DNA of 42,951 nt from a virus: the IMG/VR virus record IMGVR_UViG_3300019763_000003, positions 1-42,951 of that record, one strand, 5' to 3'. Position numbers and translations under genes: made by a program. Below, one piece after another: positions 1 to 42,951 of this stretch. Under the pieces are notes generated by a model. The model was not told where the DNA came from. It made no database searches and was given only the letters and a program-made list of their open reading frames with translations. Position 1 is the first letter of the stretch. Each line of letters begins with the position of its first letter.

Positions 1-47
1 AAGCATTAAAAGACATAATTTTTAATGGTCAAGAGTTCGACTTTTAA
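1..47 (+). CDS. 3' end of the accessory gene that starts at 42138 (partial copy)
   Basis: These bases encode the last 14 residues and the TAA stop of the rightward gene annotated in full at 42138-42875. They appear here only because the contig ends overlap. They should not be counted as a separate gene. Confidence 0.9.
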   Translation, partial: ALKDIIFNGQEFDF

Positions 48-123
48 TATTATCTACCACCTTTCCCTATTTGTGCATTTGCAGAAGTTATTGCACCCTC
101 TATGTTTTGACCACTTAGCTCTG
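1..123. repeat. Terminal direct repeat, first copy
   Basis: Bases 1-123 are identical to 42829-42951. The repeat crosses the junction between the rightward gene ending at 47 and the leftward tape-measure gene ending at 50. A repeat of this size at the very ends of a contig is most simply the overlap left when a circular or circularly permuted genome is assembled. It could also be a genuine short terminal redundancy, but it lies inside two genes and has no visible packaging signal. Confidence 0.95.
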
Positions 124-1453
124 CTACTCTTTGAGGGTCTGTACCGCTTATATTTTGAGTTACTGTAACATTTTGGGCTGTTGTATAATTTCTACTTCCT
201 ATATCGTTTGATAGTCTTTGATTCTCTGAAGACAAGGAAAGTCTTTTACTATTTTGAATCTTCTTAAATTCTTCAATTCCTTTAGTATCAATATCTAAAC
301 CGATAACATTTCCAGCTTTAGCACCTAAAAGAACTACTGTAGTTAATGCTTCACCAACTGCTAACAATCCTATAAGTAAACTATTTAAAGTTATCTTCAT
401 CCCATCAAAAACAGATGATAATGTATTAACTATATCTATATTGAAACTTGCGAAAAAGTCTTTAATGACTGATTGACCTCCATTAAAAGCATTGTATAAA
501 TCATCAACAATAAGAATAGCACCCGCTAGTCCAGCAATAAATAATCCGACTGGATTTAAAAGTAATGATCTGTTGAAATAAAGAATTGCTGCACCGGTTG
601 CCATTAATGCATTTTCAAACCCATAGAAATAATCTAGCCCCTCATAAATCGCACGACCTGTATTCGCTACGGCATTACTTACACTACCCAACCAAAAGAA
701 AGTGGAAGATAAACCATTTTTTATTAAGTCTACATTTCCAAATAATAGGTCATTAAATCCAGTAACTAGATTTTGCATAGATGGGAGCATTTGCAATGAT
801 ATCTGTTGCCCCAAAGAACTTAAAGCCATCTTAGAAGTAGTAAGGCTATCATTATATTTAATAACTGCGTCTGTATCTTTTTGACTTGCTGTCCCAAAAG
901 CTTGTCTTATCTTTCGAGTTTTTTCTAGTTCTGCATTTGTTAAATTAAGAGTTTGCAGAAGTCCTTTGTCTATTCCCAACTTTTGTGCGAATGATACTTG
1001 TTGCTCTTTAGATAATCCTCTAAAAGAATTTCTAACCTCTCCTAAAACCTCTTCTGTATTCTTAACATCTCCATTGGCTTTTCGTACTGAGATACCTAAT
1101 CTATTAAAATCATCACTTCCGTTAATTGAAGCTTCTCCTATTTTTTCAGAAAGTCCTCTAACTGAGTTTTGTAATGATTCTATACTCCCGCCATTAACGG
1201 AAGCGGTATATCCAAGTTCTTGTAAAAACTCTACGCTTGTACCAGTTTCTCTTGATAGTTGCCCCATTGTATCTATAACCGATAATTGTGAAGTTGCAAG
1301 AGCGAACATAGCACCAGTAGCAGCGGCAGCTAAGCCAACCCCTTTAGCCATTAATCCGAGTGAACTTGAATATGATTTATTATACTGATTAAGCGGAGAA
1401 ATCGATCCATTAAACACAAAATCGGTCGTTAAAGAATTGGAAACACTTGCCAT
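50..1453 (-). CDS. Tail tape-measure protein
   Basis: A 467-residue protein with alternating helical and hydrophobic glycine/alanine-rich stretches (about 35-55, 290-325, 350-385) and a C-terminal segment of the kind seen in tape-measure proteins (VTVTQNISGTDPQRVAE). It is last in the leftward tail block, directly after the tail chaperone pair, which is the canonical position. At 467 residues it is short for the family, which predicts a short tail; with roughly 1.5 Angstrom per residue the tail would be about 70 nm. The start at 1453 has AAAAGGG eight bases upstream. The gene is separated from the chaperone by the rightward cassette at 1574-2278 and should be transcribed from the leftward promoter at 1503-1508. 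Function comes from position and composition; the sequence has no catalytic motif. Confidence 0.85.
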   Translation of the reverse strand: MASVSNSLTTDFVFNGSISPLNQYNKSYSSSLGLMAKGVGLAAAATGAMFALATSQLSVIDTMGQLSRETGTSVEFLQELGYTASVNGGSIESLQNSVRGLSEKIGEASINGSDDFNRLGISVRKANGDVKNTEEVLGEVRNSFRGLSKEQQVSFAQKLGIDKGLLQTLNLTNAELEKTRKIRQAFGTASQKDTDAVIKYNDSLTTSKMALSSLGQQISLQMLPSMQNLVTGFNDLLFGNVDLIKNGLSSTFFWLGSVSNAVANTGRAIYEGLDYFYGFENALMATGAAILYFNRSLLLNPVGLFIAGLAGAILIVDDLYNAFNGGQSVIKDFFASFNIDIVNTLSSVFDGMKITLNSLLIGLLAVGEALTTVVLLGAKAGNVIGLDIDTKGIEEFKKIQNSKRLSLSSENQRLSNDIGSRNYTTAQNVTVTQNISGTDPQRVAELSGQNIEGAITSANAQIGKGGR

Positions 1454-1573
1454 AAATACCCTTTTGTTACCTTTTGTAATACTAAGGTAAATTTTATTTT
1501 AAATTATAGCATAATACTTGATTTATGATTTTTGACAGTGTATTATTGTTGTATAAATAAAAAGGATGATACT
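1454..1573. promoter_or_regulatory. Divergent promoter module A
   Basis: Rightward promoter: TTGATT (1518-1523), 17-bp spacer, TATTAT (1541-1546), then an AAAAAGG ribosome site before the ATG at 1574. Leftward: a TATAAT box read on the minus strand (1508-1503) facing the tape-measure gene, with no clear -35. The two elements are separated by exactly 9 bp, as in modules B, C, D and E. A 16-bp block (1465-1480) lies between the leftward box and the late-gene start. Here that block is not itself the ribosome site, because a separate AAAAGGG is nearer the ATG. Confidence 0.8.
1465..1480. repeat. Conserved 16-bp block, copy A
   Basis: TGTTACCTTTTGTAAT, identical to copies C (10569) and E (42027). 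It lies 12 bases upstream of the tape-measure start, farther out than in the other modules. A distinct ribosome site sits between it and the ATG, which argues that the block is conserved for something besides ribosome binding. It contains the imperfect dyad GTTAC/GTAAT. Confidence 0.85.
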
Positions 1574-2278
1574 ATGACACAAAAAGAAAAATTTGAAACT
1601 GGAAAATATATAAGAGTTGCAAAAAGTAGAACATTTAACAATATTCCATTTGAAAAATTAGATAATGATGATAATTATTGGCTAGAAAGAGAGTTTGAAT
1701 ATTTTTTTATCCACAAAAATCACGAAGATATTTTAGATTCTTATTTGTTAGATAATGATGTTGAGATTGAGCAGTGTAGTAATGGGGACTGGTATGAAAT
1801 AAATATAAATCCATACTATGATGCTTTTATTAGATTCTATGATGAAAATAACGAATACAGATTAAAGCATTCATTTGAAGAACAATTAATTAATGAAGTT
1901 ATTGGAAATGGTGTTGAAACAATCCAAGCACCAAACAGTGATATTAAGTTTATAAAGCCTGAGTTTGAGTGTGAGTTATGGCATAGGGACAGAACATATA
2001 TTTTAGGAAAAGTAAGACTTCCTTATGATATTAAATTATGTAGATGGGATATGGATACAGGAATTTGTAGAGAAGATGAAAAATACAACCTAACCCCTTA
2101 CCAAGAAAAAAAAGAATGGTATAGAGATGAGAGTAATTTCCCTTGCGTTATAGTAGACAAGATGAATCATAATGATATTAGAATTGTAAAAGAAAATATG
2201 GGAATCAATTGGGAAGTTTATAGACCAGCAACTAATGAAGAGATAGATAGTTTAAAAATAAAAGACGCTAATTTCTAG
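1574..2278 (+). CDS. Accessory (moron) protein of unknown function, cassette A
   Basis: Encodes 234 acidic residues rich in D, E, N, W and Y, with no motif I recognise. The start chosen is the ATG at 1574, about eight bases after AAAAAGGAT; a longer reading from 1532 would begin upstream of the ribosome site and inside the promoter. The gene runs against the surrounding tail genes, lies between the tail chaperone and the tape measure, and has its own sigma70-like promoter. These are typical signs of a moron. Its TAG stop lies in a hairpin that also holds the stop of the convergent gene. The product is probably cytoplasmic, with no signal peptide or membrane segment. Confidence 0.75.
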   Translation: MTQKEKFETGKYIRVAKSRTFNNIPFEKLDNDDNYWLEREFEYFFIHKNHEDILDSYLLDNDVEIEQCSNGDWYEININPYYDAFIRFYDENNEYRLKHSFEEQLINEVIGNGVETIQAPNSDIKFIKPEFECELWHRDRTYILGKVRLPYDIKLCRWDMDTGICREDEKYNLTPYQEKKEWYRDESNFPCVIVDKMNHNDIRIVKENMGINWEVYRPATNEEIDSLKIKDANF

Positions 2279-2283
2279 CGTCC
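2255..2283 (-). terminator. Hairpin terminator containing both convergent stop codons
   Basis: GACGCTA (2264-2270), loop ATTTC, TAGCGTC (2276-2282). Read leftward the stem is followed by TTTTATTTTT, a good intrinsic terminator for the tail operon. Read rightward there is no T-run. The rightward stop TAG (2276-2278) and the leftward stop TAG (2270-2268) are both part of the stem, so the two genes overlap by 11 bases inside the terminator. Confidence 0.8.
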
Positions 2284-2513
2284 TCATAAATAAAGTTTTG
2301 TATAGTGTTGTTAATATTCTCATATTCAATACAGTCTAAAAACTCTTTTGTGTCTAATTCTTGAATCTCTTTTAAACTACCATATCCTGCTTTTACTAAA
2401 GACATACACGACATAGAATAATCATCTAAGTTCGTGTACTGTAAATAGTTATAATTCTGTTCTTTGACTACCCTTGTGTACCGAGTAGCCTTTCTTTCAA
2501 AACTGGAAAACAA
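2268..2513 (-). CDS. Tail assembly chaperone, frameshift extension (T part)
   Basis: An open frame of up to 81 residues that overlaps the end of the 133-residue chaperone gene by 46 bases, in the -1 frame. Its only possible start is a TTG inside the upstream gene, with no ribosome site. An overlapping second frame between the tube and tape-measure genes is the classic arrangement of lambda G/GT-type tail chaperones, made by -1 frameshifting. The T frame is open only after a TGA just upstream, so the shift must fall within about the last 20 codons of G. A T-TTT-CCA slip (about 2505-2511) would let the Phe codon re-pair perfectly. No textbook slippery heptamer is present, so the shift site is inferred. 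Confidence 0.7.
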   Translation of the reverse strand: MFSSFERKATRYTRVVKEQNYNYLQYTNLDDYSMSCMSLVKAGYGSLKEIQELDTKEFLDCIEYENINNTIQNFIYEDARN

Positions 2514-2869
2514 ACCACCATAAACATAGTATCAATATATGTTAGATAGTCATCAGGGTATTTGTCAAAATGGTTAGGCAAGTTTTTTAATGTTGCATTC
2601 TCAAATAAAACATAAGGTGCTAACATATCTTCTTTCACGCTCAAATCATCTTTTCTGATAGATAAACCAGTAATTGGATTTGGTTGTACATCATTAAAGT
2701 ATTGTATAAATGGTAATCTTTGCTTGTGTGTCATTTTAGATAGCTGATATGTTCTACCATTTATATCAGCCTTGTTATCATCATCAGCTACAGCTTTAAT
2801 CTCTTGTAATTTTGTTTTTTGTGCTATTTGAATTTCTTTTAATAATTGCATTTTTTGTTCTTCATTCAT
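2468..2869 (-). CDS. Tail assembly chaperone (G part)
   Basis: A 133-residue acidic and helical protein between the tail tube and the tape measure. Position, size and the overlapping second frame at its 3' end identify it as the tail assembly chaperone, which coats the tape measure before tube polymerisation. The start at 2869 has AAAAGGG upstream and is adjacent to the stop of the tube gene. The C-terminal residues (CFPVLKERLLGTQG) would be replaced in a frameshifted fusion. Sequence families of these chaperones diverge strongly, so the assignment rests mainly on gene order. Confidence 0.75.
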   Translation of the reverse strand: MNEEQKMQLLKEIQIAQKTKLQEIKAVADDDNKADINGRTYQLSKMTHKQRLPFIQYFNDVQPNPITGLSIRKDDLSVKEDMLAPYVLFENATLKNLPNHFDKYPDDYLTYIDTMFMVVCFPVLKERLLGTQG

Positions 2870-3306
2870 TAAATAACCCTTTTAGCGAATGCGAATCTAA
2901 TGTTATAAACTAACACTTCTTCCCCATCTTGTGTATTGATTGTATTGTCAGGCTTTGTAGTAATAGTACCACCGCTTAAATCATACGATTCAACAAAGTC
3001 CTCGCCATCTCGAGTGAAGTTTCTTTGTAGTGTTCCGTTTAATAATCCTGCACTTGCACCATTTTCGGCGTATGGATTTAAGAAAATATCATCATTTCCG
3101 TACTTGATTATATTAAGTGCCATTTCGCCAACATCGCCGTTAAGCTTGTCTTTGATAACTGTTGTCTGATTTGTTCCTAGTGTATGCCCTGTTTTTTCAT
3201 TTGGAAATGTTAAAGCTATTGTGTCGCCATCTGCAAAAGAGTTGAACGCGTAACCGTTTAAAGTTAGCGTTGTTCCCTCGACTGGTATTGTAATTTGTGA
3301 TGCCAT
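2869..3306 (-). CDS. Tail tube protein (DUF3277-like)
   Basis: A 145-residue, beta-rich protein directly after the sheath gene (4-base gap). It resembles the DUF3277 tail tube family: an N-terminal beta strand pair, a central segment around FPNEKTGHTLGTNQTTVIKDK, and a C-terminal strand. It should stack in hexameric rings to form the inner tail tube within the contractile sheath. The start at 3306 has GAGGAG at good spacing. The family call is from recognition of pattern and position, without an alignment. Confidence 0.8.
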   Translation of the reverse strand: MASQITIPVEGTTLTLNGYAFNSFADGDTIALTFPNEKTGHTLGTNQTTVIKDKLNGDVGEMALNIIKYGNDDIFLNPYAENGASAGLLNGTLQRNFTRDGEDFVESYDLSGGTITTKPDNTINTQDGEEVLVYNIRFAFAKRVI

Positions 3307-3310
3307 TTTC

Positions 3311-4828
3311 TTACTCCTCTATATTTACTAAGATATTAACTTCGTGGAAAGCCCCAGCCGTTTTTACAGCTATTTGCACTAAAGGTGCTTTTCGTTGTTC
3401 ACGCTCTGCTTGTGTTTGGTCTGCTAAAGATTGAATTTTTACATAGTAACCATTCTGTAAAATGTTTCTTTTAAATGTTTCTGGATCTCCAAAAGTATCA
3501 GCACTGTTCCAAGTTCCAGCAGCTAAGAATCCAACCTTTACAAATTGTTTTAAAACTTTAATGATCGTATCTCTTAGTAAATCGACCCCAGATTGTGTTT
3601 GTGGAACTTTAGTTGATGTTGTTCCCAAAAGATTAAAAGTATCTGTTTGTAAAGCGTCTTTTAAAGCAATGATATTATAAGATAAATCTGTATAACCGTT
3701 AGCACCATTTGCACTTAGAACTTTTGGTACATCTTTGAAGCTAACATAAGTATCTAATCCGATTTTATTAGCATTATCAAGTTCTGTATCTGTAAAGCTA
3801 TCAGGTAATTGACCAACTAACTCTTTAAGTTGCATTGTAAGAGTTGTGTTCTCTCCATTGAAATCTACTGTATGTGTTCTACTCATATACCTAGTAGCAA
3901 ATTTACGATCACCGCTTTTAGTAAATAGCATTCTTGTGTCTGTATAATTAGCTAATTTAGTGGCCCAGCATATATTAGAAGTATCTATAGTCAAGTTACT
4001 AGCAGAATCAAATACATCATAATATAGTAAATCGTTAGCTTGTGCATAAGCAGATAAAGAACTTGTTTCTAAATCTGTTGGATTATCTATAAAAGTGAAA
4101 CCTTTAAATCTAAAATCGTTAGCATTTGATACAGCTTCAAGTTTTGTTTCTAATGGTAAAGTTACACTGTCTACTCCATCAGTTACTACTGCACCTGTTC
4201 CAGCTGCTAAAGATAAAATCTCTCCTATATAAGTTCCTGTCGCTCCCTCTGTTACAAAAGTCACTAATGAAGCTGCACCTGTTGAATCTGAAGTAATAAT
4301 AATTCTTTGATCTTCTAATGTGATTGTAGCTGTAGTGATTTTAGTATTTAAAATAGTTACTAATTCATTTAAAGAAGTTATTACTCTTCCATCAATTCCA
4401 CTTACATTTACAGTAGTACCATCAATATCAATGTCAAAACTTCCGTCTTGAATAGATTGTAATAATCCGATTGCTGTAGCTTCACTTATTTGTTGTCCTG
4501 TTAAGACACCAGCTTTTGCAGGTACAATCTCTTCTGCTGCTCTATAGTAAGAAACTACGAAACGACCTCCGCTTATTTGTGTTGGATTTGGTGACTGTGC
4601 AAAAAATGCTAAAGCGTGTTGATATACAGCTGATGATGTTCCAAAAGTTGCAGCCACTGACTTTGCACTTAAAAAGCTTAATTGTCTGTGTGCTGAGTCA
4701 AAAACTCCTTCTATAAGTTGAGATGAAAATATCGTTACAATATTCATATTTGCACGACTAAGTGAAGCTCCACCAAGTGATACAGCTACAGTTACAACGC
4801 GATTTAATGAAGCGTTTACTAATTCCAT
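3311..4828 (-). CDS. Contractile tail sheath protein (DUF3383-like)
   Basis: A 505-residue protein that resembles the DUF3383 family, which occupies the sheath position in phages with this gene order. It has an N-terminal domain (about 1-130), an insertion domain rich in T, V and G (about 130-240), and a C-terminal conserved region ending in AVKTAGAFHEVNILVNIEE, similar to the handshake strands of sheath proteins. Its presence next to a tube protein makes the phage a myovirus-like particle. The ribosome site AAAAAGGAAA lies before the ATG at 4828. Base composition matches the neighbours. Confidence 0.8.
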   Translation of the reverse strand: MELVNASLNRVVTVAVSLGGASLSRANMNIVTIFSSQLIEGVFDSAHRQLSFLSAKSVAATFGTSSAVYQHALAFFAQSPNPTQISGGRFVVSYYRAAEEIVPAKAGVLTGQQISEATAIGLLQSIQDGSFDIDIDGTTVNVSGIDGRVITSLNELVTILNTKITTATITLEDQRIIITSDSTGAASLVTFVTEGATGTYIGEILSLAAGTGAVVTDGVDSVTLPLETKLEAVSNANDFRFKGFTFIDNPTDLETSSLSAYAQANDLLYYDVFDSASNLTIDTSNICWATKLANYTDTRMLFTKSGDRKFATRYMSRTHTVDFNGENTTLTMQLKELVGQLPDSFTDTELDNANKIGLDTYVSFKDVPKVLSANGANGYTDLSYNIIALKDALQTDTFNLLGTTSTKVPQTQSGVDLLRDTIIKVLKQFVKVGFLAAGTWNSADTFGDPETFKRNILQNGYYVKIQSLADQTQAEREQRKAPLVQIAVKTAGAFHEVNILVNIEE

Positions 4829-4883
4829 ATTATTTCCTTTTTGTTTTATTTATTATATCTATTATAAGTCTGTTGATTTTGCA

Positions 4884-5369
4884 TTACTGCTCTATTAATG
4901 TTAAGTTTGGTTCTACTGTATCTATTCGTAGAGTTCCAACATCGATATTGTCCCAGTAACCTATCATAACCTCGATTTGATATCTTTCGTTGTATTCTGT
5001 ACCAACCAATATTTTAAGATTGTTTATACTAGATGGGCGGTATACAGTTAGTCCATTCGCTCTTTGTAACTCTGAACTTCTTTGACTTCTTAATAATCCA
5101 CTTAATAACTGTGCATTTGTATAGGCATTTGTACCATAAATATCAAAAGTAAATACTTGTTTATAGTAATCTCCATAAGATAAAACCTCAGAACTTCCAT
5201 TATATTTATCTGAGCTACCTATTTTCTGAGCAGAAGCCAAGTTATCTACCAATATTAAAGGTGCTTTAAAGTTGGTATTCTTATGATTCGATCTTGCTCT
5301 TTTAACGCTTATATTCGGATTGTTTAGCAATGCAATAGTAAATAATCCAACTCTATTAATAACCTCCAT
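4884..5369 (-). CDS. Neck / tail terminator protein (gp12-like)
   Basis: A 161-residue protein whose pattern matches phage neck terminator proteins of the gp12-like family: QLLSGLLRSQRSSELQ, then LTVYRPSSINNLKILVGTEYNERYQIEVMIGY cut by short loops, then a terminal I-D-T-V-E motif. It sits between the head-tail joining protein and the sheath, where the terminator ring gene is expected. It overlaps the upstream gene by 14 bases and has GAGGAG ahead of the ATG at 5369. Confidence 0.7.
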   Translation of the reverse strand: MEVINRVGLFTIALLNNPNISVKRARSNHKNTNFKAPLILVDNLASAQKIGSSDKYNGSSEVLSYGDYYKQVFTFDIYGTNAYTNAQLLSGLLRSQRSSELQRANGLTVYRPSSINNLKILVGTEYNERYQIEVMIGYWDNIDVGTLRIDTVEPNLTLIEQ

Positions 5370-5706
5370 TCAATAACTCCTCTACAATTATTTCATAATA
5401 TCCATACTCTTCAAAATCTCTAAATTGAATAACTTTGTAATTCTTATTATTGTATTTAATCCCATCTCTTTCAGTTGCAGGAATAAATCCGTAGTTAGTA
5501 GTAAAATGTAATTGTCTGTAATTCTTACTATAGTCTAATGCTAAAGCCGTTAATGTTTCATCTTTAGGGATTTGCACGACTGCTTTTATTTGTAACTCTA
5601 CAGGGTCAGTAACATTACCAAAACCGCTACTATCAATAATTATGTTTTGTACATAAGTAACTGGCTTTTCAAATCTCTTTATGGTTCTTTTCATATTTGG
5701 TAACAT
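5356..5706 (-). CDS. Head-tail joining (neck) protein
   Basis: A 116-residue beta-rich protein in the neck gene cluster, between an HK97-gp10/gpG-like protein and the neck terminator. The sequence has alternating strands (VTYVQNIIID, ELQIKAVVQI, KYNNKNYKVIQFRDFEEYGYYEIIVEE), consistent with a small ring-forming connector or stopper. I do not recognise a named family with certainty, and the role is inferred from order. The 3' end overlaps the next gene by 14 bases. Confidence 0.6.
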   Translation of the reverse strand: MLPNMKRTIKRFEKPVTYVQNIIIDSSGFGNVTDPVELQIKAVVQIPKDETLTALALDYSKNYRQLHFTTNYGFIPATERDGIKYNNKNYKVIQFRDFEEYGYYEIIVEELLNGGY

Positions 5707-6215
5707 TATCTTTTCTCCACAATGTAAGTTATTGAGTTTCTTAATTGACCAGTAGCAACTAAAGGTGCTGATGTTCCTTTTCCTTTTACATAAAAAGATT
5801 TACCATTTTTAGTCATCCATCCACCGTTTACTGTAATATCTGCATTTGCTTTCCAACTATTATCTCTGAATGATTCTTTACTTAGGTTCATTCCAAACTC
5901 TCCAAGTTGGTCAAGTGCCATAGTTGCTGTAATTCTATTGTTTATAATCGCATTAAATTTAGTCTGTACTAGCTTTTGAATTTTCTTTTGATTATCCATC
6001 ATTGGCTCTCTTAAGAATGACCGCTTTTCGATTCCCTTTTCAGGTACTCCAAACTCGTGTATAGCTCCAATTTGTGCAATAGTTAAGTTACTATCCTTGT
6101 GAGCTTTACCACCCTCTTTTTCAGGTAATCCAATCTTAACAGCACTATCTTTAAACTGTTTAACTTGTTTCTCTAAAGCTAGAAACATATTTTTAGTTCC
6201 TTTGGCTTTTATCAT
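5706..6215 (-). CDS. Virion morphogenesis / tail completion protein (gp10-like)
   Basis: Encodes 169 residues from the ATG at 6215. This start overlaps the upstream stop as ATGA, which favours it over the ATG at 6239. The motifs IGAIHEFG, KRSFLREPM and PLVATGQLRNSI are typical of phage virion morphogenesis and tail completion proteins (HK97 gp10 or Mu gpG-like fold). Such proteins act at the head-tail interface or in tail completion. The gene lies in the expected place in the neck cluster. Confidence 0.7.
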   Translation of the reverse strand: MIKAKGTKNMFLALEKQVKQFKDSAVKIGLPEKEGGKAHKDSNLTIAQIGAIHEFGVPEKGIEKRSFLREPMMDNQKKIQKLVQTKFNAIINNRITATMALDQLGEFGMNLSKESFRDNSWKANADITVNGGWMTKNGKSFYVKGKGTSAPLVATGQLRNSITYIVEKR

Positions 6216-6568
6216 ATTAGTTGCACATTCCCAACGCATAATGCTCTTTTATATTCTAAGTACTTTTGACCGTAAGAAGTACTCATATAAAAGGCTATAT
6301 CTGTATTTTTTATAGTTGGATTTGCATAGCCTACGCTTACATTTCCTACACTTTCATTTGATGCCACTTGGATTGATGTTGCATCTCCGCTTACTTGATT
6401 CTGTTGCACTGTTAAGTTGTGAGCTGTATAGTACAACACTAATGTATCTTGATATTTGTTTGGTGCTGAGAGTAGCAAGTAAGATTCATCTAACATCATT
6501 TGAATTATGATGTCGTCTATGTCTACGAACTCTGGAAACCTCACTTTAAAAATCGATGGACTTACCAT
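6212..6568 (-). CDS. Head completion / adaptor protein (DUF4054-like)
   Basis: A 118-residue protein with the DUF4054 pattern: an N-terminal KVRFPEFVDIDD, a helix with LLLSAPNKYQDTLVLYYTAHNL, and a C-terminal TSYGQKYLEYKRAL. In other phages these proteins sit between the capsid and neck genes and probably bind the portal as adaptor or completion factors. It is the first leftward gene after cassette B. The 16-bp block is only two bases from the ATG, so here the block supplies the ribosome site. Confidence 0.7.
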   Translation of the reverse strand: MVSPSIFKVRFPEFVDIDDIIIQMMLDESYLLLSAPNKYQDTLVLYYTAHNLTVQQNQVSGDATSIQVASNESVGNVSVGYANPTIKNTDIAFYMSTSYGQKYLEYKRALCVGNVQLI

Positions 6569-6671
6569 TTTGTAACCTTTTGTAACTTGATATTTAATTT
6601 ATATTTTAATTTTATCTAAATACTTGCTATTGCTTTTGTATGTTGTTATACTAAATAAAAAAGGAGATTAA
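6569..6671. promoter_or_regulatory. Divergent promoter module B
   Basis: Rightward: TTGCTA (6624-6629), 17-bp spacer, TATACT (6647-6652), followed by AAAAAAGGAG before the ATG at 6672. Leftward: TAAAAT on the minus strand (6614-6609) toward the DUF4054 gene. The gap between the leftward -10 and the rightward -35 is 9 bp, identical to modules A, C, D and E. The 16-bp block variant is at 6571-6586. Confidence 0.8.
6571..6586. repeat. Conserved 16-bp block, copy B
   Basis: TGTAACCTTTTGTAAC, two changes from the A/C/E consensus. On the minus strand it supplies AAAAGG ahead of the DUF4054 start codon at 6568. Confidence 0.8.
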
Positions 6672-7019
6672 ATGGAAGATATAAAATTTAAGTACATTCA
6701 CAAAAGAGGTTTTAGTAAGATATTAAATCTTGAGGAGCTAGAATCTTATTGGACTTACGGAATAAATGACGATGACATTATCGCCAAGGTTCAATATGTA
6801 GGAATAAAAGATATAAACAAAGAAGATATTTATAACGGAGATATTATAAAAAATATAAAGACTGGTAATACTGGTAAAATTATATATTCATCAAAAAACG
6901 CATCTTTCGAGATAGAAATGATAAATGATAATAGATTTCATTATAGGATAGATTGGTTTGATGATATTAAAGTAATAGGAAACATATACGAAAATAAAGA
7001 ACTACTAGGATACAACTAA
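6672..7019 (+). CDS. YopX-domain protein 1 (cassette B)
   Basis: Encodes 115 residues with the YopX (PF09643-like) signature: YVGIKDINKEDIYNGDIIKN in the middle and a C-terminal VIGNIYENKELL. YopX proteins are common small phage proteins with a beta-barrel fold and no settled function. It is one of four such genes in this genome (see 11193, 21003 and 30919). The ATG at 6672 follows AAGGAG. The gene is transcribed from module B and is followed immediately by the next gene, with no intergenic base. Confidence 0.8.
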   Translation: MEDIKFKYIHKRGFSKILNLEELESYWTYGINDDDIIAKVQYVGIKDINKEDIYNGDIIKNIKTGNTGKIIYSSKNASFEIEMINDNRFHYRIDWFDDIKVIGNIYENKELLGYN

Positions 7020-7295
7020 ATGGATATAAAAGAAATAGCAAATACAAGTAAACTAGAAAAAAGAATCTACGGATATTTAAAAGATACAAAGCCAAATAAA
7101 TGTAGTGTATGGGATGAAGATGGTCAGTTTTGGATTGAAACAAACGAGCATTTTATTAAACGGAAACAAGAATTTAACAAAGAACAAGCATTGATTAATG
7201 AGTTTACTTGTACTAAAGAGAATATAAGTAATTTATGTATGTATTTAGAAAGTGGTATTGAGTACGAGGTTTATATTAAAAAAGCGACCGTTTAA
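7020..7295 (+). CDS. Small accessory protein, cassette B
   Basis: A 91-residue protein of unknown function that starts directly after the YopX stop codon, with AGGA ten bases upstream. It is lysine- and glutamate-rich, has two cysteines near each other in the C-terminal half and one near residue 28, and lacks signal or membrane segments. The stop codon lies in the loop of the terminator hairpin at 7283-7302. It is cotranscribed with the YopX gene. Confidence 0.65.
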   Translation: MDIKEIANTSKLEKRIYGYLKDTKPNKCSVWDEDGQFWIETNEHFIKRKQEFNKEQALINEFTCTKENISNLCMYLESGIEYEVYIKKATV

Positions 7296-7311
7296 AGTCG
7301 CTCTTTGTTTA
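7276..7311. terminator. Intrinsic terminator between cassette B and the capsid operon
   Basis: Stem AGCGAC (7283-7288) and GTCGCT (7297-7302) with an 8-base loop. Leftward, the stem is followed by a run of seven T, a strong intrinsic terminator for the capsid operon. Rightward it is followed by CTTTGTTT, which may give weaker termination of the cassette. The rightward TAA is in the loop, and the leftward TAA lies seven bases beyond the stem. Confidence 0.85.
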
Positions 7312-7494
7312 TTCTTTTGTTGCAGGTTTCGGAGATGTTGGCTTAGATGATGCTTGTAAAACACCAGTTTCCACCGCTCTTTCAATTCTCTTAGTTTCGT
7401 CTTTTGTAGGACTAACAACATCTAAAATGCCATTAGCCGACTCAAACTTTCCTATAACCATTGGGTTTTTAATTAAAACTTTGTATTTAGCCAT
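7309..7494 (-). CDS. Small protein downstream of the capsid gene
   Basis: A 61-residue protein (MAKYKVLIKNPMVIGKF at the start, a proline/lysine/threonine-rich tail) encoded two bases after the major capsid gene, with AGGAG upstream. Short lysine-rich proteins in this place may be virion or assembly proteins, but no family is recognised. It is the last gene before the terminator at 7283-7302. Confidence 0.6.
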   Translation of the reverse strand: MAKYKVLIKNPMVIGKFESANGILDVVSPTKDETKRIERAVETGVLQASSKPTSPKPATKE

Positions 7495-7495
7495 C

Positions 7496-8434
7496 CTAAA
7501 CTCCTGTTAAAATTCTTCCTGAACCGCTCTCGTTCACATCAAGACCAGCAACACCAAACATAGATTCAATAGTATGTTTACTACCTAAAGTTAATTGATT
7601 GTAAATTTTTAAAGGTACTGGAATTCTCATTTGCATAGCTTGTCTATCTTTTGAATATGCAACCATTCTTTTTGTTCCTGAAATATCAGCTTTATTAGTT
7701 ACAACAAAAGAGATATTCATTGTTCTTTCTAATGCTTCTTTAACAGTATTTAATCCACCAGCTGTGTTGATAAAAGTCTTAGCCATAAGGTTAAAAGTTT
7801 CTTGATGTACTGCTATCATAGTACAAGAGAATACTTCATCGTTAAAGACTGCTGCTCTTTGATCTACAACAAGTGCTGCAACCTCTTCATACATTTCTTC
7901 GCCAGTAAGAGTACTAAATGCTCCAGTTGCTCCAGTAGATGTAAACGCATAGTTAAGTAAACCAGTTGTTTTAGTTCCATTACCAAGGTAACCGATTCTA
8001 TCAATGTTTTGTTTATACTTTTCATCGTGTGCAGCAACCATACTTGATGGTAAGTTTCTGTTTTGTAATGCCGCTTGTTCTAATTCTAAATCAGACCAAG
8101 AAGAACCAGCTTCTTTGTAAAATACTGGGATTGTATCATCTTCAGCACCTAAAGAAATTTTACCAAGAGCATCAGTAGCATTTCCAGCATCAGCAAAATC
8201 ACCCGAAATTGATTCTTTTAACTTAGTGATTGATTTAGCATAACCACCCTCATTATTAACAGTAATACCTGAACCAGTTAAGAAAGTTAATCCAGCGATT
8301 CTTTGTTTAAAAATTTCAGCAGAAATATGCTCTAAGTTTCTAGCAAGTACAATACCACCAGCACTATCTTGTTGTTTGAAATAATTTACAGCTCCATCGA
8401 ATGATTGTAAATCGTATATTTTATTTAATGTCAT
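7496..8434 (-). CDS. Major capsid protein (DUF2184-like, HK97 fold)
   Basis: A 312-residue protein resembling DUF2184, a capsid family of the HK97 fold. Features include an early helix-rich segment (AVNYFKQQDSAGGIVLARNL), a middle IPVFYKEAGSSWSDLELEQA typical of the spine-helix region, GYLGNGTKTTGLLNY, and a C-terminal IESMFGVAGLDV strand. It follows the DUF2213 protease/scaffold and cement genes, the usual capsid order. AAAGGAA precedes the ATG at 8434. Confidence 0.85.
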   Translation of the reverse strand: MTLNKIYDLQSFDGAVNYFKQQDSAGGIVLARNLEHISAEIFKQRIAGLTFLTGSGITVNNEGGYAKSITKLKESISGDFADAGNATDALGKISLGAEDDTIPVFYKEAGSSWSDLELEQAALQNRNLPSSMVAAHDEKYKQNIDRIGYLGNGTKTTGLLNYAFTSTGATGAFSTLTGEEMYEEVAALVVDQRAAVFNDEVFSCTMIAVHQETFNLMAKTFINTAGGLNTVKEALERTMNISFVVTNKADISGTKRMVAYSKDRQAMQMRIPVPLKIYNQLTLGSKHTIESMFGVAGLDVNESGSGRILTGV

Positions 8435-8445
8435 CTAATATTCCT

Positions 8446-8934
8446 TTATGATACTAATTCTTTTTTAGCAATTAACCAAACATCATTTGCTTTACCATTG
8501 TTATCCCAAAATACCCAACCAGTGTCTACATTATCAGTAGCAACTGTAGTAGCTTTACCGAAGTTTGCACCTGAACCTGAAGCATTAACCGCGTAAACTT
8601 TACCGTATTTAGTAGGAGTTTGACCAGTTACAACATCAACTGTTGCTAGTCCAGTACTTATAACTTCCGCTGCTGTATCAATAACTGCACCAGTATTTTT
8701 GTATACTACTGTTCCAATTGAGCCTGAAATTAATCGTCTTGAAATTCCCGCAATTTGTGGAGTTGCTGAACCATCTAAATTATCAACTGAACCAGTATCA
8801 AACTTTACGAATCTACCCTGAATCAAGCCATCTTCAAAAGTTGGATGAGCTAATGTCAATCCATTAGTATTTGGAAGTAGTTCCCCTGAACCAAGTCCAG
8901 CGCTTTCTGCTAGTACTGTATTATCAAATGCCAT
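8446..8934 (-). CDS. Capsid cement / decoration protein
   Basis: A 162-residue, glycine-, threonine- and valine-rich beta protein without cysteines, between the scaffold/protease gene and the major capsid gene. Composition and position match phage structural cement proteins (DUF2190 or gp24-like), which stabilise the capsid shell from outside. GAGGAG precedes the ATG at 8934, which overlaps the stop of the upstream gene. Confidence 0.65.
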   Translation of the reverse strand: MAFDNTVLAESAGLGSGELLPNTNGLTLAHPTFEDGLIQGRFVKFDTGSVDNLDGSATPQIAGISRRLISGSIGTVVYKNTGAVIDTAAEVISTGLATVDVVTGQTPTKYGKVYAVNASGSGANFGKATTVATDNVDTGWVFWDNNGKANDVWLIAKKELVS

Positions 8935-9455
8935 TATAATTTCTCCTCTGCCATATTTGCAAATTTTCCACCAGTGTTAGGTGTTCCTGTGAATCCGTCA
9001 AACGCTTTAGAATGACTATCTTTAATTGCTTGTTGTTTACCAACTGTCGAACCAACAATAGTTTCAAAAACACCGTCGATAAACTCTTCTGATTTATCAG
9101 TTAAGTCAATTTTAGAGTTTGCACCAATAATAGACTTTTTAATATCAGATACAGAATCAGTTGATTTAACTTCTACTTTTAGTTTTGAAGCTGTATCAAG
9201 TAAAGCAACTTTTGCTGAAACTAAAGCGTCAAGTGTAGAATCAGAAGTTTTCTTTTTTTCTTCTTCCATATCTTCTTTCATTTTCTCTTTTTCGCCTTTA
9301 AGCTTTTCAGCTTCATCCTCAGCCTTTTTTTTCTCTTCTTCTTTTTTAATCATATCTTCATCTAAAGATTTGATTTTAGAATTAAGACTTCCAATATGTT
9401 TAGCAACACAATCTGTTATCTCGTGTTCTACGCCATCTACAGTAACTTTTGCCAT
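8934..9455 (-). CDS. Nested in-frame scaffold protein
   Basis: An in-frame ATG at 9455 (codon 203 of the DUF2213 gene) is preceded by AAAGGAAATGTA, the same kind of ribosome site as used by the other genes. Initiation here would give 173 residues: MAKVTVDGVEHEI, then a long charged coiled coil (about 25-75, K/E-rich), then a helical C terminus. This matches the lambda C/Nu3 arrangement, where a separate scaffold is made from the 3' half of the protease gene. The start is inferred from the ribosome site and the domain boundary. Confidence 0.65.
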   Translation of the reverse strand: MAKVTVDGVEHEITDCVAKHIGSLNSKIKSLDEDMIKKEEEKKKAEDEAEKLKGEKEKMKEDMEEEKKKTSDSTLDALVSAKVALLDTASKLKVEVKSTDSVSDIKKSIIGANSKIDLTDKSEEFIDGVFETIVGSTVGKQQAIKDSHSKAFDGFTGTPNTGGKFANMAEEKL

Positions 9456-10061
9456 TACATTTCCTTTTGTTTTATTTTCAGTATTAATTATAGCAAGTTC
9501 ATCTGCTGTTAGTTTGCACTCTCCCTCACAACGACCTTTGTCTACTAGGGCAATATGATTAATCTTTATATCGGTTTGCTTAAACATATATTTGCGACCT
9601 TGAAACTCTCCGTCCTCTTGTACTAGTTGCTGCTGGTATCCAGGTGAAAGTTGGACTTTACCACTCAAAGCCTTATTGATAGTACGCTCATCCTTTATGG
9701 TCATACGACCTTTTATATAATCAATTCCATCTTTATTAAATGTTTCAATACTAGACACACTTCCTTTTCCTAATTCCTTTTCATTCCCTACTGTCAGGAA
9801 GTTTTTTGGATGATCATCACTTATTGACTTATTTATATATGTATCTAAGCTCTCTTGTTTTAGTACCTCTTCTGCTGGACGATATACACCGTATTTTTTC
9901 ATTGGATCAAGATTAAACTCTTTTATAATCTCGTCACCTAATTCCATACCGTAATACTCTTGTACGCCTGTTCTAGCAATTACTCCGCTTACTTCTAAAT
10001 ATCCCGTGCTTTCATCAATCTTTGTTTTAAAGTCACTAAAGCCTTTATCTATTGTATACAT
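8934..10061 (-). CDS. Prohead protease with C-terminal scaffold (DUF2213-like)
   Basis: Encodes 375 residues from the ATG at 10061, which overlaps the upstream TGA and follows AGGAG; a TTG one codon earlier is less likely. The N-terminal part (about 1-190) resembles DUF2213: SDDHPKNFL supplies a histidine, KVQLSPGYQQQL a serine, and a conserved NHIALV strand follows, compatible with a serine protease of the capsid-maturation type. The C-terminal part (about 203-375) is an acidic/basic coiled coil. An internal ATG with its own ribosome site lies at the junction (see 8934-9455). Confidence 0.75.
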   Translation of the reverse strand: MYTIDKGFSDFKTKIDESTGYLEVSGVIARTGVQEYYGMELGDEIIKEFNLDPMKKYGVYRPAEEVLKQESLDTYINKSISDDHPKNFLTVGNEKELGKGSVSSIETFNKDGIDYIKGRMTIKDERTINKALSGKVQLSPGYQQQLVQEDGEFQGRKYMFKQTDIKINHIALVDKGRCEGECKLTADELAIINTENKTKGNVMAKVTVDGVEHEITDCVAKHIGSLNSKIKSLDEDMIKKEEEKKKAEDEAEKLKGEKEKMKEDMEEEKKKTSDSTLDALVSAKVALLDTASKLKVEVKSTDSVSDIKKSIIGANSKIDLTDKSEEFIDGVFETIVGSTVGKQQAIKDSHSKAFDGFTGTPNTGGKFANMAEEKL

Positions 10062-10567
10062 CAATTATCTCCTAATTTTATTCCACTTGCTGATACTTGA
10101 AAGTAGTCTAGACCGCTTAAATCATCTTGAATCTCAAAATATAAACCCTCTTTAGTAGAAACAATACCATTACCAAATGTTTGTATCATATCCCAGTTTC
10201 CGTTCAAGATAGATACTGTATCGCCTTGTATCTTTACAGAATGAATACTTGTATCAGAACCAACGAGTAACATATCTCCATTACTTTTAATGACTTGCTG
10301 CCCATCTATATTAAATATAACACCATTTGCTAATGTTGGAACATTTCCGAACTTTGTTATGCCAATCGCTACATCTGTTGCTATCAAAAAATCTATTCTC
10401 TTTAATATAAAGTTATCTACTGGTAAAGTTTCTAATGTAAATCGTAATGGAGTAGTGCTACCATCTACCGACATATTAGAACTACCATCTTTCATAAACT
10501 TCACATAGAATATATCATCGTTTCGTATCTGTCTTATTTCTGTTACTGCATCATTAGAACTTGCCAT
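10061..10567 (-). CDS. Virion structural protein, beta-rich, function unknown
   Basis: A 168-residue protein with repeated beta-strand patterns and glycine/aspartate turns, beginning MASSNDAVTEIRQIRNDD. It is the first late gene left of cassette C and is translationally coupled to the protease gene (TGATG overlap). It may be a capsid-associated or head fibre-like protein, but no family is recognised. The 16-bp block lies two bases from the ATG and supplies AAAAGG. The first 14 coding bases are the same as those of the spike gene starting at 38755. Confidence 0.6.
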   Translation of the reverse strand: MASSNDAVTEIRQIRNDDIFYVKFMKDGSSNMSVDGSTTPLRFTLETLPVDNFILKRIDFLIATDVAIGITKFGNVPTLANGVIFNIDGQQVIKSNGDMLLVGSDTSIHSVKIQGDTVSILNGNWDMIQTFGNGIVSTKEGLYFEIQDDLSGLDYFQVSASGIKLGDN

Positions 10568-10671
10568 TTGTTACCTTTTGTAATAGTTGTTTAATCTTTA
10601 TATTAAATTATAGCTAAAATCTTGATTTGTTTTTTGTGTTGTGTTATAGTAAATAAAAAAAGGATAATTAG
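10568..10671. promoter_or_regulatory. Divergent promoter module C
   Basis: Rightward: TTGATT (10622-10627), 17-bp spacer, TATAGT (10645-10650), then AAAAAAAGGAT before the ATG at 10672. Leftward: TATAAT on the minus strand (10612-10607). The spacing between the leftward -10 and the rightward -35 is again 9 bp. The 16-bp block lies at 10569-10584. Confidence 0.8.
10569..10584. repeat. Conserved 16-bp block, copy C
   Basis: TGTTACCTTTTGTAAT, identical to copies A and E. It overlaps the ribosome site of the leftward gene that starts at 10567. Confidence 0.85.
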
Positions 10672-10866
10672 ATGGAAATGACATATAAAGAAGCTGTTTT
10701 AATTTCAGCTCAGCACATAGTAGACTTTATAGATGATTACGATAAAGATGATGTTGCTAACATACTAAAAGACTTGAAGATTAACTTATTGGCTTGCGTT
10801 AATGGTTTTAGTAATGAACGGATTGGAATATTAGATGAAGATAAATTATTTTATGAAGAAATATAG
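10672..10866 (+). CDS. Small acidic protein, cassette C
   Basis: A 64-residue acidic helical protein (MEMTYKEAVLISAQHIVDF...) of unknown function, first of five genes in cassette C. The ATG at 10672 follows AAAGGATAATTAG. It has one cysteine and no membrane segment or signal. It is cotranscribed from module C with the lipoprotein and YopX genes. Confidence 0.65.
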   Translation: MEMTYKEAVLISAQHIVDFIDDYDKDDVANILKDLKINLLACVNGFSNERIGILDEDKLFYEEI

Positions 10867-10875
10867 GATAGTTGA

Positions 10876-11196
10876 ATGACTAAATACATAATAGCAATAC
10901 CAATTGTATTTTTAATTGGTTGCTCTAAAAATGAAACTCACAATGTAGTTGAATATCAAGGAGTTAAGTGTAAAAGCTTAGGCGATGTTGGTGTTGTGTG
11001 GGATGGTAGGAATTATATTTGTAAATATAGCAATGTTGAATCAAATCATATTCCTATTAAAAGAGTTGCCTCTAGTGGGTGTGAAACTGAAATAACAGAG
11101 ATATTCACTTCTAAGTCAAGTGGAAAAATTACGGTGTGTAAAGGGAAAATTCTCACGGGTAATCAAAAGACTAAAATTGTAAGGATTAATAAATGA
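10876..11196 (+). CDS. Lipoprotein, candidate superinfection-exclusion factor
   Basis: A 106-residue protein with a short lipoprotein signal: a basic start (MTK), a hydrophobic stretch of about 10 residues and the lipobox LIGC with Cys16. The mature part has four more cysteines (about 32, 49, 69, 88), compatible with two disulphides in the periplasm. Phage-encoded small lipoproteins expressed as morons often block superinfection at the cell surface. That role is inference here. The gene overlaps the next by four bases (ATGA). Confidence 0.7.
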   Translation: MTKYIIAIPIVFLIGCSKNETHNVVEYQGVKCKSLGDVGVVWDGRNYICKYSNVESNHIPIKRVASSGCETEITEIFTSKSSGKITVCKGKILTGNQKTKIVRINK

Positions 11197-11558
11197 ATGA
11201 GTTTATAGTATGGCACAAATTAATAAAAGAGTTTGTATTGCCACATAAGTTTTTAGTATTTGATGATAATGGAGTAGCTGACAATGATGATTGTATTATT
11301 TGCAACTACATCGGACTAAAAGACACAAACAATAATAAGATATATGCTGATAGTAGTATTTTTGAGCTTGAAAATTTTCCATATAACTATAAGGCATATT
11401 TTACATATAGTGAATATTATTTGGGATATTGTCTAGTATTGCTACGAGATGGAGTAAGCATAGAAGCTTCTACTTTTCCTTACTGTCCAGATACAATGTC
11501 AAATTTTAAAATAATCGACACTATCCAAGAAAACAAATTAGGATTAATAAATGAATAA
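11193..11558 (+). CDS. YopX-like protein 2 (cassette C, divergent)
   Basis: A 121-residue protein with the core YopX signature YIGLKDTNNNKIYADSSIFE after an N-terminal arm (MNEFIVWHKLIKEFVL), but with a diverged C-terminal half lacking the usual GNIYEN ending. The ATG at 11193 overlaps the lipoprotein stop, so translation is coupled. It is one of four YopX-type genes in this genome and the most divergent of them. Confidence 0.65.
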   Translation: MNEFIVWHKLIKEFVLPHKFLVFDDNGVADNDDCIICNYIGLKDTNNNKIYADSSIFELENFPYNYKAYFTYSEYYLGYCLVLLRDGVSIEASTFPYCPDTMSNFKIIDTIQENKLGLINE

Positions 11559-11631
11559 AGAACTATTGCAAGTATTTTTAAAGTTAATGATAGATAGTAA
11601 AGATATTGAGATTATAAAGGAGGTGTTTTAA
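11551..11631 (+). CDS. 26-residue leader-like open reading frame
   Basis: A short open frame (MNKELLQVFLKLMIDSKDI...) that overlaps the end of the YopX gene by eight bases and stops one base before the next ATG. Its last codons contain the near-perfect ribosome site AAGGAGGTG used by the following membrane peptide. It may be a real micropeptide or only a translated leader that couples expression. Confidence is limited by its length. Confidence 0.4.
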   Translation: MNKELLQVFLKLMIDSKDIEIIKEVF

Positions 11632-11718
11632 ATGAAAAAGAAAACATTACTACTTATATTAGCTGTTGCTTCTGTTATGGCTATTGGCGTATTAGTTCAA
11701 GTATTAGAAATTCAATAG
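11632..11718 (+). CDS. 28-residue membrane peptide with a strong ribosome site
   Basis: Starts MKKKTLLLILAVASVMAIG and continues hydrophobic to a short polar end (LEIQ). A lysine start followed by a single hydrophobic segment of about 20 residues indicates a one-pass membrane micropeptide. The ribosome site AAGGAGGTG, eight bases upstream, is the best match to the 16S anti-Shine-Dalgarno that I saw in the window, which suggests high expression. The last base of its stop codon is the first base of the terminator-like hairpin at 11718-11737. Possible roles include membrane inhibition or superinfection immunity; nothing in the sequence decides. Confidence 0.6.
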   Translation: MKKKTLLLILAVASVMAIGVLVQVLEIQ

Positions 11719-11737
11719 AAGAGTAGCTCTACTCTTC
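11718..11737. terminator. Hairpin between cassette C and the gpF-like gene
   Basis: GAAGAGTAG (11718-11726), two-base loop, CTACTCTTC (11729-11737). The leftward stop codon (11731-11729) lies within the stem and the rightward stop ends on its first base. Neither side has a strong T-run, so it may be a weak terminator or an mRNA 3'-end stabiliser. It stands in the same place as the stronger terminators of cassettes A and B. Confidence 0.55.
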
Positions 11738-12625
11738 ATCAAAATCTGGGATAACTGCAATACTTGTACATCTGCAATTATAATCTAAAGCGGGGTGCTT
11801 TTCCACTCCTCCAATAGAGCTTCTCTTTTTCCATTTACCTGCTAGTGCGTCTGCTTTTGTATCTGCATATACTGTAGCGTCATTCCAGCTGCAATACTTG
11901 TTATCTAATACTTTGTGACTTGTCCTTACCTTTTCATCACCTGATGTACTCCATTTATAAATAGATATTCCTGCACTTTGTTGTCGCTGTTTATTCATAG
12001 TTCCGTTAATGGTCCCTATCTCACTTCTTGCTATTGTTTTTATTCTTGAGTCTAACTTACCAAAAACTGAACTAATATTTTTAATCCCTTTTATCTGTCT
12101 TTCGATCTCTTTGTAACTTAAACCCTCACTCACTCCGTTAGTTACGATAACCTCAATATTCTTTAAAAACTCTTCGGGAATAGATCGTATTAATCCGACT
12201 TGCTTTTGTGTTTGTAGGTTTATTATTTCGCCTAAATTGTTTTGATTTAACACGCTCTCTAAATTAACACCTAGTTGAGATTCACTCTTCTTAGTAAAAG
12301 CGTTTTTATTATAAGCTTCTACTGACTTAACGACACTATTTGCGACTGGTAAAGAAAACGCTAATATATTCGAATATTTAGATTGTAACAAAGCCATAGC
12401 AGACATTATTTGAAATACACTATCATTACTTCCGATTGTTGGAGTTTCTTTGATAGCTGGTAGTAATATATTTCTAATATCATTCTTTAGGCTTTTAGAT
12501 AGCTTTTTTAACTCTTTTAAATACTGTGCAGATATAACACTAGGCTCTTTAATTTCTAGTGTTACTTTGTCAGCTTGTTTTGCTGTTAGTTTTTTGTTTT
12601 CTACTATGTTATTTATTAGATTCAT
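11729..12625 (-). CDS. Minor head protein, Mu gpF-like
   Basis: A 298-residue protein with the C-terminal signature of the phage Mu F-like head morphogenesis family: RSEIGTINGTMNKQRQQ, then YKWSTSGDEKVRTSH, then a terminal HPALDYNCRC with paired cysteines at about 284 and 286. The N-terminal 150 residues are helical. These proteins bind the portal side of the prohead and often end up inside the capsid. The gene overlaps the portal gene by 17 bases, as usual for this pair. Confidence 0.85.
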   Translation of the reverse strand: MNLINNIVENKKLTAKQADKVTLEIKEPSVISAQYLKELKKLSKSLKNDIRNILLPAIKETPTIGSNDSVFQIMSAMALLQSKYSNILAFSLPVANSVVKSVEAYNKNAFTKKSESQLGVNLESVLNQNNLGEIINLQTQKQVGLIRSIPEEFLKNIEVIVTNGVSEGLSYKEIERQIKGIKNISSVFGKLDSRIKTIARSEIGTINGTMNKQRQQSAGISIYKWSTSGDEKVRTSHKVLDNKYCSWNDATVYADTKADALAGKWKKRSSIGGVEKHPALDYNCRCTSIAVIPDFDEE

Positions 12626-13931
12626 TAAATGGTTCTTCTATGCTATTAATCTCTCTAAGTAAATCACTCTCTTCACTTACGCTTTCACTTGTAATAGTAG
12701 AATATAAATCATCTTTTATCAATGATTCTTTAGCTTCTAAAGGTGTTATAACTCCATTAGTCATATAGATTTGATTTGTTTGTGCGTCTTTATTTCTAAT
12801 CTCTGATTTTTGGGCGTCAGTCATTTGGAATAGTGAACCGAATGTAAAATCAAAATCTAGCACATCACCATATCTTGACTTAGTAAGAATTGGATCAAGA
12901 TAGTTATATACTTTTCTTAACTGGTTACGCTCTTTAGCTTCGATTCTATCATAGTAGATTTTCATATCTCCAGCACCCTCGTTGCCTAAACCAGCAGATT
13001 GTTCACCCATAAAACGAGTCTTTGGTATTTCAGCACTTCCACATACAAGATTAATAAATATATCGTGTATAGAATCAAGACCGCTAAAGTTCTTAGCTAT
13101 GTTTGTATAATTATCTTCTTTATCTAACATCAACCCATTAAATACAGATTTACCCATTTGAGCATATTGCAAACGCTTTGTAATTAAATCATCATTATTT
13201 GTTAAAGTATCGTTAAAATTCTCTAAGTGAAAAACATCTAAGTTTGATTGAACTAATAAGTTGATTAATAAGTCAGGCGACATTTGGGCGTTCATAATAT
13301 CTTTGTATAATCTTTCATATATAGACAGACCCCATCCGTTCAGTACTTCTTTATCGTATAGAGTTGTAGTTAATCCATCAAGCTTAATTACTCTTGTGTG
13401 ATGTATTGCTGTTGATGTTCTTGTCGCATAGTAGTAGTATGGTTCTAGGAAACTATCATCTAAAGGATTGCGATTAATATCTGTACTATACATTTGCCAT
13501 CTATCTAATGCGATGATTCTTTTTACATCGCCTTTCTTGATGTTATCTACAATTAAAGGCTGATCCATTTCATCATCTTCACTAACGATAACCAATACAG
13601 CACTACCAAATATCTTAGACCACTTCATCGCATTCATTAGCTTTTCGTCAATGCAAATATCATCTAAATAGTCATTATAATCTTCAATCGTATCGGTATC
13701 TTCACATATTAACTCACGCCCACCACGAAAAGCGTCTTCTACTGGAATATCAACCGCTTTACCAGCTAATGAATTTGTATACAGTCCGTTACATTTGTTG
13801 TAGTCTAATGATATGTACGGATTCCGTGAGTAGGTCGTATTGGTTGTTACATCTTTTTGACTACCGATACTTTTAAACACATTGTTAAATCCGTCTGTTG
13901 TTTTATTTGTTATTCTGCTATGTAAACTCAT
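12609..13931 (-). CDS. Portal protein (DUF1073-like)
   Basis: A 440-residue protein resembling the DUF1073 portal family: an N-terminal SRNPYISLDYNKCNGLYTNSLAGK region that ends in AVDIPVEDAFRGGREL, a core around GWGLSIYERLYKDIMNAQ, and a C-terminal FMGEQSAGLGNEGAGDMKIYYD motif. It forms the dodecameric DNA channel at the capsid vertex. It lies between terL and the gpF-like gene, apart from the inserted gene 13972-14424. It is preceded by a leftward TATAAT (13957-13952) and the ribosome site AAAAAAGG. Confidence 0.85.
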   Translation of the reverse strand: MSLHSRITNKTTDGFNNVFKSIGSQKDVTTNTTYSRNPYISLDYNKCNGLYTNSLAGKAVDIPVEDAFRGGRELICEDTDTIEDYNDYLDDICIDEKLMNAMKWSKIFGSAVLVIVSEDDEMDQPLIVDNIKKGDVKRIIALDRWQMYSTDINRNPLDDSFLEPYYYYATRTSTAIHHTRVIKLDGLTTTLYDKEVLNGWGLSIYERLYKDIMNAQMSPDLLINLLVQSNLDVFHLENFNDTLTNNDDLITKRLQYAQMGKSVFNGLMLDKEDNYTNIAKNFSGLDSIHDIFINLVCGSAEIPKTRFMGEQSAGLGNEGAGDMKIYYDRIEAKERNQLRKVYNYLDPILTKSRYGDVLDFDFTFGSLFQMTDAQKSEIRNKDAQTNQIYMTNGVITPLEAKESLIKDDLYSTITSESVSEESDLLREINSIEEPFNESNK

Positions 13932-13971
13932 CTATAGCCTTTTTTATTTTAATTATATCTAAAATTAAGAC
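13932..13971 (-). promoter_or_regulatory. Late promoter F (half of a divergent module)
   Basis: A leftward TATAAT (13957-13952) precedes the portal gene. The next nine bases (13958-13966, TCTAAAATT) match the 9-bp linker found between the two promoters of modules B to D. The rightward half is missing: the position of the -35 reads AAGACT and no -10 follows. This looks like a module that kept only the late-gene side, matching the leftward orientation of the accessory gene next to it. Confidence 0.6.
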
Positions 13972-14424
13972 TTATCTTTTAATCTCCACTAAAAATAAAT
14001 AGTCGTTATCTTCGTATGTTCTGTTTATATTTTGTTCTTTTAGTATTTTATTATAAAACATATCATTCATTCCACAACTTCCGTGAGGATTAATTTTCAT
14101 CCATTCACTATTTTCATATAATATATCTTGCACTTTTACAATCTTTACATTTAGTATTTCTTTTAGAGTGTATCTGCTTTGTTCTTTTGTCATTTTAGAA
14201 GCACAATTTTTAACTTCACAAATATCATTTACTATCATTGTAAACTTTTCTTTAATTTTTATGTTTTTATCTCCTATTTGAAGTGGAGAGTAATTTTCAA
14301 CATAAAAATTATCGTTCATTGCTATCATTTCAAATTTTGAATGAACACAAGGAAACATAAACATCGTAGCCCCATTCTCATATGCTTCTATTTGTGATTG
14401 TATAAATTCTATTGATTTGTTCAT
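13972..14424 (-). CDS. Accessory protein inserted between terL and portal
   Basis: A 150-residue protein of unknown function (MNKSIEFIQSQIEAYENGATMFMFPCVHSKFEMIAMNDNF...), with several cysteines and a C-terminal YLFLVEIKR strand. Unlike the other accessory groups it runs in the late direction. It has its own promoter (see 14444-14472), a standard AAAAAGGAT ribosome site, and a restart promoter for the portal behind it. By architecture it is the sixth moron; no enzymatic motif is visible. Confidence 0.65.
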   Translation of the reverse strand: MNKSIEFIQSQIEAYENGATMFMFPCVHSKFEMIAMNDNFYVENYSPLQIGDKNIKIKEKFTMIVNDICEVKNCASKMTKEQSRYTLKEILNVKIVKVQDILYENSEWMKINPHGSCGMNDMFYNKILKEQNINRTYEDNDYLFLVEIKR

Positions 14425-14443
14425 CTTTTTATCCTTTTTATTT

Positions 14444-14472
14444 ACTATACAATATGATTTAAAATAAGTCTA
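14444..14472 (-). promoter_or_regulatory. Moron promoter G
   Basis: Read on the minus strand: TAGACT (14472-14467), 17-bp spacer, TATAGT (14449-14444), then TAAATAAAAAGGAT before the ATG at 14424. The sequence from the -10 to the ribosome site is the same as in modules B and C. Upstream of the -35 a CTAAAAATA linker and an A/T-rich hexamer resemble a worn late-promoter half. Confidence 0.7.
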
Positions 14473-14509
14473 TATTTTTAGTTAAATTTGCTTTTAAATT
14501 TATTATGTT

Positions 14510-14539
14510 GTTACTTGTGGTTACTAGTTGTTACTAGTC
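14510..14539. repeat. Three tandem 10-bp GTTACT repeats
   Basis: GTTACTTGTG, GTTACTAGTT and GTTACTAGTC in succession, overlapping the last codon and stop of terL. The 10-bp period puts the GTTACT cores on one face of the helix. A related pair (AGTAACAAAT-AGTAACA on the other strand) lies at 29731-29747, also over a gene's stop codon. They could be protein-binding sites or a packaging-related signal; nothing decides. Confidence 0.6.
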
Positions 14540-15943
14540 GAACATTGAGGATGTATAGCCTTGTGATTTGACTTGTGTTAATTCTATAGCGTCCATCATA
14601 GGGTCGATTGCGTCATCGTGTTTCCCATTTGGAAAGGCTAATGACTCATTAATAAGTTCTTGTATATCGTTTATATTTTCATTTAAATAAACTCTACCAG
14701 CTTCTATATGTGGCGAAAAGTCCATTACTCTTGATATTTTATCCGTGTTCCTTTGAATAGCCCCTATCTTTAGCTTATCTTGCTTTAAATCTTGTATTAG
14801 TGAACTACCACTTGACTTATCTTCTATGTAAAACTTTCGTAACGATACTTTTCGATTATCCTGTTTGTAGTTATCCCATTTGTTATAAAAGGTTTTTGCT
14901 GTTTGCCTTAGTTGAGGTGCTTCAAATTTATCTCTTATCATATCAAGTAAATAAATATCATTACTCTTAGAAACACCCCAGCATTGCATAACTGTATAAT
15001 CATTTACTTCTTTTGTCTTTTGTGCTGTATCTACAGTTATGATTAAGTGTGTTAAATTTGGTAATACAGTCCACCATTTAAACCAGTCATACTTCATCAG
15101 GTTACCACCTTTAATAACTGGCTCTTGCTGAAATTGTGAATAAAAATAAGACTTGTTAGAATCTCTCATTTGTAGTAATCTTTCAGTAGGATAGAACTCT
15201 TCCCAAAAAGATATTTTATCATCTTCATCAAAAGCTTTTACTCTTAAAAATTCCCATTCTTTTAAGTCTTTAAATAAGTTCTGCTCTATGCAACCAACAA
15301 GATCATCTGTGTGTAGTCGCTGCATAATTATTATTATTGGTACATTTGGATTATTTACCCTATTGGATAAAGTTGTTTCGTACCACTCTTTTACTTTTTC
15401 TAGCTTAAGAAGTGAATTGGCATCGTCAGGCTTTAGTGGATCATCTACTATAATGCAACCGCCCCAATCATCAGAACTCTTTAATCCAGCACCGTGTCCT
15501 GTTATCTGCCCAAAAGATGAAACAGCATATACTCCACCGTTTTTATTTGTTTTCCATAATTTCTTTGATTGAGTATCTTTTTTAGTATCTACCCCAAACA
15601 TTGATTTATGCTCTTGAGAGTTCATCATATCTCTTATCTGTTGCGATGAATTAGAAACGAGTGTGTCTGAATATGATGTCATTATGTATTTAGCTTGTGG
15701 GTGTTTTGTTATGGTCCATTCGATGAAAGTATTTACTATTTCAGTTTTACCAGCTCTTGGTGGCATATTGATAACTAGCTTTTTTATATTTCCCCTATAC
15801 ACTTCTATTAGCTTTTTGCATATACTTATATGTGATTCTGTTAGTATTACTTTTGAGTTGTATTTGGTTTTAAAGCTCCATCTTAAATAACGGATGAAAT
15901 CTTGTAAGAGTATCTCCCTAAGTGCCGTTAGGTTAATACTCAT
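14534..15943 (-). CDS. terL: Terminase large subunit
   Basis: Encodes 469 residues from the ATG at 15943; a TTG two codons earlier is less likely. The packaging ATPase has a Walker A-type loop MPPRAGKTE (about 60-68), a Walker B CIIVDDP (about 163-169), and the coupling motif QRLHTDD (about 208-214). The C-terminal nuclease has ITVDTAQ (acidic residue at about 305) and GKHDDAIDPMMDAI near the end, the RNase H-like metal site. It moves DNA through the portal and cuts it. It overlaps terS by about 11 bases and is followed by a tandem GTTACT repeat and the inserted gene 13972-14424. Confidence 0.93.
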   Translation of the reverse strand: MSINLTALREILLQDFIRYLRWSFKTKYNSKVILTESHISICKKLIEVYRGNIKKLVINMPPRAGKTEIVNTFIEWTITKHPQAKYIMTSYSDTLVSNSSQQIRDMMNSQEHKSMFGVDTKKDTQSKKLWKTNKNGGVYAVSSFGQITGHGAGLKSSDDWGGCIIVDDPLKPDDANSLLKLEKVKEWYETTLSNRVNNPNVPIIIIMQRLHTDDLVGCIEQNLFKDLKEWEFLRVKAFDEDDKISFWEEFYPTERLLQMRDSNKSYFYSQFQQEPVIKGGNLMKYDWFKWWTVLPNLTHLIITVDTAQKTKEVNDYTVMQCWGVSKSNDIYLLDMIRDKFEAPQLRQTAKTFYNKWDNYKQDNRKVSLRKFYIEDKSSGSSLIQDLKQDKLKIGAIQRNTDKISRVMDFSPHIEAGRVYLNENINDIQELINESLAFPNGKHDDAIDPMMDAIELTQVKSQGYTSSMFD

Positions 15944-16529
15944 CTTCAAAGTTCTTTAATGTGTTTGACACTATTTCTTGATTAAGTTCTAGGCTTTGCT
16001 GGGTGTTTGAGTTATTTACTTGTATTTGACTGTTAGCGTGTCTTTGATTAACTCCTAGGGTAATTGAAGCTTTGTCTGTACCATTTAATATATTCAATGT
16101 ATCGCTTGTATTAATTTTTCTCTTCTCAAACTTTTGCATCCCATCTCCTACATTGATTTTATCTTCAACATAACCCTCTTCTAATATATTATTGTTTGCA
16201 GCTAGGGAATTAATTACAACACTATTGATTAACCTTTCTGCATAAAGTTTACTTTCTACCTGTTTGTTTACTTCAATTTGTTCACTTTTTGTCAAATGTT
16301 TACTTTTTTCTTCTTGTAATTTTTTATAATCACGATGAATACTAACTTCATCGTCTATAATTTTGTTTACTTTGTTTACTTTTGGTTGTATGTATCTATT
16401 AACCATTCCTTTAGATATTCCAAATTTATCTGCTAATTGTTGCTGTGTGTATTTCTTTTTATTGTTCTCATCTACTTCAATACTTAATAGCTTTAGTTCT
16501 TCTTTTTGCGTATCTGTTAATTTAGCCAT
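15933..16529 (-). CDS. terS: Terminase small subunit
   Basis: A 198-residue protein with an N-terminal helix-turn-helix (TQQQLADKFGISKGMVNRYIQP, cut here by its loop), a central helical segment rich in K and E (about 70-110), and a polar C-terminal tail that could contact the large subunit. It lies directly upstream of and overlaps terL, the standard position for the DNA-recognition subunit. AGGAG precedes the ATG at 16529, and that ribosome site lies inside the end of the 34-residue membrane peptide gene. Confidence 0.75.
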   Translation of the reverse strand: MAKLTDTQKEELKLLSIEVDENNKKKYTQQQLADKFGISKGMVNRYIQPKVNKVNKIIDDEVSIHRDYKKLQEEKSKHLTKSEQIEVNKQVESKLYAERLINSVVINSLAANNNILEEGYVEDKINVGDGMQKFEKRKINTSDTLNILNGTDKASITLGVNQRHANSQIQVNNSNTQQSLELNQEIVSNTLKNFEDEY

Positions 16530-16535
16530 ATATTC

Positions 16536-16640
16536 TTAAGCTCCTAAATCATCTTTTAACTCTTGTAATTCATTCTCAACATAACTGTTCTTTATCCATA
16601 GTGCAAATATTACTAACGATATTAAAATATCAAACATCAT
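16536..16640 (-). CDS. 34-residue single-pass membrane peptide
   Basis: Starts MMFDILISLVIFALWIKN, a hydrophobic helix of about 15 residues, and ends with an acidic tail (ENELQELKDDLGA). It overlaps the 3' end of the upstream gene by 11 bases, with GGAG just ahead of the two ATG codons. Its end carries the ribosome site of terS. Size and topology suggest a membrane micropeptide of unknown role. Confidence 0.5.
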   Translation of the reverse strand: MMFDILISLVIFALWIKNSYVENELQELKDDLGA

Positions 16641-16809
16641 CTCCAAAACCTTTCAAATCTTTTCGCTTACCTTTTATATGGAAGTGATTAAATAATAGAA
16701 TGTCATCGCCTACTCGTATATATACTTTACAATTAAGTATCTCTAAGTAACGGACATCCTTTACTCTTGCATAAGTAAATAACCTTAGTGATATATATTT
16801 ATCTTTCAT
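16630..16809 (-). CDS. Small basic protein, unknown function
   Basis: Encodes 59 residues from the ATG at 16809, with AAAGGATG upstream; an ATG at 16815 lies within the ribosome site and is unlikely. The product is rich in K, R and aromatic residues (MKDKYISLRLFTYARVKDVRY...) and may be a small beta protein. It overlaps both neighbours by about 11 bases, in a tight leftward operon running into terS. Confidence 0.5.
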   Translation of the reverse strand: MKDKYISLRLFTYARVKDVRYLEILNCKVYIRVGDDILLFNHFHIKGKRKDLKGFGDDV

Positions 16810-17023
16810 TTTCATCCTTTACTCTTGCAGCACAACTAGCACATTTTAAATTATAAAGCTTATCTTTTTTAGCCATATAGTAAAATATAAAAGGAATTAC
16901 CCATATAAAGCCAGTTAGTATAAACATAATGAAGTGTAATACCCAGCTAAACTTATGTTTCTCTCCGTAGTGTATTGTATCTCTCTTGCATCTATTGCAA
17001 TATTCTATCGTTGATGTTTTCAT
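16799..17023 (-). CDS. Membrane protein with split zinc ribbon
   Basis: A 74-residue protein with a CNRC pair near the N terminus (C9, C12), a long hydrophobic region (about 26-50, WVLHFIMFILTGFIWVIPFI) and a second CASC pair near residues 60-63. The two CxxC knuckles could form one zinc ribbon with the membrane hairpin between them. Proteins of this plan occur in bacteria and phages, with no settled function. AAAGGAT precedes the ATG. Confidence 0.6.
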   Translation of the reverse strand: MKTSTIEYCNRCKRDTIHYGEKHKFSWVLHFIMFILTGFIWVIPFIFYYMAKKDKLYNLKCASCAARVKDENER

Positions 17024-17033
17024 TTCTTATCCT

Positions 17034-17270
17034 TTATGATACTTTTGTAAAAATAAATCTCGTAACATAACCTCTTTTTTTATAGTCTGGCAGCTGAGAT
17101 ATGTTTGTAGTTATACCTTTTATTTTCTCTTTCACTAAATTATCTCTTATAATATTTAAAGATATTTCTAAGTCATTTTGCCCATCTTCTTTTATATCTA
17201 TCTCTTCGATAAAATCTTTTTCTTTTTCTGTTACTCCTATATACATAGGAAATGTTTTACCTACTTTCAC
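17034..17270 (-). CDS. Small protein with GTG start, unknown function
   Basis: A 78-residue protein beginning at a GTG with AAAGGATAAA immediately upstream. It has charged helical segments (TEKEKDFIEEIDIKEDGQND) and a C-terminal basic beta segment (KKRGYVTRFIFTKV). No membrane segment, cysteine or known motif is visible. It stands in the leftward chain of small genes ahead of terS. Confidence 0.55.
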   Translation of the reverse strand: MKVGKTFPMYIGVTEKEKDFIEEIDIKEDGQNDLEISLNIIRDNLVKEKIKGITTNISQLPDYKKRGYVTRFIFTKVS

Positions 17271-17324
17271 TCTTTATCCTTTAAATTATAACTTTAGTAA
17301 ATATCTTATCTCTATTCACTAAAA

Positions 17325-17849
17325 CTATATTATTTTTAATCTTTTTTGTGTTGCTTTTTCGCTTCTCAGCTTTTTAATTAAAGCGTCTTTTGCTTTTAAT
17401 CTATTGCTTTGATCTTCTATTGTTACATCTCTTTTAACTATTGCTTTATTTGCTTTATCTTGTAGAGTTATCTCTCTTGCAAATAGATATTCCATTAACT
17501 TATCTGATATTCCAAGTATTCCCATCTCTTCTTTGTATTTATTTAATCCATCCGTGTCAAGTTCTTCTAATGTAAAGATATAATCATCACTTAAAATATT
17601 ATCTTTATCTTTTAAGAAGTTCTCTATCTTTTCAGGCTCATCCTCATACATTCTTAGTAGCTTATCTATATACTCTACTATTTCATTGAAGTTCTCATTA
17701 ATACCCGTATATCGTGGGTTTGTGATAATATTACGAATCTTAGCAGTTCTAAAACTACAACCAGCTAGATCACGGATCGCAATTGTTGCTTTTTCTTGAC
17801 AGTCGTCAAACAATTCTAATAATTTGTAATATTTATCAATTTTTTTCAT
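17325..17849 (-). CDS. Helical protein with C-terminal coiled coil
   Basis: A 174-residue, almost wholly helical protein. The N-terminal 60 residues (KYYKLLELFDDCQEKATIA...) could form a small DNA-binding bundle. The C-terminal 55 residues are a basic coiled coil (RLKAKDALIKKLRSEKATQKRL). No clear ribosome site precedes the ATG, so translation may be coupled to the upstream gene. Possible roles include a transcription or packaging accessory factor; I do not recognise a family. Confidence 0.55.
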   Translation of the reverse strand: MKKIDKYYKLLELFDDCQEKATIAIRDLAGCSFRTAKIRNIITNPRYTGINENFNEIVEYIDKLLRMYEDEPEKIENFLKDKDNILSDDYIFTLEELDTDGLNKYKEEMGILGISDKLMEYLFAREITLQDKANKAIVKRDVTIEDQSNRLKAKDALIKKLRSEKATQKRLKII

Positions 17850-17864
17850 TCAGGTAGAAGAGGA

Positions 17865-18023
17865 TTAAACCTCCTCTTTATCCTCTACATATTCCACATA
17901 CTTGTTGTAGTGTGCTTCATCTTCTGTGCTTTGAAAACTTCCGTTTACTAGCTCATACTCAAAAGATACTGTTAATTTAACTGTTTCTTTTACCTCTTTT
18001 ACTGCTCCTGTTACTTTTGCCAT
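17865..18023 (-). CDS. 52-residue protein, possible paralogue of the next upstream gene
   Basis: Encodes MAKVTGAVKEVKETVKLTVSF followed by an acidic C-terminal half. AAGGTAAG precedes the ATG at 18023. Its segment KETVKLTVSFEYE resembles KEVTVKLKFTFVD in the adjacent gene 18032-18256, so the two may come from an old duplication. Function is unknown. The start lies eight bases after the upstream stop. Confidence 0.55.
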   Translation of the reverse strand: MAKVTGAVKEVKETVKLTVSFEYELVNGSFQSTEDEAHYNKYVEYVEDKEEV

Positions 18024-18031
18024 AACTTACC

Positions 18032-18256
18032 TTAGTTTTGAAATTCGTTATTGAAGTCAGCTAATTGCTCATCTTCATTAACTTCATCAATTATATCATC
18101 TTTAGGCGTAATCATTTCATAAATAGCTGCTTGTTCTTCATCTTCTATCGCACCATCTACAAAAGTGAATTTCAATTTAACTGTTACTTCTTTTGTTTCA
18201 ATCGATTGTTCTTCAATTCTTTCAATTCCTAAGCCATCTAATGTATCTTTTAACAT
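18032..18256 (-). CDS. Small acidic protein, unknown function
   Basis: A 74-residue, very acidic protein with one beta-like segment (KEVTVKLKFTFVD) and a D/E-rich tail. The ATG at 18256 has GGGGGCAG upstream, an unusual G-rich ribosome site for this genome. It resembles the neighbouring 52-residue protein in its first half. Acidic small phage proteins can act as DNA mimics or assembly chaperones, but there is no direct evidence for that. Confidence 0.55.
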   Translation of the reverse strand: MLKDTLDGLGIERIEEQSIETKEVTVKLKFTFVDGAIEDEEQAAIYEMITPKDDIIDEVNEDEQLADFNNEFQN

Positions 18257-18286
18257 TCTGCCCCCATACTTATCATAGTATTCCTT

Positions 18287-18538
18287 TTACTTATAGTTTG
18301 ATTCCCATTCATTGCAACCGAAATCATCTTTTGTTGAAAACTTCTCTACGACTGTTTGAAGTTTACACCTATTTTTAAAAATACAAGTTTCGCAATTATC
18401 AAGCTTATTTTCTCTTAAAAAACCTACCCTTAAAGTTTGTGATCTTTTTGGATGGTTCTTAATTTGATAATCAAAAGTTCTTTTTTTGAATCCAGTATAT
18501 TTTAAAAAATCTTCTTTTGGAAACTTTATTTTATCCAT
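18287..18538 (-). CDS. Cysteine-rich small protein, possibly translated from a leaderless message
   Basis: An 83-residue protein with a basic N-terminal half (FLKYTGFKKRTFDYQIKNHPKR) and a cysteine cluster CETCIFKNRC, then a terminal FGCNEWES. The last motif also ends the gene at 40615-40854 (FGCIEWES). Four cysteines suggest a metal-binding knuckle. A TATAAT box (18550-18545) ends only six bases before the ATG and there is no ribosome site in normal position, so the transcript may begin at the start codon. Confidence 0.6.
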   Translation of the reverse strand: MDKIKFPKEDFLKYTGFKKRTFDYQIKNHPKRSQTLRVGFLRENKLDNCETCIFKNRCKLQTVVEKFSTKDDFGCNEWESNYK

Positions 18539-18544
18539 ACACTA

Positions 18545-18550
18545 ATTATA
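18545..18550 (-). promoter_or_regulatory. Promoter -10 box directly upstream of a start codon
   Basis: TATAAT read leftward, six bases before the ATG at 18538. No good -35 is visible at 17 bp (GCTTAG). If used, transcription would begin at or next to the A of the ATG, giving a leaderless message. Confidence 0.45.
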
Positions 18551-18594
18551 CCTATCTTTTATTAAAACTAAGCATAAGTTTGCATATTATTTTA

Positions 18595-18828
18595 CTAACT
18601 TTGTTGAATTTTATTAATAGCTTCTAGCGTTTCTTTAGAAATAATTTCATTTATGTCAGACGGTACTAGCTTTTTTTCAAGCTCTTCAACTTTTTCTTTT
18701 AATTCTTCAATCTCTCTTTTGCTATGTGTTATATGTAAATCTTTTTTATTTAGTTCTTCAACCATCGCTTTAAACTGGTCTTGCATAAATTGCACATCTT
18801 CTTTTTTAAATGTTATTGTTTCGCTCAT
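18595..18828 (-). CDS. Coiled-coil protein, unknown function
   Basis: Encodes 77 residues from the ATG at 18828, which has AAAAAGGAAAAC upstream; a longer frame reaching 18927 overlaps the neighbouring gene and lacks a ribosome site. Residues 10-55 form a heptad coiled coil (EELNKKDLHITHSKREIEEL, then KEKVEELEKKL). It may dimerise or trimerise. No other motif is visible. Confidence 0.6.
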   Translation of the reverse strand: MSETITFKKEDVQFMQDQFKAMVEELNKKDLHITHSKREIEELKEKVEELEKKLVPSDINEIISKETLEAINKIQQS

Positions 18829-18851
18829 TTGTTTTCCTTTTTTGTTTTGTG

Positions 18852-19268
18852 TTACTTTATTGCTTTTGCTATAAGTAATGCTCTTTGACCTATGCCATTC
18901 ATTGAAGATTGTTTTTTGTCGTACCACTCTTTTATAAAATCTTCTTTTTGATCTTCATCAATTTTAGATAATGCCATAATATACAACTCTCTGTCATCTA
19001 TAGAACCTATGCAAATTGTTTCTAAACATTCTGCAATTTCAGGCTTATTCGCATTTGCAAACTCTCCAAGGTCTTTACCAAAAGTATTTTTAAAAAAATC
19101 CTCTCCATTTTCTCCACCAAATATAGTAATAGGTACTTTAAAATCGGTATCTTTACTTTCAGTTGCATATGAACCCTCTCCTAATATAAATATTGAAGCA
19201 GTTAGTATCTCCATATCGTCACACTCTATCGTATACTCATCACTTGGGTTTATTATTTCATGTATCAT
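18852..19268 (-). CDS. Conserved-looking cytoplasmic protein, unknown function
   Basis: A 138-residue protein with an N-terminal beta region (DDMEILTASIFILGEGSYAT), a PITIFGG strand-turn and a helical C-terminal half ending NGIGQRALLIAKAIK. Its composition is that of an ordinary folded cytosolic protein; I recall similar phage proteins but no function. AGAGGATAA precedes the ATG at 19268. A plausible leftward promoter (TTTACT-17-TATGAA) lies upstream in 19290-19335. Confidence 0.55.
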   Translation of the reverse strand: MIHEIINPSDEYTIECDDMEILTASIFILGEGSYATESKDTDFKVPITIFGGENGEDFFKNTFGKDLGEFANANKPEIAECLETICIGSIDDRELYIMALSKIDEDQKEDFIKEWYDKKQSSMNGIGQRALLIAKAIK

Positions 19269-19433
19269 TTATCTATCCTCTCATAGTTAAGTTGTTGTAT
19301 TTTCATACACTTTTATTTTATTTAAGTAAACTGTGCTATAATTACACTTCGTTTGTTTACTTATCCTTTACAAGCGTACAGCTTATAATTCATTTTAGAG
19401 ATTAAAGAGTGATTATCTCTCTCACTCTTTAGT
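19269..19433. promoter_or_regulatory. Intergenic control region with inverted repeat and promoter-like boxes
   Basis: AAGTAAAC (19324-19331) and GTTTACTT (19355-19362) form an 8-bp inverted repeat around a rightward TATAAT (19337-19342). A leftward TTTACT-17-TATGAA candidate serves the gene starting at 19268. A TAAAGAGTGA/TCACTCTTTA hairpin just after the DUF1064 stop may be its transcript end. A similar TTAAGTAAA...GCTAYAAT arrangement occurs in the early divergent region (26840-26862), which suggests a shared regulator. No gene is seen here. Confidence 0.5.
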
Positions 19434-19796
19434 TTAATATACCTCCTTAAAAATTACTTCACTTCTATATTTATTAAGAAACAATCTTTTCTTTATTTTA
19501 TACACATCTGTTTGAAATGTTGCAGAAGATTTTACATCTATTACATAAGTGTTTCCATTTTCTTTATATCTAAAGTCTGCAGAGTATGTAATTTTTCTTA
19601 ATGTTTTTCCATCCCATCTTATAGTTGGTATTAACTCATACTTTGGCTGTAGAGTGAGTTCTTCTATCTCCCCCCTATTAGCTCTTGCATAAAGTAAATC
19701 AAAGTATCTAGCTTCTTTTAATGAATCAAATTTAATCTTTTCATTGTTTATTATTCTATATGTTTTTTTGTTTCCATACTTACTTTTACTTTTCAT
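19434..19796 (-). CDS. DUF1064 protein, PD-(D/E)XK nuclease-like
   Basis: A 120-residue protein resembling DUF1064: SKYGNKKT at the start, FDSLKEARYFDLL with Glu about 28, then YSADFRYKENGNTYVIDVKS, giving the restriction-nuclease core D74, D87-x-K89. It ends with a helix of basic residues (TDVYKIKKRLFLNKY). Members are thought to be phage DNA nucleases related to Holliday junction resolvases. A role in recombination or branch removal before packaging would fit. Its ATG overlaps the stop of a 17-residue leader frame. Confidence 0.75.
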   Translation of the reverse strand: MKSKSKYGNKKTYRIINNEKIKFDSLKEARYFDLLYARANRGEIEELTLQPKYELIPTIRWDGKTLRKITYSADFRYKENGNTYVIDVKSSATFQTDVYKIKKRLFLNKYRSEVIFKEVY

Positions 19797-19846
19797 TCTT
19801 TTATTTCTATAGTCACTAAATTGCTTAAATTAATATTGTTATCCAT
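19793..19846 (-). CDS. 17-residue leader peptide coupled to the DUF1064 gene
   Basis: MDNNINLSNLVTIEIKE, with GAGGAG in ideal position upstream and an ATGA overlap with the nuclease-like gene. The nuclease-like gene has no ribosome site of its own, so this frame probably supplies ribosomes by coupling. Whether the peptide itself has a role is unknown. Confidence 0.45.
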   Translation of the reverse strand: MDNNINLSNLVTIEIKE

Positions 19847-19847
19847 C

Positions 19848-20156
19848 TTATTCTCCTCTATTTATTATTTCATCTTGATATGCTGCTCTTAGTCCGTAAA
19901 ATTGTTTGTCTTTTCTCTCTATTGCTTTTTCTGCTATTCTTAAATGTTTTTCTTGTGTTTGAATAAAAGCTTCTAATCCTCTATTGCTCTTTTCTAAATC
20001 TTCTATATATTCACTTATGCTTTCTTCTAATTTTTTTATTTTTTCATTTTTATTTATTATCTCTTTTCGTTGTTTCATTATTGTTTCAGTTTGGCTATTA
20101 GAAAAATCTTCTAACTCCTTAATGTAGTCCATCTTTTCTTTTAATTTTTTACCCAT
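19848..20156 (-). CDS. Coiled-coil protein, unknown function
   Basis: A 102-residue protein that is almost entirely a charged coiled coil (residues about 5-90, with many K, E and I/L in heptads). It has no signal, cysteine or enzymatic motif. Its start overlaps the upstream gene by eight bases and has only a weak ribosome site. It could be an accessory or scaffold-like factor. Confidence 0.6.
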   Translation of the reverse strand: MGKKLKEKMDYIKELEDFSNSQTETIMKQRKEIINKNEKIKKLEESISEYIEDLEKSNRGLEAFIQTQEKHLRIAEKAIERKDKQFYGLRAAYQDEIINRGE

Positions 20157-20466
20157 TATCTAAAATCCATTGACACGCTTCAAATATTGCTTCTGCTTCT
20201 GTTTTGCAAATTTGAGAAAACAAACAAGGTGGGTAACTAATTGATTCAGAAACTTCACAACATCCATCTTCCAAATCTTGGAAACTCGTAAGTCTAAATC
20301 CTTTTATAGATGCCCACTCTTTACACTTATTAGCTAATTCGTGAATATTCATAAAATATTCTTGGTTACTATCTAAAAAGTAAATATAAGTCATATTTTC
20401 CATTATGTGAACACGGACTACTTTTTCTTCTAAAACATCACTCAATAACTCTTTACTTATTATCAT
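20149..20466 (-). CDS. Conserved small phage protein, unknown function
   Basis: A 105-residue protein with an N-terminal strand (VVRVHIMENMTYIYF), a middle ELANKCKEWASIKGF helix, a cysteine pair in DGCCEVSES, and a C-terminal AEAIFEACQWILDN. The KCKEWA...GF and EAxFxACQWILDN patterns recur in uncharacterised phage proteins as I remember them. AAAAAGGAT precedes the ATG at 20466. Function is unknown. Confidence 0.6.
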   Translation of the reverse strand: MIISKELLSDVLEEKVVRVHIMENMTYIYFLDSNQEYFMNIHELANKCKEWASIKGFRLTSFQDLEDGCCEVSESISYPPCLFSQICKTEAEAIFEACQWILDNG

Positions 20467-20675
20467 TATTTATCCTTTTTATTTTTTAATAATACTTCGC
20501 TTACTTGATGTTCAAAACAATAACTATCGCCATCTTTCAATACTTCGTTTCTTATGTAGTATTCTCTCATTGCTTTGTATCTTCTATTTAGCTCTATGCT
20601 TTCAGTTTTCCATCTTGAAAGTGTTTGTGCTGTTGTTCCAAAATGTTTAGCTATGTTTCTATCTGTTGGTTTCAT
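20466..20675 (-). CDS. Small helix-turn-helix protein
   Basis: Encodes 69 residues from the ATG at 20675, with GGGA upstream; an ATG at 20687 lies ahead of this site. The segment RNIAKHFGTTAQTLSRWKTE is a typical helix-turn-helix with recognition helix TAQTLSRWK. The rest is basic and helical. It probably binds DNA and may regulate a phage promoter. The ORF overlaps the upstream YopX gene by 17 bases. Confidence 0.65.
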   Translation of the reverse strand: MKPTDRNIAKHFGTTAQTLSRWKTESIELNRRYKAMREYYIRNEVLKDGDSYCFEHQVSEVLLKNKKDK

Positions 20676-21003
20676 ATATATTCCCAACCACTTCTATTTT
20701 ACTTATTGGATGTATCTCTTCAAAATTAGCCAATGTAAAATCAAATGCACGAAAACAACCTCTACTAAATGTAATCTCCCCAATTCCGTTAAAATCCTCG
20801 TGCTTTATTAAATCATTTTCATAAATGTCTATTCCATTTTTATCTTTAATTCCCGTGAATTCCCTAAAAACAGTATCTTCAAAATTTGATAAAAATTTAG
20901 TTTCTGTTATTTTTTTTAATGTCATAACATAATGAAACCATTTGCCCTCTCCTTTTAGAGTACCTCTAATAAACACCATAGTGTCAAATTTAATCTCTCT
21001 CAT
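20659..21003 (-). CDS. YopX-domain protein 3
   Basis: Encodes 114 residues from the ATG at 21003, chosen because MREIKFD is the usual YopX beginning and GAGGTG lies five bases upstream. It contains FTGIKDKNGIDIYENDLIKH and the closing EVVGNIYE, the complete YopX pattern. It is the only leftward copy of the four in this genome and lies among replication-period genes. Confidence 0.8.
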   Translation of the reverse strand: MREIKFDTMVFIRGTLKGEGKWFHYVMTLKKITETKFLSNFEDTVFREFTGIKDKNGIDIYENDLIKHEDFNGIGEITFSRGCFRAFDFTLANFEEIHPISKIEVVGNIYETNR

Positions 21004-21004
21004 T

Positions 21005-21184
21005 CTACACCTCACTTAATATAGGTGCAAATTCTTTATGATATGCAAGTTCTGATATACTCATCATCCCACAACTTCTGAAATCACTAAAACCTTTTTC
21101 TTCACAAATCTTAGATACTTCCATCATGTTGCTTGCTTTAACTACTTCGTATTTTCTTCCCATTTTTACTTCATATAAATTCAT
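21005..21184 (-). CDS. 59-residue protein, unknown function
   Basis: Encodes MNLYEVKMGRKYEVVKASNM followed by a C-terminal helical part with two cysteines (KICEEKGFSDFRSCG). AAAGGATAAGAG precedes the ATG at 21184. Its stop is one base before the YopX start and its end supplies that gene's ribosome site. The two genes are therefore coupled. No family is recognised. Confidence 0.6.
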   Translation of the reverse strand: MNLYEVKMGRKYEVVKASNMMEVSKICEEKGFSDFRSCGMMSISELAYHKEFAPILSEV

Positions 21185-21189
21185 CTCTT

Positions 21190-21272
21190 ATCCTTTTGTT
21201 GTTTTGATATAAGAAGTATACACTAGAAAACTTAATTTAAAGTTAAAATTATAACACTATGATAACTAATTA
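21190..21272 (-). promoter_or_regulatory. Probable leftward promoter region
   Basis: An AT-rich gap upstream of the gene starting at 21184. Read leftward it has GTGTATACT and, farther up, GTGTTATAATT, both like the extended -10 boxes of the moron promoters. Clear -35 elements are lacking. It would supply transcription for the small-gene operon that runs leftward from here. Confidence 0.4.
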
Positions 21273-21446
21273 CTATAATTTGTATTTATTAAAACATTTC
21301 TTGCATAATATCTTAGTATCAGTTTTCCCTTTATAAAGCTTCACATCGCACAAATGACAATTGCAATCATCACATTGCGAGTTTCTATAAACTTTCTTTT
21401 CTTGCTTCGATATATACTCTTGAAGTTTATCGCCTTTAATTGCCAT
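21273..21446 (-). CDS. 57-residue zinc-finger protein
   Basis: Has a cysteine-rich knuckle CDDCNCHLC followed by CKKC near the C terminus, enough for one or two zinc sites, in a lysine-rich context. The ATG at 21446 overlaps the stop of the cytosine-methylase-like gene by one base (TAATG), so the two are translated together. It may bind DNA or assist the methylase-like protein. Confidence 0.6.
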   Translation of the reverse strand: MAIKGDKLQEYISKQEKKVYRNSQCDDCNCHLCDVKLYKGKTDTKILCKKCFNKYKL

Positions 21447-22063
21447 TATCTATTAGCCTCATAAAAAGCTTTTGCAAACTTTTGGCTGCATAAACTTCTA
21501 AAGTGCATATCACAACTAACATCATTTTTAAATGTTTCAAATTCTGGTATTAGATTAATTGCACTTTTGTGCATAAAAGCTAATGATGGTTTTGGTCTAT
21601 TTGGTCGAATATATAACTTATCATTTTTTGGAACATCTTCCCAATTAGTATATTTTCTGTTAGGGATATTGAACTCGCCCCATAAAGCTGTTTGTTTAGT
21701 CCAAGGACTTCCAAACCACCAAGGCTCATATTTATATGTAGGCTCTCCTAAATACTTTTTAAGTACACCTCTTGCAGGGTTTTCAATTACCCAAAATTTA
21801 GGTTTACACTCATCTATTATTCGCAAACAATGTTCAACTAAAAACATACCATCTTTAGGACTTCTTGCTTTTCCATTTGTTCTAGCAGTTGAAAATTCAG
21901 TACAAGGTGGGTTTGCTATTACGCCATAAACATTTTTAGGAGGTGTATAATTTTCAACTCCTATATCTTTTCCAACTTTTATAACTTCATAATTATCATC
22001 TAATTGATAATATCTGCTATCGCTTCCTATATCCGCACATAAATGTAATATTATTTTTTTCAT
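21446..22063 (-). CDS. Short C5-cytosine methyltransferase-like protein
   Basis: A 205-residue protein with the catalytic motif IV ANPPCTEFS (Pro-Pro-Cys at about 52-54), a motif VI-like VIENPARG (about 93-99), and a degenerate cofactor motif I at the N terminus (LHLCADIGSDSRYYQ). These belong to the C5-cytosine methylase fold. At 205 residues it is much shorter than usual (over 300) and lacks a visible target-recognition domain. It may be an active minimal methylase, a modified-base enzyme, or part of a complex with the downstream zinc-finger protein. AAGGAAAT precedes the ATG. Confidence 0.7.
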   Translation of the reverse strand: MKKIILHLCADIGSDSRYYQLDDNYEVIKVGKDIGVENYTPPKNVYGVIANPPCTEFSTARTNGKARSPKDGMFLVEHCLRIIDECKPKFWVIENPARGVLKKYLGEPTYKYEPWWFGSPWTKQTALWGEFNIPNRKYTNWEDVPKNDKLYIRPNRPKPSLAFMHKSAINLIPEFETFKNDVSCDMHFRSLCSQKFAKAFYEANR

Positions 22064-22383
22064 ATTTCCTTATCCTTTTTCATCTCATTTTTTTCGTACC
22101 AACTTCTTTTTCTACATTTTTGACTGCAGAATACTTGATTAACAATTTTAGTTGTAAATGTGTTTTTACAATGATCGCACTCTATTGCATAAATTCCGAT
22201 TATTCCAGTATTTGTTGGAACTTTGTTATATTTCTTACGCTGCTTTAAATTCTCACACGCTTTACAGTTGCTTCGATAACCTGTAGATGTTCTTTTGTGC
22301 TTTCCAAACTCTTCTAAAGGTAACAAATATTTACAAGTGCTGCACTTTAGTTTTCCGTTTATTATTTGTTTTGCTTTTGTCAT
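22060..22383 (-). CDS. Double zinc-knuckle protein
   Basis: A 107-residue basic protein with four cysteine pairs: CSTC and SNCKAC in the first half, CDHC and CSQKC in the second. The GYRSNCKACE segment resembles the zinc-binding N-terminal part of phage HNH endonucleases, but the His-Asn-His core is absent. It is probably a nucleic-acid-binding protein. AGGAAAA precedes the ATG. The gene overlaps the methylase-like gene by four bases. Confidence 0.65.
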   Translation of the reverse strand: MTKAKQIINGKLKCSTCKYLLPLEEFGKHKRTSTGYRSNCKACENLKQRKKYNKVPTNTGIIGIYAIECDHCKNTFTTKIVNQVFCSQKCRKRSWYEKNEMKKDKEI

Positions 22384-22587
22384 TTATTTTCCTACAATCT
22401 CTCGTAATTCAAACATAAGTTTTTTTATTTCTCTACATTTTTTGATAATTATTTCTTCTTTATCTTTTAAACTTTCATCTATTTGAATACCGTCGTGAGT
22501 TTTACAAATTGCTATGTATTCAAAATCATCAGCTTCAATAGAAACTGAATCTATATAGTAATTTGCTTTTATATTGTAATAATCCAT
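22384..22587 (-). CDS. Small acidic protein, unknown function
   Basis: Encodes 67 residues from the ATG at 22587, which has AAAGGATTATAGGG upstream; an ATG at 22632 has no ribosome site. The N-terminal half is beta-like (DYYNIKANYYIDSVSIEADD) and the C-terminal half is a charged helix. One base separates its stop from the next ATG. No motif is recognised. Confidence 0.55.
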   Translation of the reverse strand: MDYYNIKANYYIDSVSIEADDFEYIAICKTHDGIQIDESLKDKEEIIIKKCREIKKLMFELREIVGK

Positions 22588-22662
22588 CCCTATAATCCTT
22601 TTATTTTTATCAGTGAATCTACTAAAATACATTTACACTTTTTACATCTTGTATCTATCATC

Positions 22663-23889
22663 TTAATAATCTATATCAGGAATATCTACATTTACTGTTT
22701 CATCCATTTTATATTCAGTAATTTCCGGTTCTTTTCTAGTTCTGTAAAATTCACCTTTTTTATATATATGTCCCTCTTTTGAAAAATCTAATTCTATTTT
22801 TGGGTATCTAAAATTTTGTTTGTTTTTATTGATCCATAACATTCTACCCTCTGTTTCAAAATCTCTAAATATATGCCACTTTTGGTCACAATAGTTATTT
22901 AATAATTGACCACCATATATACTAGGGTTTCCGTTTTTATTATCTTCTTTTGTACTTGTGCTAATTACAAACATTGTTATATTTAATTGCTGAACTAATT
23001 TGAATAGTCTTGTACCTATGTTTAAAACACGCTCAAATCTATCTTTAATTAAAGAGTTCTCAATTAAGTTTATCGAATCTACAACAACAAATTTGCATCC
23101 ATCATTCGCCCATTTTCTAATAGTTTTTTCTAACTTTGTAATGCTATGACAATTAAAAGAAGCTTTTATATTAGATGGATTTAACTGATGATTATTTTTA
23201 ATCATATTTGATAATCTATCTTTTAATTTTTCTTTTCCAAATTCTAAAGATATTATTCCAGTTTTTCTTGACTGGCTAATGTTTTCCATAATTTTATATG
23301 TGATATGTGTTTTTCCTGTTTCTTCAAGTCCAGTAACATAAATTAATTGTCCGTTTGCTATTCCATCAATTTCATCATCTATACAATCAATACCAGTCGT
23401 AAATAAAGGCACTTTTTCAAAATGTGTATTCATAATATCATCACCACTAAAATCTTCTATATTGTCAATGTCTGCATCCATATCATCAATACTCTTTTTA
23501 ATAAAATCTGATATTTCATTTGAAGATATTTCATTTTCTAATGCTTGTTTTTTTATATTAGTAGAAAGTTTTGTTAAATATCTAAGTCTTGCACCCTCTC
23601 TAATATCTTGTATATATGCCATTATATTTGAAATCGGATTAGCTGTTAATATTTCAATCAATACATTATCACTTACAACTTTTGGATCAATTCTTTTTCT
23701 TAAAAAATCTTCATCTAATGGTAAATTTTCATTGAACATTTTTATCATAGTTTCAAATATTACTTCGTGTGCTGGTAGATAGAAGTCACTAGGCTTTAAA
23801 GTTTCTGTTAATGTTGTCATTACCTCATAATCAAATAAAACGCTTGATAAGATAGCTCTCTCTATGTTTAAAGTATATGTATTATCCAT
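22663..23889 (-). CDS. Replicative DNA helicase, DnaB family
   Basis: A 408-residue protein with an N-terminal DnaB-type helical domain (about 5-110, LNIERAILSSVLFDYEVM...), a linker, and a RecA-like ATPase. The Walker A GLEETGKT is at about 187-194 and the Walker B FVVVDS at about 267-272. It should form the hexameric ring that unwinds DNA at the phage fork. It overlaps the upstream initiator-like gene by eight bases, suggesting a loader-helicase pair. AGGAG precedes the ATG at 23889. The Walker A loop is unusual in having EE in place of small residues. Confidence 0.88.
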   Translation of the reverse strand: MDNTYTLNIERAILSSVLFDYEVMTTLTETLKPSDFYLPAHEVIFETMIKMFNENLPLDEDFLRKRIDPKVVSDNVLIEILTANPISNIMAYIQDIREGARLRYLTKLSTNIKKQALENEISSNEISDFIKKSIDDMDADIDNIEDFSGDDIMNTHFEKVPLFTTGIDCIDDEIDGIANGQLIYVTGLEETGKTHITYKIMENISQSRKTGIISLEFGKEKLKDRLSNMIKNNHQLNPSNIKASFNCHSITKLEKTIRKWANDGCKFVVVDSINLIENSLIKDRFERVLNIGTRLFKLVQQLNITMFVISTSTKEDNKNGNPSIYGGQLLNNYCDQKWHIFRDFETEGRMLWINKNKQNFRYPKIELDFSKEGHIYKKGEFYRTRKEPEITEYKMDETVNVDIPDIDY

Positions 23890-24472
23890 TTAAGTAATTA
23901 GCTCCTATTCCCCTAATGTTTTTATTTTCGTTATTGTCATTTTTCTTATTCCAGTTATTAAATGCAAGTTTAAAGTTTTTATATTTATACCCTTTCATTT
24001 CACAACTATCATAAAAATCTTCAAAAGTCATTTTTGAATTAGTTGATAGAATATACTCTTTTAATTTAGCTTGATACTCTTTACTTGTATTAGAAATCTG
24101 TTTAGTAGAAGATAAAGAAAAAGAAAATTTCTTATTGTTATTGTTATTCTCATTTACATTATCATTCTTATTAGCTTCCTCTTTGCTTTCTTCTGCTTTA
24201 TTTTTGCTTTCATCTTGCTTCTGTTTTGCTTCTGTTTTGCTTCTGTTTTGCTTCTGTTTTGGTTTGCTTCCGTTCTCATATCGCTTATTATTTGCTTCTA
24301 ATTGTGGCTTAATTAGTTTAAATATTGTTGCTTCTATTCCAGTAAGTTCAGGATCTTTAAAATCCATACTAAACATTGCTATAGCTTGATATATCTTTAA
24401 TTGTGACTCATTAGGCATATCATTTAAAGCTTCATAGAAACTTCTATAAAATATAAAACTATCTCTTTTCAT
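23882..24472 (-). CDS. DUF6291-like protein, candidate replication initiator or helicase loader
   Basis: A 196-residue protein whose first 70 residues (DSFIFYRSFYEALNDMP, then LTGIEATIFKLIKPQLEANN) resemble DUF6291, found beside phage helicase genes. A low-complexity K/Q/E/N-rich linker (about 70-115) follows, then a C-terminal helical domain (FEDFYDSCEMKGYKYKNF). The plan is that of a lambda O-type initiator. The DNA of the linker holds four tandem 11-bp repeats and an A/T-rich tract, as at lambda ori. The function is inference from order and architecture. Confidence 0.65.
   Translation of the reverse strand: MKRDSFIFYRSFYEALNDMPNESQLKIYQAIAMFSMDFKDPELTGIEATIFKLIKPQLEANNKRYENGSKPKQKQNRSKTEAKQKQDESKNKAEESKEEANKNDNVNENNNNNKKFSFSLSSTKQISNTSKEYQAKLKEYILSTNSKMTFEDFYDSCEMKGYKYKNFKLAFNNWNKKNDNNENKNIRGIGANYLNG
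24120..24260. repeat. Four 11-bp tandem repeats with adjacent A/T-rich tract: candidate replication origin
   Basis: GCTTCTGTTTT is repeated four times without error at 24217-24260 on the + strand. The unit is 11 bp, close to one helical turn and not a multiple of three, so the coding frame rotates and repeats only after 33 bp. To the left, 24120-24180 is almost pure A/T with repeated TTATTG. Iterons plus an unwinding tract inside an initiator gene is the layout of lambda ori. Confidence 0.55.
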
Positions 24473-24701
24473 AAGTTAATACCTCATCTGTATCAATGAT
24501 ATGTCTTTTAACTCTTCTTAATTCTTCAGCTTTTTCTGAAAAGTTTAGATTTTTGTTATTTACAATTAAAGAAAGTCTAATGTCCTCAGGTGGTAAGTTT
24601 ATCTTTCCATTAGTGTAAAGTTTAAATTCTGAATTTTTGACTAATTTTAGTCTGTAATCTGTAGTAAATAAATTACTAAGCATGTTTATTTCTTTTTTCA
24701 T
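24459..24701 (-). CDS. Small basic protein, first gene behind the structured leader
   Basis: An 80-residue basic protein (MKKEINMLSNLFTTDYRLKL...), helical in its C-terminal half (EKAEELRRVKRHI). AGGAATAAAA precedes the ATG at 24701. It overlaps the initiator-like gene by 14 bases. It is the first gene of a transcript that begins near 24875 and carries the structured leader, so its expression may be regulated by that leader. Function is unknown. Confidence 0.6.
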   Translation of the reverse strand: MKKEINMLSNLFTTDYRLKLVKNSEFKLYTNGKINLPPEDIRLSLIVNNKNLNFSEKAEELRRVKRHIIDTDEVLTYEKR

Positions 24702-24880
24702 TTTTATTCCTATCGACTATAGTAGTAAAACTGATTAATGAGGGTCGAAGTTCATAATCAGATTATTTTTAAATAATTATATTTACTCTAACCAAAGCTC
24801 TTATCGAGTGACAATCGCTTTAGTTCCTAGAACTTCGACCCTCTGGTTAGAAAAAACTTTTTATTAAAATATTATGTATG
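24702..24880 (-). ncRNA. Structured 5' leader or small RNA upstream of the replication genes
   Basis: Read leftward from the promoter at 24910-24882, the leader forms a 10-bp stem (24850-24841 with 24797-24788) containing one G-U pair, which encloses a small AGTTC-TAG-GAACT hairpin. Farther on comes a second stem, CTGATTATG with CATTAATCAG (24761-24731, one bulged T), followed by TTTTAC. GAGGGTCGAAGTTC in the first domain and GAACTTCGACCCTC in the loop of the second are perfectly complementary over 14 bases. The leader could switch between two local hairpins and one long duplex. The G-U pair in stem one would be A-C on the other strand, supporting leftward transcription. Confidence 0.6.
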
Positions 24881-24881
24881 T

Positions 24882-24910
24882 ATTATACCACAAGATAAAT
24901 TAATTATCAA
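24882..24910 (-). promoter_or_regulatory. Strong sigma70-like promoter for the replication operon
   Basis: Read leftward: TTGATA (24910-24905), 17-bp spacer, TATAAT (24887-24882). This is the best consensus promoter in the window. Transcription should start near 24875 and produce the structured leader ahead of the gene starting at 24701. Confidence 0.8.
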
Positions 24911-24932
24911 GTGATATGCTTTTTAAACTATT

Positions 24933-25175
24933 TTAAACTATTTTAAATTTCTTTTTTGCTTCTTCTTTATGGTTGTTAGTTAAGCAATAAACCAAGTTCT
25001 CTATATTTGAAGCTAGATTCATTTCATCTTTTTGTAACAAAACTCCAAGAGCTGTATTTATTATATTATCATCACTTAAGTCAAATTCTCCCATACTATA
25101 ACCAATATCCAAAAGCTTTTTATAGTTTTCTTTTGTTAATATAACCGGTACTTTTTCTATATTATTATTACCCAT
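24933..25175 (-). CDS. Small protein, unknown function
   Basis: An 80-residue protein with an N-terminal beta segment (EKVPVILTKENYKKLLDIGY) and a helical C-terminal half. Its sense looks like a small regulator with a ribbon-helix-like start, but no clear match is seen. AGGGGT precedes the ATG. The last coding bases contain a triplicated TTTTAAACTA tract that also lies just upstream of the promoter at 24910. Confidence 0.5.
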   Translation of the reverse strand: MGNNNIEKVPVILTKENYKKLLDIGYSMGEFDLSDDNIINTALGVLLQKDEMNLASNIENLVYCLTNNHKEEAKKKFKIV

Positions 25176-25647
25176 TAATTACCCCTATCATTTTATTATA
25201 TATTTTCATAGTGCTATAAAACAACTTACTGTCTTTTTTCTCTACATCTTCAAATAACTCATTAAAATTAATATGACTGAATTTAATCCGTAGTGATAGA
25301 TCACGCTCAACATTGATTAAGTGATCTAAAGATGTTATCATTAAAAGCTGCGGACTGTAATCGATACATTGAATACTCTTGCCCTGCATTATTTGGTTAC
25401 CGTTTTCATCAAGTAAGGTCTCTTCCTTTTCGAATGTAGTTTGTACTTCTTTAAGTTTGTTTGTAACTCTGTCTAAATCGCTATTACATATTTGAGTTGG
25501 CTTCATTTTGCTATAGTATTTTTCTACATCATATACTAACCGCTCTACTTCGTTACATTCTTTGTACTTCTTTGTTATCTCTTCAAAGCACATATGATTT
25601 AACCAGCTTAGAATCGTATTTAATTGACTGTTTTTAATTTTGTTCAT
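25168..25647 (-). CDS. Helical protein, unknown function
   Basis: A 159-residue, mostly helical protein (LNTILSWLNHMCFEEITKKY..., later LLMITSLDHLINVERDLSLR), without a recognised motif. AGGAAGA precedes the ATG at 25647. It overlaps the downstream gene by eight bases. By position it belongs to the early leftward operon with the DUF3560 and helix-turn-helix genes, but its function is unknown. Confidence 0.55.
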   Translation of the reverse strand: MNKIKNSQLNTILSWLNHMCFEEITKKYKECNEVERLVYDVEKYYSKMKPTQICNSDLDRVTNKLKEVQTTFEKEETLLDENGNQIMQGKSIQCIDYSPQLLMITSLDHLINVERDLSLRIKFSHINFNELFEDVEKKDSKLFYSTMKIYNKMIGVING

Positions 25648-25874
25648 TATATTCTTCCTAATATTATTTTTTCATATCCTGCACTTTTTAGATTGTCTTT
25701 GAGCGTAAGTATGTCGACATCTATTTTGTCACAATCTTCTGCATCTGTTCTTTTTTTATTATCTAATTTACAAAATGTTTCATCATTTTCTAAAAAATAC
25801 ATATCATCATCAGTCGTAACCTCCCAATGTTTGCAGTTTCTGCATTTAGCGTTTACTTCTATTGTAAATTTCAT
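25647..25874 (-). CDS. Cysteine-motif small protein
   Basis: A 75-residue protein with CRNCKHW near the N terminus, then FCKL and EDC, giving four cysteines in the CxxC-Cx-C pattern of small phage metal-binding proteins. AAAGGGAAG precedes the ATG at 25874, which shares one base with the upstream stop. It might bind zinc. Its acidic segment (DDDMYFLENDE) sits between the cysteines. Confidence 0.55.
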   Translation of the reverse strand: MKFTIEVNAKCRNCKHWEVTTDDDMYFLENDETFCKLDNKKRTDAEDCDKIDVDILTLKDNLKSAGYEKIILGRI

Positions 25875-26092
25875 TACTTCCCTTTCAAACTATAAACAGC
25901 AACATATCCACCGCTTATTTTCTTTTGCTTTACATCTATCATATAACCAGCTCTTTTTAAATCAGCTATTCTACTTCTAAGGTTATGTGAAAAGTTATTG
26001 ATAACAGCTTCTAAACAAGTTAGAGAATTACCTTGTTGTAAGTAAGTTAGTATTTTGTGGTTCTGTGAGTTTGTTTTGAATGTTTTATACAT
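25874..26092 (-). CDS. Winged helix-turn-helix protein (HTH_39-like)
   Basis: Encodes 72 residues from the ATG at 26092, with GGGGTG upstream; a GTG three codons earlier is less likely. The pattern QNHKILTYLQQGNSLTCLEA, then LRSRIADLKRAGY and a C-terminal YVAVYSL wing, is that of the small HTH_39-type winged helix proteins found in phages. It may regulate early transcription. It follows the DUF3560 gene without a gap. Confidence 0.7.
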   Translation of the reverse strand: MYKTFKTNSQNHKILTYLQQGNSLTCLEAVINNFSHNLRSRIADLKRAGYMIDVKQKKISGGYVAVYSLKGK

Positions 26093-26093
26093 T

Positions 26094-26729
26094 TTACACA
26101 CCCCATAATATATTTGCTATTTCTACTTTTTTTGTAAGTTCTTTTACTTTTTTATTTGCATAAGTTACTGAATAGCTATGTTCTTTTTTAATAGTTCCAT
26201 CTTTTAAGCCTTTGTGATATTCTTTTGCTTTGTCTAATTCAAAAGTAAAATATTCTAAACTTTCAGGCATAGAAAGAGTTATTTCTTTTGCTTTATTCTC
26301 CCAATATTCCGATTTTTGTCTAAGCGTATCAGCTCTATCTGATTCTGATACACATTTTGACATTCTTTTATTATTCCTTTCGATTAACGCTCTATGTCTT
26401 TTTTCTGAATGATGTCCTACTTTTATTGGTTCTGCAAGTACTAAAAATTCAGCCCCCTCTTTTGAAGCTTCCCAAGCTTTATGACTATTGTTATCAGCCA
26501 CATTTGCACTTTTTATATATTTAGTAGCTTTTTTTTCAGCATAATTCATATCTTCTAGTCGTACTATTGAATAATAGTATTTATTGTTTGCTGTAGATAC
26601 CAAATTAAAAACTTCACATTCAACTTCTTTACTATATTTAGTTTCTAATACTATTATATCTCCCTTAGTTTTTGCTTCCTCACATTCTGCTACAAATACA
26701 TTAGTGTAGTATTTTTTAAATTTGTTCAT
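26094..26729 (-). CDS. DUF3560 protein
   Basis: A 211-residue protein with the DUF3560 signature KVGHHSEKRHRALIERNNKR, followed by a helical K/A-rich region with EYWENKAKEI. Its N-terminal 75 residues are beta-rich. DUF3560 proteins occur on plasmids and phages, and their function is not established. It is the first leftward gene from the early divergent region, with AAAGGATAAG before the ATG at 26729. Early position suggests a host takeover or DNA-metabolism role, but this is inference. Confidence 0.75.
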   Translation of the reverse strand: MNKFKKYYTNVFVAECEEAKTKGDIIVLETKYSKEVECEVFNLVSTANNKYYYSIVRLEDMNYAEKKATKYIKSANVADNNSHKAWEASKEGAEFLVLAEPIKVGHHSEKRHRALIERNNKRMSKCVSESDRADTLRQKSEYWENKAKEITLSMPESLEYFTFELDKAKEYHKGLKDGTIKKEHSYSVTYANKKVKELTKKVEIANILWGV

Positions 26730-26889
26730 TTACTTATCCTTTATGTTTTGATAAAGAATTATTGCATTAACTAACTTAAATAAAGGTTAAGAATGTAGCT
26801 ATCTTTGTAATTACAATTTTGCATCAACTTTTATATTTCTTTAAGTAAATAGTAGCTACAATTTCAGTACAAACAAAAAAGGATAAGAG
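26730..26889. promoter_or_regulatory. Early divergent control region with palindromes
   Basis: Separates the leftward DUF3560 operon from the rightward recombination operon. Contains TGTAGCTA (26794-26801) and its inverse TAGCTACA (26853-26860), each part of a -10-like box facing outward (TAGCTACATT leftward, TAGCTACAAT rightward), and the perfect 12-bp palindrome TTGTAATTACAA (26805-26816) between them. No strong -35 is visible on either side. Symmetry suggests one regulator controlling both operons. The ribbon-helix-helix gene at 27088 or the winged-helix gene at 25874 are candidates. Confidence 0.6.
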
Positions 26890-27072
26890 ATGGAATACAC
26901 AGTAAAAAGAGTTTTAGGAGCTAAGGATTGGTTTCTTTGTAGTGATAGTGAAAATTTTAATAAAGATAAATTTGAATATAAATTACAATCGGAATTAAAA
27001 AATGATGAAAAAATAATAGTTCAAACAGTTTTAGAGATTGATGGAAGACTATTAGATTTATTAGCAAGTTAA
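26890..27072 (+). CDS. Small early protein, unknown function
   Basis: A 60-residue protein (MEYTVKRVLGAKDWFLCSD...), beta-like in the first third and charged after, with AAAAAAGGATAAGAG before the ATG. It is the first gene of the rightward early operon. Its position next to the control region suggests a regulator or host-interaction protein, but no motif supports this. Confidence 0.6.
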   Translation: MEYTVKRVLGAKDWFLCSDSENFNKDKFEYKLQSELKNDEKIIVQTVLEIDGRLLDLLAS

Positions 27073-27087
27073 AAAAAGGATAAGGAT

Positions 27088-27261
27088 TTGAAAAAAAAAG
27101 AAATATTAAGAACAAGAGTTACTATAGATGATAAGCAAACTATAGAGTTGGCTTCTAAGATGGGAGATGTTCCAATGAGCGAGATTATGAGAATTGGAAC
27201 TTTGAAAGAAGCTAAAAAAATATTAAGAGATATTGAAAAGGGTAAAAAATGGAAGAATTAG
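27088..27261 (+). CDS. Ribbon-helix-helix protein, candidate repressor
   Basis: Encodes 57 residues from a TTG start with AAAAAAAGGATAAGG upstream. RTRVTIDDKQTIELASKMG is followed by MSEIMRIGTLKEAKKIL: a short strand, then two helices, as in Arc/MetJ-type DNA-binding proteins. These dimerise and bind palindromic operators. The palindromes 200-300 bases upstream in the early control region are plausible targets. The 3' end contains the start and ribosome site of the next small frame. Confidence 0.6.
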   Translation: MKKKEILRTRVTIDDKQTIELASKMGDVPMSEIMRIGTLKEAKKILRDIEKGKKWKN

Positions 27262-27341
27262 ATTGGTTAATGGATTCGGATTATAAGTTTAAAAGTATTA
27301 CTATTTATAAAAATGGTATTAAAATAGTTGTTAAAGGATAA
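27249..27341 (+). CDS. 30-residue peptide with ribosome site embedded in its stop
   Basis: MEELDWLMDSDYKFKSITIY followed by KNGIKIVVKG. It overlaps the upstream gene by 13 bases and has AAAAGGG ahead of the ATG. Its last codons (AAAGGATAA) form the ribosome site for the ERF gene, so it may couple the repressor-like gene to ERF. Its reality as a functional peptide is uncertain. Confidence 0.45.
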   Translation: MEELDWLMDSDYKFKSITIYKNGIKIVVKG

Positions 27342-27344
27342 GAG

Positions 27345-27872
27345 ATGAGTATTTATAAAAAGTTAAATGAATTTAGCAAAATTGTTGGTAAAGTAAAAAA
27401 GAACGGTGTAAATCCATTTCATAAATCGAAATATTCAAAATTAGAAGATGTTATGGATGCAATAGAAAATCCTTTAATAGAAAGCGGTTTAGGATATATT
27501 CAAATACCAACAGAAAGTGGTCTTAAAACAGTTATCTATGATTTAGATGGTAAAGATACTATTGAGGGATTTATATCTTATGTAGGTGCTTCAGATATGC
27601 AGAAACTTGGAAGTGCGATAACTTACGCTAGAAGATATGCTTTAGTTACTATGCTTGGATTAGAACAAACTGACGATGATGGAAATTACGCTAGTGGATA
27701 TGCACCAAAACAACAACAAAAGACTAAACAATATTCAATTAACGATATTAAACAATTAGCAGAAACTAAAAACTTTGATATAACAGCAATAGAAACAGCG
27801 TATGGGTGCAAGTTAGAAAAATTCACATTAAGCCAACTAAATACAGCTTATACAACACTATTAAAAAAATAA
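27345..27872 (+). CDS. erf: ERF-family single-strand annealing protein
   Basis: A 175-residue protein with the ERF signature KSKYSKLEDVMDAIENPL, the strand GFISYVGASDMQKLGSAITYARRYALVTMLGLEQTDDDGN cut here by function: GSAITYARRYALVTMLGL and TDDDGN at about 90-117. The C-terminal part carries a Q/K-rich linker and a helical domain. ERF proteins anneal complementary single strands and mediate recombination and circularisation of phage DNA. It works with SSB and the HNH nuclease in the same operon. AAAGGATAAGAG precedes the ATG. Confidence 0.9.
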   Translation: MSIYKKLNEFSKIVGKVKKNGVNPFHKSKYSKLEDVMDAIENPLIESGLGYIQIPTESGLKTVIYDLDGKDTIEGFISYVGASDMQKLGSAITYARRYALVTMLGLEQTDDDGNYASGYAPKQQQKTKQYSINDIKQLAETKNFDITAIETAYGCKLEKFTLSQLNTAYTTLLKK

Positions 27873-27881
27873 GGATAAATA

Positions 27882-28385
27882 ATGACAACAAATGAAATAG
27901 TAGAAAAATTAAGATTAATAGAGAGAATGAAAAACGATGTTGATCCAGTAACAGGGGAATTTAATTTTACAGATGAAGAGATAGCGATAGTTGAAGCAGA
28001 AATAAACGCTACAAAAGAAGAAAAACTAAATGCAATACAAGATTATAAAATATCTTTAAATAATGAAATAGCACGATTCAAAGAAAAAAAAGCGGTGCAG
28101 GACGCTAATATCAAGAGGACTGAAAAGTTTCAAGACTATTTAAAAGAGTTACAATTAAGCTTATTGGATGGAGAGAAGCTAAAGACTGATGAGTTCAATT
28201 TTTACTTTACAAATAGCGTAAAGGTTGATTTGATTGATATTGATTCTATACAAGACAAGTATTGTAAATTTGAAAAAAAGATTATTGCTAAAGATGTTAA
28301 AGAAGCTATGTTGTTGGCTGAAAAAAATGGAGAGAGCTTTTTTGGTGCAAACTTAGTGAGAAGCAAAAGTTTAGTAGTTAGATAA
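27882..28385 (+). CDS. Gp157-like (Siphovirus Gp157 family) protein
   Basis: A 167-residue protein with the Gp157 plan: an acidic helical N-terminal region (DEEIAIVEAEINATKEEKL), a coiled coil with NNEIARFKEKK and RTEKFQDYLKE, then FNFYFTNSVKVDLID and FEKKIIAKDVKEAM. Members are usually encoded beside ERF or SSB proteins and are thought to assist recombination or resistance to phage infection in some hosts. AAGGATAAATA precedes the ATG. Confidence 0.75.
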   Translation: MTTNEIVEKLRLIERMKNDVDPVTGEFNFTDEEIAIVEAEINATKEEKLNAIQDYKISLNNEIARFKEKKAVQDANIKRTEKFQDYLKELQLSLLDGEKLKTDEFNFYFTNSVKVDLIDIDSIQDKYCKFEKKIIAKDVKEAMLLAEKNGESFFGANLVRSKSLVVR

Positions 28386-28747
28386 TGAAATTCATATCAA
28401 GTAATTTTAACAAATTTTATCATAGTAGAATACTAAGTGATATGTTTAATAAATCGCATAGTATTCGCTTTAATGAGCTTTTAGATACTAGAACTAATAA
28501 AGTGTTTGAGATTGTAAAGTATGAAGATTATAGTAGCTTAGAAGAGTTAAAACAATTACTCAAGATAATGAATTTAGATTATGGAGTTGATGTTAAAAGA
28601 GATTGCAAAATATCTACTAAAGACATTGAAACAAAGGAACTTTTACAACACATTGAATATGTTATGAAAGTATGTAGCGAAAATGATATCACTCTTCCAC
28701 TTGTGCAAGAAGAGTGGGATTTGATGATAGAAATGTATAATAGATAA
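28385..28747 (+). CDS. Early protein, unknown function
   Basis: A 120-residue protein starting in the upstream stop region (TAATG), with no separate ribosome site, so it is probably coupled to the Gp157-like gene. It has a beta-like centre (TNKVFEIVKYEDY) and a helical C-terminal part (ELLQHIEYVMKVCSEND). No motif is recognised. Confidence 0.55.
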   Translation: MKFISSNFNKFYHSRILSDMFNKSHSIRFNELLDTRTNKVFEIVKYEDYSSLEELKQLLKIMNLDYGVDVKRDCKISTKDIETKELLQHIEYVMKVCSENDITLPLVQEEWDLMIEMYNR

Positions 28748-28760
28748 AAAGGAATAGAAG

Positions 28761-28958
28761 ATGGAAAAAGAACATACAAACAAGCAGTTAATAGTATCAA
28801 GTAGGTATTCAAAACATACAAAAGCAGGTGAATCAGAAATAAAAAAAATAATCAACGAAAATAAATGTGACTTTTTTATGAGAGAACACGGAACTTGCGA
28901 AATAGATGGAGTAAATAAAGATTTTGCTGTGATAACTTTTTATTACGATTCAAAATGA
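28761..28958 (+). CDS. Small early protein, unknown function
   Basis: A 65-residue protein with a basic N-terminal half (KEHTNKQLIVSSRYSKHTK), a central helix, and a C-terminal beta hairpin (CEIDGVNKDFAVITFYYD) with two cysteines. AAAAAGGAATAG precedes the ATG. Its stop overlaps the next ATG as ATGA. Confidence 0.55.
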   Translation: MEKEHTNKQLIVSSRYSKHTKAGESEIKKIINENKCDFFMREHGTCEIDGVNKDFAVITFYYDSK

Positions 28959-29038
28959 AGCAGAAACTAAATAACTTAATAGCAAGATTTAAAGTAAGCG
29001 GTGTATCGAGTTGGTACAAAATAAAAATATTTAAATAA
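28955..29038 (+). CDS. 27-residue basic peptide
   Basis: MKQKLNNLIARFKVSGVSSW followed by YKIKIFK: strongly basic and possibly amphipathic. The ATG overlaps the upstream stop (ATGA), so translation can be coupled. Small basic early peptides can bind nucleic acid, but nothing here proves it. Confidence 0.4.
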   Translation: MKQKLNNLIARFKVSGVSSWYKIKIFK

Positions 29039-29049
29039 AGGATAAGAAG

Positions 29050-29289
29050 ATGAAAGAAATAATAAGTATTGATGTTAATGAAAAAGTAAACAAATTTTTA
29101 GACATGACACTACCAAAAGACGCAAGTGAAATACAAATAAGAGAAACAAGAAAAGCTTTTATAGCTGGTATGTATCAAACTAAGTGCGATATGCTTTCTA
29201 TAAGCTCGCTTGATGAAGATTTTGCAGATGACTATATGAAAGAATACACTAAAAATATAAATAAAGCAGTAGAAAATACATTTAACTAA
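29050..29289 (+). CDS. Small early helical protein
   Basis: A 79-residue protein, acidic and helical (MKEIISIDVNEKVNKFLDMT..., ending YMKEYTKNINKAVENTFN), with AAGGATAAGAAG before the ATG. The central RETRKAFIAGMYQTKCDML is reminiscent of small phage proteins of unknown role. No motif is recognised. Confidence 0.6.
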   Translation: MKEIISIDVNEKVNKFLDMTLPKDASEIQIRETRKAFIAGMYQTKCDMLSISSLDEDFADDYMKEYTKNINKAVENTFN

Positions 29290-29305
29290 ATAAAAGGATA
29301 AAAAT

Positions 29306-29389
29306 ATGGTTTATGAAAATTACGGAATGAGATATCTAAAAGTTTATGAATTGAAGCACTATAAGCATATAGGATATGACAAATATTAA
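29306..29389 (+). CDS. 27-residue tyrosine-rich peptide
   Basis: MVYENYGMRYLKVYELKHYK followed by HIGYDKY: eight tyrosines in 27 residues. AAAAGGATAAAAAT lies in normal position before the ATG, as good as the sites of the larger neighbours. It fills what would be an empty 100-base gap. Function is unknown. Confidence 0.5.
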   Translation: MVYENYGMRYLKVYELKHYKHIGYDKY

Positions 29390-29403
29390 AAAAAGGATTA
29401 GAA

Positions 29404-29742
29404 ATGCGTATAGGAATAACAAAAGAACAGCAAACTAGAAAACATAAAGAGCCTAAATTTAATTTTACAGAATATGCAAGATGGATACATTCTAACAATA
29501 TCCCTTGCGTAGTATGTGGTAGACACGATATTGAGGTGCATCATATCACGGATGTAAAAAGAATAAAAGGTAAGCGTAGAGATGATAGTAGAGTAGTTCC
29601 ATTATGTAAATCACATCATAAAGAAAGTAAATTCGGTATTCATATTATGAGTAAAGAAGACTTCTATGAAAATGTTATGGACTTAGATAATTTGCTTTTT
29701 CATTCGAGTAGTTTATTAGAAGAGTATTTAAGTAACAAATAG
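29404..29742 (+). CDS. HNH endonuclease, recombination-associated
   Basis: A 112-residue protein with a zinc knuckle CVVCG (C35, C38) and CKSHH (C68, H71, H72), and the HNH core VHHI (H46, H47) with a later H80. The pattern (CxxCG, EVHHI, VPLCKSHH) resembles DUF968 or Ref-type recombination nucleases rather than homing endonucleases. Its place between ERF and SSB supports a recombination role. Its last codons and stop are part of an AGTAAC direct repeat and the start of a long inverted repeat. Confidence 0.75.
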   Translation: MRIGITKEQQTRKHKEPKFNFTEYARWIHSNNIPCVVCGRHDIEVHHITDVKRIKGKRRDDSRVVPLCKSHHKESKFGIHIMSKEDFYENVMDLDNLLFHSSSLLEEYLSNK

Positions 29743-29818
29743 TAACACGATTTTAAATTAATATCGTATATGGTTTAAAAAGCTTGATTTATTTTAAACT
29801 GTATGCGATAATGTTACT
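29731..29818 (+). promoter_or_regulatory. Long hairpin region with internal promoter
   Basis: Direct repeat AGTAACAAAT-AGTAACA (29731-29747), then an outer inverted repeat AGTAACA (29741-29747) / TGTTACT (29812-29818) enclosing an 18-bp stem: ATCGTATATGGTTTAAAA (29763-29780) with TTTTAAACTGTATGCGAT (29792-29809), loop of 11. The three mismatches in DNA are all G-U pairs in the rightward RNA. A promoter TTGATT (29784-29789), 17 bp, GATAAT (29807-29812) lies inside and serves the gene at 29837. The hairpin would be in read-through transcripts only. Confidence 0.6.
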
Positions 29819-29836
29819 ACAAAAAAAGGATAAGCG

Positions 29837-30037
29837 ATGAATAAAGAAGAACAATTAATAAGAGATATTGATATTTTAGAAGATGTTACGGATGGACTAT
29901 TTAAAAGAGTTTCTGATGATGTAGATTCTATTATGAAAATAGCTAGAAAGTTAGAACTGGAAGAAACTGCTATTATGATGTTAAATGATTCAATAGGTGA
30001 AATTAAAATCAAAGGAATAAAAAATGAAATTCAATAG
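29837..30037 (+). CDS. Small acidic helical protein
   Basis: A 66-residue protein (MNKEEQLIRDIDILEDVTDG...) with heptad-like hydrophobic spacing that may form a helical bundle. AAAAAAAGGATAAGCG precedes the ATG, behind the promoter at 29784-29812. It overlaps the next small gene by 14 bases. No motif is recognised. Confidence 0.55.
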   Translation: MNKEEQLIRDIDILEDVTDGLFKRVSDDVDSIMKIARKLELEETAIMMLNDSIGEIKIKGIKNEIQ

Positions 30038-30149
30038 TATATTTACTGAAACAAAAGAACAATACGATAGAGATATAAAAATAGCTAAAGAAACTGGTTT
30101 TAAAAGTGAGCTTTTAATTAGATTAGAAAAAATGAATAAAGGAAAATAG
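30024..30149 (+). CDS. 41-residue basic peptide upstream of SSB
   Basis: MKFNSIFTETKEQYDRDIKI followed by a basic helical tail. AAAGGAATAAAAA precedes the ATG, and the stop is one base before the SSB start; the ribosome site of SSB (AAAGGAAAATAGA) lies in its last codons. Likely a real small gene, with function unknown. Confidence 0.55.
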   Translation: MKFNSIFTETKEQYDRDIKIAKETGFKSELLIRLEKMNKGK

Positions 30150-30150
30150 A

Positions 30151-30576
30151 ATGAATAATGTTAATGTAATTGGAAGAATTGGTAAAGAGATAGAAATTAA
30201 GTTTTTAACTTCAGGGAGTGCAATAGCTAACTTTAGTATAGCAGTTAATCAAGATTATAAAAAACAAGATGGTACAAAAGTTGAAAAAACATCGTGGTTT
30301 GATATTACAGCATTTGGGAAAACAGCGGAAAATGTAAATAAGTTTTTTAAAAAAGGTTCAATGATTGGAATAACTGGTGAGCTTGAACAGCAAACTTGGA
30401 CTGATAATAACCAACAAAATAGAAGCAAGGTAGTTATTAAACTTCAAAGTTTTACATTTATAGATAAAGCAAATAGTAATAACAATGCACCGCAGCAACA
30501 ATACAATGCACCGCAACAGCAGGTGCAAAACAATCATCAAATGCCTGTATATGATAATGATGAGATTCCTTTTTAA
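30151..30576 (+). CDS. ssb: Single-stranded DNA-binding protein
   Basis: A 141-residue SSB: the OB fold covers about 1-108 (NVNVIGRIGKEIEIKFLTSG, NFSIAVNQDYK, ISWFDITAFGKTAENVNKFF-like segment, GITGELEQQTW), followed by a Q/N/P linker and the acidic tip NDEIPF that recruits partner proteins. The linker contains a short tandem repeat (NAPQQQ twice). It protects single strands and works with ERF. The tail matches the bacterial SSB rule, so it may also recruit host replication enzymes. Confidence 0.93.
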   Translation: MNNVNVIGRIGKEIEIKFLTSGSAIANFSIAVNQDYKKQDGTKVEKTSWFDITAFGKTAENVNKFFKKGSMIGITGELEQQTWTDNNQQNRSKVVIKLQSFTFIDKANSNNNAPQQQYNAPQQQVQNNHQMPVYDNDEIPF

Positions 30577-30586
30577 GGATAATGAT

Positions 30587-30922
30587 ATGAAAGATGATAT
30601 AAGATTTGGAGATACATTTACTGTTAAATACGATTATGTAAGTTATGGTTTTCCTATGATTACTGGTATATTATACACATACTATGAAAAACCATTAGAA
30701 AAAGGCTCTTATGATATTGTAGAGAGAGGTTATAAAACAAAAGAAGAATCATTAATTGCATACAATTATTACATAGAAAATCAAAAATACATAAAAGACA
30801 AAAGAATTGATGATATAACAACTTGTTCTATGAATGAACTTTTAAAAAAGTACGAGTTAGCTAAAAAATTGGTCGAAAATATAGAAAAAGAACTTGTAAC
30901 CAGAAAGGGTATAGGAATATGA
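30587..30922 (+). CDS. Early protein, unknown function
   Basis: Encodes 111 residues from the ATG at 30587, with AAGGATAATGAT upstream; the longer frame starting at 30485 lies inside the SSB gene and is not credible. It has a beta-rich N-terminal half (FGDTFTVKYDYVSYGF) and a charged C-terminal coiled-coil-like helix (MNELLKKYELAKKLVENIEK). It overlaps the YopX gene by four bases. Confidence 0.6.
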   Translation: MKDDIRFGDTFTVKYDYVSYGFPMITGILYTYYEKPLEKGSYDIVERGYKTKEESLIAYNYYIENQKYIKDKRIDDITTCSMNELLKKYELAKKLVENIEKELVTRKGIGI

Positions 30923-31248
30923 GAGATATTAAATTTAGAAGTTTTAATAGTGTAAGTAATAGTTTTTTTTATTTTAATCTAAATAAAGGAACTGAAGATT
31001 TTGGATTTGACTATAATGCAGCTATGCAATATACTGGATTAAAAGATAAACTAAATCAAAATGAAGTTTATGAACACGATATTATAAAGCATATAGAATT
31101 TGGAATTTTAAAAGTAGAGTGGGATTATCAAGATACTGGTTGGATTTGTTTATCAAAGGATTATAAAAAATATAAATTAGTAGAAGTTCTTTTCCTTGGT
31201 GGAATAATGGTTGGTAATATACACGAGAATAAGGAGTTGTTAGTATGA
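30919..31248 (+). CDS. YopX-domain protein 4
   Basis: A 109-residue protein starting MRDIKFRSFNS, with YTGLKDKLNQNEVYEHDIIK and the closing MVGNIHENKELL, the complete YopX pattern. Its ATG overlaps the upstream stop region. It is one of four YopX genes in the window and the one closest in pattern to the copy at 21003. Confidence 0.8.
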   Translation: MRDIKFRSFNSVSNSFFYFNLNKGTEDFGFDYNAAMQYTGLKDKLNQNEVYEHDIIKHIEFGILKVEWDYQDTGWICLSKDYKKYKLVEVLFLGGIMVGNIHENKELLV

Positions 31249-31430
31249 AATGTTTATATTGTAAAAAAGAATCAACAGGAAAGTTTTGTTCAATGGCACA
31301 TCGTTTAAAATATGAAGATGGTTTAAAAGAAGCGATTGATACAGTTAGTCCAATTTTACACAGTAGAAAATTAACTGATGATGAAATACAGTTACAAAAA
31401 GAATTTTTAAAAAGGAAAAGAAGTGCATAA
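31245..31430 (+). CDS. Small zinc-finger protein
   Basis: A 61-residue protein with CLYCKKESTGKFCSMAHRLK at its start: CxxC, Cys15 and His19 form a single zinc knuckle, followed by a basic helix. ATGA coupling links it to the YopX gene. Probably binds nucleic acid or protein. Confidence 0.65.
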   Translation: MKCLYCKKESTGKFCSMAHRLKYEDGLKEAIDTVSPILHSRKLTDDEIQLQKEFLKRKRSA

Positions 31431-31527
31431 TAGAGATCAATTAATTATAGATTATATTCGTAATGGTTGGATTCAAAGTGGCTTAAGATTTGAAGACTAT
31501 GCAAAATTGAGAGAGGTGAGCGTATGA
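31423..31527 (+). CDS. 34-residue protein with GTG start
   Basis: Begins GTG CAT AAT AGA GAT CAA with AAAAAGGAAAAG upstream, and overlaps the zinc-finger gene by eight bases. The first residues (HNRDQ) resemble those of the following gene (NSRDQ), which suggests a small local duplication. It lacks a membrane segment. Function is unknown. Confidence 0.5.
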   Translation: MHNRDQLIIDYIRNGWIQSGLRFEDYAKLREVSV

Positions 31528-31661
31528 AACATTACAATAGTAGAGATCAAAGAAATTGGAGAAAAGAAACAGATCATAGATACACAGTCGCTAATATAGC
31601 TTTAATAGCTGTTATGATTTGTCTTTTAATTTACGGATACTTTAACGAGTGGACTTTTTAA
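31524..31661 (+). CDS. 45-residue single-pass membrane protein
   Basis: A polar, basic N-terminal half (MKHYNSRDQRNWRKETDHRY) and a hydrophobic helix (about 24-40, ANIALIAVMICLLIYGY). AGAGAGGTG lies ahead of the ATG, and the ATGA overlap couples it to the upstream gene. It is the last rightward gene and converges with the lysis cluster; their stop codons overlap. Confidence 0.6.
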   Translation: MKHYNSRDQRNWRKETDHRYTVANIALIAVMICLLIYGYFNEWTF

Positions 31662-31840
31662 TCAGTTCCATTCGTTATAATCGTAAAGCTTTTTTTATAT
31701 TCAAAAAAGTCTATTCCTATTGCTGGTTCGTTATCAAAATTATAATAAAAAATTGGACTCCACACAAAAGCCAACAATGTTACGATAATAATATAATACT
31801 TTTTAAATACTAACCAAAACGCTTTTAATTTTTCTACCAA
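31658..31840 (-). CDS. Small membrane protein at the end of the lysis cluster
   Basis: A 60-residue protein from a TTG start with GGAGGG upstream, overlapping the end of the lysozyme gene by seven bases. It has one membrane helix (about 15-33, YYIIIVTLLAFVWSPIFYY) and a polar C-terminal part. Position suggests an accessory lysis or superinfection function, but it could also be unrelated. Confidence 0.55.
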   Translation of the reverse strand: MVEKLKAFWLVFKKYYIIIVTLLAFVWSPIFYYNFDNEPAIGIDFFEYKKSFTIITNGTD

Positions 31841-32409
31841 AACTTATACCCTCCATCTCCAAATAATTTCCACCTTTTCGCATACTCATAAATCTTAACT
31901 GGATAATCATAATTTATTTCACACGCTGTTTTGCCATATATGATTTTATTTCTAGTACAGTATTTCATAGCTATATGATGTTTAATATCAACTATTCCTA
32001 AATCTTCTCTAGCTTTTTTAATTTCAGTATTTATTCCACCACCACCATTATATACCATATACCACGAGTACATTCTCTTACTAAAAGCTTGTTCTTTAGA
32101 GTTTTTCATAATATACGCTTGTGCTAAAGTTTGATTCCTTACGCTTCGTATATCATCTATACCCTTACTATCAAGAAACTTTTTCCACCATCTATAAGTA
32201 ATTTGAGCCATCCCTTGACTACCTATACCATCCCCTGAAATTACATCTCTACAATCACTTTCTTTTTGTAGTTGAGCCACTCCATAATGATAAGGGAAGT
32301 CTAGTCCAAACACTTGGTAATGAGCTTTTCTAACATCGTGTACATATCTATCGCAACTATTAGCACTTACAACCGATACGAATGCAAATGCTAATAAAGT
32401 TAATTTCAT
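31834..32409 (-). CDS. Exported lytic transglycosylase (endolysin)
   Basis: A 191-residue protein with a signal peptide (MKLTLLAFAFVSVVSA, cleavage near NSC) and an SLT-type lysozyme fold: the catalytic Glu50 in QLQKESDC, then GIGSQGMAQIT, and YNGGGGINTEI. It cleaves peptidoglycan glycan strands. A signal sequence means Sec export, so lysis timing would depend on activation or on the holin dissipating the membrane. Several cysteines (C19, C53, C150, C162) may form disulphides in the periplasm. Confidence 0.85.
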   Translation of the reverse strand: MKLTLLAFAFVSVVSANSCDRYVHDVRKAHYQVFGLDFPYHYGVAQLQKESDCRDVISGDGIGSQGMAQITYRWWKKFLDSKGIDDIRSVRNQTLAQAYIMKNSKEQAFSKRMYSWYMVYNGGGGINTEIKKAREDLGIVDIKHHIAMKYCTRNKIIYGKTACEINYDYPVKIYEYAKRWKLFGDGGYKFW

Positions 32410-32415
32410 CTTGTT

Positions 32416-32709
32416 CTATGCTCCCATTGCGTAGCATAAAGGCACGATTACATATAAAGCTAGTCTTACACAAAACGCACCGCTTTGATTGTGAATTTTG
32501 AAACCCCATTCTACTTTTGTAGGGATAATCAATTTACCGATTAAGTGAGCGTGTAATATACCAACGCTTATGTATGTTGCTTTCAATACTAAAAGCTGTA
32601 ATGGATTTGGTAAAAAGCTATATAAACCCATAAATAAAACTGCTACTAAAACTATAGAAACTACTGTTTCCACCCATACTCTTTTTAAATTGTCTAAAAA
32701 TTTACTCAT
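32416..32709 (-). CDS. Probable holin, three membrane segments
   Basis: A 97-residue protein with hydrophobic segments at about 13-33, 38-58 and 78-95, and a basic N terminus (MSKFLDNLKRVW). Size, topology and position between the lysozyme and spanin genes fit a holin that times lysis. AAAGGAAG precedes the ATG at 32709. The sequence family is not recognised, so the call is by topology and context. Confidence 0.6.
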   Translation of the reverse strand: MSKFLDNLKRVWVETVVSIVLVAVLFMGLYSFLPNPLQLLVLKATYISVGILHAHLIGKLIIPTKVEWGFKIHNQSGAFCVRLALYVIVPLCYAMGA

Positions 32710-33070
32710 TTTCTTCCTTTGTTATTTTATTGTATTCATCTATCTGGAACTCGTAAAAATCTGTTACGCCCCTATAGAAACCTTTAGCTTTATTCAAATA
32801 CGGTTTACAAACATTATGTACATCCGCTGGTGCTAACATAATCTCATAATTTGGTACATTCTCTTTATAAGCGTTTACTCCAACCCTTACTGTAGGACTT
32901 GAAACATACGCCGTATATATTGATATTTTAGCACCATTTATATCAACCGTTTTGAACTCATAGACTTTTGTTTTTATGAGTCTATCTTTTATTTGTAACT
33001 CAATCTCTTTTTCTTTGTTTGCACAACCACTAAAGACTAAAGCTAACAGGAGTATGATCAACATTTTCAT
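32702..33070 (-). CDS. Lipoprotein, probable outer-membrane spanin
   Basis: A 122-residue protein with a lipoprotein signal (MKMLIILLLALVFSGC, Cys16 in the lipobox). Its first codons lie inside the end of the coiled-coil membrane gene 33030-33401. A lipoprotein gene nested in an Rz-like gene is the typical Rz/Rz1 layout. At 122 residues it is longer than most Rz1 proteins and has a folded C-terminal region (MLAPADVHNVCKPYLNKAKG), so it may do more than link the membranes. Confidence 0.65.
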   Translation of the reverse strand: MKMLIILLLALVFSGCANKEKEIELQIKDRLIKTKVYEFKTVDINGAKISIYTAYVSSPTVRVGVNAYKENVPNYEIMLAPADVHNVCKPYLNKAKGFYRGVTDFYEFQIDEYNKITKEENE

Positions 33071-33401
33071 ATTCTTTTATCCCCCTTTTAATAACTGGTT
33101 TAAACGGATCTACTTTTTTAAAAGAATCAACTGTTTTCTGTATAACTTCTTTTTGTGTTTGAGATTTTATATTGAACTCTAAAACTTTTAACTCTTCTTT
33201 GTGTTTTAGTTTCTCTTCTATATTGTTACTTTTTAAAATAGAGATTTGTTTTTCTTTCTCATTTAAATTTTCTCTTAGTACAGTATTATTTGTAAGTACA
33301 GTTTCTAATTTAGAGTAAACAAAGTATAAGCATAAAACTAGTGCCAACCCACCCGAAATATACTTAAAAGCTTTAGTTCCTAAAAAGCTTAGCAAAGGCA
33401 T
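33030..33401 (-). CDS. Probable inner-membrane spanin (Rz-like)
   Basis: A 123-residue protein with one N-terminal membrane helix (about 12-30, YISGGLALVLCLYFVYSKL) followed by a periplasmic coiled coil (about 35-95, rich in K, E, N and L). That is the plan of i-spanins, which bridge to the outer-membrane lipoprotein and fuse the membranes at the end of lysis. The 3' end overlaps the lipoprotein gene by 41 bases in another frame. Confidence 0.7.
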   Translation of the reverse strand: MPLLSFLGTKAFKYISGGLALVLCLYFVYSKLETVLTNNTVLRENLNEKEKQISILKSNNIEEKLKHKEELKVLEFNIKSQTQKEVIQKTVDSFKKVDPFKPVIKRGIKEYENVDHTPVSFSL

Positions 33402-33799
33402 TATGAATCTACCTTTACTACTGTTTTAAACACTTCCTTTACTATGTCTTTAAAAAATGGCTTTATGCTGTTATGATGGAATACAGCAATAGAATATCCC
33501 GACAATAAAGATATAAAAAATATTGAAATTGCTAACTTCCAAGTCTTCTTAAAAAATCCATCAAATAAAGTATTTGTTTTTCTTTGCTCTTCTCTTATTT
33601 TTAAAAGTGCTTTTATTATTCTTAGCATTTCATTTTTATTTTCTAATGCAACTTCATAGACTTTATCGTTTCCGACTTGTCTACGCTCTTGTTGTTTGTA
33701 GTCTTCAAAAGCACCGTTTACTATAGTGTTAATTTCTTCTTGTTCTTTGGTTGGAATGTTTGGTGGCTTTATCACTTCATCTGCTTTATCTAGTTTCAT
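33401..33799 (-). CDS. Single-pass membrane protein in the lysis cluster
   Basis: A 132-residue protein with an acidic/basic helical N-terminal 80 residues and one membrane helix (about 88-108, WKLAISIFFISLLSGYSIAV). It may be an antiholin or a second holin-type protein by position ahead of the spanin pair, or a membrane scaffold. GAGGTAGAAG precedes the ATG at 33799. No family is recognised. Confidence 0.55.
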   Translation of the reverse strand: MKLDKADEVIKPPNIPTKEQEEINTIVNGAFEDYKQQERRQVGNDKVYEVALENKNEMLRIIKALLKIREEQRKTNTLFDGFFKKTWKLAISIFFISLLSGYSIAVFHHNSIKPFFKDIVKEVFKTVVKVDS

Positions 33800-33904
33800 T
33801 TATCTTCTACCTCTTCTTTTGGTTCTGCATTTATTTTCGTTATCTCTTGTAATTTTAAACAGAGTGTCTAAATCTCTTTTGAAGTCATTGTATTTACTAC
33901 CCAT
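33800..33904 (-). CDS. 34-residue very basic peptide
   Basis: MGSKYNDFKRDLDTLFKITR followed by a tail ending KCRTKRRGRR. Its end carries the ribosome site of the next gene. AAAGG lies eleven bases upstream of the ATG, slightly far. The basic tail suggests nucleic acid or membrane contact. A moderately supported small gene. Confidence 0.45.
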   Translation of the reverse strand: MGSKYNDFKRDLDTLFKITRDNENKCRTKRRGRR

Positions 33905-33908
33905 TATA

Positions 33909-33980
33909 TTAATAACCTTTAAACTTTTTATATTTTACTGGTCTTATTAGTCTGTATTTACTCCCTATTGGTTCTAACAT
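33909..33980 (-). CDS. 23-residue basic peptide
   Basis: MLEPIGSKYRLIRPVKYKKF followed by KGY. AGAGGTATAAA precedes the ATG at good distance, and the frame lies exactly between two other small frames. The repeated GSKY in this and the next peptide (MGSKY) may be chance. Existence as a functional gene is uncertain. Confidence 0.4.
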   Translation of the reverse strand: MLEPIGSKYRLIRPVKYKKFKGY

Positions 33981-33981
33981 T

Positions 33982-34095
33982 TTATACCTCTGGTCTATCA
34001 GATACCCAAATAACAGCTTGTTGAGTACCTGCATCTTTTAAAATAGCTTGTAAATCAGCTTTTGTAATATTTTCCAAAACCACATCTTCATTCAT
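33982..34095 (-). CDS. 37-residue protein
   Basis: MNEDVVLENITKADLQAILK followed by DAGTQQAVIWVSDRPEV: a small helix-strand unit. The ATG overlaps the end of the upstream fibre-assembly gene by eight bases, and its own end supplies the ribosome site of the next peptide. Codon use and spacing support it as real. Function is unknown. Confidence 0.5.
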   Translation of the reverse strand: MNEDVVLENITKADLQAILKDAGTQQAVIWVSDRPEV

Positions 34096-34324
34096 CTAAA
34101 GAACTCAAAATCATTTTTAACTCATCAAGAGATTTTCCCTCGCATTGAGCTGGTAAATCTCTTAAATAATCTCTATACTCAACTGCTTCTTGCCTTGCAG
34201 TTTCGTCGCCATCTACTAAAGCATTTTGAATAGCTACATCATTCTTCTTAAACTCTGCTTCTCTCCACGCTCTTATTTTATCTTTAACTATTTCTATTGC
34301 TTTTTCGTTATTTATTACTATCAT
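34088..34324 (-). CDS. Tail fibre assembly chaperone-like protein
   Basis: A 78-residue protein with IRAWREAEFKKNDVAIQNAL and VEYRDYLRDLPAQ, the conserved pattern of small phage tail assembly chaperone proteins (phage_tail_APC type), which have W-R-E/D and Y-R-x-x-L-R-D-L-P. These help fold or attach the tail fibre encoded upstream. GGAG precedes the ATG at 34324. It overlaps the upstream gene by 17 bases. Confidence 0.7.
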   Translation of the reverse strand: MIVINNEKAIEIVKDKIRAWREAEFKKNDVAIQNALVDGDETARQEAVEYRDYLRDLPAQCEGKSLDELKMILSSLDE

Positions 34325-34598
34325 TATTTACTCCATTGTAATTAGCTAACAGTTCTGCATCGAACTCATTGCTTTCACCACCGAAGCCATCTGGTTCTAT
34401 TGAATTATCCCATTCCCAAGCGTCACGAAACTCCCTATCATTTGGAATATCTGTGTCCTCAACTATCTTGTATGGTAAGTCTTTTGGTACATCTTTTTCA
34501 GCAATAGATTCTAGACTAAAATATTGTAAAGCTTCTTGTGTAGGGATTAAAACTCCTACACTTCCATCCGTATTCTTATATATTATGCGATTTGACAT
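34308..34598 (-). CDS. Tail fibre-associated protein
   Basis: A 96-residue protein with RIIYKNTDGSVGVLIPTQEA, then KDVPKDLPYKIVEDTDIPNDREFRDAWEWD. The pattern V-P-x-x-L-P-Y-K-I-V-x-x-x-D-I-P-x-D-R-x-F-R-x-A-W is common in proteins encoded behind phage tail fibres, often with the APC-type chaperone. It probably belongs to the fibre or its assembly. AAGGAG precedes the ATG. Confidence 0.65.
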   Translation of the reverse strand: MSNRIIYKNTDGSVGVLIPTQEALQYFSLESIAEKDVPKDLPYKIVEDTDIPNDREFRDAWEWDNSIEPDGFGGESNEFDAELLANYNGVNNDSNK

Positions 34599-34666
34599 AA
34601 AATCTCCTTATATTGATTATTATATTCTTTCATATATGCTTTCATATCGTCTGTTTTTATTCTCAT
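34583..34666 (-). CDS. 27-residue peptide between fibre and fibre-assembly genes
   Basis: MRIKTDDMKAYMKEYNNQYK followed by EILCQIA. AAAAAGGAAATAAA lies before the ATG at 34666, and the frame overlaps the next gene by 16 bases, supplying its AAGGAG site. It may serve translational coupling. A weakly supported but plausible small gene. Confidence 0.45.
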   Translation of the reverse strand: MRIKTDDMKAYMKEYNNQYKEILCQIA

Positions 34667-34678
34667 TTTATTTCCTTT

Positions 34679-35839
34679 TTACCTGTTAAACGATACTGAT
34701 ACATCTGCATTATCTAAAGGGGCAAGTCCATTCCCCAAAGTGGTAACAATTCTACAAGAGGTTATTGTCTTCTCTGTAGCTCCCGTGCTACTTTCACCGA
34801 ATAAACAAACTGGAATAGGGTTTGTATTAGCAGTAGTATAACAAATAGCAACTCCTGATAAACAATAATTGTTATCTGACATAGGAGTAGTAAAATTAAC
34901 CGTATAATTACCAGCTCCATTATCAGTAATGCTACTAACATTTCCACTTGCTCTAATAGCTACTGTTCCAGTACCGTTAAAATTTACCCAAGCTCTACAA
35001 GCATATATCGGTGCTGAACCGCTTGCGTTCATTATCTCTCTACCGAAATTATCAAGTGTGATTTTTTTAGGAACTGTACTATCTGAAACTACTACAAAAT
35101 CGCTACCTCTTAAAGTAGTTGTTACCGTCCCTAAACTATACGGATAAAAATTAAGAGTATTACCACTAGAACTTAAACCAGTTCCTGCTGTGTCAAAACC
35201 ACCTGCATTAGCTACTACAAAAGCCGTAGTTGCTACCTTTGTACTATTATCTCCTGCTGATGGTGTTGGTGCAATAGGGATTGATGTAAATGTTTTAACG
35301 CCACCTATTGTTTCATTGCCTGTATTTTTAACGACTGCACTATATTTTGTTAATGCATTTGCATTCGTGCTTTGAGTTGCTGTACTTAATGGATTAGATG
35401 TAAATGTTTTAGAACCATCTATTGTTTGGTCACCAATAGTTTGCATAGTTTCAATTCTCCAATTAGTACTATCAAGGCTAGGGTCGGTCGTACCTGGATT
35501 CGGAGTACTCGGAGCTGTACCAGTTTTTGATACATAAGTAAATCCGTTTATCGGAGAAGTACATTTACTATTTGTGTAGTACTCTTGATTAGCGTTCCAT
35601 TCAGGGATTCCCATTTGAAATAAGTACGATACTAATTGAGAGTTAGTAAATAATGCACCATTAAACCATTGTCTAGGTGGCTTTTGCCCTAAAACATTCC
35701 ACCCTTTAAGATACTCTGCTGATAAGTTAGCTGTTAAATCATCGCTTTGAGTTTCGCTTCCGTATATCGTTCTACCAGTTCCGTCAGTAGTTGTTCCGAA
35801 ACCTTGAACATTCGTGTCAGGTCTTGTAATTTTTGGCAT
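34679..35839 (-). CDS. Tail fibre protein
   Basis: A 386-residue protein with the typical fibre build: an N-terminal attachment segment (about 40-80, LSAEYLKGWNVLGQKPPRQW, then GALFTNSQLVSYLFQMGIPEWN), two repeats of the fibre signature (GDQTIDGSKTFTSNPL and GNETIGGVKTFTSIPIAPTP followed by STKVATTAFV), and a C-terminal beta domain (AWVNFNGTGTVAIRASGNVS) that likely binds the host. It is encoded after the DUF2612 baseplate gene and before two assembly proteins. AAAGGAAT precedes the ATG. The receptor cannot be read from the sequence. Confidence 0.85.
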   Translation of the reverse strand: MPKITRPDTNVQGFGTTTDGTGRTIYGSETQSDDLTANLSAEYLKGWNVLGQKPPRQWFNGALFTNSQLVSYLFQMGIPEWNANQEYYTNSKCTSPINGFTYVSKTGTAPSTPNPGTTDPSLDSTNWRIETMQTIGDQTIDGSKTFTSNPLSTATQSTNANALTKYSAVVKNTGNETIGGVKTFTSIPIAPTPSAGDNSTKVATTAFVVANAGGFDTAGTGLSSSGNTLNFYPYSLGTVTTTLRGSDFVVVSDSTVPKKITLDNFGREIMNASGSAPIYACRAWVNFNGTGTVAIRASGNVSSITDNGAGNYTVNFTTPMSDNNYCLSGVAICYTTANTNPIPVCLFGESSTGATEKTITSCRIVTTLGNGLAPLDNADVSVSFNR

Positions 35840-35855
35840 TTAATTCCTTTCTTTT

Positions 35856-36560
35856 TTAAAATAAAATTTCTGCAAATCGTCCACCTTTGATATTAGTGTC
35901 GAATAAATCGCTAAATCCTAAGGCGTCTGCATCGTCACTAAACCCGAAAGTTTCTTGATTGTAATATTTATATATAACATTATTATATCTAACTCCTTGA
36001 GGCTTAGGAAGTAAGTCGAGTTGTTTGATAGTTCTAACTTGGTCTACATCAATAGTTGCATCTATATATAAATCTAAAGTCATATTTTGATTATCAACTA
36101 CTTCTGCTAAATCATCAAATAAAAACATAACTATTGTATTAATTGAGATAATGTCACTTTCTGCGAAATTCTTACTTATTTTAGCTTTTAAAAATTGTCG
36201 ATAATCTTCATCATTTAATTGTAAGTCTGTATATTCTTGTTCATCTAATTCTTTAAAAGGATAAGTTACAACACTTTCAAATAAATCACTAAATGGATAG
36301 GCTGTTGAATCATCTTCAAAGCCAAAATACTTTTTAGGCACTGCTAACGGTACAGTTCTGCTTAGTCCAACAATTCGACCTATAATGTCAAGTTGCTTAC
36401 CTCGTGCTGTATCTAAGTTAAATTCAGTTTCAAAACTATTGTAGAGCTCAAAGATGCTTCCAAACTCTTTTACAATGGTTGATATTTCAGCACTTGCTTT
36501 TGGCTTTCCTCGATATTGGTAAATTAATAAATTTAAATAAGCTTGTATAAAATCATCCAT
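35856..36560 (-). CDS. Baseplate protein, DUF2612-like
   Basis: A 234-residue protein resembling DUF2612: an N-terminal helical part with FELYNSFETEFNLDTARGKQLDIIGRIVG cut into helix and loop (GKQLDIIGRIVGLSR is the conserved core), a central YRQFLKAKISKN, and a C-terminal domain with strands. It follows baseplate J with no gap and precedes the fibre gene, where it probably links wedge to fibre, like P2 gpI. CGGAG precedes the ATG. Confidence 0.75.
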   Translation of the reverse strand: MDDFIQAYLNLLIYQYRGKPKASAEISTIVKEFGSIFELYNSFETEFNLDTARGKQLDIIGRIVGLSRTVPLAVPKKYFGFEDDSTAYPFSDLFESVVTYPFKELDEQEYTDLQLNDEDYRQFLKAKISKNFAESDIISINTIVMFLFDDLAEVVDNQNMTLDLYIDATIDVDQVRTIKQLDLLPKPQGVRYNNVIYKYYNQETFGFSDDADALGFSDLFDTNIKGGRFAEILF

Positions 36561-37730
36561 TTAAATCTCCGTTATTGTAATATTTGCATCTATTATCATA
36601 AACTTTTCGCTAAAATCTGCTGTTAATTCATCTCCAACATAAGTAATATCGTCTTTACTGAACTGTAAGTTAGTAGCTATAAAGTTTGTATTTGCTTGAT
36701 ACACATAAGAGTAAAGCTCTGTTACGATTGCATCCTCATTTATGAAAAAAGTCTTTTCGATTAAGGCGTTTTTTATTGCTTGAGGGTCTAAAGTAGCACC
36801 ACTTATTTTTGCTTTTATATCTAATGTTATAAATATTTCTACTTCGGTTGGACGGTCATAATTAACTGGCACTTGTATATTTCTAGTCGTTCCATCTTGT
36901 CGTGGAATTTGCCCAGCATATATTCCAGCTTCAGTACCTTTCATTCCAGCACCACTACCTTTATCAAGTCCGATTATATTAACAATATCTTGATGAATAC
37001 CACCATCTACAACACACCAAATAGAATGAGCGTTTAAATCTTTTTCTGCATTATAAACATCTTCATCGTTTTCATATACAATCGCATCTACAACACCGTT
37101 TACATTTAAAAGTTTCGCATTTAGCCCCTCTACAGTATTCCTGCTAGGCAAAGCAACGCTCTTTTTTCTTCTAATCTTTAATGCTGTGTCACTTTCCTCA
37201 TCACGCCCAGCCGTAGCACTATTAGGATTAGTAATACTTTCAACACCTAAAACTATTGTTTCAAATTCTGTGATAGTATTGGCTTGTGCTTCAATCATTC
37301 CATAATCTTGTGCTTTGAAAGATACTGTTGTAGTTCCAGTTGTTAGCGTCTGTGTGTTTGCTATTTGCCAAAATTGACCTAAGATATCTTTAACCACATA
37401 ATCAGCTGTTAGTGATACTGTAGCACTTGTTGTTACCTCTATTTGTACAGTTGATTTAGTAGCAGGTATTCTATCTATACCGCATAATTTAATCAGTTTA
37501 TTAAGTTGATTTCCTATAGCCGTGTCAGGGTCGAATGAGTTATACATATCTACACCCAACTCCTGCATATCTCTATATGCTTTTACAAATATAGAAAGTT
37601 TTTGAGCGTCAGGAGTTGAAGCGTCAAGATTTATATCCTCCCCATATATACCCTTATACTCACTTGCTATTGCATCAAATAGATCGTTAAAGCTATCTAT
37701 ACTTATTCCTGTTCCGTCAATTTTTGCCAT
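36561..37730 (-). CDS. Baseplate assembly protein J-like
   Basis: A 389-residue protein with the Baseplate_J pattern: an N-terminal helical domain ending DTAIGNQLNKLIKLCGIDR, a central beta domain (STVQIEVTTSATVSLTAD), the region EESDTALKIRRKKSVALPSR, and the C-terminal DRPTEVEIFITLDIK. It forms the wedges of the contractile baseplate. GGAG-type spacing is replaced by direct overlap with the upstream gp25-like stop. Its size is normal for the family. Confidence 0.9.
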   Translation of the reverse strand: MAKIDGTGISIDSFNDLFDAIASEYKGIYGEDINLDASTPDAQKLSIFVKAYRDMQELGVDMYNSFDPDTAIGNQLNKLIKLCGIDRIPATKSTVQIEVTTSATVSLTADYVVKDILGQFWQIANTQTLTTGTTTVSFKAQDYGMIEAQANTITEFETIVLGVESITNPNSATAGRDEESDTALKIRRKKSVALPSRNTVEGLNAKLLNVNGVVDAIVYENDEDVYNAEKDLNAHSIWCVVDGGIHQDIVNIIGLDKGSGAGMKGTEAGIYAGQIPRQDGTTRNIQVPVNYDRPTEVEIFITLDIKAKISGATLDPQAIKNALIEKTFFINEDAIVTELYSYVYQANTNFIATNLQFSKDDITYVGDELTADFSEKFMIIDANITITEI

Positions 37731-38089
37731 TATATAATCCCCAAACTTGTTAATATTTCTGTATTATTTTCCGATATGAATTTCACTTCTATTGTTGCTT
37801 TCCTGCTGTCTACAGTTGTTACATTTACATCTTCTACACTTATCACGCCATCAGTTGCAAGTGTAACTCTGTAGATTTCATTCAAAACAAAATCTTGATT
37901 ATTTATCTCTCCTAAAATTCCAAACCAATCAATGTTATGTTCTGTATCTAAAAAGAAGTCATTTTTTAAACTCTTTAGCCGTGTCTGTACATTTTGCAAA
38001 ATTGCATCATCATTTATCTTGTAATTAGCAAGACCATTGCCAAAACTAAAATCTCCGTTTTTATCAAGTCCTCTTACTTTAATTGCCAT
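37730..38089 (-). CDS. Baseplate wedge protein, gp25-like
   Basis: A 119-residue protein with DKNGDFSFGNGLANYKINDD, then LQNVQTRLKSLKNDFFLDTEHNIDW cut by its turn (QTRLKSLKNDFFLD, NIDWFGILG). That is the small gp25/gpW-type wedge pattern seen before baseplate J in phages with this baseplate. It probably starts sheath polymerisation at the baseplate. AAGGAAT precedes the ATG at 38089. Confidence 0.75.
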   Translation of the reverse strand: MAIKVRGLDKNGDFSFGNGLANYKINDDAILQNVQTRLKSLKNDFFLDTEHNIDWFGILGEINNQDFVLNEIYRVTLATDGVISVEDVNVTTVDSRKATIEVKFISENNTEILTSLGII

Positions 38090-38098
38090 TGTAATTCC

Positions 38099-38755
38099 TT
38101 ATGGTGCAGATGGTTTTGAAGTATTAACTCCACCACCTGCATCGTTTCCGTTGTTTTGTGGATGTGTATGATTTAAAAAAGATATACCCTCGACTGTTAA
38201 ATCCCCACCTACTACATTTATATTACCGTTTACTATAAGGTTACCATTTAGCGTGAAGTTACCGGTCATTGTCATATTTCCTACACGAGTATAGTCCCCG
38301 ATTTGTTCATAATTGCCCGTAGCCAAAGTGTCACCAGTTTGATGTGTTCTTCCATCTTTTGGGATAGTAAAAGCTTTTTTCTTTGGTTTAATACCAACCA
38401 ATGCAAAACTATCTGAAAAATCAAACATTCTATATTCTAAAGGTGCTTTATTATCTAAACCATTATACCAATTATCTAAACTTCTTTCATTTATCATTAA
38501 TAGTACATCATCCCCAACTGCTAAAGGAAATGTAATATTATTAACACCACCATATAAAAAGAAAGGTGGTACTTTTGGAAATACTGGATATTCTACCTCA
38601 ATACCATCTGTCTTTTTAGCTTTATCAACTGGTTTTACATCAACTGTAGTATCGTTTATTTTTGTTATTTTTGCTACTATATGCGTATGTGTATTAGATA
38701 GATATTTAAGTATCGTATTTTCTATTAAGTCTACTAAGTCGTTAGAACTTGCCAT
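38099..38755 (-). CDS. Baseplate central spike (Gp138/gpV-like)
   Basis: A 218-residue protein with an N-terminal OB-like domain (VDVKPVDKAKKTDGIEVEYP, then VPPFFLYGGVNNITFPLAVGDDVLLM in parts), a triple beta-helix stretch of short repeats (about 145-190, GNMTMTGNFTLNGNLIVNGN), and the tip FLNHTHPQNNG with a His-x-His metal site, as in P2 gpV and phi92 gp138 spikes. It pierces the outer membrane upon contraction. CAAGGAG precedes the ATG. Confidence 0.85.
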   Translation of the reverse strand: MASSNDLVDLIENTILKYLSNTHTHIVAKITKINDTTVDVKPVDKAKKTDGIEVEYPVFPKVPPFFLYGGVNNITFPLAVGDDVLLMINERSLDNWYNGLDNKAPLEYRMFDFSDSFALVGIKPKKKAFTIPKDGRTHQTGDTLATGNYEQIGDYTRVGNMTMTGNFTLNGNLIVNGNINVVGGDLTVEGISFLNHTHPQNNGNDAGGGVNTSKPSAP

Positions 38756-39568
38756 TTATGCTCCTTGTCTCATTTTTATTGTCATATCCCACGCATCGCC
38801 ATCATACGAGCCTACAAATCGAGCTGTATCTATTCTATACACTCCATTTAAATAAGGTGCGTATATACTTTCTAGTTTAGCTTGACCACCAATTTTTATA
38901 GCCGGATTCATTCGTGTATCTAATTCCACGATTTTATTTTCTCTTTTAGGTGTGTTCATCAATCCAGTTTCTGCACTTATAAGAGTTACATAATTTTCTG
39001 CTGATTCATTCTCTTTGATGATATAAAGCTTTTCATCTTCTATATACATAAGTTCATCTGGTTGTAATAGTTTTTTTAACTCTTCATAGCTGTTTCCCAT
39101 TATAACCTTATCTCGATATATTGTATTTTGTCGTGAAATTTTACCTATTTCAGTGTTCATCATATTACCTACGATTATCTCAACCGCTTGTAATTTAGTT
39201 GAAGCTGTTGCACTTGTAAAGCTTTCTTTCACATCAAATAAGCCGTCCATACATTCTATTACCGATACTATCTCAGTACCATTTTTTTCAGGATATGCTC
39301 TTGAAACATTACCTTTAAAAACTTGCTTCATATTATTCACATAACCAACAGATAGCTCAACACCTATGTAATTATTACCCTCTTTATCTTTTACGATTAA
39401 ATTACGATTTGCTTCACTAAGATTGAATACTTTTAAATTAAGTCGATTAAGCCCATACGATAAAGCCGATTTTTCAGCATTGAATTCTATATTTAAAGGT
39501 GGTGTTATCGTTATAGCTTTTGTGCTTGTTGTTATTACTAGCTTATAATCTTTTATAAATCTGTTCAA
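38756..39568 (-). CDS. Baseplate hub protein (gpD/gp27-like), TTG start
   Basis: A 270-residue protein with the hub plan: an N-terminal beta domain (TPPLNIEFNAEKSALSYGLN), a middle domain with KQVFKGNVSRAYPE and VIECMDGL, and a C-terminal KIGGQAKLESIYAPYLNG followed by YRIDTARFVG. It connects tube, spike and wedges. Translation starts at TTG (39568) since no ATG is near, with AAAGGTAAC from the 16-bp block at the right distance; a TTG start may lower hub expression. It is the first late gene after cassette D. Confidence 0.75.
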   Translation of the reverse strand: MNRFIKDYKLVITTSTKAITITPPLNIEFNAEKSALSYGLNRLNLKVFNLSEANRNLIVKDKEGNNYIGVELSVGYVNNMKQVFKGNVSRAYPEKNGTEIVSVIECMDGLFDVKESFTSATASTKLQAVEIIVGNMMNTEIGKISRQNTIYRDKVIMGNSYEELKKLLQPDELMYIEDEKLYIIKENESAENYVTLISAETGLMNTPKRENKIVELDTRMNPAIKIGGQAKLESIYAPYLNGVYRIDTARFVGSYDGDAWDMTIKMRQGA

Positions 39569-39678
39569 CTGTTACCTTTCGTAATATCGTGTGAAATTTT
39601 ATATTAAATTATATCTAAATTCTTTACTTATGATTTTTGATAGTGTATGATTGTTATATAAATAAAAAGGATATAGAA
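39569..39678. promoter_or_regulatory. Divergent promoter module D
   Basis: Rightward: TTTACT (39623-39628), 17-bp spacer, TATGAT (39646-39651), then AAAAAGGATATAG before the ATG at 39679. Leftward: TATAAT on the minus strand (39613-39608). The two are 9 bp apart. The 16-bp block (39570-39585) lies one base from the TTG start of the hub gene. The spacer and downstream part are very similar to module A (ATGATTTTTGAYAGTGTAT). Confidence 0.8.
39570..39585. repeat. Conserved 16-bp block, copy D
   Basis: TGTTACCTTTCGTAAT, one change (T to C) from the A/C/E consensus. It supplies the ribosome site for the hub gene. Confidence 0.85.
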
Positions 39679-39864
39679 ATGTTTAAATATAGTTTATTAT
39701 TTACAATAGTTTATTGGAGTATTATTTTTCAACCTGTTATAAAATTAATAATAAATAAAAAGGATATAGAAAACAATACAGTAGTTTTTATTTTCTTATT
39801 CATTATGATACCATTGTTTTCAATGGCAGCAGAATATTGTATAAAAGAATGGTTTATAAAATAA
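39679..39864 (+). CDS. Two-pass membrane protein, cassette D
   Basis: Encodes 61 residues from the ATG at 39679 with AAAAAGGATATAG upstream; a longer reading from 39637 would start within the promoter. There are two hydrophobic helices (about 5-24 and 33-52) joined by a charged loop. It is the first gene of cassette D, ahead of the adenine methylase. A role in superinfection exclusion or membrane immunity would fit a moron, but this is inference. Confidence 0.6.
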   Translation: MFKYSLLFTIVYWSIIFQPVIKLIINKKDIENNTVVFIFLFIMIPLFSMAAEYCIKEWFIK

Positions 39865-39892
39865 TACAAAGATAATTTAAAAGGAAATAGAA

Positions 39893-40582
39893 ATGAAAAA
39901 GATAGAATTAAACAAAGTTCATAATATGGATTGCTTAGAATATATGAGAACTGTACCTGATAACTTTTTTGATTTGGTATTGACTGACCCTCCTTATGGG
40001 ATGAATTATGAAAGACATATTAAAAATAAAAAACACAACAAAATAAAGAATGATAATAATTTAGATTGGTTACCATTAATGTTTAGTGAATTTAAAAGGA
40101 TAACTAAACCAAACTCACATTTATATATTTTTTGTAGTTGGCACAATATAGATATTTTCAAACAAGAATTTCAGAAAAACTTTCATTTAAAAAACATAAT
40201 AATATGGGATAAAGGTGGGATGGGTATGGGAGATATAAAAACAGACTATGCAGGAAGCTATGAGATGATTCTTTACGGAATAAAACTAGATAAAAATTCA
40301 AACCAAAGAGTGCTAAATGGCGGAAGAAGTAAAAACATATTAAATTCTTTTAGAAGTGGTAACGAATTCCACCCAACACAAAAACCTGAAAAATTATTTG
40401 AATTCTTGCTTAGTAAAAGTAGAAATGACAAGGAAATAGTATTCGATCCATTTATGGGGAGTGGAACAACTGCATTGGCTTGTAAATCTTTAGGATTAGA
40501 TTATGTAGGTTGCGAATTAGACAAAGATTATTATGAAATCATACAAAAAAGATTAAAACAAGTACAAGGTAGTTTATTCTAA
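39893..40582 (+). CDS. Orphan N6-adenine (or N4-cytosine) DNA methyltransferase
   Basis: A 229-residue amino-methyltransferase with DPPYGMNY (catalytic motif IV, at about 32-39) ahead of VFDPFMGSGTTA (motif I, cofactor binding, at about 183-195). The order IV before I defines the beta class. Gene length fits a complete small enzyme. There is no restriction gene nearby, so it is an orphan, probably guarding phage DNA against host restriction or altering gene expression. Its ATG follows AAAAGGAAATAG. It lies in a moron cassette, so it may act late and also in other contexts. Confidence 0.88.
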   Translation: MKKIELNKVHNMDCLEYMRTVPDNFFDLVLTDPPYGMNYERHIKNKKHNKIKNDNNLDWLPLMFSEFKRITKPNSHLYIFCSWHNIDIFKQEFQKNFHLKNIIIWDKGGMGMGDIKTDYAGSYEMILYGIKLDKNSNQRVLNGGRSKNILNSFRSGNEFHPTQKPEKLFEFLLSKSRNDKEIVFDPFMGSGTTALACKSLGLDYVGCELDKDYYEIIQKRLKQVQGSLF

Positions 40583-40590
40583 TAGTAGTA

Positions 40591-40596
40591 TATAAT
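40591..40596 (+). promoter_or_regulatory. Possible internal -10 box before the Cys-rich gene
   Basis: TATAAT followed by AAATAAAAGGAG, the same order as in modules B and C, ahead of the gene at 40615. No matching -35 is visible at 17 bp (GGTAGT). It may give separate expression of the last gene of cassette D. Confidence 0.35.
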
Positions 40597-40614
40597 AAAT
40601 AAAAGGAGAAAGAA

Positions 40615-40854
40615 ATGACAAGAGAAATAGCAAAGAAATGCTTAAGTGATGAGTTAACAAACAATGATAAAATTGTTGATAAAATTTATGATGATTTTGA
40701 AAGTAGAATTTGTGAGAATTGCATACACTTTATAAAAGATAAATTCAATAATAATGAAAATACCTGTATTAGTGGATGTGGGGATATAGCAATAGGATTC
40801 GATACTGTTTACTGTTCTAGTGATTTTGGATGTATAGAATGGGAAAGTAAATAA
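40615..40854 (+). CDS. Cysteine-rich small protein, cassette D
   Basis: A 79-residue protein with CENC, then CISGCGD, then CSSDFGCIEWES. Eight cysteines suggest two metal sites or disulphides. The ending FGCIEWES recurs as FGCNEWES in the leftward gene 18287-18538, indicating a shared family. AAAAGGAGAAAG precedes the ATG. It ends one base before the convergent plug gene, with no strong terminator visible. Confidence 0.65.
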   Translation: MTREIAKKCLSDELTNNDKIVDKIYDDFESRICENCIHFIKDKFNNNENTCISGCGDIAIGFDTVYCSSDFGCIEWESK

Positions 40855-40855
40855 A

Positions 40856-41188
40856 CTACTCTACTTCATACCCACGAGCTTCTGCAAGTTCTTCTCTTTC
40901 AATTAAATTGAATGTGTAGAAGCCACTCTTAAAGTTGTTTATATCAAAGGCATCAAATCCGATATTATTAACATCATTAATAAATACATCAAACGGTAAA
41001 TTATAAGTATCAAAAGCAGTTACAGCACTATTTAATCGTATACCGTTGTATTCCTTACCTTTGTAAATAATTGACATTATCCAAAAGCTTTTAGTAGTTA
41101 TAAATTCTAAACTAACTTCGATCTGTTCATCTTCATAAGAGATTACAAAGCTTTGATTTGGTTCATTCGTTATTGTATATTCTAGCAT
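40856..41188 (-). CDS. Baseplate plug protein (Pam3 gp18-like)
   Basis: A 110-residue beta-rich protein starting LEYTITNEPNQSFVISYEDE, with EVSLEFITTKSFWIMSIIYK and a C-terminal FDINNFKSGFYTFNLIEREE. The P-N-Q-S-F...Y opening and the compact beta plan resemble baseplate plug proteins of the cyanophage Pam3 gp18 type. It lies between the Dit-like and hub genes, as expected. AAGGAAATAA precedes the ATG. Confidence 0.6.
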   Translation of the reverse strand: MLEYTITNEPNQSFVISYEDEQIEVSLEFITTKSFWIMSIIYKGKEYNGIRLNSAVTAFDTYNLPFDVFINDVNNIGFDAFDINNFKSGFYTFNLIEREELAEARGYEVE

Positions 41189-41198
41189 TGTTATTTCC

Positions 41199-42023
41199 TT
41201 AAAATAAATCTGTTATTTTTGTAAATAGTGATTTTTTTGTACCTTGTACGACACCCTTATCAGTTTTATCTTTTGTTTGTAAAGAAGCGTCACCGCTAGT
41301 ATTTTTAGATATTGCTTTAACTGGTGTTGATACTGATTTAACAGTTCTTAGTTCTTGTAAGTCGATTGTATAAGAAGTTGAATCATCTACATTATTAGTA
41401 CTTAGGGAATAGTTAGTTATAACCATATTTTCTAATCTTCCAAATTTTGCAGTGTCTACTTTTAAAGTTTTTCTATTAGTCACATAATCTTTTACAAATG
41501 CTAAAAAATCAGATTCTAAATTTTTAGTTTTCTTACCACCTAAAAGAGAGTTAATATCTGTATATTGTTTAAGTCCTTTTAATCCTAAATCATCCTCTCC
41601 GTAAGCTCCCAAACTTCCTATTTTATTTATTACATCTTCTGCTTTTCTTAATCCATTAGTGGCTTGATTTACAGTCTTACCTATCTTGCTTATTTGCGAC
41701 AATGTTCTATTTGGTAAATATATTCCTATGCTACCAAGCTGACTACGAGCTTTTAAATACCCTTGCATTAAGTAGCTTTGTTGATATGTTACTTTTCCAA
41801 CTTCTCCAGTTATAGATAGCATTACAGGATCAACTATGATGTGATCTCCAGCATTGCTTCCATCTTCTAAATAGAATTTTGTTACTGTTGAAGCTTGAGA
41901 TAGTTTTTCATCTATTCGAGCATCTAAAGTAAAGCGACCATCAAAACCAAGATAATCGCTATCACTTGTTTTATTTAGTAATCCGTAAGTTTGTGCTATT
42001 TTATTTTTTGCTTCTTCTAGCAT
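41199..42023 (-). CDS. Dit-like tail hub/adaptor protein
   Basis: A 274-residue protein whose N-terminal part, FTLDARIDEKLSQASTVTKF then LEDGSNAGDHIIVDPVMLSI, matches the Dit-like phage tail protein pattern. A helical middle part and C-terminal strands (NMVITNYSLSTNNVDDSTSY, then TIDLQELRTVKSV) follow. It probably forms the ring joining tube and baseplate. It is read directly after the tape measure in the circular map, apart from cassette E. The 16-bp block supplies AAAAGG before the ATG at 42023. Confidence 0.7.
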   Translation of the reverse strand: MLEEAKNKIAQTYGLLNKTSDSDYLGFDGRFTLDARIDEKLSQASTVTKFYLEDGSNAGDHIIVDPVMLSITGEVGKVTYQQSYLMQGYLKARSQLGSIGIYLPNRTLSQISKIGKTVNQATNGLRKAEDVINKIGSLGAYGEDDLGLKGLKQYTDINSLLGGKKTKNLESDFLAFVKDYVTNRKTLKVDTAKFGRLENMVITNYSLSTNNVDDSTSYTIDLQELRTVKSVSTPVKAISKNTSGDASLQTKDKTDKGVVQGTKKSLFTKITDLF

Positions 42024-42137
42024 TAATGTTACCTTTTGTAATATTGTTTTCTTTTTATTTGTTTATTTTATCATAATACTTGACTTTGTATTTTAGTAAG
42101 TGTATAGTTTTCATATATAAAATTAAAGGATAAGAAA
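42024..42137. promoter_or_regulatory. Divergent promoter module E
   Basis: Rightward: TTGACT (42080-42085), 17-bp spacer, TATAGT (42103-42108), then TTAAAGGATAAG before the ATG at 42138. Leftward: TAAAAT on the minus strand (42070-42065). They are 9 bp apart, as in the other four modules. The 16-bp block lies at 42027-42042. Confidence 0.8.
42027..42042. repeat. Conserved 16-bp block, copy E
   Basis: TGTTACCTTTTGTAAT, identical to copies A and C, and three bases upstream of the Dit-like start codon. Confidence 0.85.
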
Positions 42138-42875
42138 ATGAGACAAATAAAAGAAATTTATATTAGTGAGCCAAAAAAATATATAGAAAAATTTAAAGAC
42201 TCTTTGGTGGAATGTGTTAGGAAAAATAATAAAACAAGAAGAGCTTTTAAAATATTAAAGGTTAATAAAAAATTAGAAAATGTACAGTTCTATAAATTGA
42301 AAAATGCAATGGCATTGGATGGAAAAATGTACAGCAGTGCTTATAATGGTTTTATTATTGAAGAAATAGAGTACAAAGAAGATACTATTAAAAAGACTCC
42401 TGAAGAAATGATAGAAGAATTTAAAAGAAATAATAAAGTTAAGAAGATAGAAGATGATACTAGAGTTTACTCAATATCTGAAAGTATACAAAAAAGGAGT
42501 AAATCGCACTATAATAAGCATATAGATATAAATAAAGAAAAGCAAATAATTGGAAAATATGAAGGAACTAAGTTTTACTCTCCAAATGGGATAATAGAAT
42601 ATTCATTTTATGGAAGTTTTGTAAAACACGGAGTAGCAATTTCAGGAAAAACAGAAATGATTACTTACTACAAAATGGATATTTTAAATAAAGATATATT
42701 GAATCAAGATGGAAAAGTTAAACTTCTTACATATACATTAAAGAGTAATACTATTGATAAAAAAATAAAAAAGAAAGAAATAGTTCATTTTAAAGATATT
42801 ATAAAAGAAGAAGAAAAAGAAGAATCTAAAGCATTAAAAGACATAATTTTTAATGGTCAAGAGTTCGACTTTTAA
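42138..42875 (+). CDS. Accessory (moron) protein, cassette E
   Basis: A 245-residue, very lysine- and glutamate-rich protein with an N-terminal domain (MRQIKEIYISEPKKYIEKFK...), a central KYEGTKFYSPNGIIEYSFYG beta region and a charged C-terminal helix. I do not recognise it. It lies between the Dit-like and tape-measure genes, runs against them, and has its own promoter, like the other cassette genes. AAAGGATAAG precedes the ATG. No membrane or signal segment is visible. Confidence 0.65.
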   Translation: MRQIKEIYISEPKKYIEKFKDSLVECVRKNNKTRRAFKILKVNKKLENVQFYKLKNAMALDGKMYSSAYNGFIIEEIEYKEDTIKKTPEEMIEEFKRNNKVKKIEDDTRVYSISESIQKRSKSHYNKHIDINKEKQIIGKYEGTKFYSPNGIIEYSFYGSFVKHGVAISGKTEMITYYKMDILNKDILNQDGKVKLLTYTLKSNTIDKKIKKKEIVHFKDIIKEEEKEESKALKDIIFNGQEFDF

Positions 42876-42951
42876 TATTATCTACCACCTTTCCCTATTT
42901 GTGCATTTGCAGAAGTTATTGCACCCTCTATGTTTTGACCACTTAGCTCTG
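42829..42951. repeat. Terminal direct repeat, second copy
   Basis: Identical to bases 1-123. It joins the contig ends, so 42828 bases are unique. Confidence 0.95.
42878..42951 (-). CDS. C-terminal end of the tape-measure gene (partial copy)
   Basis: These bases repeat the 3' end of the tape-measure gene, annotated in full at 50-1453. It is cut by the contig end and is not a second gene. Confidence 0.9.
   Translation of the reverse strand, partial: ELSGQNIEGAITSANAQIGKGGR

Follow-up and report, generated by a model that had tools for sequence, protein, structure and literature searches.

Does the DUF2213 gene in the head module of this virus encode one protein, or does it encode a head maturation protease together with a scaffold protein that is translated in the same frame from a second, internal start? 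The stretch of DNA analysed here (the window) is a virus record of 42,951 bases with 30% G+C, in which the minus-strand head module runs in the order portal, MuF, a 168-aa gene, the DUF2213 gene, a 162-aa gene and the major capsid protein. The DUF2213 protein matched PF09979 with 137 bits against a curated cut-off of 22, and the head-gene neighbourhood expected for DUF2213/phrog_530 (portal, MuF, protease, small gene and PF09950 capsid) was present. The ATG of the gene at 10061 overlaps the stop of the preceding gene (TGATG); the ORF finder opens the frame at a TTG at 10064, and the numbering of codon 203 counts from the ATG at 10061. The original prediction had placed an internal start at an ATG at codon 203 behind AAAGGAAATGTA, and both the gene and the site were located as claimed (Table 1). 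From the evidence set out below we infer that the DUF2213 gene is very probably a nested protease/scaffold pair translated from two starts.

Table 1 Coordinates of the DUF2213 gene, its internal start and neighbouring features in the window
Feature	Position	Strand	Remarks
Full-length DUF2213 head maturation protease-scaffold gene, 375 aa	8934..10061	-	PF09979 E 7.1e-40; phrog_530 E 7.1e-74
Protease domain, residues 18-184, predicted T4 gp21/assemblin-like fold	9510..10010	-	Pfam range; model pLDDT ~97
His84 codon, candidate catalytic residue	9810..9812	-	Invariant in alignment A4 (62 sequences); putative role
Ser139 codon, candidate nucleophile	9645..9647	-	Invariant in alignment A4; putative role
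Asn168-His169 codons, NH motif, alignment anchor	9555..9560	-	Invariant in alignment A4
Disordered linker, residues 188-201; codons double as internal Shine-Dalgarno	9459..9500	-	pLDDT <50
Internal Shine-Dalgarno AAGGA, spacer AATGTA	9462..9466	-	-5.6 kcal/mol; AAAGG(A/T) kept in L189, L190, L192 and L193
Internal start codon ATG (codon 203)	9453..9455	-	Behind AAAGGAAATGTA; Met in 54/60 rows of alignment A4 with a residue there
Nested putative scaffold ORF, 173 aa, start MAKVTVDG, in frame, same stop	8934..9455	-	phrog_530 positions 209-357; predicted to fold alone at mean pLDDT 88
Next gene, 162 aa, phrog_35628, unknown function, between scaffold and capsid	8446..8934	-	Start overlaps stop (TAATG)
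Major capsid protein PF09950, expected scaffold partner	7496..8434	-	Profile matches

Other features of the region were recorded as well. Small plus-strand ORFs with ribosome sites lie at 6672-7295 and 10672-11558, surrounded by the minus-strand genes of the head operon in the manner of inserted cargo, and the first pair is followed by a terminator-like hairpin at 7283-7302. The ORF of the terminase large subunit (14534-15949, minus strand) is listed with a TTG start and a weak ribosome site (-0.9), and its true start may differ.

Pairing of the internal Shine-Dalgarno (SD) sequence with the anti-Shine-Dalgarno was calculated at -5.6 kcal/mol, compared to a median of -5.4 kcal/mol for the 76 called starts of the window, and is stronger than 55% of them, in agreement with the claim that this ribosome site equals those of separate genes. 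Of the window's 208 internal ATGs, 13 have an equal or better site, and when the codons of its DUF2213 gene were shuffled synonymously 200 times, the strength of the site was reached in 29.5% of trials (p = 0.295). Taken alone, the internal site of the window is unremarkable, and it is the relatives that settle the question.

To this end, DUF2213 loci were gathered from phage records, IMG/VR and bacterial genomes. A DUF2213 ORF was present in 181 loci (L170 had none), represented at 80% identity by 110 genes, of which 106 were usable after L173 and L174 (without the anchor) and L164 and L169 (without the motif) had been dropped. Serratia phage KKP 3709 (L184, OR067833.1) and Pseudomonas phage Epa15 (L183, MT413450.1) were kept out of the counts: the DUF2213 gene of the former (2465-4005) is split over several frames, probably by sequencing errors, and in the latter the submitted ORFs lie on the opposite strand over the DUF2213 and capsid region, although the coding strand has an uninterrupted 488-aa DUF2213 frame. 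For numbering, the NH motif towards the end of the protease served as the reference point, with the boundary stretch defined as 8-75 residues beyond it, the best in-frame ATG per stretch taken as the statistic and an SD at or below -5 kcal/mol regarded as strong.

A boundary ATG with a strong SD was found in 91 of 105 non-redundant DUF2213 genes (at or below -6 in 71 and at or below -8 in 32), compared to 18/106, 8/106, 12/103 and 15/80 for four other stretches of equal length in the same genes. The boundary stretch contains 164 ATGs versus 81-119 in the other stretches, an excess which is part of the signal itself. With clustering at 50% identity, 38 of 50 genes carried such a start. Synonymous shuffling within each gene (100 genes) gave a mean SD of -5.06, compared to -7.14 observed (z -10.7), and at most 65 genes fell at or below -5 in any of 200 shuffles, compared to the 91 observed.

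The methionine itself is conserved in an alignment of the window with 61 relatives, picked by length and start filters (A4), in which the runner-up column outside the N-terminal start has Met in 14 of 62 rows, compared to 54 of 60 at position 203. An eight-sequence alignment (A1), in which too little was conserved, was replaced by the narrower A2 and A3, and a further alignment (A5) holds the window and 47 of 64 nested parts. A direct search of viral and genome contigs using the window protein returned no relatives; near relatives were found via the capsid and portal proteins, and all four distinct genes (L189, L190, L192 and L193, with SD energies of -5.6, -4.9, -5.6 and -5.6, respectively) keep AAAGG(A/T) and the ATG behind differing linkers. 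The gene in L194 is the same as that in L193, and L191 (IMGVR_UViG_3300019754_000012), which stops short of the gene, has a portal 100% identical to that of the window and probably comes from this virus, or one all but identical to it, in a different sample. At the boundary in Vibrio phage VBM1 there is likewise an ATG, preceded by an SD of -5.6.

Codon usage around the boundary start was compared in pairs of genes sharing no more than 70% DNA identity downstream of the start, so that recent recombinants were excluded (411 pairs from 96 genes, the pairs not being independent). Where the residue is the same, codon identity was 0.74 at codons -7 to -2, compared to 0.43 at -25 to -9 and 0.37 at +1 to +40; it reached 92-95% at positions -7, -4 and -3 and only 24% at -5. 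Synonymous constraint peaks on the codons of the ribosome site. In 81 of 90 genes, the RNA from -30 to +30 around the boundary ATG has less structure than the RNA at the remaining internal ATGs (Wilcoxon p 4e-15). Gapped alignment of L004 with L007 showed proteases that are 59% identical and scaffolds that are 99% identical, and their DNA is near-identical from about 28 bases before the ATG; this breakpoint lies upstream of the SD, and therefore the SD moves together with the scaffold. The same pattern was observed for L055 and L062 (73% protease, 90% scaffold). Natural recombinants exchange ribosome site and scaffold as a unit, which is the behaviour expected of an autonomous cistron.

The nested start is not universal, because some relatives are without a usable boundary start or carry other tails. 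Among the 17 representatives in the set of exceptions, four (L002, L014, L142 and L181) have the boundary ATG with a weaker SD, and in two others (L122 and L144) GTG replaces ATG at the same place, with a strong SD (-7.4 and -8.6, respectively), before the scaffold. In the clostridial L154 (start at 3748) a long linker insertion displaces the site, and AAAGGAG with an ATG (-8.7) still precedes the scaffold. Only weak ATG candidates were observed in L155 and L177, no usable boundary start in L136, L137 and L182, and a different tail in L139, L161, L164, L166 and L169.

L136, L137 and L182 favour another explanation, in which there is a single product and the scaffold is released when the protease cuts the linker, as with gpO in phage P2; AAGGA and the Met would then stand there by chance or be left over from an ancient gene fusion. 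Without a boundary start, these versions of the gene must work via cleavage alone. In addition, the linker of the DUF2213 protein is predicted to be disordered, and the window's own site lies within chance. However, a relic would neither hold the SD codons frozen in pairs with diverged flanks nor hold Met in nine-tenths of the alignment rows, and it would not give GTG replacements with the SD intact, so that a single product appears quite improbable as the general case. Alternatively, the scaffold could be made from its own mRNA through a promoter inside the gene, as in herpesviruses, where an internal promoter gives the scaffold-only UL26.5 transcript within UL26, with the internal ribosome site serving that transcript. 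The parallel gains from the similar protease fold, but a crude consensus scan gave no minus-strand promoter-like site between 9456 and 9800 and 26 promoter-like matches in the region compared to 31 expected from shuffles, and such a transcript would need the internal start anyway; we regard this route as highly unlikely. Hardly any weight can be given to the proposal that conservation of the Met and of the purine-rich codons stems from needs of the linker protein (Lys/Gly/Glu, with Met for folding or cleavage) and not from translation, for which it can be said that AAA GGA and GAG GAG encode residues frequent in linkers and that about 53 of 100 genes attain -5 through synonymous shuffling by itself, since the SD persists though the residues preceding Met vary among relatives, and the synonymous constraint peaks on the SD codons with the excess over shuffles given above.

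Structural modelling of the full protein in AlphaFold2 (mean pLDDT 86) gave a protease at residues 9-185 and, after the disordered linker, a second domain beginning at residue 203 with a strand (204-208), a hairpin strand (211-215) and then a 55-residue helix (217-271). The original prediction had put the start exactly at the end of the protease domain, which is nearly correct given that the Pfam DUF2213 match stops at 184 and the modelled protease at 185, with the linker in between. It had also put the beginning of the coiled coil at the ATG, and this part did not stand; the nested product would open with a beta-hairpin and not a coiled coil, because the modelled strands precede the long helix. 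The nested product, predicted to fold alone, would consist of the beta-hairpin, then the long coiled-coil helix and further helices.

On structural realignment, the best match of the protease model was the T4 gp21 prohead protease (5jbl; Z 11.4 over 130 residues, 2.5 A), followed by the varicella-zoster virus (VZV) protease (1vzv; Z 9.6); further herpes proteases gave Z 6-9, in the same comparison of a predicted model in which unrelated MCE-domain rows gave about Z 6. A Foldseek search of the whole model against the PDB returned nothing below 1e-3, with the HCMV protease as the top match (5.8e-3). As modelled, the protease shares the fold of capsid-assembly proteases (T4 gp21/herpes assemblin), and the invariance of H84, S139 and H169 in 62 sequences is consistent with a putative Ser-His-based site. 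In T4 the scaffold has a separate gene (22), unlike the nested layout. When the nested domain was searched with Foldseek against viral models, a single match below 1e-3 was obtained. It is a protein of 161 aa from Salmonella phage 36, equal in length to the nested product of L009; the same phage has a second, separate protein of 201 aa that matches the protease half (entries A0A0N7CFB6 and A0A0N7CEU6). Possibly the gene has been divided naturally at the nested start in this phage, which is taken as a lead only.

Nesting of this kind has precedents. In lambda C/Nu3, as in the window, the scaffold ORF lies in frame in the 3' part of a head protease gene and shares its stop; record J02459 marks nu3 within C, at codon 239, and its SD is -6.9 on the same measure. 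Lambda C, however, is a Peptidase_S49, unlike the window gene, which has no S49 (hhalign probability 0.3%) and whose protease is predicted to have the T4 gp21/assemblin-like fold, so that lambda, named as the precedent in the original prediction, serves as one for the mechanism and not for homology. Similarly, Mu I/Z and KS10 gp28/gp29 are nested pairs of the same kind as that of the window, record NC_000929 noting for Mu Z a 'start site internal to gene I' (SD -7.4), while Mu I belongs to PF10123 (Mu-like_Pro), unlike the window gene, and is without detectable sequence similarity to DUF2213 (hhalign probability 0.2%). In-frame nesting of protease and scaffold is therefore already known as a kind from lambda and Mu, to whose proteases the DUF2213 protease is not detectably related at the sequence level.

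The only direct evidence of scaffold function comes from a distant relative, Pseudomonas phage Pa193, whose gp24 ('scaffolding protein', PDB 9b40, chain 9b40_G) was matched by profile with an E value of 5e-31. In the available part of its description, gp24 is called a putative scaffold inside the capsid, residues 286-326 of which form a pentameric helix-turn-helix under the five-fold vertex (PMC11042391), and these residues fall well after the boundary Met in the profile alignment. The same part of that source treats gp24 as one 478-residue protein, does not use the word protease in the main text, and has the authors stating that cleavage of gp24 cannot be judged (PMC11042391).

The proposed two products in one frame are supported by the Met column, the conservation of the SD, the synonymous constraint, the exchange of modules and the second predicted domain. 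For such a nested protease/scaffold pair, ribosomes starting at 10061 would make the full protein, consisting of the assemblin-like protease, the disordered linker and the coiled-coil scaffold domain, and those starting at the internal site would yield only the scaffold domain. Numerous copies of the scaffold and few protease-scaffold fusions may then co-assemble via the shared domain, whereby the fusion would bring the protease into the procapsid, and the protease would later cut the scaffold and itself. Self-cleavage of the fusion may also release scaffold and is perhaps the sole route in the few genes without the start.

A comparable arrangement is found in herpesvirus UL26/UL26.5, where, according to the accessible part of one account, a protease-scaffold fusion and a scaffold-only product share a common C-terminus, and the scaffold derived from the fusion makes up about 10% of the total in HSV (PMC12474303). 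The same portion describes UL26.5 as a gene starting inside UL26, not as a nested ribosome site (PMC12474303), and the likeness of the herpes protease fold to that of DUF2213 covers the protease part only. It is conceivable, if unlikely, that nesting is ancestral to viruses with assemblin-type proteases, DUF2213 phages and herpesviruses having inherited a rare fusion and an abundant scaffold-only product. Were this doubtful reading correct, only the route to the internal start would have changed, and lambda C/Nu3, with its S49 protease, would be independent.

A nested CDS was marked in none of 21 usable annotated phage regions, each of which had one full-length CDS only (L009, L015, L178 and L182, which are unannotated, were excluded, as were L183 and L184). 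In records the whole gene goes by names such as 'capsid protein' or 'major head subunit precursor'. Our search of the open-licence literature found no report of an internal start or nested scaffold in DUF2213 genes, and a report elsewhere is possible. Matches to the window's DUF2213 protein were obtained in 1734 of 50,697 phage records, and relatives are present in bacterial genomes from Proteobacteria to Clostridia. The nested reading would thus name the scaffold protein of a very common head module and yield a concrete prediction for cultured laboratory phages. With this layout, one gene could keep proteases few and scaffolds many, and a further example would be gained of a nested scaffold accompanying a head protease, here one with a T4 gp21/herpesvirus-like fold.
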